From Chromatiaceae bacterium (GTDB lineage: Bacteria; Pseudomonadota; Gammaproteobacteria; Chromatiales; Chromatiaceae), in the NCBI GenBank assembly GCA_027078745.1, contig JALWWO010000009.1:1-64000 (forward strand): DNA of 64,000 nucleotides, given 5' to 3'. The notes under the pieces were generated by a model, which ran no database searches, had not been told where the DNA came from, and saw only the letters and a program-made list of their open reading frames with translations. Each line of letters starts with the position of its first letter. Position 1 is the first letter of the stretch. Shown here one piece after another: positions 1 through 64,000 of the stretch. The position numbers and the translations under genes are program-made.

Positions 1-329
1 GCGGGGAGGTGGGAAAAGGCGCGGTAGGGACTGCGACACTGGGGACAGCGGGGCGGACGGCTGTTGCGTCCCCGCAGGAGCCGAGGGGAGTCGAAGGGGC
101 CGAGGAAACGGATCTGGCAGAAAGGACCTGCTGTGGGCTCCAAAGGTATCTGCACAGCGCAGCCGGTGAAGGCGATCAGCTGGAGGAAATTTTCGCCCAC
201 CTGATAAGCATTTTCGGAAAGGATCGGGCCTAGAAAACCGATGCGCTGCAACGGGGTCTTCAGTTCGTCCAGCGCGATCACCGCTTCGGGACCTGGGGTA
301 AAACACAGTCTGCCGGCGGACCGTTTCAT
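1..329 (-). CDS. Conserved hypothetical zinc-ribbon protein, 3' end outside window
   Basis: An open frame starts at the ATG complementary to 327-329 and runs without a stop for about 109 codons to the window edge, so only the N-terminal part is visible. The product begins MKRSAGRLCFTPGPEAV and contains a CPQCRSPY knuckle near residue 95, which looks like a zinc ribbon (C-x2-C). The phrase RLLRGRNSRPPRCPQC resembles, from memory, conserved hypothetical proteins of gammaproteobacteria. It is divergent from nnr with only 43 bp between starts, so the two share a promoter region. Function unknown; the missing part could show the second metal-binding pair. Confidence 0.6.
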   Translation of the reverse strand, partial: MKRSAGRLCFTPGPEAVIALDELKTPLQRIGFLGPILSENAYQVGENFLQLIAFTGCAVQIPLEPTAGPFCQIRFLGPFDSPRLLRGRNSRPPRCPQCRSPYRAFSHLP

Positions 330-372
330 TCTATCTTAAGATTCTCGTTGCATTGCTCAGGAGGATAGCCGC

Positions 373-1884
373 TTGTCCCATTTTCTGCCAAACACCGAAC
401 GCTTACCCTATGCCCTCTACAGCGCCGCCCAATCTCGAGCCCTGGATCAGGCAGCCATGCAGATCTTCGGTATCCCGGGCATCGAACTGATGGAACGGGC
501 GGGCCGAGCGGCCTATGCATTTTTGCGCCAGCGCTGGCCCGATGCGCGGGAAATCGCCCTGCTCTGTGGCGGTGGAAACAACGGGGGAGATGGCTATGTG
601 GTGGCGCGTCTGGCCCGAGCGGATGGTCTGCGGGTGCGCCTGTTTTCCCTCGCAGATCCGGAAAAGCTTCGGGGCGATGCCCAGACCATGGCGGCGCGCT
701 GGCGAAGCATCGGCGGAGCCATCGAACCCTTTGAAACCCTGCCTCAGACGGCGGAAGTGCTCGTGGATGCCCTGCTGGGCACCGGATTGGAACGACCGGT
801 GATGGGCCGCTGGGCGGAGGCGGTCGATGCGATGAACACCCATCGGGCGCCGGTGCTCGCCCTGGATATTCCCTCTGGGCTCCATGCGGATACAGGCTGC
901 ATCCTGGGCACTGCAGCCCGATGCGCCGCAACCATCAGTTTTATCGCCCTCAAAGTGGGGTTGTTCACCGCTTCCGGACCGGCCTGCGCGGGAGACATTC
1001 AGTTCGATGCCCTGGGGGTTCCCGCTCAGGTCTACAGCCGAGAAATTCCATTCGCCCGCCGTCTCGACTGGGCGCGCTTGTCGGACCGCTTGGGCAAGCG
1101 ATCCAAGGACAGCCATAAGGGCGATTATGGGCATGTGCTCTTGGTGGGGGGTGCACCGGGCTTCTCCGGCGCGGTGCGCCTGGCGGGAGAAGGGGCGCTG
1201 CGCACTGGCGCGGGCCTGGTATCCATCGCCACCCATCCCCACCATGCCGCCTGGCTCAACCTCAACCGCCCGGAACTCATGGTGCATGGCTTGGAAGATC
1301 CACGAGACCTGTCCAACCTGCTATCTCGGGCCACCGCAGTGGCCATCGGCCCGGGTTTAGGCACCGAGGCTTGGGGACAGGCCCTGTTGGAAGCCGTGCT
1401 GAACACGGATCTTCCCCTGGTGGTCGATGCGGACGGATTGAATCTGCTGGCCAAGCGGGCACCGGTTCGGCGGGAGCGTTGGATCCTGACCCCCCATCCC
1501 GGGGAAGCGGCCCGCTTGCTTGCCTGCGAGGCTTCGGAGGTCCAAGCAGATCGATTTTCCGCTGCGCGGCGACTACAGGAAATCTTCGGTGCGGTGGTGG
1601 TGCTCAAGGGTTCGGGGACCCTCGTCGCGGGTCCTTCCCATCGACCGCCCGGGGTCTGCTCCCAGGGGAATCCGGGCATGGCCTCCGGCGGCATGGGCGA
1701 TGTGCTCACAGGCATGCTCTCGGCGCTCCTCGTCCAGGGCCTGGGCGCGGAGGAAGCCGCCAGCGTCGGCGCTTGTCTCCACAGCGCGGCGGGGGATCGG
1801 GCGGCGGCACAAGGGGGGGAGCGTGGGTTGCTGGCGAGCGATCTGCTGGAAGAAATCCGCCCCCTGCTCAACGGGAAGGCTTAG
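373..1884 (+). CDS. nnr: Bifunctional NAD(P)H-hydrate epimerase / ADP-dependent dehydratase
   Basis: Repairs hydrated NADH/NADPH: the N-terminal YjeF_N half epimerizes NAD(P)HX and the C-terminal ribokinase-like half dehydrates it using ADP. Visible motifs are CGGGNNGGDG (about residues 65-74) in the epimerase half, then HKGDYGHVLLVGG (about 245), TPHPGEA and GNPGMASGGMGDVLTG in the dehydratase half. At 503 aa it has the usual length of the fused gammaproteobacterial enzyme. The start is a TTG; it is chosen because an AGGAGG at 359-364 lies 8 nt upstream and the family N-terminus follows. tsaE begins 1 nt after its stop, so the two are co-transcribed, as in many gammaproteobacteria. Confidence 0.95.
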   Translation: MSHFLPNTERLPYALYSAAQSRALDQAAMQIFGIPGIELMERAGRAAYAFLRQRWPDAREIALLCGGGNNGGDGYVVARLARADGLRVRLFSLADPEKLRGDAQTMAARWRSIGGAIEPFETLPQTAEVLVDALLGTGLERPVMGRWAEAVDAMNTHRAPVLALDIPSGLHADTGCILGTAARCAATISFIALKVGLFTASGPACAGDIQFDALGVPAQVYSREIPFARRLDWARLSDRLGKRSKDSHKGDYGHVLLVGGAPGFSGAVRLAGEGALRTGAGLVSIATHPHHAAWLNLNRPELMVHGLEDPRDLSNLLSRATAVAIGPGLGTEAWGQALLEAVLNTDLPLVVDADGLNLLAKRAPVRRERWILTPHPGEAARLLACEASEVQADRFSAARRLQEIFGAVVVLKGSGTLVAGPSHRPPGVCSQGNPGMASGGMGDVLTGMLSALLVQGLGAEEAASVGACLHSAAGDRAAAQGGERGLLASDLLEEIRPLLNGKA

Positions 1885-1885
1885 C

Positions 1886-2332
1886 ATGGAAATCCTACTG
1901 CGGGGAGAACCGGCTCAACTCGCCTTCGGTCAGCGGCTCGCCGAACGCTTTCGGGAAGGCGCTGTGGTCTATCTGGAAGGGGATCTGGGTGCGGGCAAGA
2001 CTACCTTAGTGCGGGGCCTATTGCGCGGGCTCGGCTACGGGGGCATCGTGCGCAGCCCCACCTACACCTTGTTGGAGCCCTATGAATTCGGCTCGCTCCC
2101 CCTTTATCATCTGGACCTCTATCGGCTGACGGATCCGGAAGAATTGGAATTCCTGGGCCTGCGGGATCTGCTGACAGATCCTAGCCTATGGTTCATCGAA
2201 TGGCCCCAGCGGGGTGCGGGCTATTTGCCGGAACCGGATCTCCGCATCGTCTGCTCCCATGTGCCCGAAGGGCGCTTGCTCCGCCTGTATTCGGAAACCC
2301 CTCGGGGGCGGACGGCCCTTGTAAGATTGTGA
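1886..2332 (+). CDS. tsaE: tRNA N6-threonylcarbamoyladenosine ATPase TsaE
   Basis: ATPase subunit of the TsaBDE complex that makes t6A37 in ANN-decoding tRNAs in the cytoplasm. The 148-aa product has a Walker A loop GDLGAGKTT (residues 32-40), the family block [11 protein letters not shown] and HLDLYRL. The ATG follows the nnr stop after one base, indicating coupling. tsaD, its partner, lies at 42645-43682 in this window; tsaB is not seen. Here it leads into ycaR-kdsB rather than amiB-mutL as in enterobacteria. Confidence 0.93.
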
Positions 2333-2351
2333 ACCGCGCGGACCAGAAAAG

Positions 2352-2543
2352 ATGGATAAAAATTTGCTGTCGATTTTAGTTTGTTCCCTGTGCAAAGGGC
2401 CCCTGTACTACGACAAGCAGGCCCAAGAACTGATCTGTCGGGGAGATCGCCTCGCCTATCCCATTCGACGGGATGGCATTCCCGACATGCTCGTGGAAGA
2501 TGCCCGGGAACTGGCACCGGAAGAGATGGTGCCCAAGCCTTGA
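2352..2543 (+). CDS. ycaR: Trm112-family (YcaR-like) small zinc protein
   Basis: 63-aa protein of the Trm112/UPF0434 family. Conserved cysteines C11, C14 and C29 and the [18 protein letters not shown] block match E. coli YcaR, which sits next to kdsB. Its biochemical role in bacteria is not established; in other lineages Trm112 activates methyltransferases. The stop TGA (2541-2543) overlaps the TTG start of kdsB, so the pair is translationally coupled. Confidence 0.88.
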
Positions 2544-3322
2544 ACTCGGGCTTTCGGGTCATCATTCCGGCACGCTATGGTTCCCAGCGGTTTCCGGGCA
2601 AGCCCCTGGCATCCATCGCCGGCAAGCCTCTGATTCAACATGTGATCCGGCGGGCGCAGGAGAGCCAAGCCCAAGCGGTCTTCGTGGCCACCGACGACGA
2701 ACGCATCGCGCGAGTTGCCGAACGCGCCGGCGCAGTGCCCGTGCGCACGGGCGATCATCCCAGCGGCACGGATCGCATTGCGGCGGTGTTGGAAATTCAG
2801 GACTGGCCGGAGGATGCCCTGCTGGTCAATCTACAGGGGGATGAACCCTGCATGCCCCCAGCTCTCATCGATCAGGTAGCGCATGCCTTAGCAGCCCATC
2901 CCGAGCTGGGCATGGCCACCCTGGCAACGCCGATCCCAGATCGGGAAACCCTGTTCGATCCCCATGTAGTCAAAGTGGTGGCGGATCGGACGGGCCGGGC
3001 CCTGTATTTTTCTCGGGCGCCCATCCCCTGGGATCGAGAAGCGTTTCCGGATCGCTTTCCCAGTGAACCGCGCTTTTTGCGCCATATCGGCCTCTATGCC
3101 TATCGGGCTGGCTTTCTCCGGCGCTTCGTGCGCTGGCCCCCCGCTCCCCTGGAGCAAGTGGAATCCTTGGAGCAGCTGCGGGTTCTTTGGCAGGGGGAAC
3201 GGATTCATCTCGATCTGGCGTCGGTTCCGCCCGGGCCTGGCGTAGATCGTCCCTCAGATGTGGCTCGCGTGCTGGCGTTCTGGTCTTCTGGCGGGGGTTC
3301 GGGCGATTTGCCCAACAGATAG
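2540..3322 (+). CDS. kdsB: 3-deoxy-manno-octulosonate cytidylyltransferase
   Basis: Activates Kdo with CTP to CMP-Kdo for lipopolysaccharide inner core synthesis (cytoplasm). Motifs: [16 protein letters not shown] at the N-terminus and NLQGDEP for nucleotide and metal binding. The start is a TTG overlapping the ycaR stop (TTGA); no ATG lies in the right position. At 260 aa it is slightly long, because the last 14 or so residues after VARVLAF (ending GSGDLPNR) extend beyond the usual family end. That extension lies in DNA that also codes the C-terminus of mrdA on the other strand (118-bp convergent overlap). Confidence 0.94.
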
Positions 3323-5139
3323 CTATCCATCAGGGCTCGGGCAATGGGAGCCGCCACCGCCCCACCATGCCCGCCGTTTTCCACGATGACCGCCAAGGCG
3401 ATGCGGGGTTGTTCCACCGGCGCGAAAGCGATGAACAGAGCGTGATCCCGCATCCGTTCCGCTACCTGCGCTTCGTTGTACCGCTCCTTCTGACCCACGG
3501 TGAACACCTGGGCGGTGCCCGTCTTTCCGGCAATGCGATAGGCCGAGGTGCGGATGCCTCGTGCAGTGCCCCGCTTGCCTTCGATGACCTGGGTCATATC
3601 GCGGATCACTTCCTCCACATGGGTGGGATGGAGAGGAAGATCCCGCACAAGGGTAGGTACCGGTTCGAGGCGGTCCGATCCGGGGACCTGGGTAGCGCGG
3701 ACGATGCGCGGTGCGATGAACTTGCCTCGGTTCGCCAGGGTGGCGGTGGCCACGGCCAATTGCAGGGGCGTGGCCAGAAAGGTGCCCTGCCCGATGCCCA
3801 CGATCAGAGTTTCCCCGGGATACCAGGCTTGTTTTCGGGTGCGGCGTTTCCAGGCTCGAGAGGGGAGCAGGCCGCCAAGCTCTCCAGCGATATCTATCCC
3901 TGTGCGCCGCCCAAAGCCGAATCCCGTTAGAAAGTCATGCAATCGGTCGATCCCGAGATCGTGGGCGAGGTCGTAGAAGTACACATCGCAGGATTCCACA
4001 AGGGCCTTGCGCAGATCGGTGGAACCGTGCCCCCAGCGCTTCCAATCCCGATATTTATGATCGTTGTTGGGTAACTGATAGTAGCCCGGGCAATATTTGC
4101 GATCCCCGGCCCGGCGGATACCGAATTCCAACCCAGCCAACCCCACGAAGGGTTTGATGGTGGAACCTGGGGGATACTGTCCGCGCAAAGCGCGGTTGAA
4201 CAGGGGGGTATCCAGGGAATCCCGCAGGGCGCTATAGGCCTTGACACTGATCCCCTCCACGAAGGGATTGGGATCGAAACTCGGGCTGCTCACCATGGCT
4301 AAGATGCCGCCGGTATTGGGATCGATAGCCGCGATCGCACCGCGGCGACCTTGCATGAGCTGAAAGGCATCTCGCTGCAAGCGAATGTCTAGATAGAGAT
4401 GCAGATTCTTCCCGGGCACGGGCAATCGGCTGTCCAACACCCGCAGTACTCGACCCTTTGCATTGACTTCCACCTGTTGATGGCCCACATGGCCGTGCAA
4501 GCTCTTTTCATAGGATTTTTCCACGCCGGTTTTCCCGATGTAGCGGGTACCGCGATAATCGCTGGCATCGATGCGCCGGAGCTCTCGCTCATTGATCCGC
4601 CCTACATAGCCGACCACATGGGCGGTGAGCTCGCCCAAGGGATAGGTGCGCAATAGTTCTGGCTGAATCGATACAGCGGGAAATCGGTAATTGTTCACCG
4701 CGATGCGGGCGACTTCTTCCGGCGTGAGATGGGTGCGCAGCGCGATGCCCTGGTAAGGCCGATGTGCCTGCTGCCGCCTGCGCTGGAATCGCTTTCGATC
4801 CTTTTCATCGATGGAGATGATCTGGGCGAGTTCCTGGATCAGGGCGGGCAAATCCTTCACCTTTTCCAAGGTGATCGTCAGGGAATAGGCAGGGGAATTG
4901 CCCGCAAGTAGGACCCCTTGTGCGTCATAGATCCGACCTCGGGTGGGGGGTAGGGCTTCGAGCTTGATCCGATTCTCCTGGGAAAGGGTGGAAAAATGCT
5001 GGTGCTGCTGCACTTGCAATTGGATGAGCCGCAGCACGATCAGCGACAACAGCAGCACCACGAAGAAGGCGGCGAACAGAGCACGGGCCCGAAAGCGTTG
5101 AAGGGCTTCCTTCTGTTCTGGAAAGAACGGAGCAGTCAT
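3205..5139 (-). CDS. mrdA: Peptidoglycan DD-transpeptidase PBP2
   Basis: Elongation-specific class B penicillin-binding protein; cross-links peptidoglycan of the side wall with RodA and MreBCD. One N-terminal membrane segment (ALFAAFFVVLLLSLIVL), a pedestal domain, then transpeptidase motifs: PPGSTIKPF (SxxK), SCDVYFY and AGKTGTAQVF (KTG). An ATG at 5139 fits better than the TTG at 5145, though either keeps it directly behind mreD. The last 36 or so residues after MDSYLLGK are Pro/Ser/Thr-rich and overlap kdsB convergently. rodA, the usual next gene, is absent here. Confidence 0.95.
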   Translation of the reverse strand: MTAPFFPEQKEALQRFRARALFAAFFVVLLLSLIVLRLIQLQVQQHQHFSTLSQENRIKLEALPPTRGRIYDAQGVLLAGNSPAYSLTITLEKVKDLPALIQELAQIISIDEKDRKRFQRRRQQAHRPYQGIALRTHLTPEEVARIAVNNYRFPAVSIQPELLRTYPLGELTAHVVGYVGRINERELRRIDASDYRGTRYIGKTGVEKSYEKSLHGHVGHQQVEVNAKGRVLRVLDSRLPVPGKNLHLYLDIRLQRDAFQLMQGRRGAIAAIDPNTGGILAMVSSPSFDPNPFVEGISVKAYSALRDSLDTPLFNRALRGQYPPGSTIKPFVGLAGLEFGIRRAGDRKYCPGYYQLPNNDHKYRDWKRWGHGSTDLRKALVESCDVYFYDLAHDLGIDRLHDFLTGFGFGRRTGIDIAGELGGLLPSRAWKRRTRKQAWYPGETLIVGIGQGTFLATPLQLAVATATLANRGKFIAPRIVRATQVPGSDRLEPVPTLVRDLPLHPTHVEEVIRDMTQVIEGKRGTARGIRTSAYRIAGKTGTAQVFTVGQKERYNEAQVAERMRDHALFIAFAPVEQPRIALAVIVENGGHGGAVAAPIARALMDSYLLGKSPEPPPEDQNASTRATSEGRSTPGPGGTDARSR

Positions 5140-5145
5140 CTGCAA

Positions 5146-5619
5146 TCAGCCGAAGTGATGTCGCAGATCACGCAGTAGGAAGAAAAATCCAAACCACAAC
5201 AACATGCTGAGAATGCTGGGCATCCAATAGATGAGGCTTGGGGTAGGGGTGCCCGTGGCTCCCATGATCCATAGGGAGAGCAACCGCTCAATCAAGAGCA
5301 ATGCCCAGATAGAAAGGGACTGCTGCACCAGCGGAAAAAGGCGGATGCGCCGATGCAGTTCAATGGCTAGCCAAGCAATCACGGAGAAGCTCAGGGCATG
5401 TTGGCCGAGCACGCTTTCCGTAGTGGCATCCAACAAGAGACCGACGCTCCAGCCCCAGAAGATGCCGACCCGTTCAGGGAAATACAGGTTCCAATAGAGA
5501 AGCGTCATCGCTACCCACTGGGGTCGCAGGGCTTCCCCCAAGGGAGGCAGGGGCAGAATGGTCAGCAGCAGGGCGATAGCAAAGCTGGTCAGAATCACCC
5601 AGAGGCGAGCGGCTTTCAT
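5146..5619 (-). CDS. mreD: Rod shape-determining protein MreD
   Basis: 157-aa inner-membrane protein of the elongasome, almost entirely hydrophobic with about five to six membrane segments (e.g. FAIALLLTILPLPPL near the N-terminus). It links MreC and the cytoplasmic MreB to the wall synthases. The start codon overlaps the mreC stop by 4 bp and the stop directly abuts mrdA, so mreC-mreD-mrdA is a coupled cluster. Confidence 0.92.
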   Translation of the reverse strand: MKAARLWVILTSFAIALLLTILPLPPLGEALRPQWVAMTLLYWNLYFPERVGIFWGWSVGLLLDATTESVLGQHALSFSVIAWLAIELHRRIRLFPLVQQSLSIWALLLIERLLSLWIMGATGTPTPSLIYWMPSILSMLLWFGFFFLLRDLRHHFG

Positions 5620-6467
5620 TCCGGTTCCTTTTGGCGTCGCTGGTCTATCGGTGAGAGATTCCAGACCAGCAAGACTTCCCGCGCTCGGTCGAGACGGGCA
5701 GTGGGTTTCGCCAGGACAGTGGCGAAGGGTTGTCCAGGTACATGCTCCACGCGGGTAATCCGCGCTACGGGATAGCCCGTGGGAAAACGGCCCCCCAAAC
5801 CGGAGGTGACCAAAAGATCGCCTACTCGCACGTCCGAAGTATGTTGCAAATAGGGCAATTTGAGTTGGTCAATCATGCCGGTGCCCATGGCAATGGTATG
5901 CAGCCCGTTGCGGTTGATCTGCACCGGCAGGGCATGGCTGGCATCGGTAATCAAGAGCACAGTGGCGGTGGAGGGATGGACTCGCGTCACCTGCCCCATG
6001 ACCGCATGGGCATCGAGCACCGGTTGACCCAGAGAGACACCGGCATCACTGCCTTTGTCGATGAGGACTTCCTGTCGGTAGGGATCCAGATCCACGGAGA
6101 GGATTTCTGCAATCCGCACCACATCGCCCACCTTGATGGAAGAACCCAAGAGCGCTCGCAGCCGGATGTTCTCCCGTTCCAAGGCTTCCAGTTTCTGCAA
6201 TCGGGCGCGCAGAATGAGATTCTCCCGATGCATCCGGGTGTTCTCCTGCCGCAGCGTCGCTTCGTCTGCTAGCTGCTCTTCCAGGGTGCGGCTCAACTGA
6301 CTGGGTAGATCCGCTAGATAGTGCAGCGGGGAGACCACCACGGAAAGTGCAGTGCGCAGGCGATCCCATTGCGGATAGCGATGATCGATCCAGATGAGAC
6401 TGATGGACAACCCCAGGGCGATGAGCACCCGATAGACAGGAGAAGGTTGAAGGAACAGGGCGTTGAT
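5616..6467 (-). CDS. mreC: Rod shape-determining protein MreC, probably AUC-initiated
   Basis: Bitopic membrane protein whose periplasmic coiled coil and beta domains organise PBP2. One N-terminal membrane segment, then a coiled coil (about residues 60-110, ENTRMHRENLILRARLQKLE), then the beta region with DASHALPVQ and VTSGLGGRFPTGYPVARI. The first conventional start is GTG at 6426-6428, but it has no ribosome site and cuts off the conserved N-terminus. Thirteen codons upstream an ATC (6465-6467) sits 6 nt after a perfect AGGAGG (6474-6479) and reads xNALFLQPSPVYRVL, which aligns with the start of E. coli MreC (MKPIFSRGPS). I therefore extend the gene to 6467; 283 aa. Confidence 0.9.
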   Translation of the reverse strand: MNALFLQPSPVYRVLIALGLSISLIWIDHRYPQWDRLRTALSVVVSPLHYLADLPSQLSRTLEEQLADEATLRQENTRMHRENLILRARLQKLEALERENIRLRALLGSSIKVGDVVRIAEILSVDLDPYRQEVLIDKGSDAGVSLGQPVLDAHAVMGQVTRVHPSTATVLLITDASHALPVQINRNGLHTIAMGTGMIDQLKLPYLQHTSDVRVGDLLVTSGLGGRFPTGYPVARITRVEHVPGQPFATVLAKPTARLDRAREVLLVWNLSPIDQRRQKEPE

Positions 6468-6479
6468 GGGAAGCCTCCT

Positions 6480-7877
<1,398 letters not shown>

Positions 7878-8165
7878 ATGTCTCTCACAGATCAGGACGT
7901 GGAGAAGATCGCCCATCTCGCCCGCATCCAGCTCGAACCCGAGGAACGGGCGCGCTATCTTCAAGAACTCAACGGGATTCTCGATCTCGTGGCACAGATG
8001 AATCGGGTGGACACGGAAGGGGTACCTCCCATGGCCCATCCCCTGCACATGGTGCAGCGCCTGCGGCCCGATCTGGTCACAGAATCCGACCGGCGAGAAG
8101 CCTTTCAAGCCATCGCTCCCCTTACCGAAGCTGGGCTGTATCTGGTGCCCAAGGTGATCGAATGA
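7878..8165 (+). CDS. gatC: Asp-tRNA(Asn)/Glu-tRNA(Gln) amidotransferase subunit C
   Basis: 95-aa belt subunit that wraps around GatA and helps assemble GatCAB, which converts mischarged Glu-tRNA(Gln) and/or Asp-tRNA(Asn). Family features: [17 protein letters not shown] at the N-terminus and [21 protein letters not shown] at about 7866-7870 precedes the ATG. gatA follows 45 bp downstream; gatB is not next to it. Confidence 0.93.
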
Positions 8166-8210
8166 TGAATCCTGATCGTTCCCTTCATCCCGCCTCGGAA
8201 TTCCCACATC

Positions 8211-9665
8211 ATGCATGAGAAAAGCATTGCCGAACTGAGCGCTGGCCTCCGAAAGGGCGCGTTCAGCAGCTTGGAGCTGACCCAACACTTCTTGCAGCGC
8301 ATCGAAACCCTAGATCCTCGCCTCAACAGCTTCATCACCCGAGCTTCGGAAACCGCCCTCGCCGCTGCGAAACAGGCGGATCAGCGAATTCGGCAGGGCA
8401 CCGCCACCGCGCTGACCGGCATTCCCATCGCCCACAAGGATATCTTCTGTACCCAAGGGCTGCGCACGAGCTGCGGTTCCCGAATGCTCGACAATTTTAT
8501 CGCCCCCTATGACGCCACCGTAGTGGCCCGATTGAAGGAGGCGGGGGCAGTGATCCTGGGCAAGACCAACATGGATGAGTTCGCCATGGGCTCCTCCAAC
8601 GAAACCAGTTGGTATGGGCCTGTGAAGAATCCCTGGGATGAAACCCGGGTGCCCGGGGGCTCCTCCGGCGGTTCCGCCGCGGCGGTGGCAGCGCGCCTCT
8701 GCGCAGGGGCTACGGGAACGGATACGGGGGGTTCTATCCGACAGCCCGCCGCCCTGTGTGGGATCACCGGCTTGAAACCCACCTATGGGCGGGTCTCCCG
8801 CTGGGGCATGGTCGCCTTTGCGTCCAGCCTGGATCAGGCAGGCCCCATGACCAAGACGGCGGAGGATGCAGCCCTGCTGCTTCAGGTCATGGCGGGCTTC
8901 GATCCTAAGGATTCCACCTGTGCCGACGAACCCGTGCCCGATTACACAGCCTTTTTGCACCAAGATCTTCGGGGCCTGCGCATGGGTCTGCCGGTGGAGT
9001 ACTTTCAGGAAGGGCTAGATGCGGGAGTCGCCGCTTCCCTGGAACAGGCCATCGCAGTGTTCCGCAGTTTGGGTGTGGAGATACAAGACATTTCCTTGCC
9101 CAACAGTCCCTTAGCCGTGCCTACCTACTATGTGGTCGCGCCGGCGGAATGCTCTTCGAATCTCGCGCGCTTCGACGGGGTGCGCTACGGCCATCGCTGC
9201 CAGGATCCCAAGGATTTGGAAGACCTCTACAAGCGGAGCCGCGCGGAAGGCTTCGGCCCTGAGGTCAAGCGCCGCATCATGATCGGCACCTATGTGCTCT
9301 CTGCCGGTTACTACGATGCCTATTATCTGAAGGCGCAGAAACTGCGGCAGCGCATCAGCGAGGACTTTCAGCGGGCCTTTGAACAGGTGGATCTGATTCT
9401 CGGACCCACGGCGCCGAGCACCGCCTTTCCCCTGGGGGAGAAGATCAGCGATCCGGTGGCCATGTATCTCAACGACATCTACACCATCGCCACCAATCTG
9501 GCCGGTCTGCCCGGGATCTCCCTGCCCATCGCCCCGGTTTGCGGGCTGCCAGTGGGCTTGCAGCTCATCGGCAATCACTTTCAAGAAGCCCGACTGCTCA
9601 ACGCGGCCCATCAGCTGCAGCGGCATACGGATTGGCATCAGGCGGTCCCGCCGGGATTCGCTTAG
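8211..9665 (+). CDS. gatA: Asp-tRNA(Asn)/Glu-tRNA(Gln) amidotransferase subunit A
   Basis: Glutaminase subunit of GatCAB, an amidase-signature enzyme that releases ammonia from glutamine. The catalytic Lys-Ser-Ser triad is visible: [10 protein letters not shown] (Lys), [14 protein letters not shown] (cis-Ser) and [16 protein letters not shown] (nucleophile Ser). 484 aa, full length. Preceded by gatC. The usual third gene gatB is replaced by a TRAP-type binding protein, so GatB must be encoded elsewhere. Confidence 0.96.
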
Positions 9666-9724
9666 GGTGCAGGCGATCAGAAGGTTCCCAGAACAGGCAA
9701 TTTCATCAGCAGCGAGGAACATCC

Positions 9725-10810
9725 ATGGAACGTCGAAAATTCATCAAAGGTTTGGGCTTAGGTTCATTGGTATTGGGCACCACCGTGGCCGGGCTGCCGA
9801 AGGCTTCGGCCCGATCCAGGCATCGCTGGAAGATGGTGACCACCTGGCCGAAGAACTTCCCCGGGCTGGGCACCGGCGCGAACAACCTGGCCAAGCTGGT
9901 GAAGGAGATGAGCGGGGGACGGCTGCGGATCAAGGTCTACGGGGCGAACGAGCTGGTGCCCCCTTTTGAAGTCTTCGATGCCGTCTCCCGAGGCACTGCG
10001 GAAATGGGGCATGGGGCAGCCTATTACTGGAAAGGCAAGAGTGAGGCGGCTCAGTTCTTCAGCACCGTGCCCTTCGGCATGACTGCCCAGGAGATGAACG
10101 GCTGGCTCTACTACGGCGGGGGCCTGAAGCTCTGGCGGGAACTCTATGCAGACTTCGGGTTGGTGCCCGCGCCGGCAGGCAATACGGGCGTGCAGATGGG
10201 CGGGTGGTTCAACAAGGAAATCAACTCCCTACAGGATATGATGGGCCTGAAGATGCGCATCCCAGGCTTGGGGGGAGAAGTGCTCAAACGGTTGGGGGGC
10301 ACGCCGGTGAATCTGCCCGGGGGCGAGCTGTTCACTGCCCTGCAGACCGGTGCCATCGATGCCACCGAATGGGTGGGCCCCTATAACGACCTCGCCTTTG
10401 GTCTCTACAAGGCGGCAAAGTATTACTACTACCCGGGCTTCCATGAGCCAGGCACCACTTTGGAAGCCCTCATCAACAAAGAAGCCTTCGATGCCCTGCC
10501 CTCGGATCTGCAAGCCATTCTACTCAATGCCTGCAAGATTGTGAATCAGGATATGTTGGCGGAGTACACGGCGCGCAATCCCTCTGCGCTGCAGGATTTG
10601 TTGACCAAGCATCATGTAGATCTGCGGGTCTATCCCCAGGATGTCCTTCAGAGGCTCCGCACCCTCTCCGCGGAGGTTGTGGCGGAAATCGCAGAAAAGG
10701 ATGCCTTCGCCAAGGAGATCTACACTTCTTATCGGAAGTTCCTCCAACAGGCCAAGGGTTGGAGCCGGATTTCCGAGCTCGCCTATCTCCAGGCGCGGGA
10801 TGGGGGATAA
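9725..10810 (+). CDS. Tat-exported TRAP-type (DctP family) substrate-binding protein
   Basis: Periplasmic solute receptor of the TRAP/DctP superfamily, of the subfamily that binds 2-oxo acids or similar carboxylates. The N-terminus MERRKFIKGLGLGSLVLG resembles a twin-arginine-type signal (RRKFIK). Body blocks include VTTWPKNFPGLGTGANNLA, VYGANELVPPFEVFDAV, RIPGLGGEVLKRLGGTPV and TEWVGPYNDLAFG. 361 aa. AGGA at about 9714-9717 supports the ATG. No DctQ or DctM membrane subunit lies nearby, so it is an orphan receptor here. Its stop overlaps the hemW start by 11 bp. Ligand cannot be read from sequence. Confidence 0.88.
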   Translation: MERRKFIKGLGLGSLVLGTTVAGLPKASARSRHRWKMVTTWPKNFPGLGTGANNLAKLVKEMSGGRLRIKVYGANELVPPFEVFDAVSRGTAEMGHGAAYYWKGKSEAAQFFSTVPFGMTAQEMNGWLYYGGGLKLWRELYADFGLVPAPAGNTGVQMGGWFNKEINSLQDMMGLKMRIPGLGGEVLKRLGGTPVNLPGGELFTALQTGAIDATEWVGPYNDLAFGLYKAAKYYYYPGFHEPGTTLEALINKEAFDALPSDLQAILLNACKIVNQDMLAEYTARNPSALQDLLTKHHVDLRVYPQDVLQRLRTLSAEVVAEIAEKDAFAKEIYTSYRKFLQQAKGWSRISELAYLQARDGG

Positions 10811-11969
10811 CCCCCCTTCGGGGCAAAGGGAATTGCCCCCGCTCAGCCTGTACCTCCATGTACCCTGGTGCCTGCGCAAGTGCCCGTATTGCGATTTCAA
10901 CTCCCATGCCCTGGACGGCCCCTTGCCCGAACAATCCTATGTTCAGGCCCTGCTGGCAGATCTGGACGAGGAATTGCGCTGGCAGCCGGTACAATCGCCC
11001 CTGATCGCCATCTTTCTGGGAGGCGGCACGCCGAGCTTGCTCTCCGCAAATGCCGTGGAGCAGCTCTTGCGGGGCATTCGGGCCCGGGTGCCCTGGGTGC
11101 CGGGGATCGAGATCAGCTTGGAGGCGAATCCCGCCACGGCGGAAGCTCGAAGATTCGCTGGCTATCGGGAAGCAGGGGTGAACCGGCTCTCTTTGGGCGT
11201 GCAAAGCTTTTCCGATGCCCAGCTCAAACGGCTCGGACGGCTGCACAGCGCGGGGGAAGCCGTCGAAGCGGTGGAACTGGCCCGCCGCGCGGGCTTTGAT
11301 CGCCTTAATCTGGATCTGATCTATGGCTTGCCGGAACAGACCCTGGAAGCAGCTGCGGAAGACTTGGCGCGAGCCATCGACCTGGCACCCGATCATCTTT
11401 CTTATTATCAACTCAGCATCGAACCCCATACCCTGTTTTCCGTTCATCCACCGCCGCTGCCCGATCATGACCTGCTGGCGGACATGCACCTACAGGGGCA
11501 AACGCTGCTGCAAGCCGCTGGCTATGAACAGTATGAAGTTTCCGCCTATGCCCGACCCGGGCGGACCTGCCGCCACAATCTCAATTACTGGCAGTTCGGG
11601 GACTATCTGGGCATCGGTGCCGGTGCCCACGGCAAGCGGACGGATGCCGCAGGGATCATCTGGCGGCGGGTCAAACAGCCCCATCCTAAGGCTTATCTGC
11701 GGGCGGAGGCCGGTGAACAACGGTTGCTTTCCCAGACCCCATTGCAGCCCGAGGAACGGAAGTTGGAATTCCTGCTCAATGCTTTCCGGTTGACCGCCGG
11801 CTTTGATGCAAACCTGTTCACGGAACGGACCGGCCTTCCCTTCGCAGCGATTCAGCCCGGATTGCAGCGAGCGGAAGCGGCGGGCTTGCTCCGCTGCGCC
11901 GACGGCTGGATTCAGCTCAGCCCGCGAGGACAGCGCTTTGTGGATACGTTGCTGCGGGACTTCTTCTAG
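10800..11969 (+). CDS. hemW: Radical SAM heme chaperone HemW
   Basis: HemN-like radical SAM protein of 389 aa. C24-x3-C28-x2-C31 (CLRKCPYC) binds the 4Fe-4S cluster; it is followed by DFNSH, the HemW type, rather than the extra cysteine of true coproporphyrinogen dehydrogenase HemN. Further blocks: GGGTPSLL, LEANPATAEA and GVNRLSLGVQSF. HemW carries heme to target enzymes. The ATG overlaps the end of the TRAP-type gene; in many gammaproteobacteria hemW follows rdgB instead. Confidence 0.93.
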   Translation: MGDNPPSGQRELPPLSLYLHVPWCLRKCPYCDFNSHALDGPLPEQSYVQALLADLDEELRWQPVQSPLIAIFLGGGTPSLLSANAVEQLLRGIRARVPWVPGIEISLEANPATAEARRFAGYREAGVNRLSLGVQSFSDAQLKRLGRLHSAGEAVEAVELARRAGFDRLNLDLIYGLPEQTLEAAAEDLARAIDLAPDHLSYYQLSIEPHTLFSVHPPPLPDHDLLADMHLQGQTLLQAAGYEQYEVSAYARPGRTCRHNLNYWQFGDYLGIGAGAHGKRTDAAGIIWRRVKQPHPKAYLRAEAGEQRLLSQTPLQPEERKLEFLLNAFRLTAGFDANLFTERTGLPFAAIQPGLQRAEAAGLLRCADGWIQLSPRGQRFVDTLLRDFF

Positions 11970-11976
11970 GTGGTTC

Positions 11977-12005
11977 TTGTCGCCCTGGGCTTGACTGCAT
12001 AAAAT
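11977..12005 (+). promoter_or_regulatory. Candidate sigma-70 promoter of rpmE
   Basis: TTGTCG (11977-11982) and TAAAAT (12000-12005) are separated by 17 bp, giving a predicted start near 12012 and a 25-nt leader before the rpmE ATG. A second TTGACT at 11991 is too close to the -10 to pair with it. Confidence 0.5.
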
Positions 12006-12036
12006 AGCTTGTTTCAGTGGATTTTATGGAGTGATC

Positions 12037-12237
12037 ATGAAAAAAGGCATCCACCCCCCCTATAACGAGATTCAGGTGGTTTGTAGCTGCGGCAATCGGT
12101 TTACCACTCGTTCCACCCTGAACAAGGAATTGCACATCGAAGTGTGTTCCAACTGCCATCCCTTCTACACCGGCAAGCAAAAGATCGTGGACACGGCGGG
12201 CCGCGTGGACAAGTTCCGCAGGAAATATGGCCGTTGA
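12037..12237 (+). CDS. rpmE: 50S ribosomal protein L31, zinc-binding form
   Basis: 66-aa large-subunit protein with four cysteines (VCSCGNRF and [12 protein letters not shown]), marking the zinc-containing paralogue L31A. The ATG at 12037 is used; a GTG six bases upstream would add two residues. It converges on trpC with one base between stop codons and no terminator. Confidence 0.95.
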
Positions 12238-12238
12238 T

Positions 12239-13042
12239 TCAGTTTTTGCCGAAGAGCTGTTCCAGGGCTGCACCTGGATCAGCCGCCCGCATGAACGCTT
12301 CCCCCACCAGAAAGGCATTCACGCCCTGGGCCCGCAGATAGGCCACATCTTCCGGGCGGTGAATGCCGCTCTCCGCCACCAGCAGGCGATCCTTCGGCAC
12401 CCGAGCGGCTAAGCGCTGGGTGGTCTCTAAGCGCACCTGAAAGGTGCGAAGATCTCGGTTATTGATGCCCAGCAGGGGCGCGGCCACAGAGAGCGCCGTT
12501 TCCAGCTCTTCTTCCCCATGCACTTCCACTAATACCCCCAGCCCCAGGGCGTCCGCGAGGGTGTGCCATTCCTGAAGTTGGGCCCGAGACAGGCAGGCGA
12601 CGATGAGCAAGATGCAATCCGCCCCGAGTACCCGCGCTTCATAGATCTGATAGGGATCCACCACGAAATCCTTGCGGAGCACGGGGAGATTGCAGGCAGC
12701 TCGGGCTTCTTGCAAGTAGGCGTCCTTGCCTTGAAAAAATGCCTCATCTGTGAGCACGGACAAGCAGGCAGCGCCCGATCGGGCATAGCTTTCGGCGATG
12801 GCTTTGGGCTGAAAATCCGAGCGCAGCACCCCCTTGCTGGGCGAGGCCTTCTTGATCTCTGCGATCACCGCAGGCCGACCGGCAGTGATCTCAGCTTCCA
12901 GGGCGGCCAGAAAAGGCCGGATCGGCGGGGCTTCGGCAAGCTGGTCTCGGAGCTGAGCGAGGGAACGCCGGGCGCGGCGGGCGGCGACCTCTTCCTTTTT
13001 GCGGGCCGTGATCTTCTTGAGAATGTCCGGTTGGTCTGCCAT
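12239..13042 (-). CDS. trpC: Indole-3-glycerol phosphate synthase
   Basis: Fourth step of tryptophan synthesis (ring closure of CdRP). Monofunctional 267-aa TIM barrel with the family blocks [35 protein letters not shown] and [10 protein letters not shown]. Last gene of trpGDC, four bases after trpD. No trpF fusion. Confidence 0.96.
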
Positions 13043-13046
13043 GACG

Positions 13047-14066
13047 CTAGAAACTTTGAGTCAAGGCGATGAACTGTTCCCATCGCTGATAGGCTGCCCC
13101 GCTGGCGATGAGAGCATCCGCTCGCTGCACTCCCTCCGCCAAATCCTTTGCTTTGCCCCCCACATAGAGCGCTGCGCCGGCGTTGAGCATCACGATGTCC
13201 CGAGGCGGGCCCGGCTCGTTCTGCAAAACGCCCAGGAGCATCCGCAAGCTCGTTTGCACGCTGTCCACCTGGATGCGAGAGAGGGGGGCGGGCGAAATGC
13301 CGTAGTCCTCCGGCCGAATGCGGTACTGCTGAATGATCCCATCCCGCAGCTCTGCCACAGCCGTTTCCCCGCTCAGGCTGATTTCATCCAGTCCATCCAG
13401 GGCATGAACGACCAGCGCGTGGCGACTGCCCAAGCGCTTCAGCACTTCGGCCAAGGGCTGGACCCAGCGTTCGGAGAAGACCCCCAGGAGTTGGCGAGGC
13501 ACCCGCGCGGGATTGGTGAGGGGGCCGAGAAGGTTGAAGAGGGTGCGCAAGCCCAGCTCCCGACGGGGGCCGATGGCATGGCGCATGGCGCTGTGATAGG
13601 CGGGGGCGAACAGGAAACCCACCCCGATTTCCCGCACGCATCGGGCCACCTGCTCGGGCTTCAGATCCAGGCGCACCCCGGCCGCCTCCAACACATCCGC
13701 GCTGCCGGATTGGCTGGATACGGAGCGATTGCCGTGCTTGGCCACATGACAGCCTCCCGCCGCTGCCACGAATAGGCTGGCGGTGGAGATGTTGAAGGTG
13801 CTGGAGGCATCGCCCCCCGTGCCCACGATGTCCAGGGTATGGGGGAGATCAGACAGATCCACACCGGTGGCCAGCGACCGCATGACCTGGGCGGCGCCCG
13901 TGAGCTCTCCCACGGATTCCCCCTTCATGCGCAGGGCCACCAGCAGGCCCGCGATCTGGGCGGGGGTCGCCCCACCGGTCATAATGGCCTTCATGACCGA
14001 AGCCATGGCTTCCGGGCTGAGGTCTCGCCCTTCCACCACCTGAGCAAGAGCCGATTTAATGTCCAT
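13047..14066 (-). CDS. trpD: Anthranilate phosphoribosyltransferase
   Basis: Transfers phosphoribose from PRPP to anthranilate. 339 aa with [17 protein letters not shown] (PRPP loop), [19 protein letters not shown] and [10 protein letters not shown]. Its ATG overlaps the stop region of trpG. Stand-alone, not fused to TrpG. Confidence 0.96.
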
Positions 14067-14647
14067 CAGCGGTCCTGTAGGAAGTTGCGCAACAGGGCGT
14101 GCCCCTGATCGGTGAGAATGGATTCCGGATGGAACTGCACCCCCTGAATGGGAAATTCCCGATGCTGCAAGCCCATGATCTCATCGGGCTGGCCCGACTC
14201 ATCCAGGGTCCAAGCGGTGATCTCCAAGCAGTCGGGCAGGCTCGCCCGATCCACTACCAGGGAATGATAGCGAGTGGCTTGAAAGGGCTGTTCCAAGCCG
14301 AAGAAAACTCCTTTGCCTTGGTGATAGATCAAAGAGGTTTTCCCGTGCATGACGGCGCGGGCTGGCACGATCTGCCCGCCGAAGGCCTGACCGATGGATT
14401 GATGGCCTAAGCACACCCCGAGAATCGGCACCTGACCCGCAAAGGACTGGATCAGGGGCACGGAGATTCCCGCTTCCGCCGGCGTGCAGGGCCCCGGAGA
14501 GATGACGATGCGTTCCGGCGCCAGACGGCGCACCCCTTCCAGATCGATTTCATCGTTCCGATACACCTGGACCTCTGCCCCCAGTTCTCCCAGGTATTGG
14601 ACCAGGTTGTAGGTAAAGGAATCGTAGTTATCGATCATCAAGAGCAT
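14066..14647 (-). CDS. trpG: Anthranilate / aminodeoxychorismate synthase glutaminase subunit
   Basis: Class I glutamine amidotransferase feeding ammonia to TrpE (and often PabB). 193 aa. Catalytic Cys in [16 protein letters not shown] and His-Glu in QFHPESI near the C-terminus. ATG at 14647 ([14 protein letters not shown]) matches the family start; the open frame continues upstream without homology. trpE is not adjacent, so this may be a dual-use TrpG/PabA. Confidence 0.93.
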
Positions 14648-14757
14648 GGGGCAAGGATCCCTTGATAAATGGGAAGCATGACTTAGATAAGTGTACGCTT
14701 TTCCCCTAGGCATCTCCAACTTCCCAGGAGGCGCTTCCTGAGGAAAGGCTTTCTATG

Positions 14758-14772
14758 ATAGGCAGCGCCTAT
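14758..14772. promoter_or_regulatory. Perfect inverted repeat upstream of the rubrerythrin gene
   Basis: ATAGGC-AGC-GCCTAT, 6-3-6 perfect symmetry, lies 113 bp before the rubrerythrin ATG and 111 bp before the divergent trpG ATG. A second, looser AGGCGCT (14729-14735) pairs with AGCGCCT (14764-14770). Could be an operator for either gene; the regulator is unknown. Confidence 0.3.
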
Positions 14773-14884
14773 GGAAAGGATTCGTAAAAACCATTAGCGA
14801 TCCTATGGATTCGGCGCTATCTTTTCTTCCAGACGTTCGGATCGTCCGAGCGCATTCCCCTCTTCACCCACATAGGAGAATCCC

Positions 14885-15304
14885 ATGGAACTCAAAGGCA
14901 GCAAGACTGAACAGAATCTGAAAGACGCTTTCGCCGGCGAATCCCAGGCCAACCGCCGCTATCTGTACTTCGCTTCTAAAGCGGATGTAGAGGGCTACAA
15001 CGATGTGGCTGCGGTGTTCCGCTCCACCGCCGAAGGAGAAACCGGCCATGCCCACGGCCATCTGGAATATCTGGAAGCCGTGGGCGATCCGGCCACTGGC
15101 CTGCCCATCGGGGGCACCGCCGACAACCTGAAGGCGGCCATCGCCGGGGAAACCCACGAGTACACGGACATGTATCCGGGCATGGCGAAGACCGCGCGGG
15201 AAGAAGGGTTCGAAGAAATCGCCGATTGGTTCGAAACCCTGGCCAAGGCGGAACGCTCCCATGCCAACCGCTTCCAGAAAGCTCTGGATAACCTAGACAA
15301 CTAA
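14885..15304 (+). CDS. Rubrerythrin-type diiron protein lacking the rubredoxin domain
   Basis: 139-aa ferritin-like diiron protein. Ligand patterns: [12 protein letters not shown] (Glu), [13 protein letters not shown] (E-x2-H), [13 protein letters not shown] (Glu) and [10 protein letters not shown] (E-x2-H). It ends at residue 139 without the C-terminal rubredoxin FeS4 module of classical rubrerythrin, like sulerythrin-type proteins. The family reduces H2O2 in the cytoplasm with an external electron donor. First gene of the redox module; the next two genes may supply or use its electrons. GGAG at about 14875 supports the ATG. Confidence 0.93.
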
Positions 15305-15310
15305 GCCCCT

Positions 15311-15342
15311 GGGCGCGGAGCTTGCAGTGGCAGGCCCGCGCC
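15311..15342 (+). terminator. Intercistronic hairpin after rubrerythrin
   Basis: GGCGCGG (15312-15318) pairs with CCGCGCC (15336-15342), followed by a T-rich but broken tract TATTCTTCT. It may act as a leaky terminator or 3' stabiliser that lets rubrerythrin be made in excess of the downstream Fe-S protein. Confidence 0.4.
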
Positions 15343-15377
15343 TATTCTTCTCCCCCCCTGACGATTGAGGAATCCCC

Positions 15378-16709
15378 ATGTCCGTCCGCGAAGGCAGTCT
15401 CCAAGCGCCCACCCGACATCCCATCGATTGGAAAAATCCGAAGTTCTACGAAGAAGCCGATCTCTTCCAGGAGCTGGAACGGGTGTTCGAGATCTGCCAC
15501 GGCTGCCGGCGCTGCGTCAGCCTCTGCCAAGCCTTTCCCACTCTCTTCGACCTGGTGGACGAATCGGAGACCCTAGAAATGGATGGGGTGGCCAAGAAAG
15601 ACTATTGGCAAGTGGTGGATCACTGTTATCTCTGCGATCTCTGCTTCATGACCAAGTGCCCCTATGTGCCTCCCCACGAGTGGAACTTGGATTTTCCCCA
15701 TCTCATGCTGCGGGCAAAGGCCTTCCAGTTCAAGCAGGGCAAGACCCGCACGCGGGATAAGATCCTAACCAGCACAGATGCAGTAGGTTCTTTGGCAGGC
15801 ATTCCAGTGGTGTCCGGCATCGTCAACGCGGCCAACCGCTCCAAGCTGGGCCGCAAGGTCCTGGATCAGGTGCTCGGTGTGCATCCAGAAGCCCATCTGC
15901 CCGAATATCACAGCAACACCCTGCGCAAGCGCCTGGCCGACCGCCGCAACCGGCAAGCCGCTGGAGAACCGGCGGGCCCGACCCGCGGCAAGGTGGCCTT
16001 GTTCACCACCTGCTACAACAATGTGAACGAGCCAGACATCGGCATGGATCTGGTAGCGATCCTGGAACACAACGGCATTCCCGTCTGCATTCCCCAGCGA
16101 GAACGCTGCTGCGGCATGCCCAAGCTGGAATTGGGGGATCTGGAAGCGGTGGAAGCCCTCAAGGCATTCAATGTGCCCATCTTAGAAGCCCTCGTGGAAG
16201 CGGGTTGGGACATTCTGGCGCCGGTGCCTTCCTGTGTGCTCATGTTCAAGCAGGAACTGCCCCTGCTGTTTCCGGAGGATCCCCAGGTGCAGAAGATCCA
16301 GGCCCATATCTTCGATCCCTTCGAGTACCTCATGTTGCGCCACAAGCATGGCAAGCTGAACCAGGACTTCAAACAGGGCTTGGGCACAATTGCCTATCAT
16401 GCCGCCTGTCATCAACGGGTGCAGAATCTGGGCCAGAAGACGAGGGAGTTTCTCAGCCTGATCCCCGATACCCAGGTGCAGATCATCGAGCGCTGTTCCG
16501 GCCACGATGGCACCTATGCGGTGAAGCGGGAGTACTACGAGGCTTCCATGAAGATCCTGCGGCCGGTGGTCCATCGGGTGAAGCAGATCCAAGCTGATCA
16601 TTACGGCAGCGACTGCCCCATGGCAGGCCAGCACATCGGGCACGGGCTGCAGGATGGCACCCAACCCGAACATCCCATCCGCCTGGTGCGCAAAGCCTAC
16701 GGCATCTAA
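15378..16709 (+). CDS. CCG-domain iron-sulfur protein (heterodisulfide reductase D / GlpC-like)
   Basis: 443-aa Fe-S protein. Two ferredoxin-type clusters: C40-x2-C43-x2-C46-x3-C50 and C83-x2-C86-x2-C89-x4-C94. Two cysteine-rich CCG-type regions follow, with ERCCGMPKLELGDLEAV and YHAACHQRVQNLG, as in HdrD, GlpC and glycolate oxidase subunit F. No signal peptide and no flavin partner nearby. It lies between rubrerythrin and DUF3501, an arrangement I recall from several proteobacteria. Likely an electron-transfer or disulfide-reducing subunit; the true substrate is not known. Confidence 0.85.
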   Translation: MSVREGSLQAPTRHPIDWKNPKFYEEADLFQELERVFEICHGCRRCVSLCQAFPTLFDLVDESETLEMDGVAKKDYWQVVDHCYLCDLCFMTKCPYVPPHEWNLDFPHLMLRAKAFQFKQGKTRTRDKILTSTDAVGSLAGIPVVSGIVNAANRSKLGRKVLDQVLGVHPEAHLPEYHSNTLRKRLADRRNRQAAGEPAGPTRGKVALFTTCYNNVNEPDIGMDLVAILEHNGIPVCIPQRERCCGMPKLELGDLEAVEALKAFNVPILEALVEAGWDILAPVPSCVLMFKQELPLLFPEDPQVQKIQAHIFDPFEYLMLRHKHGKLNQDFKQGLGTIAYHAACHQRVQNLGQKTREFLSLIPDTQVQIIERCSGHDGTYAVKREYYEASMKILRPVVHRVKQIQADHYGSDCPMAGQHIGHGLQDGTQPEHPIRLVRKAYGI

Positions 16710-16724
16710 TTCTGGAGTCTTCTC

Positions 16725-17309
16725 ATGTCTCAGCTCACCCCCGAAGACCTCTACAGCCTGGAAGAGTACGCCAAAATCCGCGATCAATTCCGGGCCAAGG
16801 TCATGGATCATAAGAAGCGCCGCAAGGTACCCATCGGACCCCATGCCACTCTGTATTTTGAAGATCGCCTCAGCATGCAGTATCAGATTCAGGAGATGCT
16901 GCGCATCGAACGGATCTTTGAACCCGAAGGCATCGCGGAGGAACTCGCCGCCTACAATCCCTTGATCCCCGACGGGCGGAATTTCAAGGCGACCTTCATG
17001 CTGGAATATCCGGATGTGGAGGAGCGGAAGAAAGCCTTATCGAAGCTCATCGGCATCGAGGATCAAGTTTGGATCCAGGTGGGCGATGCGGACCCTGTGT
17101 TTGCCATCGCGGATGAAGATTTAGAACGGGAGGATGCTCAGAAAACTTCCTCCGTGCACTTCCTGCGCTTTGAACTGAATGATGCTCTGGCCGAGGCCCT
17201 GAAACAGGGGGCTAAGCTGGCGATGGGCATCGATCATCCCGAATATCGGCATCGGGTCGATCCCGTTCCCGAGCCGATTCGGCAGGCCTTGCTGGCAGAT
17301 CTCGCCTAG
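16725..17309 (+). CDS. DUF3501 family protein
   Basis: 194-aa soluble protein of unknown function matching the DUF3501 pattern, with LEEYAKIRDQFRAKVMDHKK, VPIGPHATLYFEDR and YNPLIPDGRNFKATFMLEYPD. No cysteine-based metal site or membrane segment. It follows the Fe-S protein by 15 bp. Co-occurrence with rubrerythrin and the CCG protein suggests one functional unit, possibly a peroxide or reductive stress response; this is inference. Confidence 0.82.
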   Translation: MSQLTPEDLYSLEEYAKIRDQFRAKVMDHKKRRKVPIGPHATLYFEDRLSMQYQIQEMLRIERIFEPEGIAEELAAYNPLIPDGRNFKATFMLEYPDVEERKKALSKLIGIEDQVWIQVGDADPVFAIADEDLEREDAQKTSSVHFLRFELNDALAEALKQGAKLAMGIDHPEYRHRVDPVPEPIRQALLADLA

Positions 17310-17344
17310 TTCTGCCTTTGTCCCATGAATGAAGAGGTACCCTT

Positions 17345-18385
17345 ATGTATAAGAAAGTCCTTTCCCTCGCCATTGCCCTGAGTTTTTCCGCCGGATTCGC
17401 CAGCGCTTCCGACGATCCCCTGCGGGCGCAGGCCAAGGCGGTGGGACTCGCCCCCCTCCCCCAAACAGTGGAGATCCCAGACAACGCCATCACGCCGGAA
17501 AAAGTTGCACTGGGTCAGATGCTCTTTTTCGAACCCCGTCTCTCCGCCAGCCAGCTGATCAGCTGCAACACCTGCCACAATTTGGGCACAGGCGGCGATG
17601 ACAACCTGCCCACCTCTGTGGGGCACGGTTGGCAGAAGGGACCCCGCAACGCGCCCACCGTCCTCAACGCGGTCTTCAACAAGGCCCAATTCTGGGACGG
17701 TCGTGCGGAGGATCTCAAGGCCCAGGCGAAGGGTCCAGTACAAGCGAGCGTGGAGATGGCCAACAAGCCGGAAAAGGTGGTCGCCACCCTGAAGAGCATG
17801 CCGGAGTATGTGGCTCGGTTTGAAGCCGCCTTCCCCGGGGAAGAAGACCCCGTAACCTTCGACAACATGGCGCGGGCCATCGAAGCTTTTGAAGCGACCC
17901 TTCTCACGCCGGACGCCCCCTTTGACCGCTGGCTTGCCGGCGAAGATGAGGCCCTCACGGCGGATCAGAAGGCCGGCTTAAAGCTCTTCATCCAAAAGGG
18001 CTGCACTGCCTGCCATTCCGGGGTCAATGTGGGCGGACAGAGCTACTTCCCCTTCGGCCTGGTGCAGAAGCCCGATGCGAAGATCCTGCCTCCGGAGGAC
18101 AAGGGGCGCTTTAAGGTGACCCAATCTCCTGCCGACACCTATGTGTTCCGGGCAGCACCGCTGCGCAACGTAGCCCTCACCGCCCCCTATTTTCATTCGG
18201 GGCAAGTCTGGGATCTCAAGGAAGCCGTGTCCATCATGGGCAAGGCACAGCTTGGCATGGATCTTTCCGAGGAAGAAGCGGGCTTGATCGCCCAGTTTTT
18301 GGAGAGCCTGACGGGCGAGCAACCCCAGATCCGCTATCCCATTCTTCCTGTGGAGACGGCCAACACGCCGAGGCCAGCGCTCTGA
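17345..18385 (+). CDS. Di-heme cytochrome c peroxidase (CcpA/MauG superfamily)
   Basis: 346-aa periplasmic protein with a signal peptide (about residues 1-21, KKVLSLAIALSFSAGFASA) and two heme-binding motifs, CNTCH (about 74-78) and CTACH (about 220-224). FFEPRLSAS, NAPTVLNAVFNKAQFWDGRA and APLRNVALTAPYFHSG are bacterial cytochrome c peroxidase blocks. It reduces periplasmic H2O2 with cytochrome c. It lies 35 bp after DUF3501 and is followed by a strong terminator, so it probably belongs to the same transcription unit, giving cytoplasmic and periplasmic peroxide removal together. Confidence 0.92.
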   Translation: MYKKVLSLAIALSFSAGFASASDDPLRAQAKAVGLAPLPQTVEIPDNAITPEKVALGQMLFFEPRLSASQLISCNTCHNLGTGGDDNLPTSVGHGWQKGPRNAPTVLNAVFNKAQFWDGRAEDLKAQAKGPVQASVEMANKPEKVVATLKSMPEYVARFEAAFPGEEDPVTFDNMARAIEAFEATLLTPDAPFDRWLAGEDEALTADQKAGLKLFIQKGCTACHSGVNVGGQSYFPFGLVQKPDAKILPPEDKGRFKVTQSPADTYVFRAAPLRNVALTAPYFHSGQVWDLKEAVSIMGKAQLGMDLSEEEAGLIAQFLESLTGEQPQIRYPILPVETANTPRPAL

Positions 18386-18402
18386 TCAAGGGGAAGATTG
18401 CA

Positions 18403-18430
18403 GAGGAGGGGACACCCTCCTCTTTTTTTT
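18403..18430 (+). terminator. Rho-independent terminator after cytochrome c peroxidase
   Basis: Perfect 8-bp stem GAGGAGGG (18403-18410) / CCCTCCTC (18415-18422), loop GACA, then eight T (18423-18430). The T run touches the convergent nuoN stop codon (18429-18431). Confidence 0.92.
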
Positions 18431-19868
18431 AGCCGAAAGCAGCCTGACAGAGGGAGAGCAAGGAGGCAGGAAACAACCCGAGAAAAAGAACTGCCAGACT
18501 GTTGAGCGAAAGCACAGCCCGACCGGTTCCATCGGCGGGCACCGGGTCTTTAGTCAGGGGCGCATCAAAATACATGATCTTGATCACCCGCAGATAGTAG
18601 AAAGCGCCGATGACAGAGAAGAGCACGGCCACCACGGCGAGTTGCCAAAGCCCGGCATCCACCAGGGCTTGGAGCACCAACAGCTTAGCGATGAAACCCA
18701 CTGCGGGCGGTACCCCAGCCATGGAAAACAGCAGCAAAGCCATCATGGCGGCATACCAGGGATCTCGATCGTTCAATCCCCGAAGATCAGCCAAGTTTTC
18801 CGCCTCAAATCCCTTGTGGCTGAGCAGTACCAGCACGCCGAAGGCACCGGCGGCCATCAGGGCGTACACGATGGCATAGAACATGGCGCTCGCATAACCG
18901 AACGAAGCACCTCCGATGAAACCCAGAAAGAGAAAGCCCACATGGGAAATGGTGGAGTAGGCGAGCATTCGCTTGAGATTGGTCTGAGCGATGGCGATGA
19001 GATTGCCCAGGGCCAGGGAGAGCACGGAGAGGATCATCAGCATTTCTTGCCAGTGGGCTTGCAGATTGCCCAATCCCTCCACCAGCAGGCGCACGGCAAA
19101 GGCGAAGGCGGCGATCTTCGGCACACTGCCCAAAAAGAGCACCACGGGATTGGGCGCGCCTTCATAGACATCCGGCACCCACATGTGAAAAGGCACCGCG
19201 CCGAACTTGAAAGCGATGCCGACGACGAGAAACACCAATCCAAACACCAAGACCGGATGATTGTGAAATGGCTGGTCTATCACCGCCCGTGCGATGGCGC
19301 TTAGCGCAACCGATCCGCCGGTAGCACCGTAGAGCATGGACATGCCGTAGAGCAGCAGCCCCGAACCGAGGGCCCCTAGCACGAAGTACTTCATAGCCGC
19401 CTCGCTCCCGCGCTTTTCATCCCGATCAAAGGCGACTAGAGCATAGAGGCACAGGGCGAGTAACTCTAAGCCCAGATAAAGGCTCAGCAGGCTGTTCGCC
19501 GACACCATCACCAGCATGCCCAGGGTGGCGAAGAGGACGAGAGCATAGTATTCCCCTCGCAGCAACCCGCGTTCTCGCAGATAGCGCTTAGCATAGGCGA
19601 GCGAAAGCAAGCAGAGCACGAGGATCGACAGATCGAGCAGATCGCTCATGGGATCTCGGACGAAGTTGCCCCCCCAGAACACCGCCCGTTCCGAAACGCT
19701 TGTGGACAGGGTCAGAACGATGGCGATGAGCAGACCCACAGAAGCGATGATCGAATTGATTCCCTTCTGATCTGCGCGCAAATAGAGGTCTACCAGCAGA
19801 ATTGCGCAGCCCAAGAAGAGCACTGCGATCTCCGGCACCACGGACAAGAGAGGGTGATAGAAACTCAT
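18429..19868 (-). CDS. nuoN: NADH-quinone oxidoreductase subunit N
   Basis: Antiporter-like membrane subunit of complex I involved in proton translocation. 479 aa, about 14 membrane helices. Typical blocks: FVLGALGSGLLLYGMSMLYG, KFGAVPFHMWVPDVYEGAP and LAYSTISHVGFLFLG. Last gene of the nuo operon. Confidence 0.96.
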   Translation of the reverse strand: MSFYHPLLSVVPEIAVLFLGCAILLVDLYLRADQKGINSIIASVGLLIAIVLTLSTSVSERAVFWGGNFVRDPMSDLLDLSILVLCLLSLAYAKRYLRERGLLRGEYYALVLFATLGMLVMVSANSLLSLYLGLELLALCLYALVAFDRDEKRGSEAAMKYFVLGALGSGLLLYGMSMLYGATGGSVALSAIARAVIDQPFHNHPVLVFGLVFLVVGIAFKFGAVPFHMWVPDVYEGAPNPVVLFLGSVPKIAAFAFAVRLLVEGLGNLQAHWQEMLMILSVLSLALGNLIAIAQTNLKRMLAYSTISHVGFLFLGFIGGASFGYASAMFYAIVYALMAAGAFGVLVLLSHKGFEAENLADLRGLNDRDPWYAAMMALLLFSMAGVPPAVGFIAKLLVLQALVDAGLWQLAVVAVLFSVIGAFYYLRVIKIMYFDAPLTKDPVPADGTGRAVLSLNSLAVLFLGLFPASLLSLCQAAFG

Positions 19869-19879
19869 TTCATCTTCCC

Positions 19880-21421
19880 TTAGAACTGGGCTGCTGTCAG
19901 GGGAGTAGCTGCGAACTTGGAAACCCGGATATGGTCGGCTAGATCCTGAATCGAGGGCTCCATAACCGTTACCAAAGGATCTGGCCAGACTCCCAGGACG
20001 AGGACAGCCAAGGCCAAGACGATGAGCACGAATCGTTCCCTACCGTTGGCATCCTGAAGGTTCGCCACTGCTTCGTTGGCGACGGGGCCGAAGAGGACCC
20101 GCTTGACCATCCACAGGGTATAAGCAGCGCCCAAGATCAGGGTAGTGGCTGCCAGCACTGCATACCAGGGTTCCGCGCGGAAACTGGCGAGGATGACCAT
20201 GAATTCCCCCACAAAACCGGAGGTGCCTGGCAGTCCGGCATTCGCCATGGCAAAGAACAGCAGCAGGCCGCCGAAGACAGGCATGGTATGGATGACCCCC
20301 CCATAGGAGGCGATTTCCCGAGAATGAAGCCGGTCGTACAGCACCCCCACGCAGAGGAACAGAGCGCCGGAGATAAAGCCGTGGGAGATCATTTGAACCA
20401 TGCCGCCGGCCAAACCTAAGGTAACACCTTCATCGATTTGGGTCTTGCGAAAGATCCCAAAGGCGATGAAGAAGCCCAGGGTGACGAAACCCATGTGGGC
20501 GATGGAGGAATAGGCGATGAGTTTCTTCATATCCTGCTGCACGAGGGCCACGAAGCCGATGTAGACCACAGCTACCAAGGACATAAGGATGATGAGCCAA
20601 TCCAGGGCGGCGCTCGCGTCCGGTGCGATGGGCAGGCTGAAGCGCAGGAAGCCATAGCCGCCGATCTTCAGCATGATGGCCGCCAAGATCACAGAACCAC
20701 CGGTAGGCGCTTCTACATGGGCATCTGGCAACCAAGTGTGCACCGGCCACATGGGTACCTTCACTGCAAAGGCAGCGAGGAAAGCGAGAAAGATGAGAAG
20801 CTGTTCCTGTTCCCCCAAAAAGGTATTATGGAAATCCAGAATGCTGAAGGAATCCGCCTGAAGGCGCAGGTAGATCAGGGCGACCAGCATGAACACCGAG
20901 CCGAAGAAGGTGTAGAGAAAAAACTTGATGGTGGCATAGACTCGATTCGGCCCGCCCCAGATGCCGATGATGAGGAACATGGGAATGAGCATGGCTTCCC
21001 AAAAGACATAGAACAGCAGGGCATCCAGGGCGGCGAACACCCCCACCATCAAGCCTTCCATGATGAGAAAAGCGGCCAGATAATAGGAAGGCCGGTAGGT
21101 GATGACCTCCCAGGCGGCGATGATGACGAAGACTGTTACAAAGGTGGTGAGCAGGATCAGGGGCATGGAGATGCCATCCACCCCCAGGTAATATTCCGCA
21201 CCCAGCGGGGGGATCCAGGGCAGCCGTTCCACGAACTGCATCTCTGCGGACGGCTCAAAACCGGTCCAGAGCAACAGGCTGACGGCAAAGGTGAGTAAGG
21301 AGACGATCAGGGCCAGCCACTTGGTGATGCTGGGCGGCTTATCACCGCTGGTCAGCACTGCCATCCCGCCTAAGATGGGCAGCCAGATGGTCAGCGATAG
21401 AACGGGTAGCATCGATTGCAT
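19880..21421 (-). CDS. nuoM: NADH-quinone oxidoreductase subunit M
   Basis: Antiporter-like proton channel of complex I, 513 aa, about 14 helices. Blocks: YYLGVDGISMPLILLTTF, VKVPMWPVHTWLPDAHVEAP (Lys of the channel) and IAYSSIAHMGFVTLGF. Start ATG at 21421 (MQSMLPVLS), 17 bp after nuoL; an ATG three codons later is possible. Confidence 0.96.
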   Translation of the reverse strand: MQSMLPVLSLTIWLPILGGMAVLTSGDKPPSITKWLALIVSLLTFAVSLLLWTGFEPSAEMQFVERLPWIPPLGAEYYLGVDGISMPLILLTTFVTVFVIIAAWEVITYRPSYYLAAFLIMEGLMVGVFAALDALLFYVFWEAMLIPMFLIIGIWGGPNRVYATIKFFLYTFFGSVFMLVALIYLRLQADSFSILDFHNTFLGEQEQLLIFLAFLAAFAVKVPMWPVHTWLPDAHVEAPTGGSVILAAIMLKIGGYGFLRFSLPIAPDASAALDWLIILMSLVAVVYIGFVALVQQDMKKLIAYSSIAHMGFVTLGFFIAFGIFRKTQIDEGVTLGLAGGMVQMISHGFISGALFLCVGVLYDRLHSREIASYGGVIHTMPVFGGLLLFFAMANAGLPGTSGFVGEFMVILASFRAEPWYAVLAATTLILGAAYTLWMVKRVLFGPVANEAVANLQDANGRERFVLIVLALAVLVLGVWPDPLVTVMEPSIQDLADHIRVSKFAATPLTAAQF

Positions 21422-21438
21422 GATCGTCTGCTTCTCGG

Positions 21439-23427
21439 TTAGAAGGTTACAAAGAGCGCCAGCAAGCCGACCAATCCGAGGATCATGGCGATGGCGTAAT
21501 GATAAAGATAACCGCTCTGAATGCCGCGCATCCATCGGGCAAACCAACCTAGAGTATGGGCCGAGCCGTTGACCGCCAACCCATCGATGAGCACCCGATC
21601 CCCAGCGACCCAAAGGATTTGCCCGATCCCTCGGCTACCGGCGGCGAAAACCGTCTGATAGAAGGCATCGAAACCATATTTGTTTTCCAAAATCCGCACG
21701 GGCCAGGCCAGTTTTTCCTTGACGCGTTCGGCGAGCCTGGGCTCTCGGAGATAGAGCCACCAAGCGGTGCCGAATCCCGCCAAAGCCAGCCAGAAGGGCC
21801 AGGCCATCAATCCATGGCCGATCAAGGCGAGTTGACCAGTGTAATGCTCAGACAAATGCCCTAACACATCGTGTGCGGGTTCCACGTGAATGACTTTCTG
21901 GAACCAGTCGCCGAACAGCAAGGGTTCGATGCTCATCCAGCCGATGAACACCGAGGGCACTGCCAAGAGCACCAAGGGCACCCACACCACCGGCGGCGTT
22001 TCGTGCAGATGATGGCGGGTCGATTCGTCCATGCGTTCCTTTCCATGAAAGACTAGGAAGTACAGGCGGAAGCTGTACAGGGAAGTGATGAACACGCCAG
22101 CGGTGAGCAAGGCCCAAGCATAGCCAGCCCCAGAGATCTGGGAGAGCTGCACCGCTTCGATGATGGCATCCTTGGAGAAAAAGCCGGAGAACCCCGGAAA
22201 GCCGATGAGGGCTAGGGTGCCGATGAGAAAGGTGATCCAGGTGATGGGCATATATTTGCGCAAGCCGCCCATGTTGCGGATGTTCTGATCGTGATGCAAG
22301 GCGATGATGACGGAACCCGCCGCCAGAAAGAGCAGGGCCTTGAAGAAGGCATGGGTCATGAGGTGGAAGATCCCTGCTGCATAAGCGGAAACGCCCAGAG
22401 CTGCCACCATGTAGCCGAGTTGGGAGAGGGTGGAATAGGCGATCACCCGCTTGATATCGTTCTGCACCAAGCCGATGAGCCCCATGAAGAAAGCGGTGGT
22501 AGCACCCACGACCAGCACTAGGCTCAAAGCGGTTTCCGAAAGTTCATAGAGAGGCGACATGCGCGCCACCATGAAGATGCCCGCTGTGACCATGGTGGCC
22601 GCATGGATGAGGGCGGAGATGGGCGTGGGGCCCTCCATGGAATCCGGCAACCAGACGTGAAGCGGGATCTGGGCGGATTTACCCATAGCACCCACGAACA
22701 GCAGCACGCCGATGAGGGTCATGAGGGACCATTGCTGATCTCCCCAGATCGAAACCGAAACATCTGCCAATGCTGGCGCCTGAGCGAAGACAGTTTGATA
22801 GTCCAGGCTGTGGAAATACATGGCCACCAAAGCGATGCCCAGGATGAAGCCGAAGTCTCCCACCCGATTGACGAGGAAGGCCTTGAGATTGGCGAAGACA
22901 GCGGATTCCCGCGCTGCCCAGAAACCGATCAGCAGATAGGACACTAGGCCCACCGCTTCCCAGCCGAAGAAGAGCTGAAGGAAGTTGTTGGACATGACCA
23001 ACATGAGCATGGAGAAGGTGAACAAGGAGATATAAGCGAAGAACCGCTGATAGCTGTTGCGACCTGCCAAGGATTCCTTGGGCCAATTGTGCTCGTCATC
23101 CGCCATATAACCGATGGTATAGATGTGCACCATCAGGGAGACGAAGCTGACCACACTCATCATCAGAGCGGTCAGACGATCGATGAGAAACCCGATCTCG
23201 AAGCGCACCCCCTCGACCACCATCCAAGTGTAGACCGTGCCGTTGAAAACCGCCTGCCCATCGAAGATGAAGCGCTTGAGCACATAGAGGGAGAGCACAC
23301 AGGAGATGCCCACCCCGAAGATGCTCACCCCGTGGGCACCGGAACGGCCGATCTTGCCTCCCAGAAAGCCAGCTACCAAGGCGCCGAACAGGGGCGCGAG
23401 CACGATAATCAGATAGAGGGTATCCAT
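21439..23427 (-). CDS. nuoL: NADH-quinone oxidoreductase subunit L
   Basis: Distal antiporter-like subunit with the long lateral helix; 662 aa. Blocks: MMSVVSFVSLMVHIYTIGYM, GKSAQIPLHVWLPDSMEGPTP and LIHAATMVTAGIFMVARMSP. Length and motifs complete. Confidence 0.96.
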   Translation of the reverse strand: MDTLYLIIVLAPLFGALVAGFLGGKIGRSGAHGVSIFGVGISCVLSLYVLKRFIFDGQAVFNGTVYTWMVVEGVRFEIGFLIDRLTALMMSVVSFVSLMVHIYTIGYMADDEHNWPKESLAGRNSYQRFFAYISLFTFSMLMLVMSNNFLQLFFGWEAVGLVSYLLIGFWAARESAVFANLKAFLVNRVGDFGFILGIALVAMYFHSLDYQTVFAQAPALADVSVSIWGDQQWSLMTLIGVLLFVGAMGKSAQIPLHVWLPDSMEGPTPISALIHAATMVTAGIFMVARMSPLYELSETALSLVLVVGATTAFFMGLIGLVQNDIKRVIAYSTLSQLGYMVAALGVSAYAAGIFHLMTHAFFKALLFLAAGSVIIALHHDQNIRNMGGLRKYMPITWITFLIGTLALIGFPGFSGFFSKDAIIEAVQLSQISGAGYAWALLTAGVFITSLYSFRLYFLVFHGKERMDESTRHHLHETPPVVWVPLVLLAVPSVFIGWMSIEPLLFGDWFQKVIHVEPAHDVLGHLSEHYTGQLALIGHGLMAWPFWLALAGFGTAWWLYLREPRLAERVKEKLAWPVRILENKYGFDAFYQTVFAAGSRGIGQILWVAGDRVLIDGLAVNGSAHTLGWFARWMRGIQSGYLYHYAIAMILGLVGLLALFVTF

Positions 23428-23455
23428 GAGCTTGTTCCCGCCTTATCTCCGGACA

Positions 23456-23761
23456 TCAACCCTTCAGGCTGTTCAGATCTGCCACATCGATGGTGCCCCG
23501 ATTGCGGAACACCAAGACCAGAATCGCCAACCCGATGGCGGCTTCGGCGGCAGCTACCGTCAGAATGAAGAAAACGAACACTTGGCCGGTGAAATCACCG
23601 AGGAAATGGGAGAAAGCCACGAAGTTCATGTTCACCGCTAGGAGCATCAGCTCGATGCACATGAGGAGCACGATCAGGTTCTTGCGGTTCAGGAAGATCC
23701 CCGCAACGCTGATGGAAAACAGGATGCCGCCCAGGATCAGATAATCGGATAGGGCGATCAT
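23456..23761 (-). CDS. nuoK: NADH-quinone oxidoreductase subunit K
   Basis: 101-aa, three-helix membrane subunit with the buried acidic residues in [18 protein letters not shown]. Start overlaps the nuoJ stop by 4 bp (23758-23761). Confidence 0.96.
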
Positions 23762-24390
23762 GAGGCTTTCTCCTTCGGTAACACGGGTTTCGGCTCCGAT
23801 GCCATGGGCAGGATGCGGATGCGGTCCGGCCCCTTGCGCACCCGAACTTGCTGCGCGGGATCCAGGGATTTGTTCCCTGGCCGCCGCCGCAGGGTGAGGC
23901 GGATCGCCGCCACGATGGCCACCAACAGGATGACTGCTGCGATCTCAAGAGGATACAAATAGGCGGTGTAGAGCAGCTTGCCCAAGGCAGCGGTATTGCT
24001 GAAATCTGCGGGCTGGGGATTGGGTTTCGGGAAGATCTCCAAACCGAAGTGCTCGGGGCCTACGATGAAGAAGATCTCAGCGAACAACAACGCTGCGATG
24101 AGTAGGCCCAAGGGTAGGTACCGAATGAACCCCGCGCGGAGGGCAGCGATTTCAATATCCAGCATCATGACCACGAAGAGGAACAGCACCATGACCGCGC
24201 CCACATACACGAGCACCAGGGTGATGGCGAGAAATTCCGCTTCCAACAGCAGCCACAGCCCCGCACTGCCCACAAAGCTCAGCACGAGAAAGAGCACAGC
24301 TTGCACCGGATTCCGCCGCGTGACCACCATGAGTGCAGACCCGATGACGATGGCGGAGAAGCAGTAGAACAGAATCTTTTCAAAGCCCAT
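23758..24390 (-). CDS. nuoJ: NADH-quinone oxidoreductase subunit J
   Basis: 210-aa membrane subunit with five helices, including [20 protein letters not shown], the pi-bulge helix of the active/deactive switch region. The C-terminal 40 or so residues after the last helix are charged and cytoplasmic. Confidence 0.94.
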
Positions 24391-24402
24391 TTGGCGTTCC
24401 CA

Positions 24403-24894
24403 CTATCGATAGGGCGCGTCCGCAGCCCGAGCAGCGGCGATTTCCGCTTCGTACTGGTCTCCCAGGGCGAGGAGCTTTTCTTTCGTCAGGATGTTTTCCC
24501 CGCGCCGCTCAAAATGATACTCATAGACACTGGTTTCCACGATGGAATCCACCGGACAGGATTCTTCACAGAAGCCGCAAAAGATACATTTGAACAAGTC
24601 GATTTCATAGCGGGTCGTCCGGCGGGAGCCGTCCGCCCTCGGTGCTGCTTCGATGGTGATGGCCAGGGCAGGACAGGTGGCTTCACAGAGCTTGCAGGCG
24701 ATGCACCGTTCCTCTCCGTTGGGATAGCGGCGGAGGGCATGTAAGCCCCGGAACCGTGGGGAGAGCGGGGCCTTTTCCTCAGGGTACTGAACGGTGAACT
24801 TGGTGCGGAAGAGATAGCGACCCGTTACACCCAGTCCCCGAAACAGTTCGATGAGCAGCAGGCTTTGGAAATATTCACGCAGGGCTTGCAGCAT
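24403..24894 (-). CDS. nuoI: NADH-quinone oxidoreductase subunit I
   Basis: 163-aa ferredoxin-like subunit holding clusters N6a and N6b: [16 protein letters not shown] and [16 protein letters not shown]. Passes electrons from NuoG towards NuoB. Confidence 0.97.
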
Positions 24895-24906
24895 CGCATT
24901 CTCCTT

Positions 24907-25941
24907 CTAGGCGGACCACCAAGGCGGCACCTGACAGACTACCGCAAGCCCAATGACCAGAATCCAAGCGATGGTGATGGGTAAAAACACCTTCCAACCC
25001 AAGCGCATGATCTGGTCGTAGCGATAGCGGGGAAAGGTCGCCCGAAACCACAGGAACAGAAACATGAAGAAGAACGTCTTGAGCACCAACCAGTGAAACC
25101 CGTCGTCCAGGAGAAAGATTCCCTGAACCCAAGCGTTGGGCAGGGGAGACAACCAACCCCCTAAGAAGAGCAGGGCGGACAGGGCGGAAATCAGGATCAT
25201 GTTGGCATATTCTCCTAGGAAAAACACGGCAAACGCCATGCCCGCATATTCCACATGAAAGCCTGCGACGATCTCCGATTCCCCCTCGGCTACATCGAAG
25301 GGTGCTCGGTTGGTCTCCGCCACGCCGGAGATGAAATAGACACCTAGGAGAGGCAACAAGGGCAGCCAAAACCAGGTGAACAGGTTACCCCGCTGCGCAT
25401 CCACGATCTCCCCCAGGTTGAGGCTGCCCGCAGCGACCAGCACGCCCACCAAGGCGAAGCCCATGGCGATTTCATAGGATACGATCTGGGCTGCAGACCG
25501 CATGGCTCCCAACAGGGCATATTTAGAATTGGAAGCCCAGCCCGCAATGATGACCCCGTAGACGCCCAGGGAGGTGAGGGCCAGGATATAGAGCAAGCCC
25601 GCGTTGATGTCGGCCAGGACGAGCTGTTCATCGAAGGGAAACACCGCCCAGGCGGCCAGAGCAGGCCCCAGGGTCAGCAGGGGCGCGATGACGAAGAGCA
25701 CTCGATTGGCGCGGGTGGGCAGGACGATTTCCTTGAACATGAGTTTCAGGGCATCAGCGATGGGCTGCAACAGCCCATAGGGTCCTACCCGATTGGGCCC
25801 GATGCGGATCTGCATATAGCCGATGACCTTGCGCTCCGCATAGGTGTAATAGGCCACCAACACCAGGATGGGCAGGAGGATCACCAGGATCTTCAGTAAG
25901 ATCTGCAGGACCACCGGTAGGGAATGCCAGAGTTCGATCAT
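24907..25941 (-). CDS. nuoH: NADH-quinone oxidoreductase subunit H
   Basis: 344-aa membrane subunit forming the quinone-binding chamber. Blocks: [36 protein letters not shown] and [20 protein letters not shown]. About eight helices. Confidence 0.97.
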
Positions 25942-25954
25942 GATGCTTTCCCGC

Positions 25955-28330
25955 TCATCGCTTCTCTAGGGAAACCGGCCCGATCTGAGGGCCTAGCTGT
26001 TCGCTGCCGCTTAGACCAGCAGGGATGCGGGCGCAGCCGCGAGGAATTCTCGGATCCAACCGAACCGGTGCCTTGGCTAGCTTGCCTTCTCCCTGATCGA
26101 TTTCCACCTGATCCCCTGCACCAAGTCCCATCTCGGCTGCTTGGTCAGGATTTAGAGAAACCTGAAGGAATTCCGCATTGGCCTGCAAGGGCTCCGCCCG
26201 TCGCACCAGGGCATCCAACGCATAGATCGGCACATTGCCGATGCGGTAGAGCCTATCCCCGTTGGAGAGGCGCGGGGGAAGTTTTTTCAGATCGCCCCGA
26301 GGGTCATTGTTCGGCTTGGCATGAGCGCACTGTTTGCGCAACTCCTCTAACACTTCTTCCGAACTGCGGTAGTCGAAGCCTTCCAGCTCCAAGAGATTTC
26401 CCAGCACGCGGAGCACCTTCCAGCCTGGCCGCGCTTCGACCGGTGGCGGGATCGCACCTCGGAAGGATTGCCAATCCAACTGGGCATTGACCAGGGTGCC
26501 GGAAGTCTCGGCGAAAAGGGCGATGGGCAGCAAGAGATCCGCCACCCGTTCCAAGGCAGGGCTCCTGTACCCCGTGCAGGCGATGACGAAATCCGCTCGA
26601 TCCAATCCTTGCACTGCCTTGGCCGGATCGGCCAGATCAAAACCAGGTTCCAACCCCCAGAGCAGATAGACCTTGCGGGGCTTGTTCAGCATAGCTTCTG
26701 CCGATAACCCGGGGGTTTCCGCTGGTCTGGCGCCGGGCAGCCGATGGGGCAGGGCACCGGCCAGATAAGCGCCGAAGCTGTTGGCTGCTGCGGGCAAGAA
26801 ACCGACCTTCGCGCGGGTGGCGTCAGCGATGAGATGAGCCAACGCCCTGAGCAAGCTGTAATCCGGATGGGCGGTGGCTAATGCTCCCAACAGGATCAAA
26901 CCGCGATAGCGCTTGCCCGCCTGTTTCAGTTGCTCCGCAACTTCCACCTGTTGCGCCGTAGGCTTTACCTCGGAAATTAGAGTTCGGAGAGTGCCGGAAC
27001 CTCGCTTTCTCAGGGCTTTGGCGAGGGCGGCCAGTTCCCGCAGCATCCCGCTGGGGGAAGCCGTAAACTGGATGGCGGGGAAGGTCAGATCCAAGCGATA
27101 GGGGTTGACTGTTGCCACCAGGCCGCCGGCCAAAGCCGCCTTGCGCACGCGGTGGGCGAGCAGGGGTTGTTCCTGACGGATGTCGGACCCGATGAGGAGA
27201 ATCCCCTCCTGTTCCTCCACTTTGGCAATGGACACGCCCAGCCAAGGCAGCGAAGCATCTGCCGCATCGCCGCGGAAGTCCTGCTGACGCAGACGGCTGT
27301 CGATGGCTTGAGCGCCTAGCCCCCGCACCAAGCGTTGCAGCAAATACATTTCTTCCAGGGTTGCATTGGGTGCGATCAGCGCCCCCAGTTCTGATCCCGC
27401 CTCCCTGATCCGTTCCGCTGCGATCTGTAGGGCACCCTGCCATTCCAGTGCCTGCCAGCAGCCTCCTTCCCGCTTGATCATCGGCTCCCCGAGCCGATCC
27501 GGTGCAGATAGCCCTGTATAGCTGAAGCGATCTCGGTCGGAAATCCAGGTCTCATTGATGGCCTCCTGCGCTCGAGGATGGACCCGCACGAGTTGCCGAC
27601 CGCGCACATGCAGATGAAGATGGGAACCCAAGCCATCGTGGGGGGCGATGCCGTCTACCTGGATCAGCTCCCAGGGGCGTGCTCGAAATCGGGAAGGTTT
27701 GGCCGTGAGGGCGCCCACGGGGCAAAGATCGATGATATTGCCGGAAAGCTCATGCCCTAGGGTCTGCTCCACATAGGTGCCGATCCGCATGTGATCGCCC
27801 CGACCGGTGGCCCCCAGCTCCCGCAGTCCGGCGATCTCTGCTCCGAAGCGCACGCAGCGAGTGCAGTGAATGCAACGGGTCATTTCCGTGGCGATCAGCG
27901 GTCCTAAGTTCTCGTCTTTCACCACCCGTTTGGCTTCCGCATAGCGGGATTTGTCCTTGCCATAGCGCAGGGTCAGATCTTGGAGTTCGCATTCCCCCCC
28001 CTGATCACAGATGGGGCAATCCAGGGGATGATTGATGAGCAGAAATTCCAAGGTGCTCTGCTGGGCTTCCCGCGCGAGGGCGGAACGGGTCTGCACCCGC
28101 ATTCCTTCCATCACCGGCGTAGCACAGGCGGGTACGAGTTTGGGGAAGGGCCGCCCCCCTTGCTCCGCCTCCACCAGACACATGCGGCAATTCGCGGCGA
28201 TCGAAAGCTTCTTGTGATAACAGAAGCGGGGGATGGGAATGCCCGCCCGATCCGCCACCGCGATGATCATTTCCCCGGGGGTCGCCTCACAGGTGCGCCC
28301 ATCGATCTCGATTTTGACTTTTTGAGTCAT
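25955..28330 (-). CDS. nuoG: NADH-quinone oxidoreductase subunit G
   Basis: 791-aa peripheral-arm Fe-S subunit with a molybdopterin-oxidoreductase-like body. N-terminal clusters: [15 protein letters not shown] (2Fe-2S), [13 protein letters not shown] and [10 protein letters not shown]. It starts 181 bp after the parA-like insertion; the family N-terminus begins at the chosen ATG ([12 protein letters not shown]). The ribosome site is weak (CAGGGTAG about 13 nt upstream). Composition returns to high GC here. Confidence 0.96.
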
Positions 28331-28511
28331 TGGAGTGTGCCACTACCCTGAGGAGAATGTACCCACAATTTGCAGAAATTCCCCGTGCTGATCCATTGAG
28401 CGCCTGCTACCCCAGCTTGTTCGGCAGCGATCCAAGCATCTCATCTTATTCATCCGACTAACAGTGGTCTCTCCTTGCGATTTTCCGCAGATTGAGCCCC
28501 ATGAAGCTAGA

Positions 28512-29459
28512 TTATCCCTGTCCAGCAGAAACCGATTTATTTGGCGTGGTTCTACGGGTTCTTTTGTTCACCGAGAAACCCAAGTCCTGCACGACTTCAG
28601 CCACGATATTCCGCACATGATCATAATATGCTTCATATCGATCCGACAAAGTGAAGTATTCTATGGAGTCATCTGTTGCGTTGGACAGTTTTGGGGTCGG
28701 TGGTAAAATACTACTATAGATCTTACAATCTGCCATATTCGCGAACTGCATGAGCGCATCTTTATGGAGTTTATATTGCTTCGTCCTTCGATCCGCTTTA
28801 TTGAGCACAAAGCCGAGTAACTTGAAATCATTCCTGCTGCCGCGCCACGCTCTTATATTGCGCAACATTTTCATCGTCAACGGAATCGCATTGATATTAA
28901 TTCGATTGGGCTCCGTTGGAATGAGGAAGTAATCGGCTAAAAATGCGCCCACAAGGGCAAATCCATTGCGCTTAGATAGATTCCCGGGTAAATCAATGAA
29001 GATAAAATCATATCGCGCAGATAGACCCTCTTTCACCCAGGCTGCGAGATATAGGGAATCCTCTAACGTGGTAGACTCTTCAAAGTCCAATGCAGCTTCC
29101 GCCTCTGAAATGATGACATCGAGACTGCCTAATTTCGTTTTTCTCGTTTTAACCGAAGGACTTTCCGTTCGGGTTGCGATATAGTCCCCCAGATTGACCG
29201 GTTCTTTATCCTGCGCCCAGCGATCAAGCTGAGATTTCAGCGCATGGGGCAAAGTAAGCTTCTGACCTTTTAGCGCCGATACCTTCTCAATCCCAAGCAA
29301 GGCGTTTGCACAAGAACTTTGCGGATCGAAATCGATCACTAATACCCTGGATCTTCTTCCGTCTATGGGAATGGACGACAGGAAATCTGACAAAAATAAG
29401 GTTAGCGTAGTCTTACCGACCCCCCCTTTGTTATTATAGATGCCTACTATTTTAGCCAT
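28512..29459 (-). CDS. ParA/MinD-type P-loop ATPase inserted in the nuo operon
   Basis: 315-aa ATPase of the ParA/Soj superfamily. Deviant Walker A with signature lysine: NNKGGVGKTT (residues 9-18). Walker A' is VIDFDPQSS (D43) and Walker B is DFIFIDLPGN (about 151-160). No helix-turn-helix extension at the N-terminus, so it is the short chromosomal/McdA-like or plasmid type Ib-like size class. No ParB, CTP switch protein or parS site is visible. Three 60-base lines counted by hand give 45-48% GC against about 68% in two lines of nuoF and nuoG, indicating recent acquisition. It starts 20 bp after the nuoF stop, on the same strand, so it is transcribed with complex I. Its partner and cargo are unknown. 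Confidence 0.9.
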   Translation of the reverse strand: MAKIVGIYNNKGGVGKTTLTLFLSDFLSSIPIDGRRSRVLVIDFDPQSSCANALLGIEKVSALKGQKLTLPHALKSQLDRWAQDKEPVNLGDYIATRTESPSVKTRKTKLGSLDVIISEAEAALDFEESTTLEDSLYLAAWVKEGLSARYDFIFIDLPGNLSKRNGFALVGAFLADYFLIPTEPNRININAIPLTMKMLRNIRAWRGSRNDFKLLGFVLNKADRRTKQYKLHKDALMQFANMADCKIYSSILPPTPKLSNATDDSIEYFTLSDRYEAYYDHVRNIVAEVVQDLGFSVNKRTRRTTPNKSVSAGQG

Positions 29460-29463
29460 TTAC

Positions 29464-29480
29464 ATGGACTCCCAGTCCAT
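29464..29480 (-). promoter_or_regulatory. Hairpin carrying the parA ribosome-binding site
   Basis: On the minus strand ATGGACT-GGG-AGTCCAT is a perfect 7-3-7 inverted repeat starting at the nuoF stop codon. The loop and first bases of the 3' arm contain GGGAG, about 9 nt before the parA ATG, so the hairpin would partly sequester the ribosome site. Confidence 0.5.
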
Positions 29481-30757
29481 CAGCTCACACAGCGCTCACC
29501 TTGGGCAATATACCGCTCGAATTCGTGGCGATAATGTTTGAGGAAACTTCGCACCGGCATGGCTGCCGCGTCTCCTAGGGCGCAGATAGTGCGGCCCATG
29601 ATGCGATTGGCCGCATCGTCGAGCAGATCCAGATCTTCCCTGCGTCCCTGGCCTTTTAGAATTCGATGCAGCACCCGAGAGAGCCAGCCGGTGCCCTCTC
29701 GGCAGGGGGTGCATTGGCCGCAGGATTCCGCCGCGTAGAAGTGCGCCAGGTTCGCGAGGACCTTCACCATGTCCGTGCCCTCTGCCATGACGATCACCGC
29801 ACCGGAACCGAGCATGGAACCGGCTTTTGCCAGGGAATCATAATCCATATTGAGTTCCATCATCTGATCCCCAGGCACTACCGGCGTAGAGGAACCGCCG
29901 GGGATCACCGCCTTGAGCTTCTTCCCCCCTTTGACCCCGCCACACTGAGCTAGGAGCTCCCGAAAGGGCGTGCCTAGGGGCACTTCCAGATTGCGGGGTT
30001 TCTCCACATGGCCAGTCACGGAAAAGACTTTGAGTCCCCCGTTGTTGGGCAATCCCTGGTCCAAAAACCATTGCCCGCCCTTTTCCAGGATCACTGGCAC
30101 CGAGGCGAGGGATTCTGTGTTGTTGATGGTGGTAGGCCTGCCGTAGAGACCGGATTGGGCGGGAAAAGGAGGCTTATATCTGGGTTGCCCCTTCTTACCC
30201 TCGATGGATTCCAACAGGGCGGTTTCCTCTCCGCAGATATAGGCGCCCGCCCCGTTGTGCACATAGAGATCAAAATCGATGCCGCTGCCCCCGATATCCT
30301 TGCCCAGCAGTCCGGCGGCGTAGGCTTCTTGAACCGCTGCTTCAAAGCGCTCCGTGGGCTCGAAGAACTCCCCGCGGATGTAGTTATAGCCCACGGTGGC
30401 GCCGATGCAGTAGCCCGCGATGGCCATACCTTCGATGAGCTGATGGGGGTTGTAGCGCAGGATGTCCCGATCCTTACAGGTGCCCGGCTCCCCTTCGTCT
30501 GAGTTGCAGACGATATAGCGCTGCCCGGGGGCGCTGCGGAGCATGAAACTCCACTTCAGGCCGGTGGGAAATCCCGCGCCCCCCCGTCCCCGCAGGGCAG
30601 AGAGCTTCAATTGTTCGATGAGGTCCGCAGGATCCGGCCGTTCTTGCAGGATCCGTTCCCATTGCCCATAGCCCCCGATGCTTCGATAGCTGTCCAGCCG
30701 CCAGGGTTGATCGAGATGCAGAGTGCGGAAGCAGACGCTGTTTTGCCGCTCGACCAT
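29480..30757 (-). CDS. nuoF: NADH-quinone oxidoreductase subunit F
   Basis: 425-aa NADH- and FMN-binding subunit. FMN site [21 protein letters not shown] region [20 protein letters not shown], and the N3 cluster [16 protein letters not shown]. Start ATG at 30757 overlaps the nuoE stop by one base (TGATG). Confidence 0.97.
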
Positions 30758-31287
30758 CAATCCAACTCCTCGATCCAACGATCCAAGGCTTCCGGCGTCA
30801 AGTTTTCCCCGTAAGTCTTATCGATCAGCACCACGGGCGCATGGCGGCAGGCTCCCAGGCATTCCACTTCCTTGAAGGTGAACTTGCCATCCGCAGTAGT
30901 CTCCCCGGGCGCTACCTGATAGCGTTTTTTTACATGCTCGATGAGGGCTTCCGAACCGTTGAGCAAGCAGGAGATGCTGTTGCACACACAGACCTTGTGC
31001 CGGCCTGTGGGCTTTAGATCATACATGCCGTAGAAGCTGGCGACTTCGTAGACTGCGATAGGAGGCATCTCCAGATAGGCGGCTACCTCATTCATCAACT
31101 CGATGGTCAGCCAACCCCCGTTCCACTCCTGCACCAGGGTCAAGGCAGGCATCACGGCGGATTGCTTCCACTCCGGCGGATATTTGGCGATGTGGCGATC
31201 GATGGCTGCCCGAATCTCGGGGTTGAACAGATTCTCCCGAACTGCGGGATCGGTGGGCAGGGTTTGGGGGGTGCTTTTCAAGCTCAT
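30757..31287 (-). CDS. nuoE: NADH-quinone oxidoreductase subunit E
   Basis: 176-aa thioredoxin-like subunit with the 2Fe-2S cluster N1a: [12 protein letters not shown] and [11 protein letters not shown] provide the four cysteines. Start overlaps the nuoD stop (TGATG). Confidence 0.96.
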
Positions 31288-32546
31288 CAGCGGTCGATCT
31301 CCCCGAAAACGATATCCATGGTGCCGATGATGGCCACCACATCGGCCAGCATGTGCCCGCGGGCCATCTCATCCATGGCTGCCAGATGGGCGAACCCCGG
31401 GGCACGCACCTTGAGCCGGTAGGGCTTGTTCGCCCCGTCGGAGATCAAATAAACACCGAATTCCCCTTTGGGCGCCTCCACCGCTGCATAAACTTCTCCA
31501 GGAGGCGGGCAATAGCCCTCGCTGAAGAGCTTGAAATGATGGATCAAGGCTTCCATATCTGTCTTCATGGTGCGGCGCGGCGGGGGGGCGATCTTGTAAT
31601 CCTGGATCATCACGGGGCCCGGGTTCGCCCGCAACCATTCCACGCACTGCTTGATGATCCGGTTGCTCTGGCGCAATTCTTCGATGCGCACGAGATAGCG
31701 ATCGTAGCAGTCCCCGTTCTGACCTACGGGAATGTCGAAATCCACCCGATCATAGGCGGCATAGGGCTGTTTCTTCCGAAGATCCCAGGCGATGCCCGAA
31801 CCCCGCAGCATGGGCCCGGTGAAACCTAGTTGCAGTGCCCTTTCCGGAGAAACGACCCCAATGCCCACGGTGCGTTGCTTCCAGATGCGGTTGTCCGTGA
31901 GCAGGGTTTCATATTCATCGATATAGGAGGGAAAGCGCTGGGTGAAGTCCTCAATGAAATCCAACAGAGAACCCTGACGGGCTTCGTTCTTTCGGGCGAT
32001 CTCCTCCGCGCTGTGCCATTTCGTGGCCTCCTCCCGATAGCGAGGCATTTGATCCGGCAGATCTCGATATACTCCCCCCGGGCGGTAATAGGCAGCATGC
32101 ATCCGTGCACCGGATACTGCCTCATAACAATCCATGAGATCCTCTCGTTCCCGAAAACAATAGAGAAACAGGGTCATGGCCCCCAGGTCCAACGCATGGG
32201 AACCGAGCCAGAGCATATGATTGAGAATGCGGGTGATCTCGTCGAACAGGGTGCGGATATATTGCGCCCGTATCGGGGGTTCGATGCCCAACAACTTCTC
32301 GATGGCCCGCACATAGCCGTGCTCGTTGCACATCATGGACACATAGTCCAAGCGGTCCATATAGCCGATGCTCTGGTTGAACGGCTTGGTCTCCGCAAGC
32401 TTCTCGGTGCCCCGATGAAGCAGGCCCACATGAGGATCGGCTCGTTCGACGACCTCCCCGTCCATCTCCAGCACTAACCGGAGCACGCCGTGCGCGGCAG
32501 GATGCTGGGGGCCGAAGTTCAGCGTGTAATTGCGAATCTCAGGCAT
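31287..32546 (-). CDS. nuoD: NADH-quinone oxidoreductase subunit D
   Basis: 419-aa 49-kDa-type subunit that forms the quinone site with NuoB. Blocks: [32 protein letters not shown] and [12 protein letters not shown]. Stand-alone, not fused with NuoC. Confidence 0.97.
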
Positions 32547-33243
32547 CAGCGTTCTCCGAAGGGTCGCTGCTGGACTGGGGGGAACGGATCACCCGAGGCA
32601 CGAGCACCCGCGGTTCGATCTGAACTGGCCGGTAGACTACCCGCCGTTGCTGAGGATCATAATGCATTTCCACTTGTCCCGATAGGGGAAAATCTTTGCG
32701 GAAGGGATGCCCAATGAAGCCGTAGTCCGTCAGGATGCGCCGGAGATCGGGGTGACCTCGATAGAGGATCCCGAAGAGGTCAAAGGCCTCCCGCTCGAAC
32801 CAGTTCGCCGCAGACCAGATGGAAATCACGGAATCCACCATGGGTGCCTGGCTGTCGAGAAAGACCTTCAGGCGCAGGCGCCGGTTGTGGGTGAGGGAGA
32901 GAAGATGATAGACCGAAGCGAAGCGCGGTTCCTGCGTCGGGAGGGGCGATTCTCGTTTCACCGCACGGCTAAAGCCGGTGTTCGGTGCCTGTGCAGTCTC
33001 CCATTCCGATTGGCCATAGGTGCTGTAATCGACCCCGCAGAGGTCGATGAGCTGTTCGAAGCGAAAATCTGGATGATCGCGCAGGGTTCGGGCCGTTTCC
33101 AACAGAGATTCCGGCGGAAGCACAAGTGTGACTTCCAGGGGGGCGAGCACGAGGGAATAGCCTTGGGCGTTGAAATGCTGTTCCAATGCTTCGGCCAGCG
33201 CATCTAATCGGGCGTCGCCGGTGCGGGATTCCTGGGATGACAT
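32539..33243 (-). CDS. nuoC: NADH-quinone oxidoreductase subunit C
   Basis: 234-aa 30-kDa-type subunit. Blocks: [35 protein letters not shown] and [23 protein letters not shown]. The ATG at 33243 ([10 protein letters not shown]) is chosen; the open frame upstream overlaps nuoB antiphase. Overlaps nuoD by 8 bp. Confidence 0.95.
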
Positions 33244-33257
33244 GATGGGCAACGGGT

Positions 33258-33734
33258 TCAGCGGGCGATGGTCTGGGTACGGCGGATTTTTTCTTGGAGC
33301 TGAAGTATACCGTAGAGCAGGGCTTCTGCGGTGGGGGGGCAGCCGGGCACATAGATGTCTACGGGAATGATGCGATCGCAGCCCCGTACCACCGAATAGG
33401 AATAATGGTAATAACCGCCCCCGTTGGCACAGGAACCCATGGAAATTACCCAGCGGGGTTCCGCCATCTGGTCGTACACCTTGCGCAGGGCGGGGGCCAT
33501 CTTGTTGCACAGGGTGCCCGCGACGATCATCACATCGGATTGGCGGGGGCTTGGGCGGAAGATGATGCCGAAGCGATCCAAATCATAGCGAGACGCCCCC
33601 GCCTGCATCATCTCCACCGCACAGCAGGCGAGCCCGAAGGTCATGGGCCACAGGGAGCCAGTTCGCGCCCAGTTGATGAGTTTGTCCGCCGTGGTGGTGA
33701 TGATTCCCTGCTTTAAGATGCCTTCTATTCCCAT
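33258..33734 (-). CDS. nuoB: NADH-quinone oxidoreductase subunit B
   Basis: 158-aa subunit carrying the terminal cluster N2: [23 protein letters not shown] and [13 protein letters not shown]. The ATG at 33734 ([10 protein letters not shown]) is preferred to 33755 because it matches the family; it overlaps the nuoA stop by 10 bp. Confidence 0.96.
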
Positions 33735-34081
33735 TCCAAAGCTCCCTTCTTCCACTCGTAAACGAATCCGACCACTAGAATTCCCAAGAAGATGGCCATG
33801 GCGATGAAGGCCGTTATCCCCAGTTCCTTCAGCACAACTGCCCAGGGAAAAAAGAAGGCGATTTCTAGGTCGAAGAGGATGAAGAGGATGGCGACGAGAT
33901 AATAGCGCACATCGAATTTGAGGCGGGCATTTTCAAAAGCCTCAAAGCCGCATTCATAGGGAGAATTTTTTTCGACATCGGGGCGATGTTCGGAAAGGAG
34001 GAAGCCCGCGGCCAGGGCACCCCCGCCCACGAGCAGGCCGACGAGCAGGAAGAGCAGTATGGGTAGATAGTTTTCGAGCAT
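33725..34081 (-). CDS. nuoA: NADH-quinone oxidoreductase subunit A
   Basis: 118-aa membrane subunit with three helices and the conserved loop [20 protein letters not shown]. First gene of the operon, about 110 nt downstream of a strong promoter. Confidence 0.96.
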
Positions 34082-34340
34082 GGGCGCTGGTTCCCCGCAT
34101 TGAATTCGCCTTCAGAGCAATTCCTCCCACCCCTCTCGGTTGCTCGCGCTAGATTGCTCGCGCGGGCAGGATCGTTCCGAACTGCGAGCACCGCACCGAA
34201 GTCTATGCGAGCAAAAGCGCTTCTGTCAAAAATTGGCATTCTGGCCTTGACTGATCCCTTCCAAGCGATCAGCAAGTTCCTGCCTCAACCGCTGCGCGCC
34301 GGGGAAGCGCTTATTCCCAGCTGAACAGGACTGGTGGATG
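34082..34340 (-). promoter_or_regulatory. nuo operon leader with repeated GCGAGCA elements
   Basis: This gene-free stretch contains the nuo promoter and a long leader. TGCTCGC occurs on the plus strand at 34141-34147 and 34155-34161, inside the tandem 10-mer TTGCTCGCGC (34140-34149 and 34154-34163, period 14). Its complement GCGAGCA occurs at 34184-34190 and 34207-34213. In the transcript one UGCUCGC arm could pair with either of two GCGAGCA arms; pairing with the second extends through CGGU/ACCG. This allows mutually exclusive hairpins. Confidence 0.4.
34200..34229 (-). promoter_or_regulatory. Sigma-70 promoter of the nuo operon
   Basis: On the minus strand TTGACA (complement of 34224-34229) and TAGACT (complement of 34200-34205) are separated by 18 bp. 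The predicted start is near 34193, about 110 nt before nuoA. Confidence 0.65.
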
Positions 34341-34380
34341 AAAAAATAAAGCGGTGCACTGCAACATGCAGTACGCCGCT
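34341..34380 (-). terminator. Rho-independent terminator after tRNA-Leu
   Basis: Minus-strand AGCGGCGTACTGCA / TGCAGTGCACCGCT stem with two mismatches around a TGT loop, followed by TTATTTTTTC. It separates tpiA-secG-tRNA-Leu from the nuo operon. Confidence 0.9.
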
Positions 34381-34388
34381 CTTTCTCT

Positions 34389-34473
34389 TGGTGCCGACGG
34401 CCGGAGTCGAACCGGCACGGCTCGCGCCACTACCCCCTCAAGATAGCGTGTCTACCAATTCCACCACGTCGGC
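34389..34473 (-). tRNA. tRNA-Leu(GAG)
   Basis: 85-nt class II tRNA read on the minus strand. Acceptor GCCGACG pairs with CGTCGGC; D arm TGGTGGAATTGGTAGACACG; anticodon loop TTGAGGG with anticodon GAG on stem CTATC/GGTAG; variable arm; T arm CCGGTTCGACTCCGG; CCA encoded. Closely resembles E. coli tRNA-Leu(GAG). It lies 4 nt after the secG stop, in the conserved tpiA-secG-leuU-nuo arrangement. Confidence 0.97.
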
Positions 34474-34477
34474 TATA

Positions 34478-34936
34478 TCACTGGGATTTTTCCACTGGCA
34501 CAGGGGTTTGCTCCTCCTGGATTTTGCTGTCCGCTGCGGCTGCTTCCGGTTTTACCGGAGATACTGGCGGCGGAGGGAGAATCGATGCCTGTACCCGGGT
34601 TGCTTCCGCCTCTGGCGCCGGTACAACAGTTTCCGCTGGCTTCTCCGTCTCCGGCACCACAACTGGCGTCTGATCCAGATTATCCATCAGGCTGGGTGGC
34701 TCGCCCACCTGAGCTGCGTAATAGGCCAGGGCGATGCTGGTGAGGAAAAACAGCGTAGCCAAGATCGCTGTGGATCGGGAGAGAAAATTGCCCGCTCCCC
34801 GCGCCCCGAAGACGGTGGCGGAAGCACCGCTCCCGAAGGCGGCACCCATATCCGCCCCTTTTCCGTGCTGGATCAAAATCAGGCCGATCAACCCGATGGC
34901 GAGAAAGAGATGAAGAACGGTCAGTAGGGTCTGCAT
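34478..34936 (-). CDS. secG: Protein translocase subunit SecG
   Basis: 152-aa inner-membrane SecYEG subunit. Two hydrophobic helices (N-terminal and about residues 55-72) around the conserved loop ILIQHGKGADMGAAFGSGAS and ATVFGARGAGNFLSRST. The C-terminal 75 residues are Pro/Glu/Val/Ala-rich and variable in the family. Three bases after tpiA. Confidence 0.94.
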   Translation of the reverse strand: MQTLLTVLHLFLAIGLIGLILIQHGKGADMGAAFGSGASATVFGARGAGNFLSRSTAILATLFFLTSIALAYYAAQVGEPPSLMDNLDQTPVVVPETEKPAETVVPAPEAEATRVQASILPPPPVSPVKPEAAAADSKIQEEQTPVPVEKSQ

Positions 34937-34939
34937 CGG

Positions 34940-35704
34940 CTAAGCAACACTCTCCTGGGCAGCCCGGCAAATTCCCAAGAAATCATCTGCTACGAGAGAA
35001 GCGCCTCCGATCAAGCCCCCGTCGATATCCGGCTTCGCCATGAGATCCCCCGCATTGCCGGGCTTCATGCTGCCCCCGTACAGAATTCTGAGGTCTTGCG
35101 CAACCTGTTCGTTCTGTGCGGCGATGCGCTCCCGAATGAAGGCGTGCACTTCCTGAGCCTGCTCCGGCGTAGCGGTCCGACCGGTACCAATGGCCCAGAC
35201 GGGTTCATAGGCGATCACACCCGCACCCAAACCTTCCACCCCAACAGCTTCGATCACGGCATCCAGTTGGCGCGCTACCACGCTTTCTGTAACCCCCTGC
35301 TCCCGTTCCTCCAGGGTTTCGCCCAAGCAGAGAATGGGTTTCAATCCACTGTCCCGGGCTACGGCAAACTTACGGGCCACCAAGGCATCATCCTCTCCAT
35401 ACAGGGAGCGCCGTTCCGAATGGCCCACGATCACATAGGTGCAGCCGAAATCCAGCAGCATGGAAGCTGCGATTTCCCCCGTAAAGGCACCAGCAGCTTC
35501 TGTGGAAAGATTCTGCCCACCCCAAGCGACTGGCGAACCCGTCAGCATGGATTGCGCTTGGGGGATATAGAGGAAGGGCGGGCAGACAGCCACTTCGCAC
35601 CGGGATACGTCCTCGATTCCGGAAAGGATCCCGGAGAGCAGTGTTTGTACACTTGCTCGGGATCCATTCATCTTCCAGTTACCTGCCACTAGCGGTCGGC
35701 GCAT
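34940..35704 (-). CDS. tpiA: Triosephosphate isomerase
   Basis: Glycolytic TIM barrel, 254 aa. Active-site Lys in AGNWKMNG, His in VGHSERRS and Glu in AYEPVWAIGTG; phosphate loop GGASL near the end. ATG at 35704 (MRRPLVAGNWKMNG) matches the family better than 35716. Confidence 0.97.
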   Translation of the reverse strand: MRRPLVAGNWKMNGSRASVQTLLSGILSGIEDVSRCEVAVCPPFLYIPQAQSMLTGSPVAWGGQNLSTEAAGAFTGEIAASMLLDFGCTYVIVGHSERRSLYGEDDALVARKFAVARDSGLKPILCLGETLEEREQGVTESVVARQLDAVIEAVGVEGLGAGVIAYEPVWAIGTGRTATPEQAQEVHAFIRERIAAQNEQVAQDLRILYGGSMKPGNAGDLMAKPDIDGGLIGGASLVADDFLGICRAAQESVA

Positions 35705-35811
35705 GATTCGATCCAATATTCACACGAATTAACACCCGCCCACAGGGACGGGCAGATCCCAGAACGAGCGGCTTGCGCATTCGGCTGTTGAGTCTTGCTC
35801 CCCGCCTGGCC

Positions 35812-36009
35812 TCAAGCCTTCACCCAGTTGCCGAAGTTATCCGTGTTTTTCGCCTCGCCATCTGCATAACCGGCTTCATAGGCTTCAGTGAGTCGCTGTT
35901 CTTCACGCTTCGGATTCTGAAGATAGCCGCACTGCCAACCTTGGATGTACTCGTCATCGACACCCATTTCTTCCATCTTAGTCACGGCATCATAGTAGAA
36001 CTGATTCAT
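35812..36009 (-). CDS. Small conserved-looking acidic protein of unknown function
   Basis: 65-aa product from the ATG at 36009, with GGAG about 9 nt upstream. It is rich in Tyr, Glu and Gly: MNQFYYDAVTKMEEMGVDD, then YIQGWQCGYLQNPKREEQR and LTEAYEAGYADG. One cysteine, no membrane segment. The aromatic and charged pattern looks under selection, and I recall similar short hypothetical proteins in gammaproteobacteria, but cannot name a family. It lies between tRNA-Gly and tpiA on the same strand. A GC-rich imperfect hairpin (about 35738-35756) sits between it and tpiA. Confidence 0.65.
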   Translation of the reverse strand: MNQFYYDAVTKMEEMGVDDEYIQGWQCGYLQNPKREEQRLTEAYEAGYADGEAKNTDNFGNWVKA

Positions 36010-36128
36010 GATTTCTGTCTCCGAGCACTTTGCGTAACATCTTAGCTGCACCTAGCCTCAGTAGGCTAGTTTGGCAGAGACCTGCCCGAATCCTTGAAAA
36101 ACGGGCTCTCAGGCGGATGATGGCGTAC

Positions 36129-36156
36129 AAAAAAAATCCGGCGTTTAGATCCGGAT
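36129..36156 (-). terminator. Rho-independent terminator after tRNA-Gly
   Basis: Minus-strand ATCCGG / CCGGAT stem (complement of 36136-36141 and 36151-36156) followed by eight T. Confidence 0.85.
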
Positions 36157-36172
36157 TCTCATCGCTGTGATT

Positions 36173-36248
<76 letters not shown>

Positions 36249-36280
36249 AAATTGGACGATGTACCTGCCAGAGGCCAACC

Positions 36281-36308
36281 ATTGTAGGCATTTCTTCAGA
36301 ACTGTCAA
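36281..36308 (-). promoter_or_regulatory. Sigma-70 promoter of tRNA-Gly
   Basis: Minus-strand consensus TTGACA (complement of 36303-36308) and TACAAT (complement of 36281-36286), 16 bp apart. Places the start about 26 nt before the mature tRNA. Confidence 0.75.
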
Positions 36309-36369
36309 CTCCTAAGATAGGGGATCCCGGATCGCCCGAGAGATCCGGAATCCAGCCGGTCCATTTTTC

Positions 36370-36777
36370 GTGGTGTTTCTCGCTGGGTTCTCTGGAGATA
36401 AAGAAGATTCAGGAAGTCTGATGTGCATGCACCGAATCGCGCGGTTGCCTGCCGATATTCATGCGGTCCTCGACCGAATCGAAGCACCGGAACTCCTGCT
36501 GCATCAAGCCGTGCGGGGAATGGAAGGTGGAACCGCCGGTGGCTTGCGTTGTGCAAGGAAACGCAATCTTAGCTCGGGGAACGTTTGGAAAAATGGAAGG
36601 CCAAGGAAGCCCGCAACCAAAAAACTGGCTCTTTGCTTCGAGGCAAATCGAGAGAATTTGGCAGAAAAGCTGATCCGGCGGCGCTTGGAAATGCAGCGCA
36701 CCAGAGAACCTTGGTGTGGGAGCAGGAACCACGAGCGCGGGAAGCAGAGCGATGAAGTGGACGTGACGGCGTATTGA
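36370..36777 (+). pseudogene. Possible frame-disrupted remnant, function unknown
   Basis: The 608 bases between tRNA-Gly and rfbB hold no confident gene. A 135-codon frame exists, but coding-like stretches change frame within it. The first part (ARLPADIHAVLDRIEAPELL) is in one frame. After about 36575 a different frame reads ERLEKWKAKEARNQKTG and ends AREAER with a stop near 36750. This would fit a short gene with one or two frameshifts, or chance. No family recognised. Confidence 0.2.
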
Positions 36778-36798
36778 AGCCTAACGATTCCGGAATCC

Positions 36799-36828
36799 TT
36801 GTGAACGAATAGAAGGGTTTCCGATAAT
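36799..36828 (+). promoter_or_regulatory. Candidate promoter of rfbBA
   Basis: TTGTGA (36799-36804) and GATAAT (36823-36828), 18 bp apart, with a start expected near 36835 and a leader of about 22 nt. Confidence 0.4.
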
Positions 36829-36856
36829 AGAACGTTGGCTATGATGGAAATTCAGG

Positions 36857-37918
36857 ATGCAAACTCTCCTCGTTACCGGCGGCGCTGGTTTTATTGGCGG
36901 CAACTTCGTCCATCGGATGCTGGCGGAATCCGATGTGCGCATCATCAACCTGGACAAGCTCACTTATGCAGGCAATTTGGACACCCTGGCGCCCATTCTG
37001 AACCATCCCCGCCATGTCTTCGTGCAGGGGGACATCAGCGACCGCCCCTTGGTGCGCCAGCTGTTGGAAACCCATCGGGTGGGAGCGATCGTCCACTTCG
37101 CCGCCGAAAGCCATGTGGATCGATCTATCGATGGACCGGCGGAGTTCATCCAGACCAACATCGAAGGCACTTTCCATCTGCTGGAAGCGGCTCGGGCCTA
37201 TTGGTCGCAATTGGATGAACCGGACCGGCGCGACTTCCGTTTCCTACAGGTTTCCACTGATGAAGTCTACGGCTCATTAGGACCTACCGGTTACTTCACC
37301 GAGCAGACCCCCTATGCGCCGAATTCCCCCTATTCCGCTTCCAAGGCATCGGCGGATCATCTGGTGCGCGCCTGGTTTCACACCTATGGGCTGCCAGTGC
37401 TCACCACCAATTGTTCCAACAACTACGGGCCCTATCAGTTCCCGGAGAAGCTCATTCCCCTGATGATCCTCAAGGCCTTGGCCGGGGAACCCTTGCCCAT
37501 CTATGGAGATGGGAGCCATGTGCGGGACTGGCTCTATGTGGAAGACCATTGCCGGGCCATCTGGCGGGTGTTGGAGGCCGGACAGCCCGGGGAAATGTAC
37601 AATATCGGGGGCAACAGCGAGCGGACGAACCTGCAAGTGGTGGATACCCTGTGCGATCTGTTAGACGAAAGGCTACCGAACTCCCCCCATCGCCCCCATC
37701 GGCAGCTCAAGACCTTCGTAGCCGATCGCCCGGGCCATGATCGGCGCTACGCCATCGACGCCAGCAAGATCCGAAGAGAGTTGGGTTGGCAGCCCCGAGA
37801 AACCTTTGAAACCGGGCTTGCTCGAACCCTGGATTGGTATCTGGAACATAGGGAATGGTGCCGGCGGGTGATGGATGGCAGCTATCGAGGGCAGCGTTTG
37901 GGCGAGGGGACGCGATGA
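36857..37918 (+). CDS. rfbB: dTDP-glucose 4,6-dehydratase
   Basis: Extended short-chain dehydrogenase, 353 aa; converts dTDP-glucose to dTDP-4-keto-6-deoxyglucose with bound NAD+. Motifs: [13 protein letters not shown] (NAD), [25 protein letters not shown] (active Asp-Glu) and [14 protein letters not shown] (Tyr-x3-Lys). Stop overlaps the rfbA start. A sugar nucleotide enzyme for O-antigen or exopolysaccharide. Confidence 0.96.
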
Positions 37919-38802
37919 ACCGCAAGGGCATCATCCTAGCGGGGGGTTCGGGCACGCGCCTCTATCCTCTGACCCGTAGCCTCAGTAAGCAGCTGCTACC
38001 CGTCTACGACAAACCCATGATCTACTATCCTTTGTCCATCCTCATGCTGGCGGGGATGCGGGAAATCCTGCTCATCACCACCCCGAGGGATGAGGGGGCT
38101 TTTCGGGATCTGCTGGGGGATGGCAGCGATTGGGGCATTCAGCTGCGCTATGCAGTGCAGCCGGAACCCGGCGGATTGGCCCAAGCCTTTCTCATCGGCG
38201 AGGACTTCATCGCGGGGGCACCTAGCTGCCTGATCCTGGGGGATAATCTTTTCTACGGTCATGGCCTGGTGGAGAAGCTGCGCGCGGCCAGCGCCCGCCC
38301 TCAGGGCGCTACGATCTTCGGCTATTGGGTGCGGGATCCCCAGCGCTACGGGGTCGCTGAACTGGACGACCGAGGAAGGGTCCTCGGGCTCGAGGAAAAA
38401 CCCCAAGTGCCTAAATCCCACTATGCGGTGACCGGACTCTATTTCTACGACGCTCAGGTCTGCGAACTGGCTGCCGGCCTGAAGCCCTCCGCGCGGGGAG
38501 AGCTGGAGATCACCGATCTCAATCTGCGCTATCTCGCCCAAGAGCAGCTCTTCCTAGAGCGACTCGGGCGGGGGATCGCTTGGCTCGATACGGGTACCCA
38601 TGAATCCCTCATGGAAGCCGGCAATTTCATCAAGACCATCGAACAGCGGCAGGGCTTGAAGATCTGTTGTCCGGAAGAAATCGCCTATCGGGCCGGTTGG
38701 ATCGATGGCGAACAACTGCGTCGTTTGGCCCTTCCCCTGGAGAAGAGCGGCTACGGGGCCTATTTGCTCCAGCTGCTGGAACAAGGGCTGGAATTCCCCT
38801 GA
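37915..38802 (+). CDS. rfbA: Glucose-1-phosphate thymidylyltransferase
   Basis: 295-aa nucleotidyltransferase making dTDP-glucose. Motifs: [41 protein letters not shown] and [14 protein letters not shown]. Coupled to rfbB by ATGA overlap. rfbC and rfbD do not follow, so the final dTDP sugar is undecided. Confidence 0.96.
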
Positions 38803-38806
38803 ATGA

Positions 38807-40213
<1,407 letters not shown>

Positions 40214-40218
40214 ACAGA

Positions 40219-40255
40219 AAAACCGGCTCTGAGCGCCATGCTCTCAGCCGGTTTT
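40219..40255. terminator. Bidirectional terminator between purB and the OmpA-like gene
   Basis: AAAACCGGCT and AGCCGGTTTT arms with inner GAGC/GCTC pairing, giving a long stem with A and T tracts on both sides. Serves convergent purB (plus) and the OmpA-like gene (minus). Confidence 0.9.
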
Positions 40256-40280
40256 GGGTTTATTTTGAGTTCAAAGGGAA

Positions 40281-40838
40281 TCAACCCCCGTAGAGCTCCG
40301 CCTTGATTTCGATCCGGCGATTTTTGGCGCGGCCTTCCTCCGTGTCATTGCTCGCGATGGGACGCCGCTCTCCCTCGGAAGCAATGTCGATCCGGCTCGG
40401 ATCCAACCCTCCCACAGTGACTAAATATTCCTTGGTTGCAGCAGCCCGCCGTTCGCCCAGTGCCAAATTATAGGCATCGCTGCCGATAGAATCCGTATGG
40501 CCGATGATGATGAGGTGTTCGTCCCCGCTGGTCTCCTTGACGCGACGGGCTAGATCGTCCAGGGCTACCTTCATATCCGGCTTGAGAACCGCCTTGTCAA
40601 AATCAAATTCGTCGTTGACCAGGTCAATGGTGAAGCTCTCAATGATCTCGACACAAGGAGGGAGATTGGTGGGTCCATCCTTGCTCTGCCAGCATTCCCC
40701 GTAGCTGGTCACCCAAGCCTGCTTGCCCTTGGCCTGCCAAAGCCTTTCCACCCTATCCGCCTGGGATAGGGGGGCTACGAGCGCCATGCTGAGCGCTGCC
40801 GGGGCGATGAAGCCCAAAATTTTGTGTTCTTTGCGCAT
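40281..40838 (-). CDS. OmpA-family peptidoglycan-binding protein
   Basis: 185-aa exported protein. Signal peptide about residues 1-27 (ILGFIAPAALSMALVAPLSQA). The middle part has a Cys pair (GECWQSKDGPTNLPPC). The C-terminal OmpA/MotB domain has FDFDKAVLKPDM, IIGHTDSIGSDAYNLALGERRA and AKNRRIEI. It binds diaminopimelate peptidoglycan in the periplasm. There is no lipobox and no eight-stranded barrel, so it is a soluble or loosely attached form. Single-gene unit. Confidence 0.9.
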   Translation of the reverse strand: MRKEHKILGFIAPAALSMALVAPLSQADRVERLWQAKGKQAWVTSYGECWQSKDGPTNLPPCVEIIESFTIDLVNDEFDFDKAVLKPDMKVALDDLARRVKETSGDEHLIIIGHTDSIGSDAYNLALGERRAAATKEYLVTVGGLDPSRIDIASEGERRPIASNDTEEGRAKNRRIEIKAELYGG

Positions 40839-41071
40839 ATCGGATTACCTCGGTTCGGGTGGAAAGCATCCAGCGTTGAAAAAACGGCAGGGGTGCGCCC
40901 TGGTTTGGTTCCAATCCGTGGTTATTGTAGCGCAAGATGGCGACAAAAGCGCAACCTTCTTTCCCATTCGGGCAAATCTACAACGCTTAAAAGGATCCTT
41001 TCCCCAACGCATTGAGCAGGTTACCAGTATCTTTCAATACGACTCGTGATCAAGATGCGACTTGTATATTT

Positions 41072-41578
41072 TTAACAACAACTATCTGCCTCCCAGGAAA
41101 AAGAGACGGGAATCAAGGGGGGTGCCGCGGGTGCAAGGGCTTGCCAAAGCTGGAGGTAGGTTTTCCCGGTGGGAGGATGGATTTCTTCGGGTGCCACGTC
41201 CGCCAGAGGTCGCAGCACGAAGGCATATTTTAGGATCTCCTCGCGGGGGAAGCTGTAACCCGCTTCGGTACCCACAAAGTGCCCATAGGTGAGGAGATCC
41301 AGATCCAGGGTGCGTGAGGTGAATTTTTCTGCGGTGCGCACCCGTCCCCACTGGGCTTCGATGGCGCGAAAGGCAGCGAGCAGTTCGGGAACGGTTGCCT
41401 TCGTCCGAAACCCCACCACCAGATTTAAGAAGGGATCCCCCTGAAAACCCTCCGCTTCGCTTTCATAGATGGGGGAAATCTGCAATGCCCCATAGCGGGC
41501 TTTTAGGGAGCGGATCGCACCCCGAATGGAAATCTCTCGGTGCTGATTGGTGCCGATGCTGGCCCAGACCTGGGGCAT
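41072..41578 (-). CDS. folK: 2-amino-4-hydroxy-6-hydroxymethyldihydropteridine pyrophosphokinase
   Basis: Folate synthesis; pyrophosphorylates 6-hydroxymethyldihydropterin. 168 aa with GTNQHREISIRGAIRSL, YESEAEGFQGDPFLNLVVGF and TLDLDLLTYG. Start ATG 41578 directly after folB. Confidence 0.94.
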   Translation of the reverse strand: MPQVWASIGTNQHREISIRGAIRSLKARYGALQISPIYESEAEGFQGDPFLNLVVGFRTKATVPELLAAFRAIEAQWGRVRTAEKFTSRTLDLDLLTYGHFVGTEAGYSFPREEILKYAFVLRPLADVAPEEIHPPTGKTYLQLWQALAPAAPPLIPVSFSWEADSCC

Positions 41579-41579
41579 T

Positions 41580-41936
41580 TCAGCGCCGTTCTCCCCGCTC
41601 GATGATAACGCCCACATCGACTGCATCGCTGAGGGCTCCGATCTTGTTGACGCACAGGCGCACCCAAGAGACCCCTAGTTCTTGCAGCAGGATCGATGCA
41701 CACCGCTCTGCCAGGGTTTCCACCAGTTCAAATCGGTTTTCAGCAATGAACTGCTTCAACCGCTTGGCCACCGCCTTGTAATCCAGAGCATCTTCGATCC
41801 GATCGCTTCGCGCTGCCTTCGCCACCTCCGCAGCCATTTCTAGATCTAGGATCACCGGCTGCTTGATCTGCTTTTCCCAATCATAAATACCGATGATGGT
41901 TTCTACTCGCAGGCCGCGAATGAAGATGATATCCAT
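41580..41936 (-). CDS. folB: Dihydroneopterin aldolase
   Basis: 118-aa enzyme; epimerase/aldolase in folate synthesis. Family features: IIFIRGLRVETIIGIYDWEKQ (catalytic region) and LVETLAERCASILL. Forms a two-gene unit with folK, divergent from plsY, a common gammaproteobacterial arrangement. Confidence 0.94.
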   Translation of the reverse strand: MDIIFIRGLRVETIIGIYDWEKQIKQPVILDLEMAAEVAKAARSDRIEDALDYKAVAKRLKQFIAENRFELVETLAERCASILLQELGVSWVRLCVNKIGALSDAVDVGVIIERGERR

Positions 41937-42048
41937 GAAAGCGGTCCCCTATTTACCTTAATTGCTAAGGGAACGGGACAGACTTTGCAAGCCCTGGCTT
42001 TGTTTTGATAGCCTGTGCCCGCCTCTCAGATGCAGACTTCCGCCCCTG

Positions 42049-42648
42049 ATGATGCCTGAATTACTGCTCATCCCCGCTGCCTATCTGTTGGGTTCTCTGT
42101 CCAGTGCGGTGATCCTGTGCCGTCTCATGGGATTGCCCGATCCCCGCACCCAGGGTTCCCACAATCCAGGCGCCACCAATGTGCTGCGATTCGGCGGCAA
42201 GAAAGCAGCCGCCCTCACCCTGTTGGGGGACAGTCTCAAGGGATTAGTGCCCATGTTGATCGGGCATGGCTTGCAGGCACCGCCATCGCTTTTAGCGGCT
42301 ACGGGATTCGCCGCTTTTTTAGGGCATCTGTATCCCATCTTCTTTGGTTTTCGGGGCGGAAAAGGAGTTGCCACTGCCCTGGGGGTGCAACTGGGGCTTT
42401 ATTGGCCAGTCGGGTTAAGCGTCGCGGCGATCTGGCTGTTCGTGGCGAAAGGATTAAGGATCTCTTCCTTGGCTGCCCTGGTCTCCATGGCCCTAGCGCC
42501 TGGAATCCTCTGGTTCTTCTGGGATGCACCGAGCCTCGTGCTCATGCAAGTGCTCATGAGCCTGCTGCTCTTTTGGCGGCATCGGGAAAACATCCGCAAT
42601 CTGCTCGCCGGCAAAGAGGATCGGATTGCAGATCATCAGGAATCCTAA
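42049..42648 (+). CDS. plsY: Glycerol-3-phosphate acyltransferase PlsY
   Basis: 199-aa inner-membrane enzyme acylating glycerol-3-phosphate with acyl-phosphate. Five helices; motifs [36 protein letters not shown] and [13 protein letters not shown]. Two adjacent ATG codons (42049, 42052) are possible. Stop overlaps convergent tsaD by 4 bp. Confidence 0.95.
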
Positions 42649-43682
42649 GGGCTGCACTTGACCGGAGGCAAGCTCTCCAAATCCCAGCGGGCTTTTGGGG
42701 CGAAAATCGGGGGATCTACCTGTCCGGCTGTCAACCTTTGCCAGCCCGCAAAGGCGATCATGGCTCCGTTGTCTGTACAAAACTGGGGTTGAGGATAGAA
42801 AACCTGCACGCCTTCTGCTGCCAACAGGGTTTTCATGCGCTGGCGCAATCGCCGATTGGCACTGACCCCGCCAGCCAGCACGAGACGGGAACAGTGCTGT
42901 TGGCGGACTGCTCGCCGGCACTTGATGGCCAAGGTGTCCACCACTGCTTCCTCAAAGGCACGGGCGATGTCTGCCTTGGTGGCCTCGGGATCCCGCCGAT
43001 TGGCTAATTCCTTCTCTAAACAGGTGCGTACATAGGTTTTCAAACCGCTAAAGCTGAAATCCAGCCCAGGCCGATCTGTCATAGGTCTTGGGAATCGATA
43101 GCGCTGGGGATCCCCCCGTTCTGCCAGTGCAGCCAGGGCAGGTCCGCCTGGATAAGGCAATCCCAAGATCTTTGCCGTTTTGTCAAACGCTTCTCCCGCC
43201 GCATCATCCAGGGATTCTCCCAAACGTTGGTAGCGTCCGATTCCTTCCACCCAGACCAGCTGGGTATGACCGCCGGAAACCAGCAGAGCGATGAAGGGAA
43301 AGTCCGGCGCGGGCGACTCCAGCAACGGCGCTAGGAGGTGCCCTTCCATATGGTGTACGCCGATGGCGGGAATGCCCAAAGACCAGGCTAGACTGCGGCC
43401 TAAAGCAGCGCCTACCAGCAGGGCACCTATGAGTCCCGGGCCGAGGGTGAAGGCGATGCCATCCAGATCTTGGGTTCTGCACTGGCCCGCCGCCAGCACT
43501 GACCGAATCATGGGCAGCAACTTGCGCACATGATCCCGAGAGGCCAGTTCCGGCACCACGCCGCCATAGCGGGCGTGGAGGTCGGTTTGGCTGTAGAGCT
43601 GATGAGCGATCAGCCCTTTGCCGCCTTCGTAGAGGGCTACGCCTGTTTCATCACAAGAAGTTTCTATGCCGAGCACGCGCAT
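42645..43682 (-). CDS. tsaD: tRNA N6-threonylcarbamoyltransferase TsaD
   Basis: Transfers the threonylcarbamoyl group to A37. 345 aa. Motifs: [33 protein letters not shown] (metal His), [15 protein letters not shown] and [15 protein letters not shown]. Partner tsaE is at 1886-2332. Confidence 0.97.
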
Positions 43683-43698
43683 GGAGACTCCAGGAAGC

Positions 43699-43729
43699 TT
43701 TACATCTTTCGAATAGACTTCGCTATAAT
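43699..43729 (+). promoter_or_regulatory. Candidate promoter of rpsU
   Basis: Perfect -10 TATAAT (43724-43729) with a TTTACA (43699-43704) 19 bp upstream. Leader of about 30 nt before the rpsU ATG. Confidence 0.55.
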
Positions 43730-43766
43730 CAGGAATTCTGTGAGCAACTAAATAGGAAACGATTGT

Positions 43767-43982
43767 ATGCCTAGCGTCCGCGTGAAGGAAAACGAACCCT
43801 TTGAAGTCGCCCTGCGTCGTTTTAAGCGCGCTTGTGAAAAGGCGGGGATTCTCGCTGAAGTGCGGCGGCGAGAGTTTTACGAAAAACCCACGGCAGAACG
43901 AAAGCGGAAGAGGGCAGCTGCGATCAAGCGCTATCACAAGAAATTGCAGCGGGAAAGTCGGCGTTGGGAGCGGATTTACTGA
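43767..43982 (+). CDS. rpsU: 30S ribosomal protein S21
   Basis: 71-aa, very basic protein of the small subunit platform ([21 protein letters not shown]). First gene of the macromolecular synthesis operon in other gammaproteobacteria. Confidence 0.97.
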
Positions 43983-43983
43983 G

Positions 43984-44436
43984 ATGAATCTGAAAGAAAG
44001 GATTCTGGCAGACATGAAGGCCGCGATGAAGGCAAAGGACAAACAGCGGCTCGGCGCCATCCGGCTCATCCAAGCTGCGATCAAACAACGGGAAGTGGAT
44101 GAACGCGTCGCACTGGAGGATGCCCAAGTGATCGCTGTGTTGGACAAGATGATCAAACAGCGCCGGGAATCCATTCGCCAGTACGAACAGGCAGGCCGCC
44201 AGGATCTCGCAGCGCGAGAAGCTTACGAGCTTCGCATCTGTCAGGCCTATCTGCCAGAAGCGATGGGGGAAGAAGAGATCCAGGCGCACATCGCTGCCGC
44301 CATCGCGGAGACCGGCGCAACGACTCTGCGGGATATGGGTAGGGTCATGGGGGTGCTGAAACCAAAGCTACAGGGACGGGCGGATCTCTCCAAAGTCAGT
44401 GAGCAGGTCAAGCAACAACTCTCTTCCGGGCAGTAG
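43984..44436 (+). CDS. yqeY: GatB/YqeY domain protein
   Basis: 150-aa helical protein related to the C-terminal tail of Gat[22 protein letters not shown] and [17 protein letters not shown]. Starts 1 nt after rpsU. Normally followed by dnaG and rpoD; here an Hpt gene comes next. Precise function unknown; tRNA-related by homology. Confidence 0.93.
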
Positions 44437-44445
44437 GTTGATCGG

Positions 44446-44814
44446 ATGGATAAGGATTGGGAAAAAATTGAAGCGATCGAAGGGCTAGAGGTAGCAGCGG
44501 GGTTGAAAGTGATCGGCGGGGATCGGGAGCTGTACAAACGGCTTTTGCAACTCCTGTATAAACAGCTCATCGAATTCGATCAAAAGTTCCCGGAAGCGCT
44601 CAAATCGGGAGATCGAAAATCCCAACGCTTTCTCGCCCATTCCCTCAAGGGGGCTTGCGCGAATCTAGGTGCTATGGCGCTCTATCGAGCGCTGCAGATG
44701 TTGGATGAGTCCTGCAAACAGGAAGCGGATTTTGCTGAGATCGAAGCTCGATTCACCGAGGCCCAGCAGTGCGCGCTGCCCCTGATTGCTCAACTCTCAG
44801 AACTGTTTGATTAG
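44446..44814 (+). CDS. Histidine phosphotransfer (Hpt) protein
   Basis: 122-aa four-helix Hpt domain; phospho-His is H65 in FLAHSLKGACANLG. No other domain. Nine bases after yqeY on the same strand, so probably transcribed with rpsU-yqeY. Stop abuts that of the convergent HD-GYP regulator with no gap. Likely relays phosphate between the hybrid kinases and response regulators in 44815-49656. Confidence 0.9.
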   Translation: MDKDWEKIEAIEGLEVAAGLKVIGGDRELYKRLLQLLYKQLIEFDQKFPEALKSGDRKSQRFLAHSLKGACANLGAMALYRALQMLDESCKQEADFAEIEARFTEAQQCALPLIAQLSELFD

Positions 44815-45900
44815 TCAGATCGCTGCCTTCAGCTCTTCGAGAGAACCCAGGGATTCTGGATGTTCAGGATCTTGGAATTGTTGCAGAATAGCGGCAACCT
44901 GCGGCCGCAGCGTTTGAAAGCGCTCTACCAATGCGGGATCGAAGTGCTTGCCCGCTTCTCCTTGGATGAAAGCCAGGGCCTTTTCTAAGGGCCAGGGTTC
45001 TTTATAAGGTCTTCGAGAGATCAGGGCGTCGAGCACATCTGCGATAGCTACGATACGCCCAGCCAGGGGGATGTTTTCGCCGGCAAGTCCCTGGGGATAT
45101 CCCGTTCCATCCCAGCGTTCGTGATGCGTGAGCGCGATCTGACAGGCCATCTTCATCAAATCCGAGGAATCCCCCGCCAAAAGGTTGGCCCCAATCAGGG
45201 TATGAGTCTTCATGATTTCCCATTCCGTGGCGGTCAATTTCCCCGGTTTGAGTAAGATGGCATCGGGAATACCGATCTTTCCGATATCATGCATAGGGCT
45301 CGCGTTGAGCAGGAGATCTACCTGTTCTTCAGGTAACCCGATCGCCTTCCCCAACAAGGCACTCATCCTGCTCATGCGCTGGATGTGCATCCCCGTGTCG
45401 TTGTCCCGATACTCCGCCGCCATTCCCAGCCGCCGCACCACTTGCAATCGGGTTTCCCAGAGTTCCCGCGTCCGTTCCTGCACCCGTTCTTCCAAACGTT
45501 CCTTCTGGAGGCACAATTGCTTGTGAAGCAGTCTGCTTTCCACCAAATTGCGCACTCGGGCTAGAAGCTCCACCTTATCAAAGGGTTTGGTCACATAGTC
45601 CTTAGCACCACCGCGCAGGGCTTTCCTCCGGCTTTCCTGATCCCGATGGGCGGTCAGCACCAGGACAGGCGGCGGGTCCTTGAGGGCTGTCAACTGATTT
45701 ATGACCTGATAGCCGCTCATATAGGGCATGTCCAGATCCAACAGGATGAGATCAAAAGATGCTTCCCGATGGAGATCTAAGACCTCACGAGGATCCCGGA
45801 CCGTTACCAAGTGTTGGTAACCGGCTTCTCGCAAGGTCCTCTCCAAGAGGATCAGATCGAGTTGATCGTCATCGACCAACAGAAGCCGGGGGGTTTCCAT
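44815..45900 (-). CDS. Response regulator with HD-GYP domain (RpfG type)
   Basis: 361-aa c-di-GMP phosphodiesterase. REC domain at 6-120 with phospho-Asp D55 (LILLDLDMP), a coiled linker at 125-150, then the HD-GYP domain with HDIGK (204-208), HHE (259-261) and DGTGYP (264-269), all catalytic and signature positions present. ATG at 45900 (METPRLLLVDDD). Divergent from the hybrid kinase across a 211-bp gap. Expected to lower c-di-GMP when phosphorylated, affecting motility or biofilm. Confidence 0.93.
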   Translation of the reverse strand: METPRLLLVDDDQLDLILLERTLREAGYQHLVTVRDPREVLDLHREASFDLILLDLDMPYMSGYQVINQLTALKDPPPVLVLTAHRDQESRRKALRGGAKDYVTKPFDKVELLARVRNLVESRLLHKQLCLQKERLEERVQERTRELWETRLQVVRRLGMAAEYRDNDTGMHIQRMSRMSALLGKAIGLPEEQVDLLLNASPMHDIGKIGIPDAILLKPGKLTATEWEIMKTHTLIGANLLAGDSSDLMKMACQIALTHHERWDGTGYPQGLAGENIPLAGRIVAIADVLDALISRRPYKEPWPLEKALAFIQGEAGKHFDPALVERFQTLRPQVAAILQQFQDPEHPESLGSLEELKAAI

Positions 45901-46111
45901 ATCTCTTGGGTACCGAGCAGAGGAAAGAACGCACAGGGAACGATGGAACCTTTGTCTATTGTGGCACAGCAAATGGGATCCTCCAATTGACAAAGATATA
46001 GTTGCCCCTGTTCATCAGAAAGGGCCTGTCTGGTGGATTCCTCAATAGGGCATTGTTACACTGTCCGATCAGCGGGTGCAGTTCATTCAGTTCGTGCGGG
46101 AGTTTTTTGCA

Positions 46112-47716
46112 ATGATGCCATTGGAGCCGGGAAAATCCTGTAGTCTGTTGCGGGTTGTTCTCTCGTTCTCCAAAGCCTTGCCGAAGCTAGGCCATCTCAA
46201 TGCGCAGGAGGGGCAAGCGTTCCAAGAACTGCTCGGGATGTTGGGCAGGGAGCTGCAAGCAGGCCGCGCAGTTCTCTGTCAGGTGGATCACGTTGGGGAT
46301 ACTAAAACGGCCTGCCATTGGTACTTCTGGTCCAAAGAAGAGGAAGAACCGCCCAAGCCCCCCAGTTTAGAAGAAATCGCCGCCTGGCAATCCATTCTGA
46401 ACGCGGGAACGCTCTTGTTCAGCCAGACGGATCAGCTGCCGGAACCTCTTGCGCAAGTGCTCAGTCGTCAGGGCGTGCAGCAGGTCCTGGTATTACCTTT
46501 GTTTGTTGAAGATGCCTGGTGGGGTTTCCTGCGCTTTGATGACTGTCGTCTCGATCTCCAGCAGATCGCTAACGCCCTGCAGCTCGCCTTAGAGATCTTA
46601 GAAAATGCCCTGAGCTATGGGGGCATGGAACGATCCCTGCGGGAAGCGAAGCAGCGAGCGGAAGAGAGCAGTCGGCTGAAAGACAAGTTCGTAGCGCTCG
46701 CAGCCCACGACCTGCGCTCCCCCCTGCATTCCATTTTGGGGGCTATTGAATATGTGCTCGACGACCAAGAAGCCCCTTTGGCGGAAGCCCACAGGCAATT
46801 GCTCAAAGCGGCGGTTCAATCGGGTCGCAATCTCCTACAGGTCACGGACGATGTATTGAATATCGCGCGGTTGCACACGGGTGCGCTCAAGCTGGAAAAG
46901 CGCTTCATGGATGCGCACCAGGTCGTGGATGAGGTCATCCGCAGGCTTGACCATCTCGCTAAGAAAAAATCTCTGCGGATTGAAAATCAGCTCCCTCATC
47001 GGATGCGCCTCTATGGAGACCGGATGCTTTTCGGGGAAGTGGTGCTGAACCTCCTCTCCAATGCCATCAAGTTCAGCTACCCAGAAGGCTTGATCCGGAT
47101 CTTTTCCCAAAAAGATCAAGCAGGTTGGGTCAACATCGCCATTCAAGATCAAGGGGTAGGGATCCCGGAAGAAGCGCTTCCCAAACTCTTTCGGGTGGAA
47201 GAGAAGGTTTCCACTCCAGGTACCCGAGGTGAACGGGGCACAGGGTTCGGCCTTCCCTTCAGCTACGAAATCATGGAGGCGCACGGGGGGGTACTGGCGG
47301 TGAAATCAGCACCCAACCAGGGCAGCACTTTCTATATCCGGGTGCCCAAAGTGGTGCCGAAGATCCTGGTGGTGGATGATATGCCCATCGACCGGATGGT
47401 GATGGTGAAAAACCTTCAGGTTTTGGATGTGGAGATCCTAGAAGCGGAAAGTGGAGAGGCTGCCTTGCAGCTCATTGAGAAGCATCATCCCCATCTGATC
47501 CTAAGCGACATCTTGATGCCGGAGATGGACGGCTTCCAACTTGTGGAAAAGATCAACAGTGATCCCAAGATGAAGCAAATTCCGGTGATTCTGGTCACGG
47601 CGGATCAACATGAGGAGACCCGTAACCGCGCCTTCTCCTGTGGGGCGGCAGACTTTACGGAAAAACCTGTGGTACCCCATGATCTCCTACCTCGGGTGCG
47701 GCATTTCGTGATCTAA
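46112..47716 (+). CDS. Hybrid sensor histidine kinase with C-terminal receiver
   Basis: 534-aa cytoplasmic kinase without membrane helices. N-terminal GAF-like sensing region about 20-170. HisKA with AAHDLRSPLHSILG (phospho-His about 198), catalytic domain with NLLSNAIKFSYPEG (N box), DQGVGIPEE and GTGFGLPF. C-terminal REC from about 418 with SDILMPEMDG. I prefer ATG 46112, which has GGGAG 9 nt upstream, to GTG 46076. Overlaps the next, convergent gene by 4 bp. Confidence 0.92.
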   Translation: MMPLEPGKSCSLLRVVLSFSKALPKLGHLNAQEGQAFQELLGMLGRELQAGRAVLCQVDHVGDTKTACHWYFWSKEEEEPPKPPSLEEIAAWQSILNAGTLLFSQTDQLPEPLAQVLSRQGVQQVLVLPLFVEDAWWGFLRFDDCRLDLQQIANALQLALEILENALSYGGMERSLREAKQRAEESSRLKDKFVALAAHDLRSPLHSILGAIEYVLDDQEAPLAEAHRQLLKAAVQSGRNLLQVTDDVLNIARLHTGALKLEKRFMDAHQVVDEVIRRLDHLAKKKSLRIENQLPHRMRLYGDRMLFGEVVLNLLSNAIKFSYPEGLIRIFSQKDQAGWVNIAIQDQGVGIPEEALPKLFRVEEKVSTPGTRGERGTGFGLPFSYEIMEAHGGVLAVKSAPNQGSTFYIRVPKVVPKILVVDDMPIDRMVMVKNLQVLDVEILEAESGEAALQLIEKHHPHLILSDILMPEMDGFQLVEKINSDPKMKQIPVILVTADQHEETRNRAFSCGAADFTEKPVVPHDLLPRVRHFVI

Positions 47717-48486
47717 AGATATTTCTGCACGGTGCGCAACAGGGTTTCCTTATCGAAGGGTTTAGTGAGGTATTCGTCGGACTTGCTCATCTTGCCCCGA
47801 AGCTTGTCCATCAGGCTGTTCCGAGAGGTTAGGATGATGACGGGCATATGCTGAAGCTTTTCATTCTTTCGCACCATCTTTAACACCTCATAGCCATCCA
47901 CGCCTGGCATGATGAGGTCGAGCAGCAACAGGTCTGGCGATTCGTTACTCAGCTGGCCCAAGGCTTCGAAGCCGCTCCTGGCCTCGATCAGGGTATACCC
48001 TGCCTCTGACAAGGTGTTGACCACGAGTTTCCGCACGATGCTGCTGTCGTCCGCGATCAGGATTTTCTTCTCCCGCCGGCTGCCAGTACTTCGTGAAACC
48101 TGGACGTGCGGTTTTGTCGGGGGCGTCTTCTGATCGCTTTCTCCCAAAGCTTCCCGTGCAGCGGGCGAGTTCAGGCCGTATTCCAACCCGAAATAGGCGA
48201 AGAAATCTTCCGTATTCTTGAGGGACAGTGCATCTTGCGCATCCTCGGGTTTCTGACGGGAAGCGGGCTTTACATAAAATTTAACTTTGTCCTGGGCATT
48301 GAGCAGCGCAAGGGCTTCTTCCCCCTCTGCGCGTTTGTACTCATAGTTCTGAATGTTGCCCGCCTCGATGGCGATCTTGCCCCATCCATCGTCCTCTGTG
48401 AGGAAAAACACGGTACCGCTCTTTCCCGTCCTGCAGAACTTGCGCAGGGCTTTTAGAAAAGCAGTCAAAGGGAGCTCTTGATACAC
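47713..48486 (-). CDS. DUF4388-like domain fused to a receiver domain
   Basis: 257 aa. N-terminal part (1-75, TGKSGTVFFLTEDDGWGKIA) resembles the DUF4388 domain of gliding and type IV pili regulators (PatA-like). The REC domain starts at 141 (KILIADDSS), with phospho-Asp D190 (LLLLDLIMPGVDGYE) and KPFD. GTG start with AGGA 8 nt upstream. No DNA-binding or enzyme output, so it acts by protein contact, like PilG/PilH/CheY. Probably co-transcribed with the upstream REC-kinase (54-bp gap). Confidence 0.85.
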   Translation of the reverse strand: MYQELPLTAFLKALRKFCRTGKSGTVFFLTEDDGWGKIAIEAGNIQNYEYKRAEGEEALALLNAQDKVKFYVKPASRQKPEDAQDALSLKNTEDFFAYFGLEYGLNSPAAREALGESDQKTPPTKPHVQVSRSTGSRREKKILIADDSSIVRKLVVNTLSEAGYTLIEARSGFEALGQLSNESPDLLLLDLIMPGVDGYEVLKMVRKNEKLQHMPVIILTSRNSLMDKLRGKMSKSDEYLTKPFDKETLLRTVQKYL

Positions 48487-48540
48487 GATGGCATTCCTAG
48501 GATGCGGGGTCTGTACCCTTTTCGGTAAGTCGTCGAATCG

Positions 48541-49656
48541 TTAAGCAACACCAGCGTCAGATTGACTGCGCGGCAAGGTGAAAGAAACCCGGGTGCCCTT
48601 GCCTTCTTCGCTCTCCAACCAGATCCGACCCCCGTTCTTCTCAACCAATTCCTTGCAGAGAATCAGGCCCATCCCCGTGCCGATCTCGCCCGCTGTGCCT
48701 TGCCGCTTAAACTGCTGATCGATGCGAAACAGCTTTTTCTGATCTTCTGGAGAGATTCCGATGCCTGTATCCCAAACAGAAACTTGAACCCAAGGGCCTT
48801 CTAAGCGAGCGTCTAAGGTGATCTGTCCCCCCTCGGGAGTGAACATGAGCCCATTGGTGAGCAGATTGCGCAATATAGTCTGCACCATTTCCAAATCTGC
48901 CTTTGCAAAACTGCCCTCTGGAATGTGCGATTGGAGGAGGATTCGCTTTTGCTCCGCTTCCTCTCGGAAGAGCTCCAGCATATCGAGGGCAAGGGAACCG
49001 AGGTCGATCTCCTCGGGGTAAAAGATCTTGCCCCGTTGTAGATTTGCCCAGGTGAGCAGATTCTGAATCAGCCGGTGGAGATTTTCCGCAGAATCATAAC
49101 TCAACCGGAGGTATTCATAGCGCTTCTCTTCCTCCAAACGGTAGAAATCCTCTACGAGCATTTTCAAGACCCCCTTCAGCCCGCTGAAGGGTCCGCTCAA
49201 CTCCTGGGCTAGGATGGAGATGAACTTGTCCTTGCTGGCGTTCAGGGCCCGGGCTTCTTGCTCCGCTTGACGCAATCGCAAGTGGGTTTGGACCCTCGCC
49301 AGGAACTCCGCTTCTTTCCAGGGTTTGGCGAGGTAATCCACTGCGCCGGCCTCGAATCCTTCCAGAATGCTGTTCAGATCTGTGCGCGCTGTGATGAAGA
49401 GTACGGGGATGTCCGCTCGCTCCGGATTCGGATCTTGCTTCAATGCCCTGCAAACTTCAAAACCAGTCATATAGGGCATCATGACATCCAACAGGGCGAG
49501 ATCCACCTTCTCTGAACGGAGCAATTCCAAGGCTCGTTTCCCATCCGGTGCAGTCAGCAAGTGATATCCCTGCTTGCGCAAGGGCTTGGATGCGAGCTGG
49601 ATGTTGAGGGGTTCGTCGTCCGCGATCAGGATAGTAGGCGTGTTCTCGGTACTCAC
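48541..49656 (-). CDS. Receiver-histidine kinase lacking the phospho-acceptor histidine
   Basis: 371 aa: REC (8-125: IADDEPLN, LLDVMMPYMTG, KPWKEAEF), a short coiled linker, then a dimerisation box SKDKFISILAQELSGPFSG where the invariant His is Gln (Q151, codon CAG at 49204-49206). The catalytic domain retains NLLTNGLMFTPEGG, DTGIGISPEDQ and GTGMGLIL, so ATP may still bind, but autophosphorylation at the usual place is impossible. GTG start with GAGG 7 nt upstream. It may be an ATP-dependent scaffold, a phosphatase, or a regulator of the neighbouring kinase. Confidence 0.9.
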   Translation of the reverse strand: MSTENTPTILIADDEPLNIQLASKPLRKQGYHLLTAPDGKRALELLRSEKVDLALLDVMMPYMTGFEVCRALKQDPNPERADIPVLFITARTDLNSILEGFEAGAVDYLAKPWKEAEFLARVQTHLRLRQAEQEARALNASKDKFISILAQELSGPFSGLKGVLKMLVEDFYRLEEEKRYEYLRLSYDSAENLHRLIQNLLTWANLQRGKIFYPEEIDLGSLALDMLELFREEAEQKRILLQSHIPEGSFAKADLEMVQTILRNLLTNGLMFTPEGGQITLDARLEGPWVQVSVWDTGIGISPEDQKKLFRIDQQFKRQGTAGEIGTGMGLILCKELVEKNGGRIWLESEEGKGTRVSFTLPRSQSDAGVA

Positions 49657-49747
49657 CGAATGACCTCATCGATAAAGGTTGACAATGGGCCTGCCCTGAC
49701 TAGAGCTGCCCCTGAGAAATCGGCGATTGTTATCAATGCGCTCCGGA

Positions 49748-50611
49748 TTATACGGAATCTATTTCGCGATCGTCAGAGAGAAACCGCAGAGAAAGATCCA
49801 CGGATTGGAGATCTTTTGTCAGTTTCCCCACCGAGATAGCATGAACACCCGTTTCCGCCACCGCGCGAATGCGCGTTTCCGTCATGTTGCCCGATGCCTC
49901 CAGCTGGGCGCGGCCCGCTGTGATCGCGACCGCTCGGCGCAAGGCAGGCAGATCGAAGTTATCTAGAAGGATAGATCGAGCACCGGCCGCCAAGGCTTGT
50001 TCCAATTCCGCCAAGTTCTCTACTTCAATTTCTATGGGTAGATCGGGAGCAACTCGTTGGGCAATCTCCAGCGCCTTAGGAATGGAACCAGCGGCTAGAA
50101 TATGATTTTCCTTGATGAGCACTGCATCGTATAACCCCATGCGATGGTTATGACAGCCCCCACAGGCCACCGCATATTTCTGGGCAACCCGTAGCCCCGG
50201 AATCGTCTTGCGGGTGTCCAGCACCCGCACCGGCAGCCCGGCCACTGCATCCGCATAACGCCGCGCCTGGGTAGCGGTGCCTGACAGCGTCTGCAGGAAA
50301 TTCATGGCAGTGCGCTCGCCGGTCAGCAGAGCGCGGGTCGGTCCTTGCAGATGGCACAGGGTTTCCCCTGCTTCCACCCGATCCCCTTCCTCATAATGCC
50401 ATTCGATCCGGATGTTCCCATCGAGCTGATGGAAGACTTCATCAAACCAGGGGCAGCCGCAAAGGACCATCGGTTGCCGCGTGCAGAGGATCGCTTCTGA
50501 ACGCTGATCCGCCGACAGCAAAGCTGCGGTTCGATCCCCGCTGCCCAGGTCTTCCGCGAGGGCCAGGCGTACCATGCGCTGAATTTCTTGCCGGGGAGGT
50601 AATCGCACCAA
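49748..50611 (-). CDS. nadC: Nicotinate-nucleotide pyrophosphorylase (carboxylating)
   Basis: De novo NAD synthesis from quinolinate. 287 aa with RVLDTRKTIPGLRVAQKYAV, GGCHNHRMGLYDAVLIKENH and EVENLAELEQAL. Follows the DUF1631 gene by one base. Confidence 0.96.
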   Translation of the reverse strand: MVRLPPRQEIQRMVRLALAEDLGSGDRTAALLSADQRSEAILCTRQPMVLCGCPWFDEVFHQLDGNIRIEWHYEEGDRVEAGETLCHLQGPTRALLTGERTAMNFLQTLSGTATQARRYADAVAGLPVRVLDTRKTIPGLRVAQKYAVACGGCHNHRMGLYDAVLIKENHILAAGSIPKALEIAQRVAPDLPIEIEVENLAELEQALAAGARSILLDNFDLPALRRAVAITAGRAQLEASGNMTETRIRAVAETGVHAISVGKLTKDLQSVDLSLRFLSDDREIDSV

Positions 50612-50612
50612 G

Positions 50613-52055
50613 CTAGGCCATCTCCAATGTCCAGGCGAGATCCTCCAACAACGAATCTAGGATCGGGCTATCTTCCTTGCCGAGAACGCGCACTCGAGCG
50701 CTCGTAAAATAGTGCATCAGTGTGCTGAACGTCCATACCTGCTTGTTTCTAGCGGCTCCATCAGCGAACACCAGGGTTTCCCCCTCGGCATAGCCTAGGA
50801 ACTTTCTCCGGTACCAGTTGCCCCGCGCATAGAACTCTAACCAAATCCCAGGTGTTAATCCGAAGTCTTCGCAAGGAAAATCCAGTCGCTTTAAAGCGAG
50901 CGGAGAGGGTTCCCCCATCACGCTCTCACCCGCTTCTCGAATGGAGAACTGAGGCTGAGCCTGCAGGGCATGGAGATGGGCTGCTTGCAGTTCCCGGAAC
51001 CGGGCGGATACCCAGCGGCTTTCCAGGGGGAGGGCTTGTAATCCTTGCCGAAGATCCCGCAGCAATTCAGGAATAGCCTGCACCAGCGCATGTCTTTCCG
51101 CTGCATCGGATTTCGGTTGAATGCTCCAGAGCAAACGATCGAGAACTGCCACCGCCTGGCGCCAGGGTTCACCGGAAGGCCCGCCCGAACGATAAGCGGC
51201 GCGCAACACTTGCTTCCATCCCATCTGGATCAAGAGTGCAATGCCTTCTGGTAGGGAAGAACAGCCCGCCAAGCGGGTTCGCAGGAGCTGTGCGACGGCG
51301 TGCTGGGCTTCCCGCTGCGCGTCCTGCGCGTGGATCTTCTGGTGCATCTGATCTTCCCATTGCACCAGGGTTTGCCGATAGTCGGCCAGCCATCGGAGGA
51401 AAGTTTGATCCAAGTGCTCGTAAAAGACCAGATCCCGTCGATTTGCCTGCAACACGGTTTGAACCGCCTTTTCGATGGCATCGGCTAGGGGAGAGCGCGC
51501 TTGGAAATCGGCCATCGGTTCCCCAAAGGTGCTGGTCACCAGGTGGTCGAACAGTTTCTTGGCGGGATGGTCGTGCGCGTCGAAGAAGGCCTTGTCTACC
51601 AGGGCGAGCCGGACCAGGGGAATCTGTAAGCGACCCAGCGCATCTTGGATCGGAGCACTCAGCATATAACGTTGCCAGAGCTGGTCGAAGACCAATAACA
51701 CTAGATCCAACGTATCCTGATCCTCGGGCAGCAGAGAAGTCTGCAGTCCCTTTCGCTGCCGAAGCTCCTGGCGCAGGCGAATGCGCAACAATCCCCCTTG
51801 GGAACGGCCGCTCGCCTGGGTGGCGAGTTCTTTTTCCAGGGTCGCTAAGAGCTTGCACAATTCCGACGTGGGCAGATTGCCAGTCTGCTTCCGCCAGCGA
51901 CGCCGTGCCAAATTGGTCCGTAGACTGTTGAAGGATCGGTCGGGAGAGATGAAGGGCTTGCCCTGCAGGGATCGGCAGGAAGCCGGCGATGGAGGGGACT
52001 GCACTGCAGCGGCTTCCTCCGCCGGAGGAAAGGGAATCTCTGGCACCTTGGGCAT
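50613..52055 (-). CDS. DUF1631 family protein
   Basis: 480-aa mostly helical, soluble protein. Recognised from LRIPLVRLALVDKAFF-type text (LQIPLVRLALVDKAFFDAHDHPAKKL), LVTSTFG and a C-terminal WLEFYARGNWYRRKFLGYA region resembling a PilZ-like beta end. DUF1631 proteins are usually 700 or more residues, so this is a short form. ATG 52055 (MPKVPEIPFPPAEEA) chosen because the upstream frame overlaps the next gene. Function not established; related proteins have been tied to c-di-GMP binding, which would fit the signalling genes downstream. Confidence 0.75.
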   Translation of the reverse strand: MPKVPEIPFPPAEEAAAVQSPPSPASCRSLQGKPFISPDRSFNSLRTNLARRRWRKQTGNLPTSELCKLLATLEKELATQASGRSQGGLLRIRLRQELRQRKGLQTSLLPEDQDTLDLVLLVFDQLWQRYMLSAPIQDALGRLQIPLVRLALVDKAFFDAHDHPAKKLFDHLVTSTFGEPMADFQARSPLADAIEKAVQTVLQANRRDLVFYEHLDQTFLRWLADYRQTLVQWEDQMHQKIHAQDAQREAQHAVAQLLRTRLAGCSSLPEGIALLIQMGWKQVLRAAYRSGGPSGEPWRQAVAVLDRLLWSIQPKSDAAERHALVQAIPELLRDLRQGLQALPLESRWVSARFRELQAAHLHALQAQPQFSIREAGESVMGEPSPLALKRLDFPCEDFGLTPGIWLEFYARGNWYRRKFLGYAEGETLVFADGAARNKQVWTFSTLMHYFTSARVRVLGKEDSPILDSLLEDLAWTLEMA

Positions 52056-52072
52056 TCTGGATATCAGGAAGC

Positions 52073-52099
52073 GGGCTTCTGGTCCTGCACCAGAAGCCC
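52073..52099 (-). repeat. Perfect 11-bp inverted repeat between two genes
   Basis: GGGCTTCTGGT (52073-52083) and ACCAGAAGCCC (52089-52099) with a 5-base loop. On the minus (gene) strand no T run follows, so it is not a standard terminator; it lies 8 bp after the small secreted protein stop and 17 bp before the DUF1631 start. Confidence 0.7.
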
Positions 52100-52107
52100 T
52101 GCCGGTT

Positions 52108-52413
52108 TTACTTTTCTTTGGATGGCTTGGTACCGCCCTTGGTACTGGAAGCCCGCGTGCTCGAAGCACTTGCAGATTTTTTCGCACTGCTCTTGCTCTT
52201 CTTCCCACCCTTGGTGCGGCAGTATCCCGAAACCTTGACCCCATCCTTGCGGGTATAGGCGTTCACCCAGACGCAGTTTTCCTTTCGTTTGCAGTCATTC
52301 TGCTCTAAACCCTTGCAGCTGGAAGCGGCCCATAAGCTAGGAGATAGTCCCAATAAGGCGGTGCTCAGGAACAGGGCGGGAAGCGTTGACAGCAGTTTCT
52401 TTTTCGTCAGCAT
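52108..52413 (-). CDS. Small secreted cysteine-containing protein with basic tail
   Basis: 101 aa with signal peptide (about 1-29, ending SLWAA). The mature part begins SSCKGLEQNDCKRKENCVWV and continues YTRKDGVKVSGYCR, with four cysteines suggesting two disulfides. The last 35 residues are Lys/Ser/Thr repeats (GGKKSKSSAKKSAS). I recall this CKGL..C..C.WV..YC pattern in proteobacterial hypothetical proteins. The lysine tail could bind nucleic acid or anionic envelope polymers; inference only. Confidence 0.8.
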   Translation of the reverse strand: MLTKKKLLSTLPALFLSTALLGLSPSLWAASSCKGLEQNDCKRKENCVWVNAYTRKDGVKVSGYCRTKGGKKSKSSAKKSASASSTRASSTKGGTKPSKEK

Positions 52414-52565
52414 CGTGCGTTCTCCAGAACGAGGTTCAGGCCCAGATAGATCGGACTTTATCCTACCGGAGATAGCGACTGAAAACTAGGAAAGGGAAAA
52501 AAGAAGCGCCTCAGGTTTCTGCTATCCTTCCTAAATCGTTGAAAAAGACCGTGAAGGAGAGAGAC

Positions 52566-53681
52566 ATGGAATTATTCGGGGCTCTGGTCATTATCTGCAT
52601 CGCGTCCATCGTCATCATGTATGCCTGCGATAGTTTCGACGATGCAGCCAGCTATCTGGGGCGGAACATGGCACCTGGCGTGCGGGGAGCTACGATCAAT
52701 GCCATCGGCAGCAGTATGCCGGAGCTGTTCACCGCCCTGTTCCTGCTCTTTCTCTTCCAAGATCGGGATGGATTCGCCGCCGGCGTGGCCACCACGGCGG
52801 GTTCTGCCATCTTCAATTCCGTGCTCATCCCCGCCCTCTGCATTCTTGCCGTCCGCTATCGGGGCGTGCTGCGGGCGGGCGACGCCGTCCGGCAGAAGAT
52901 CTTGTCCATCCAGGTTACTAAGAAATCCATCCTGCGGGATGGGTTCTTCTTGCTCATGGCGGAAGCGGCCCTCATCTGGTTCCTGGGCTATCACATCATG
53001 ACCTGGTGGATGGGCGCCGTGCTGCTCGCCATCTACGGCCTGTACTTTCTCTTTCTCGCCCGAGGATTCGGGGCGGATGCCGATGAGGAATCGCAGGAGG
53101 CTTCCCAAGAAGCCGAGGATGAAGAAGGCGCGCCGCCCGCGAAGTGGAAAGCGCTGCTCACCCTGGATTTCAATCAATTCTTCTTCGGGGGACGCGCTTA
53201 TAGCACGGGTTCCGCCTGGATCGTCCTGAGCGCAGCCACCACGGTCATCGGCATCGCCTGCTGGCAGCTCGCCGATGCGGTCATGGTGAGCGCGGAAGCT
53301 TTAGGCGTGCCTGCCTACTTCACTGCCTTAGTCTTCGCCGCTGCGGCTACCTCAGTGCCGGATACAGTGCTATCGGTGAAGGATGCCCTGCGCGGAGAAT
53401 ACGACGATGCGATTTCCAATGCGGTGGGCAGCAATACCTTCGATATCACCGTGGGTTTAGGCCTGCCCCTCTTTCTCTACGCCTTGATCTTTGGCAACGT
53501 GGAAGTGATGTCCGCCGATCAAACGCAAGCCCTGCGCATTGTGTTGTTCCTAGTCACCTGCTTGGTGCTGGGTACTTTCCTGTTGAGCAAGAAGGTGACC
53601 GCCGCCACAGCTTATTTCTTGCTGGCGATCTATCTCGGGTGGATCGTTTTCATCGTCTACGACGTTTCCACCGTGCTATGA
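52566..53681 (+). CDS. Cation (Na+/Ca2+-type) exchanger family membrane protein
   Basis: 371 aa, about ten helices in two inverted halves, each with an alpha repeat: GATINAIGSSMPELFTALF and AATSVPDTVLSVKDALRG followed by NAVGSNTFDITVGLG. A central acidic loop (about 170-195, ADEESQEASQEAEDEEGA) separates the halves. Start ATG 52566 with AGGAGA upstream; an earlier ATG at 52539 lacks this. Belongs to the CaCA superfamily; ion not determined. Confidence 0.88.
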   Translation: MELFGALVIICIASIVIMYACDSFDDAASYLGRNMAPGVRGATINAIGSSMPELFTALFLLFLFQDRDGFAAGVATTAGSAIFNSVLIPALCILAVRYRGVLRAGDAVRQKILSIQVTKKSILRDGFFLLMAEAALIWFLGYHIMTWWMGAVLLAIYGLYFLFLARGFGADADEESQEASQEAEDEEGAPPAKWKALLTLDFNQFFFGGRAYSTGSAWIVLSAATTVIGIACWQLADAVMVSAEALGVPAYFTALVFAAAATSVPDTVLSVKDALRGEYDDAISNAVGSNTFDITVGLGLPLFLYALIFGNVEVMSADQTQALRIVLFLVTCLVLGTFLLSKKVTAATAYFLLAIYLGWIVFIVYDVSTVL

Positions 53682-54355
53682 GCCTGTTCATCGTGGCCGA
53701 TTTCGATGAAACTCTCATCGATCAGAACAGCCTCTTTCCCGTCTATCGCCGACTCAGCCGGAAACCCTTACTCTATCACCTGTTACCCAGCCTGTTGCGA
53801 GGCCATTGGATGAAGCGCGGCTTACGAGCTGCCATGAAGCGGGAGATCTACCGAACCATGCTGCGAGGTTTGCCCGCTGCGGAACTGGAAGCGATCGGTT
53901 ATCAGATCGCCCCGAAGCTGAGCTTCAAGCAGGCGGTGCTCGACCGGATCCGGCAGTACGGGGGCCAAGATCTGGTCATCGCCTCGGCGGCCTTGACCCC
54001 TGTGGTCGAAGGGGTGCTACAGGCGAAGCAACTGCCCTATGCTCGTGTCATTGCCACCCAAGCCGAGATCCGAAACGGCGTCTGCACGGGAAGGCTATTA
54101 GGGGGGGAATGCTTTGGTCCCATCAAAGCCCAGCGGGTGCAGCAGGTGCGCCATCGATATTATCCTGAAGCCCGCATGATCGCTTTCGGCAACTGGCCGG
54201 ACGATCGGGCCATGCTGCGCCATGCGGATGAAGCCTATATCGTCTCCGGTCACCGCATCCGCCCCTACAGGGAGGAGGAAAGCGCCTGGAGAAAGGCGTC
54301 GTTCTCCTCCGGTCTGCCCACAGTCACCCGCAAGCATCCCTCTAACAGGGGATGA
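53678..54355 (+). CDS. HAD-superfamily phosphatase, phosphoserine phosphatase-like
   Basis: 225 aa with motif I ADFDETLIDQN, motif II IASAAL and motif III/IV GNWPDDRAML. Helical cap as in the HAD-IB family. ATGA overlap with the exchanger. The last 30 residues extend into DNA that encodes the C-terminus of hisC on the opposite strand (91-bp convergent overlap) and look unconserved. Substrate unknown. Confidence 0.82.
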   Translation: MSLFIVADFDETLIDQNSLFPVYRRLSRKPLLYHLLPSLLRGHWMKRGLRAAMKREIYRTMLRGLPAAELEAIGYQIAPKLSFKQAVLDRIRQYGGQDLVIASAALTPVVEGVLQAKQLPYARVIATQAEIRNGVCTGRLLGGECFGPIKAQRVQQVRHRYYPEARMIAFGNWPDDRAMLRHADEAYIVSGHRIRPYREEESAWRKASFSSGLPTVTRKHPSNRG

Positions 54356-55341
54356 GCGCCATCCAGGTTCTTCACAAGGATACCTTTGGTTTTGAGGGAC
54401 GCGAACAGGCGGGGGACGGGCTGGGTCTGCACCCGCAGCAAGATAAAATTTGCCTCGCTGGGATAGGGCTGAATGCCCTGCATCTGGGCGAGCGCGGTGA
54501 ACAGCCGTTCCCGTTCCTGTCGGATGCGCTGGGTTTGCTCAGCGAAGACTGCCCGATGCTTCAGGGCAAAGGCAGCGCTCACCTGGGTGAGCACATTGAT
54601 GTTGTAGGGCAGGCGGGTTTTGTGCAGCTCCGCCAGCCAATCCGGCGGACCTGCTAGAAAGCCCAGGCGCAAGCCAGCTAATCCCATCTTGGAAAGCGTG
54701 CCCATGACCAACAGATTGGGCCAATCTCCCAGGCGGGGCAGAAAGCTCTGATCCGTGAAGGGCCGGTAGGCCTCATCCAACACGACCAAGCCGGGGGCCG
54801 CCTCGATGAGCCTTTCCAGGGCGGCGGATTCGAAGAGATTGCCGGTGGGATTGTTGGGATAGGCGAGGAAGAGCAGGGCGGGGCGGTGTTCAACCAAAGC
54901 CTGATGCAAAGCAGCTTTATCCAGGGAGAAATCCGCCGCTTTCAGCGGAATGCCCAGATAGTCCAGCCCAGCCCATCGGCTGATGAGGCGGTACATGACA
55001 AACCCCGGGTCCACGGAAAGCACGGTCCGCCCGGGACGGGCTACCAGCAGGGCTAGCATCTGAATGAGTTCGTCGGAGCCATTGCCCAGGATCAGGCCCA
55101 TTTCTTCGGGAAGCTCCAAGGCTTCCCGCAGAATCTCCCGCAAGGCGTTCGCCTGGGGATCGGGATAGCGGTTCACGTCCACCCGAGAGAGCACTTGCAC
55201 CCATTCCCGCCGCAGGGACTCGGGCCAGGTATAGGGATTTTCCATGGCATCCAGCTTGATGAACCCCCGCGCCTCGGGCACGAAATAGGCTTTCAGGCGA
55301 CGGATTTCCGGACGAACCAAACTATCGATTAAGGTATTCAT
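54265..55341 (-). CDS. hisC: Histidinol-phosphate aminotransferase
   Basis: PLP fold type I aminotransferase, 358 aa: LDAMENPYTWPESLR, LGNGSDELIQML, YPNNPTGN, LDEAYRPF and a PLP-lysine in LSKMGLAGLRLGFLAG. Histidine synthesis (possibly also other amino acids). Isolated from other his genes. Confidence 0.94.
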   Translation of the reverse strand: MNTLIDSLVRPEIRRLKAYFVPEARGFIKLDAMENPYTWPESLRREWVQVLSRVDVNRYPDPQANALREILREALELPEEMGLILGNGSDELIQMLALLVARPGRTVLSVDPGFVMYRLISRWAGLDYLGIPLKAADFSLDKAALHQALVEHRPALLFLAYPNNPTGNLFESAALERLIEAAPGLVVLDEAYRPFTDQSFLPRLGDWPNLLVMGTLSKMGLAGLRLGFLAGPPDWLAELHKTRLPYNINVLTQVSAAFALKHRAVFAEQTQRIRQERERLFTALAQMQGIQPYPSEANFILLRVQTQPVPRLFASLKTKGILVKNLDGAHPLLEGCLRVTVGRPEENDAFLQALSSSL

Positions 55342-55448
55342 TGTGCATGGTTAGCAATCGTGGGAAACGGGCGCGAGCATACTGGAAAACCGGTAGGTCT
55401 TCCTAGATGCCCCGATGCTGTGGGCACGATTGAAGCGAGGGAAAAAAG

Positions 55449-56435
55449 ATGGAAATCGGAATGATCGGCTTAGGCCGCATGGGTGCGAACATGGCGACGC
55501 GCCTGCTGCGGGCAGGTCATCGCTGTGTGGTCTATGATCCCAACCCCCAAGCGGCGCAAGCCTTGTCGGAAACGGGTGCGACCGCCGCGGCAGATCTTGC
55601 AGAACTCTGCGATCAACTGGCGCGACCCCGTGCCCTGTGGCTCATGGTGCCGGCGGCGGTGGTGGGTTCCCTGATCGACCAACTTTTGCCCCATTTGGAC
55701 CCGGAAGACGTGCTCATCGACGGGGGTAACTCCCACTATCAGGACGCCATCCGCCGAGCCGAGCGACTCGCCCAACAGCAGATCCATTTCCTCGACTGCG
55801 GTACCAGCGGAGGCGTTTGGGGCTTGGAACGAGGCTATTGCCTCATGATCGGCGGGGAGGAACCAGTGGTGAAGCGGTTGGAACCCATTTTCCAGAGCCT
55901 GGCCCCCGGTGCAGATCCTGCGAGCACGCCGGCGGAGCAAGGTTATCTGCACTGCGGGCCCAGCGGGGCCGGTCATTTTGTCAAAATGATCCACAACGGG
56001 ATCGAATACGCCCTCATGGCCGCCTATGCAGAAGGGTTCAATCTCCTCAAACGTGCGAGCATCGGCCGAGAAGAGCAGGTCGCCGATGCAGAGACCGCCC
56101 CCCTGGGCCATCCGGAATACTATCGCTATCAGTTGGATCTGCCTCAGATCGCGGAACTCTGGCGGCACGGCAGCGTGATTTCTTCCTGGCTCCTGGATCT
56201 CACAGCGGCAGCGCTCCGAGCAGATCCCCAGTTAGAAGGATTCAGCGGCCGCGTGTCCGACTCCGGGGAAGGCCGTTGGACCTGTATGGCTGCCATCGAG
56301 ACCGGCACCCCTGCCCCCCTGCTCACCACGGCCCTCTACGAGCGCTTCGCCTCTCGGGGAGAAGCCAGCTTTGCTAATCAACTGCTCTCCGCCATGCGCT
56401 ATCAGTTCGGCGGTCATCGGGAGAAAGATCAATGA
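55449..56435 (+). CDS. gnd: 6-phosphogluconate dehydrogenase, short NAD-type
   Basis: 328-aa short form of decarboxylating 6PGDH, usually NAD+ dependent. GLGRMGANMATRLLRAGH (NAD fold), DGGNSHYQDAIRRAE, CGTSGGVWGLERGYCLMIGG, CGPSGAGHFVKMIHNGIEYA (catalytic Lys). First of four overlapping genes with znuACB. Confidence 0.93.
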   Translation: MEIGMIGLGRMGANMATRLLRAGHRCVVYDPNPQAAQALSETGATAAADLAELCDQLARPRALWLMVPAAVVGSLIDQLLPHLDPEDVLIDGGNSHYQDAIRRAERLAQQQIHFLDCGTSGGVWGLERGYCLMIGGEEPVVKRLEPIFQSLAPGADPASTPAEQGYLHCGPSGAGHFVKMIHNGIEYALMAAYAEGFNLLKRASIGREEQVADAETAPLGHPEYYRYQLDLPQIAELWRHGSVISSWLLDLTAAALRADPQLEGFSGRVSDSGEGRWTCMAAIETGTPAPLLTTALYERFASRGEASFANQLLSAMRYQFGGHREKDQ

Positions 56436-57250
56436 AACAGTGGTTTCTGCTCCTCAGCCTGCTGTTTCCCGGCTTGCTGTTCGCCAAGCCCCTGTCCCTG
56501 ATGCTGAGCGTGCCCCCCTTGCAGACCCTGGCCCAGCAGCTCGGGGGAGATTGGGTGCAGGTACAATCCTTGGTCCGCCCCGGGGAAAACCCCCATAGCT
56601 ATGAACCGACCCCCAAGCAGATCGCAGCCCTCGCCCGAGCGGATCTCTATCTCTATCTGGGCATTCCCTTTGAACAGGCTTGGATCCAGCGCATCCGAGC
56701 CGCCCATCCCCATCTGCGGGTGCTGGATCTGCCCAGCCTGCTCCAAGGGCGGCTTCATCGGGCCTTCGATCCCCATATCTGGACAGACCCCCAGCTGACC
56801 AAGCAGATGCTCCAAGCCCTGCGGGACACCCTGATTTCGTTGGATCCGCAACATCGAGGGGAGTATGAAGCGGGCTATCGAAGGCTGGCCCAAGCGCTGG
56901 ATCAATTAGATCAGGAGATTCAGGCCCAGCTACAAGACCGCTCGCCCCGGGCCTTTCTGGTCTTTCATCCCGCCTGGGGCTATTTCGCCCAGCGCTACGG
57001 CCTGACCCAGCTGGCCATCGAGCGGGAAGGCAAGGAACCCGGGCCGCGGGCCCTGGCTGATCTCATCGATCAGGCGCGGCGGCTCGGACTGCGGGCAGTC
57101 TTCGTGCAACCCCAGTTCAACCCCAAGGCAGCAGCACAGATCGCCCGTGCGATCGGGGGGCGGGTCGTCCCTCTGGATCCCTTGGCACCCGATTACTTCG
57201 AGAACCTGCGGCGGGTGGCCCGGGCCATCGCTCAGTCGGCGAACCCATGA
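56432..57250 (+). CDS. znuA: Zn/Mn ABC transporter substrate-binding protein
   Basis: 272-aa periplasmic cluster A-I metal receptor. Signal peptide 1-18 (LLLSLLFPGLLFA). Metal ligands: His in GENPHSYEPTP, His in DPHIWTDP, His in FHPAWGYFAQRYG and a late Asp (APDYFEN). It lacks the His/Asp-rich loop typical of ZnuA, so metal could be Zn or Mn. ATGA overlaps on both sides. Confidence 0.88.
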   Translation: MKQWFLLLSLLFPGLLFAKPLSLMLSVPPLQTLAQQLGGDWVQVQSLVRPGENPHSYEPTPKQIAALARADLYLYLGIPFEQAWIQRIRAAHPHLRVLDLPSLLQGRLHRAFDPHIWTDPQLTKQMLQALRDTLISLDPQHRGEYEAGYRRLAQALDQLDQEIQAQLQDRSPRAFLVFHPAWGYFAQRYGLTQLAIEREGKEPGPRALADLIDQARRLGLRAVFVQPQFNPKAAAQIARAIGGRVVPLDPLAPDYFENLRRVARAIAQSANP

Positions 57251-57999
57251 AAGCGCAGCCCCTCATTCGGATTCAGAACCTCTATTTCGCCTATGATCGG
57301 GTTCCCGTGCTGGAAGCGGTGAACCTGAGCGTGACAAAAGGGGAATTTTTGGGCATCGTGGGTCCCAATGCCGGCGGCAAGAGCACCTTGCTTAAGCTCA
57401 TCCTGGGCTTGCTGCAACCCCAGTCCGGCCGCATTTTGGTCTTCGGCCAGTCCCCGCGGGCCGTCCGCTGGCGCATCGGCTATGTGCCCCAGTATCCGGG
57501 CTTTCCTCGGGATTTTCCCATCAGCGTGGAACAGTTGGTCTTGCAAGGTCGGTTGGGCAGTCTGGGGCGATGGTGGGCCAGCCTGCGGCCCGGGGGCTAT
57601 TCCGCATCGGATCATCAGGCAGCCCGCCAGGCCCTGGAAGAGGTGGAGGCCTGGGACTTAGCCTCCCGCACCATCGATCAGCTCTCCGGCGGGCAGCTCC
57701 AACGAGTGCTCTTGGCTCGGGCCTTGGTCAGCGAACCCGAGCTGCTGATCCTGGATGAGCCCACCGCCAACCTCGATCTGCGCTTGGAAAGCGACATCTT
57801 CGACCGCCTGAAGCAGCTCAACGAACGGTTGACCATTCTGGTCGTTTCCCACGATATCGCCTTTATCTCGGGCTATGTGAGCCGCGTCGCCTGCATCAAC
57901 CGCACCCTGATTTGCCATCGCACCGAAGCCTTGGACGGGCGGACGATTCAAGCCCTGTACGGCGCGCCGGTGCGCCAGGTGGTCCATCGGCATGGATGA
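57247..57999 (+). CDS. znuC: Zn/Mn ABC transporter ATP-binding protein
   Basis: 250-aa ABC ATPase: Walker A GPNAGGKSTLLK, signature LSGGQLQRVLLARAL, Walker B LLILDEPTANLD and switch His VSHDIAF. Overlaps the permease gene by 8 bp. Confidence 0.95.
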   Translation: MKAQPLIRIQNLYFAYDRVPVLEAVNLSVTKGEFLGIVGPNAGGKSTLLKLILGLLQPQSGRILVFGQSPRAVRWRIGYVPQYPGFPRDFPISVEQLVLQGRLGSLGRWWASLRPGGYSASDHQAARQALEEVEAWDLASRTIDQLSGGQLQRVLLARALVSEPELLILDEPTANLDLRLESDIFDRLKQLNERLTILVVSHDIAFISGYVSRVACINRTLICHRTEALDGRTIQALYGAPVRQVVHRHG

Positions 58000-58819
58000 A
58001 TTCTTTTCCGCCCTGATGCAATATAATTTCCTGCAATCGGCGCTCCTCGCCGGATTGCTGGCGAGCATCGGTTGCGGGCTCATGGGGGTCTATGTGGTGG
58101 TGAAGCGCATCGCCTTTCTTGCCGGTGGGATCGCCCATTGTGTGCTGGGCGGCATGGGGGCCGCCCTGTATTTCGGTTTCGATCCTTGGCTCGGTGCCCT
58201 GCTGGCCGCTGTCGTCGCCGCCCTGCTCCTGGGCTGGGTGCGGATGCGCTGGCGCGTCCAGGAAGATCTGCTCATCAGCGCCCTTTGGTCTATGGGCATG
58301 GCGCTGGGCATCCTGTTCATCCTGAAGACCCCCGGTTATCAAGCCGATCTGATGAGCTATCTCTTCGGTAACATCCTTCTGGTATCCCAGGAAAACCTCT
58401 GGTTCATGGCGGCCCTGGATGCGCTGCTGATCCTGACCATCATTGCCTATCATCGCCAGTTCCTCGCCGTGGTCTTCGATGAAGAATTCGCTCGGTTGCG
58501 GGGGCTGCCCGTGCAATTCTTTTATCTGCTGCTCTTGGTGCTCATCGCCTTGACCGTGGTGTTGCTCATTCAGGTGGTGGGCTTGATCCTGGTCCTCGCC
58601 CTGCTGACCCTGCCTGCCGCCACCGCCGGCCATTATGTGCGCTCCCTGGGTGCCATGATGGCATTGGCCGTAGGCATCGGCGCGTTGGTGACCGTACTGG
58701 GACTGGCGTTTTCCTATGGTCCTGACCTGCCAGCGGGCCCTACTATCATCCTGTTCGCCGGCGCCCTCTACCTCGCTTCCGCAGTGCGCCTGGGGCTTCA
58801 GCATCTGAGGCGATCTTAG
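57992..58819 (+). CDS. znuB: Zn/Mn ABC transporter permease
   Basis: 275-aa ABC-3 family permease, eight to nine helices (e.g. LLLVLIALTVVLLIQVVGLI). Blocks: SIGCGLMGVYVVVKRIAFLAGG and TLPAATAGHYVRSLG. Completes the importer. Confidence 0.93.
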   Translation: MDEFFSALMQYNFLQSALLAGLLASIGCGLMGVYVVVKRIAFLAGGIAHCVLGGMGAALYFGFDPWLGALLAAVVAALLLGWVRMRWRVQEDLLISALWSMGMALGILFILKTPGYQADLMSYLFGNILLVSQENLWFMAALDALLILTIIAYHRQFLAVVFDEEFARLRGLPVQFFYLLLLVLIALTVVLLIQVVGLILVLALLTLPAATAGHYVRSLGAMMALAVGIGALVTVLGLAFSYGPDLPAGPTIILFAGALYLASAVRLGLQHLRRS

Positions 58820-58866
58820 GTCCCTGCTAGAATGGATAAAAGGGCGTAAGAACGACTGGAGAGCCT

Positions 58867-59601
58867 ATGTTTCAAAAGGATACGAGCAATGCCCTGCCCA
58901 TCACCCGAGAAATCTACTGGGTGGGCTTTTTCGAGGAGAGCACGCATCTGCAATGCAATCCCTATCTGCTGTTGGACGATCGGGAGGTCGTGTTCTTTGA
59001 TCCGGGTTCTATTCCAGATTTTCCCCAGGTCATGCGCAAGGTGATCGACCTCATCAATCCTGCGGAAATCCGCTGGATCGTGGCATCCCATCAGGATCCA
59101 GACGTCTGTGGGAATCTCGCGGTGGTGGAGGATGTGATCGACAATCCAGAACTCCAGGTCGCCGCCCACATCAACACGATCCGTTTGATCCAGCATCTGG
59201 GGATCCAGGCCGCTTTTTATGATGTAGAGGCGCACGGATATGCGCTCCGCTTGCAGAGCGGGCGGGAACTGCAGTTCCTTCACATGCCCTATCTCCATTC
59301 CCCCGGTGCCATCGTTACCTACGATGCCAAGACCAAGAGCCTGTTTTCTGGAGATCTGTTCGGCACCATTTCCAGGAACCGAGACATCCTCTCCACAGAA
59401 GGGTTTCCCGAGTCCATGAACAGCTTTCACCAGGCTTACATGCCCAGCAATCAGATCCTGCGTTATGGGATGGAACAGTTAGAACGCTTGGAAATCCAAC
59501 GGATCTTGCCCCAGCATGGTGCTGTGATCGAAGGGGATCAAGTGGGGGTCGCCATCGAACACCTCAAACAGCTGCCCTGCGGTGTGGATCTCTTGGAGTG
59601 A
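58867..59601 (+). CDS. Oxygen-binding diiron protein, metallo-beta-lactamase fold (ODP-type)
   Basis: 244 aa, related to the diiron half of flavodiiron proteins but without the flavodoxin domain. Metal ligands: SHQDPDVCGN (H-x-D-P-D), HMPYLHSPGA, FSGDLFG and LPQHGAV. Such proteins bind O2 reversibly and are often encoded beside or fused to sensor kinases. The hybrid kinase starts 4 bp after it, so this is likely the sensory input. A TAGAAT at 58828-58833 may be the -10 element. Confidence 0.85.
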   Translation: MFQKDTSNALPITREIYWVGFFEESTHLQCNPYLLLDDREVVFFDPGSIPDFPQVMRKVIDLINPAEIRWIVASHQDPDVCGNLAVVEDVIDNPELQVAAHINTIRLIQHLGIQAAFYDVEAHGYALRLQSGRELQFLHMPYLHSPGAIVTYDAKTKSLFSGDLFGTISRNRDILSTEGFPESMNSFHQAYMPSNQILRYGMEQLERLEIQRILPQHGAVIEGDQVGVAIEHLKQLPCGVDLLE

Positions 59602-59605
59602 ATCC

Positions 59606-61423
59606 ATGCCTTCCCTGCGCAAGATCGGTGCCCAATATGTCGACGAGGTTTCCAGCAGCCATCGGAGTCTAGTGGAAAAGGCCCTCTACATGCGCGCCCA
59701 GAGTTATCTGGCGGAGATCAAATCCAGTCTATTGCTGGAGACGATCTTTGAAGTAGACGGGCATCGCCAGGTGCTCAAGCATACGAACGAGCGCTTGGCC
59801 GCTGCCTTGCAGGAACTGGAGCAAAAAAAAGTGGAACTTGCCGCAGAGGTAGCCCGGCGCAAAGCGATCTTTGACACAGAAGGGGTCGGCGTGCTGGTGT
59901 TCGATCGGCAGGGATATATCACGGATGTAAACGCAAGATTCCAAGAGATGATCGGTCGATCCCAGGAAATGCTCCTAGGGCAGACCTTGGAGACGCTCTT
60001 TCTGAAACCAGAACTCGATCGTTTTTGGGAAACGTTCTTCCAAAAAGACGGCAACCTCTCCACACTTCAACGAACGGAATTATCTCTGCGGGGACCAAAT
60101 GAGCGAACACTCTGGTGTGAAGTTACGATCCGCCCCATCCAGGTCGATTCGGATCCCACGGAATTTGTGAGCGTTTGGGTGGATATCAGCCGTCGGAGAG
60201 AAGCGGAAAGATCTTTGCGGGAGGCGAAGACGCGCGCAGAAAGTGCGAACCGGGCCAAGGGGCGCTTTCTCACCCATATGAGCCACGAGTTGCGCACGCC
60301 CCTAAATGCCATCCTCGGTTATGCCCAGCTCCTGCAATCCGATGAAACGCTGGACGAGGCTACGATTGACAAGCTATCGATCATCGAGCAGAGCGGTCGG
60401 TATCTCCTCACCTTGGTGAATGACCTCCTGGACATCGCCAAGATGGAAGCGGACAAGCTGGAGTTACACCCGAGCCCTATCCGACTGTCTGATTTCTGTG
60501 AAAATCTCCAGCAACTCTTCTACCCTCAGGCGGAGGAAAAGGGCCTGCAGCTCCATTGCAGACTCGAGGTGGGCGCTGCGGAAACGGTGCACGCGGACGA
60601 AAAATGTTTGCGTCGAATCCTCGTCAATCTCCTCCAGAACGCGATCAAATTTACGCCAGCTCCTGGGCGGGTGAGCTTGCGCATTCGCTCTTTCGGGCAG
60701 CCGTCCCCCGACGGGCAATACCGGATTCGCTTCGAGGTAGAAGACACGGGGATCGGTATCCCGTCTCAAGACCTAGAACGCATTTTCCAACCCTTCGAGC
60801 AACTCGAAACCGAGGAATATCATCGGGGCACCGGTCTCGGGCTCATGCTCGTCCGGCAGCTCGTGCAGCGCATGGGCGGGGAAATCCAGGTGCAGAGCAC
60901 CCCAGGTCAAGGCAGCTGCTTCTCTTTTGAACTGCTGCTGCCGGTGGGAGATGAGCATGCATCCGATTCAACGGATACCCCCACCCCGATGCGCTGGCAT
61001 TATCAAGGCCCGCGAAAGAGAGTCCTTGTCGTAGATGACGATATCTTCAACAGCCTATTGTTCCAATCCGTTTTGAAGAAGGCGGGATTCCTCGTAGAAC
61101 TCGCTTCCAGCGGGCAGGAGGCGATCGAACAGTTTCAGCGCCATCCACCGGATCTGGTCCTTTTGGATCTGCTCATGCCGGATCTGGATGGCTATCAGAC
61201 CTTAGCGGCACTGCGCCGGACGGTGCCCGGCCAATCGGTCCCCGTGGTGGCCGTTTCCGCAAATTTAGAAGCGGAAGAGCGAGCGCGTGCTTTGGCAGCG
61301 GGTTTCTCCGCCTTTCTGGGCAAACCCCTGCAGCTCGATGTCTTCTTCGATACCCTGGGGACCTTGCTCTCGTTAGAATGGGTGGATCCGCCCCAACCTG
61401 CTGCGCAGAACAGGCAGGATTGA
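59606..61423 (+). CDS. PAS-containing hybrid sensor histidine kinase
   Basis: 605 aa, no membrane helices. Coiled coil at 60-90, PAS at about 88-205 (AIFDTEGVGVLVFDRQGYIT), HisKA with MSHELRTPLNAILGYAQLL (phospho-His about 228), catalytic domain NLLQNAIKFTPAPG, DTGIGIPSQD and GTGLGLML. REC from about 472 (VLVVDDD) with phospho-Asp about 517 (LLDLLMPDLDGY). Start ATG 59606. Co-transcribed with the diiron protein; likely an O2/redox-sensing cytoplasmic pair. Confidence 0.92.
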   Translation: MPSLRKIGAQYVDEVSSSHRSLVEKALYMRAQSYLAEIKSSLLLETIFEVDGHRQVLKHTNERLAAALQELEQKKVELAAEVARRKAIFDTEGVGVLVFDRQGYITDVNARFQEMIGRSQEMLLGQTLETLFLKPELDRFWETFFQKDGNLSTLQRTELSLRGPNERTLWCEVTIRPIQVDSDPTEFVSVWVDISRRREAERSLREAKTRAESANRAKGRFLTHMSHELRTPLNAILGYAQLLQSDETLDEATIDKLSIIEQSGRYLLTLVNDLLDIAKMEADKLELHPSPIRLSDFCENLQQLFYPQAEEKGLQLHCRLEVGAAETVHADEKCLRRILVNLLQNAIKFTPAPGRVSLRIRSFGQPSPDGQYRIRFEVEDTGIGIPSQDLERIFQPFEQLETEEYHRGTGLGLMLVRQLVQRMGGEIQVQSTPGQGSCFSFELLLPVGDEHASDSTDTPTPMRWHYQGPRKRVLVVDDDIFNSLLFQSVLKKAGFLVELASSGQEAIEQFQRHPPDLVLLDLLMPDLDGYQTLAALRRTVPGQSVPVVAVSANLEAEERARALAAGFSAFLGKPLQLDVFFDTLGTLLSLEWVDPPQPAAQNRQD

Positions 61424-61810
61424 AAAAGGTCTTCCCCTGCACAGCCTGAGATCACCGGCGAAGCCGCGGGCAGGTTTTCACGGGCACAGCAGCCGCGCCT
61501 GTGCTCGTCGGAGTCTGTCCGGCCTGGAAAAAACAGGGCCTTCGGATTAAGCGCAAGCCCTGGTTTAAAGCGGGACCGGCGATCACAGGAGCTGACCGCC
61601 GCTCGATTTTCTGCAGTCATGCCCTCGCCTGTGCCGGAGCCATTCTTTTGTGTGTTGTATTCATCATGCAGGTTCTGCAGCGCTTCCCCCGATCGCGGGT
61701 CTCGGACAGCGGGGCCCAGATCTCAGTAAGCCACGCGCTCCAACCGGAGCTGAGCATCCCCGCACCTGATGATCAGGACGCACAAATCTTGCCCTTCGAG
61801 GGGGCGGGTG
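61424..61810. other. Intergenic stretch without a confident gene
   Basis: A plus-strand frame (61501-61917, 138 codons) contains one hydrophobic segment (ALACAGAILLCVVFIMQVLQ) but lacks a ribosome site and overlaps the EF-G-like gene by 107 bp, so I do not call it. A small palindrome CCTGA-TGA-TCAGG lies at 61765-61777. No terminator with a T run is visible for either flanking gene. Confidence 0.4.
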
Positions 61811-63856
61811 TCAGCCCTCGGGATGTTGGAAGGCCTCCTGCAGTTTCTTCTGGATGGCAGCGGGCACTGCTTCGTAATGGCTCAGCTCGATCTGGTAAGT
61901 GCCCTCGCCGCCGGTGAGGGATTTGAGCCGAGATTCATAGCCTTCCAATTCTGCCAAGGGCACTTCTCCTTCGAGGACGATGCGCCCATGCCCCCTGGAT
62001 TCACTGCCCAGAATGCGCCCCCGCCGTCCTGACAGATCGCCGGCGAGATCTCCCATGGCGCTGTCCTGGGCGGAGATGCGGATCTTCACGATGGGTTCCA
62101 GGATCACGGGCTTGGCTTTTTTCACCGCAGCCGCAAAGGCCCGACGGCCTGCGGTGACAAAGGCGATGTCCTTGGAGTCCACCGGATGGGACTTGCCATC
62201 GTAGAGGGTCACCCGAATATCCTGTAGGGGATAGCCTGCTACCACCCCTTCCGCCATCACTTGACGCACACCCTTTTCCACCGAGGGAATGAACTGGTTG
62301 GGGATCACCCCACCCACGATGGCATCCACAAATTCGAAGCCCGCCCCTCGTTCCAGGGGTTCCACCCGCAGAAAGACTTCTCCGAATTGGCCCGCGCCGC
62401 CGGTCTGCTTCTTGTGGCGGTGATGCCCTTCCGCCGGCGCGCTGATGGTCTCCCGATAGGGAATGCTCGGGGGCCTGGTATCCACCTCCACATGAAATTG
62501 CTCCTTCATGCGCCGCAGCAGGATCTTGAGATGCAGTTCTCCCAGTCCACGCATGACGGTTTCATTAGCGGCAGCATTGTGCTCCACATGAAAACAGGGA
62601 TCTTCGTCCTGGAGCTTGCGGAGGGCATCCGCGAGCTTCTGTTCATCTCCTCGCTTTTTTGGGGTAACTGCCAGCCCGAACAGGGGTACCGGACAAGCCA
62701 TGGTGTTGAGGTGGTAATGGTCTTCGTCATGGGAATCGTGGAGCACCGCATCGAAGTGCAATTCTTCCACTCGCGCCACCGCTAAAATGTCTCCGGGCAC
62801 CCCTTCTTCCACTTCGATCTGCTGCTTCCCATGCAAACGATAGAGATGATTGACCCGAAAGGGCTTCCGGGCGTTGCCGATGAAAAGCTGGCTGTTGGGG
62901 GTGATGCGCCCCTGATGGATGCGGAAGATTCCCAACTTACCCCGGAAAGGATCGTTGAGGATCTTGAAGACATGGGCGAGGGCATGGCGGTTGGGATCCG
63001 GATAGACCGTGACCGGCTCGGCCTCCGCCCCTTCTCCCTTCCGATAGGGGGGCGGGTTGCCCTCGGCGGGATTGGGCATGAGCCGCGCGAAGATCTCGAT
63101 GAGTTCGGGAATCCCTGCACCCGTCTTCCCAGAGGTGTAGCAGATGGGAATCAAATGAGCTTCCCGCAAGGCGGCTTCAAAGGCATCGTGGAGCTGTTCC
63201 GGTGCCAGTTCCTCCCCCTGTTCCAGATACAGTTCCATCAGCGCCTCATCCATCTCCACCACCTGATCGATGATTTGGCTGTGGGCGGTTTCCACCGAGG
63301 AGAAATCCACCGGTTCTCCACTGGGTTGAAAGAAGCAATCGATGACCCGCTTGCCTCCTTCTGCGGGCAGATTGATGGGCAGGCATTCGGCCCCGAAGTG
63401 TTCCCTCACCTGCTCGGTGAGGGCGGCGAGATCCACTTCTTCCCCATCGATCTGATTGATGATGATCATCCGGCAGAGATGGCGATGATCCACCGCCTGC
63501 ATCATGCGCTGGGTAACCGCTTCGATCCCCGCGCGAGCGTTGATGACAATCGCAGCGGTTTCCACCGCCGGTAGGATGGAGAGGCTCCGACCCAAAAAAT
63601 CGGGAAAACCCGGCGTATCGATCAGATTGACATGCTTGTCCTGAGCGTTGAAGCTGGTGATGCAGACATCCAGAGAATGGGCATATTCCTTTTCTATTGG
63701 ATCGAAATCGCAAACAGTCGTGCCCTTTTCTAGGCTCCCTGGTTCGGGGATCACACCGGCTTCGGCAAGCAGCGCTTCCACCAGGGTAGTTTTACCGGAA
63801 CCCGCATGACCGACGAGTGCAATGTTGCGCACGTTCTCTGGATTGTAGTCAGACAT
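61811..63856 (-). CDS. Elongation factor G-like translational GTPase
   Basis: 681-aa EF-G-like protein. GTPase motifs: GHAGSGKTTL (G1), DTPGFPDF (G3) and NQID in place of NKxD (G4), marking the EF-G-like side branch rather than canonical FusA. Domain IV and V blocks follow: QTGGAGQFGEVFLRVEPLE, GVIPNQFIPSVEKGVRQVM and GDLSGRRGRILGSESRG. ATG at 63856 (MSDYNPENVRNIALVGH) with AAAGG upstream. It stands alone, not in the rpsL-rpsG-fusA-tuf operon. Cellular role of this subfamily is unresolved. Confidence 0.92.
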   Translation of the reverse strand: MSDYNPENVRNIALVGHAGSGKTTLVEALLAEAGVIPEPGSLEKGTTVCDFDPIEKEYAHSLDVCITSFNAQDKHVNLIDTPGFPDFLGRSLSILPAVETAAIVINARAGIEAVTQRMMQAVDHRHLCRMIIINQIDGEEVDLAALTEQVREHFGAECLPINLPAEGGKRVIDCFFQPSGEPVDFSSVETAHSQIIDQVVEMDEALMELYLEQGEELAPEQLHDAFEAALREAHLIPICYTSGKTGAGIPELIEIFARLMPNPAEGNPPPYRKGEGAEAEPVTVYPDPNRHALAHVFKILNDPFRGKLGIFRIHQGRITPNSQLFIGNARKPFRVNHLYRLHGKQQIEVEEGVPGDILAVARVEELHFDAVLHDSHDEDHYHLNTMACPVPLFGLAVTPKKRGDEQKLADALRKLQDEDPCFHVEHNAAANETVMRGLGELHLKILLRRMKEQFHVEVDTRPPSIPYRETISAPAEGHHRHKKQTGGAGQFGEVFLRVEPLERGAGFEFVDAIVGGVIPNQFIPSVEKGVRQVMAEGVVAGYPLQDIRVTLYDGKSHPVDSKDIAFVTAGRRAFAAAVKKAKPVILEPIVKIRISAQDSAMGDLAGDLSGRRGRILGSESRGHGRIVLEGEVPLAELEGYESRLKSLTGGEGTYQIELSHYEAVPAAIQKKLQEAFQHPEG

Positions 63857-64000
63857 AATCAACCTTTTTTCTGGCAATCGGCACCGGACGGAACCGGCCT
63901 GGCTGGAATGGGGATCGGGAAAGGAGCATAACAAAGAAGCTCGATCCGTGCTATGCAGCCCCTGGCTTGTTCGTAGCATCCCTGGGGATCGTCTGCTATT

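Follow-up and report, generated by a model that had tools for sequence, protein, structure and literature searches.

A lone ParA/Soj-type ATPase gene acquired between nuoF and nuoG in a Chromatiaceae bacterium

In the window (the whole stretch of 64,000 nucleotides that was analysed), an intact open reading frame of 315 codons with an ATG start lies on the minus strand at positions 28512–29459, between the nuoF and nuoG genes. ATPases of the ParA type usually help plasmids or chromosomes to segregate. The original prediction described a complete ParA-type ATPase gene that is co-directional with its neighbours and begins 20 bp after nuoF, and the list of open reading frames with its translation agreed with the Pfam domains in this respect. 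The locus comprises the following genes and features.

25955–28330, minus strand: nuoG, the downstream neighbour (Pfam Fer2_4, NADH-G_4Fe-4S_3 and Molybdopterin)
28331–28511, minus strand: spacer of 181 bp from the ATPase stop to the nuoG start, 51% GC, single copy in the genome
28512–29459, minus strand: lone ParA/Soj-type ATPase gene, 315 aa (open reading frame and translation, Pfam AAA_31/CbiA, PHROG, predicted fold)
29464–29480, minus strand: perfect 7-bp inverted repeat with a 3-nt loop, the sole exact copy in the genome
29480–30778, minus strand: nuoF, the upstream neighbour (Pfam Complex1_51K and related domains)

The gene is thus spaced 20 bp from nuoF and 181 bp from nuoG. Its GC content is 45.3% (GC3 48%), against 59.9% in nuoF, 61.3% in nuoG, and 58.3% in the window. 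The compositional contrast that had been predicted therefore stood, although the value of 68% given for the flanks was too high.

The translation contains a Walker A motif with the signature lysine (GIYNNKGGVGKTT), an A′ motif (VIDFDPQ), and a Walker B motif (FIDLPGN), which together are the motifs that define the ParA/MinD superfamily (KGGxGK[ST] with the signature lysine, DxD in A′, and D in Walker B). Pfam assigned AAA_31 at 67.2 bits (cut-off 27) and CbiA at 47.6 bits (cut-off 25.4), and the PHROG family ‘ParA-like partition protein’ matched with an E value of 1.1e-37. None of the nine NCBIfam models listed reached its own cut-off; the best, NF041546 (ParA family partition ATPase), scored 62.7 bits against a curated cut-off of 180. 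The AlphaFold2 model (pLDDT 79.4, pTM 0.82) has the ParA/Soj fold, as the best solved structures retrieved by Foldseek were Soj/ParA chains, led by a Soj chain at E 1.7e-12. The predicted fold and the Walker A signature lysine, A′, and Walker B motifs are shared with the Soj/ParA partition ATPases (PDB 1wcv, 8jmj, 5u1j), whereas identity is 15–25% in the ParA/Soj matches listed by Foldseek and a family-specific C-terminal stretch, LNKxDxRxKQYxLH...DDS...RYxxYYxxVR, differs. Soj among the best structural matches would suit a modulator of the host’s own chromosome segregation, working with or against the host Soj/Spo0J, but similarity to Soj in sequence is low (best PDB chain E 7e-7, over residues 5–57), and we regard this reading as improbable.

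The C-terminal tail is short and basic and has low confidence in the model. It does not read as the amphipathic membrane helix at the C-terminus of MinD, and its score with the MinD model was 18.8 bits, where the cut-off is 212.9, so the label ‘MinD’ in the original prediction was unfit. PADLOC assigned no known defence family to the window ATPase or to its relative from a Thiotrichaceae metagenome-assembled genome (MAG; L052), while the relative from a Desulfobulbaceae MAG (L055) reached only 19 bits to PDC-M28B over residues 2–44. The host genome gave a single other match at E ≤ 1e-3, a 354-aa ParA-like open reading frame on contig C18 (about 48100–49170; L014 1180–2244). By eye it overlaps the end of a CheB-like gene, and it is perhaps a chemotaxis-linked ParA.

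The arrangement around the gene is compatible with its being read from the nuo transcript. Between positions 28300 and 30800 we found three promoter-like sites against 1.9 expected and one terminator-like site against 2.4 expected, which is fewer than chance; the sole terminator-like site on the strand of the ATPase gene falls inside the gene itself. These counts speak neither for nor against a promoter and terminator of its own. From the arrangement of the genes we infer co-transcription with nuo. The inverted repeat includes the final base of the nuoF stop codon and overlaps GGGAG, a putative ribosome-binding sequence located 9 nt upstream of the ATG. As an RNA hairpin it folds only modestly better than shuffled sequences (z −1.71; 17 of 200 shuffles were equally good). 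Since it overlaps both the nuoF stop and the ribosome-binding sequence, we suggest that translation of the ATPase gene may be coupled to that of nuoF. Apart from one tRNA, Rfam reported nothing in the window at the gathering score. Among the papers listed by our literature searches, no title or abstract opening described a ParA gene in a nuo operon.

We considered a mobile element or prophage remnant and, judging by the insert and its ends, rejected it, as the insert is too small to hold a second open reading frame of 90 aa on the gene’s strand. Repeats flanking the insert did not go past short, chance-like matches. An assembly artefact would account for the sharp difference in composition from the flanks, and the host genome is a draft of 24 contigs, the one concerned here being 143,959 bp long. 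However, nuoF and nuoG flank a single 1.1-kb insert in the correct order and orientation, so that two false joins would be required, and in other genomes, too, a related gene stands by itself. An assembly join is therefore unlikely, and we consider an artefact highly improbable.

Comparison of the nuoF–nuoG junction in related genomes had been proposed together with the original prediction. NuoG was present in 53 of 57 genomes of the same family, including that of the window, and our sample comprised 30 loci: the window’s own and 29 taken from the 52 further genomes that matched NuoG. For 27 of these 29 relatives, the nuoG start lies −4 to 184 bp from the nuoF stop and the interval holds no gene; the remaining two had no nuoF match in the flank, so the distance was not measurable. 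The ATPase gene was accordingly absent from all 27 measured junctions, and with 23 further genomes outside the sample, the insertion is private to the window’s genome as far as seen. The 181-bp spacer showed similarity within the range of shuffles to each of seven long nuoF–nuoG spacers of relatives. Five relatives (L016, L024, L026, L034, and L027) have long spacers of 163–184 bp. The first four of these share a conserved GGTGCCGATCGAGAGA-like stretch at their nuoG end, the corresponding stretch in L027 being GGCGCCGATCGAGAGA; it is possibly a shared leader element.

When genome contigs were scanned with two short peptide patterns built on three members, the scan gave 10 loci, six of them in the same clade as the window ATPase. 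Identity to the window ATPase was 63% for the Thiotrichaceae copy (L052), 61% for a Methylococcaceae MAG (L053), 67% over the best segments for a Nitratifractor MAG (L054), 40% for the Desulfobulbaceae copy (L055), and 36% and 35% for two gammaproteobacterial MAGs (L056 and L057). The last two lie at the same places as matches found in two genomes of one genus by the class search. Genome searches added G861, from the window’s own family, and G1477, from the phylum of the L055 genome; because the pattern scan had missed both, the member counts are minima. The genome samples, which overlap in part, yielded few matches: three of 369 genomes of the class at E ≤ 1e-12 (the window’s included), three of 210 of the family at E ≤ 1e-25 (including the window’s and G012, which is outside the clade), one of 397 from the Nitratifractor genome’s phylum (the copy already known), three of 369 from the L053 genome’s class (none of them new), and two of 395 from the L055 genome’s phylum (one already known).

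The nine members seen thus come from Gammaproteobacteria, the Nitratifractor MAG, and the phylum of the Desulfobulbaceae MAG. A tree of the ATPase with McdA, MinD, Soj, and plasmid ParA had also been proposed. The tree that we built has 26 rows, plasmid, phage, and other ParAs among them, and unites the nine members in one separate group with support of 100/99, recovered in 100% of 200 bootstrap trees. L064 was left out of this tree because there was no open reading frame at the match, and L058, L072, and L003 have long branches. Another ParA group (100/99) consists of L147, from the genome G012 of a relative of the host, and the IMG/VR contigs L062, L063, and L065; by eye, its proteins have a longer, HTH-like N-terminus.

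We found no close home for the family on plasmids or phages in these searches. With the window ATPase as query, plasmid ParAs (pAQU1-type, Niveispirillum, and Lawsonia) showed 24–28% identity among the matches listed (20 of 70), and with the L056-type protein as query (IncC and pAcX50e) 26–27% among the matches listed (15 of 1139); alignments with plasmid ParAs covered about 90–98% of the query among the matches listed. Phage matches showed 24–27% identity in five records. In IMG/VR, searched with two short peptide patterns, the top five among the best 80 of 88 loci had 25–29% identity, and the same best 80 included L067 at 34% over about 186 residues and short P-loop segments of up to 48%. 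The plasmid ParAs lie outside the group formed by the window family, and in four of the five regions opened among these distant matches a ParB/KorB gene stands directly downstream. In the fifth, that of the Lawsonia plasmid, there was no ParB in the stretch seen, the record ending 339 bp downstream. As four of five plasmid ParA regions carry ParB/KorB, loss of such a partner is a plausible origin for the family.

We then compared the ParA genes with the SecA of their hosts. The window and G861, members of one family, share 72% identity in SecA and 38% in ParA, whereas the window and Nitratifractor share 51% in SecA and 64% in ParA (a 214-residue fragment was used). The ParA tree rejected a grouping of the window with G861 (p-AU 2.9e-4) and of the six gammaproteobacterial rows as one group (p 5e-89). 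The SecA tree, in which Nitratifractor is a long branch, united the hosts of the window and G861 (99/98) and rejected both a grouping of the window with Nitratifractor (p 0.01) and a group made up of the four clade-A hosts (p 2.4e-5). The Nitratifractor SecA and ParA genes that were compared share a contig, on which they lie about 1.3 kb apart, and this SecA was not grouped with gammaproteobacteria, which argues against a binning error as the source of this ParA. Because the ParA tree contradicts the SecA tree, transfer of the gene across phyla, whichever its direction, is well supported, and the predicted arrival of the gene by transfer is borne out by this conflict.

The prediction that no ParB or parS accompanies the gene also held in the window. 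A tblastn search with three plasmid ParB/KorB queries gave a best E value of 0.026 over 47 aa in the window and nothing credible in the adjacent 20 kb or at any of the eight relatives’ loci (10–17 kb), a search that a very diverged ParB could escape. The canonical chromosomal parS was absent from the whole window at up to three mismatches. Unlike Soj/ParA systems and the ParABS arrangement, in which ParB is encoded beside parA and parS lies near, the gene stands without a nearby ParB or canonical parS and fits the description of an orphan ParA, a parA that lacks parB or parS and is not part of the oriC parAB operon. Since all nine members are without an adjoining ParB as far as searched, the lone state is older than the insertion into nuo.

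The nine loci differ in their neighbours, which are nuoF/nuoG; a sortilin/BNR-repeat protein; a class-II aldolase and a YecR-like lipoprotein; telA, which ends 26 bp upstream of the ParA gene; a sigma-54 activator and nifH; a 751-aa protein and ycgL; a spore-photoproduct-lyase-like protein; an HD-domain protein; and, at one locus by eye, a nitrate-reductase-like molybdoenzyme. An all-versus-all comparison of up to 4 kb of flank, less at contig ends (only 287 bp downstream in L052), found sequence common to L056 and L057 only; a window/L057 match of 25 aa (E 6e-4) was read as chance. At the DNA level L056 and L057 match over the gene and about 25 bp upstream of it; the match then breaks off and starts again several kilobases downstream, at an ABC-F gene, which makes the region common to both but rearranged.

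Two sets of repeats were examined as possible shared element ends and rejected. Next to the L052 copy, the inverted repeat belongs to a 25-base repeat dispersed over that contig, with three near-exact copies in 16.7 kb (L149 180–204, 1313–1337, and 11435–11459), two of which flank the ParA gene in inverted orientation. Those around the G861 copy (L148) form arrays on both sides of the gene, with related repeats at about 3340–7260 and 8240–8570, some of them read within neighbouring open reading frames. Downstream of the Thiotrichaceae ParA gene, the contig end (L052 8909–9190) resembles by eye the 5′ portion of a group II intron; L149 had no Rfam match at the gathering score.

These neighbourhoods bear on whether the ATPase positions a cargo. 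McdA, PpfA, ParC, BcsQ, and MinD belong to the same superfamily and act without ParB; the window protein falls far short of the BcsQ and MinD cut-offs, and its gene adjoins nuoF/nuoG. The cargo proteins of positioning ATPases are usually encoded beside the ATPase gene. No neighbour is common to the loci compared here, except in the L056/L057 pair. McdA is recognised by a carboxysome locus with McdB, and of the ten neighbouring proteins of relatives scanned with Pfam none is carboxysomal. Complex I, suggested as the cargo in the original prediction, lacks comparative support because the nuo site was seen in the window’s genome only; clade relatives adjoin other, unrelated genes (telA, ycgL, nifH, and the class-II aldolase and spore-photoproduct-lyase-like genes), and we rejected this candidate. 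A positioner of the McdA/PpfA/ParC kind, which would use a partner encoded elsewhere to space a cellular cargo along the nucleoid, is possible if doubtful. It would agree with the appearance of McdA among the Foldseek matches, with the strong constraint in the L056/L057 pair described below, and with the account in the review PMC9178275 that other orphan ParAs position chemoreceptors and that McdA positions carboxysomes.

Selection could be measured only in relatives, since the 37 other genomes searched for relatives included no member of the host’s genus. Between L056 and L057, the ParA gene has dN 0.024 and dS 1.008 (dN/dS about 0.02), and the comparison genes have dN and dS values of 0.036 and 0.797 for SecA, 0.022 and 0.908 for ABC-F, and 0.160 and 0.925 for an RRM protein. 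In this one congeneric pair, ParA is as constrained as SecA and ABC-F. In all seven pairs compared, dN was well below dS (dN 0.20–0.33 in five clade-A pairs and 0.63 for window/G861), although outside L056/L057 dS was saturated except in L052/L053, where it was 2.6. The L053 and L054 copies, among the closest to the window gene, have interrupted frames; the gene may be dispensable, or these may be sequencing errors in the two MAGs, which is possible for L053 because its break falls at a run of A. A recently arrived ParA without function in this host, merely tolerated in the operon, would be consistent with the two interrupted relatives, the clearly foreign composition in the window, and the patchy distribution, as in the family sample described above. 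Such a passenger is nevertheless unlikely: the frame is intact over 315 codons, dN stays below dS with the saturation just noted, and the lone state predates the insertion.

The reading that we prefer, tentatively and with a probability of about 0.4, is that the gene encodes an acquired, ParB-less Soj/ParA-type ATPase that is read from the nuo transcript and disturbs the partition of incoming plasmids as ParI does. According to the review PMC9178275, orphan ParAs occur in many metabolic operons, and ParI, an orphan ParA on a genomic island of Pseudomonas putida, causes loss of IncP-7 plasmids through its ATPase motif. By that description, ParI resembles the window gene as a lone chromosomal ParA in acquired DNA; plasmid destabilisation by the window ATPase would be an analogy with it. 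In the proposed course of events, a single gene would have been acquired horizontally and inserted behind nuoF in the lineage of the window, where the nuo transcript would carry it, perhaps with translational coupling to nuoF. Given its motifs, the product should dimerise on ATP and bind DNA non-specifically. Because no partner gene adjoins, action in trans on the partition complexes of other replicons would be most likely, and the partition of incoming plasmids would be disturbed, as by ParI. We prefer interference with partition to cargo positioning because no partner or cargo gene is shared beside the members. The identity of 24–28% to plasmid ParAs appears low for poisoning a given partition complex, which is a real weakness of the preferred mechanism.

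A broader proposal is that this ParA family consists of a single gene, which moves between phyla (Gammaproteobacteria, the Nitratifractor lineage, and the Desulfobulbaceae phylum) with no accompanying genes and inserts beside unrelated chromosomal ones. Selection would keep it as a stand-alone anti-plasmid factor that poisons partition or as a nucleoid-organising factor, tied here to respiration through translational coupling to nuoF. In this full form we think the proposal quite unlikely to be correct.

Orphan ParAs are a known kind, to which the window gene adds a member, and the interest lies in a clade that is sparse and spread by transfer, stands alone at each locus seen, and is under constraint where this could be measured. 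Spread as a single gene, the lone state, and SecA-like constraint in one pair suggest that a ParA can be useful without a dedicated adjoining partner. The locus also shows that a nuo operon tolerates a foreign gene, pointing the same way, between nuoF and nuoG. If incoming plasmids are indeed poisoned, the gene would represent a minimal, one-gene barrier to gene transfer.
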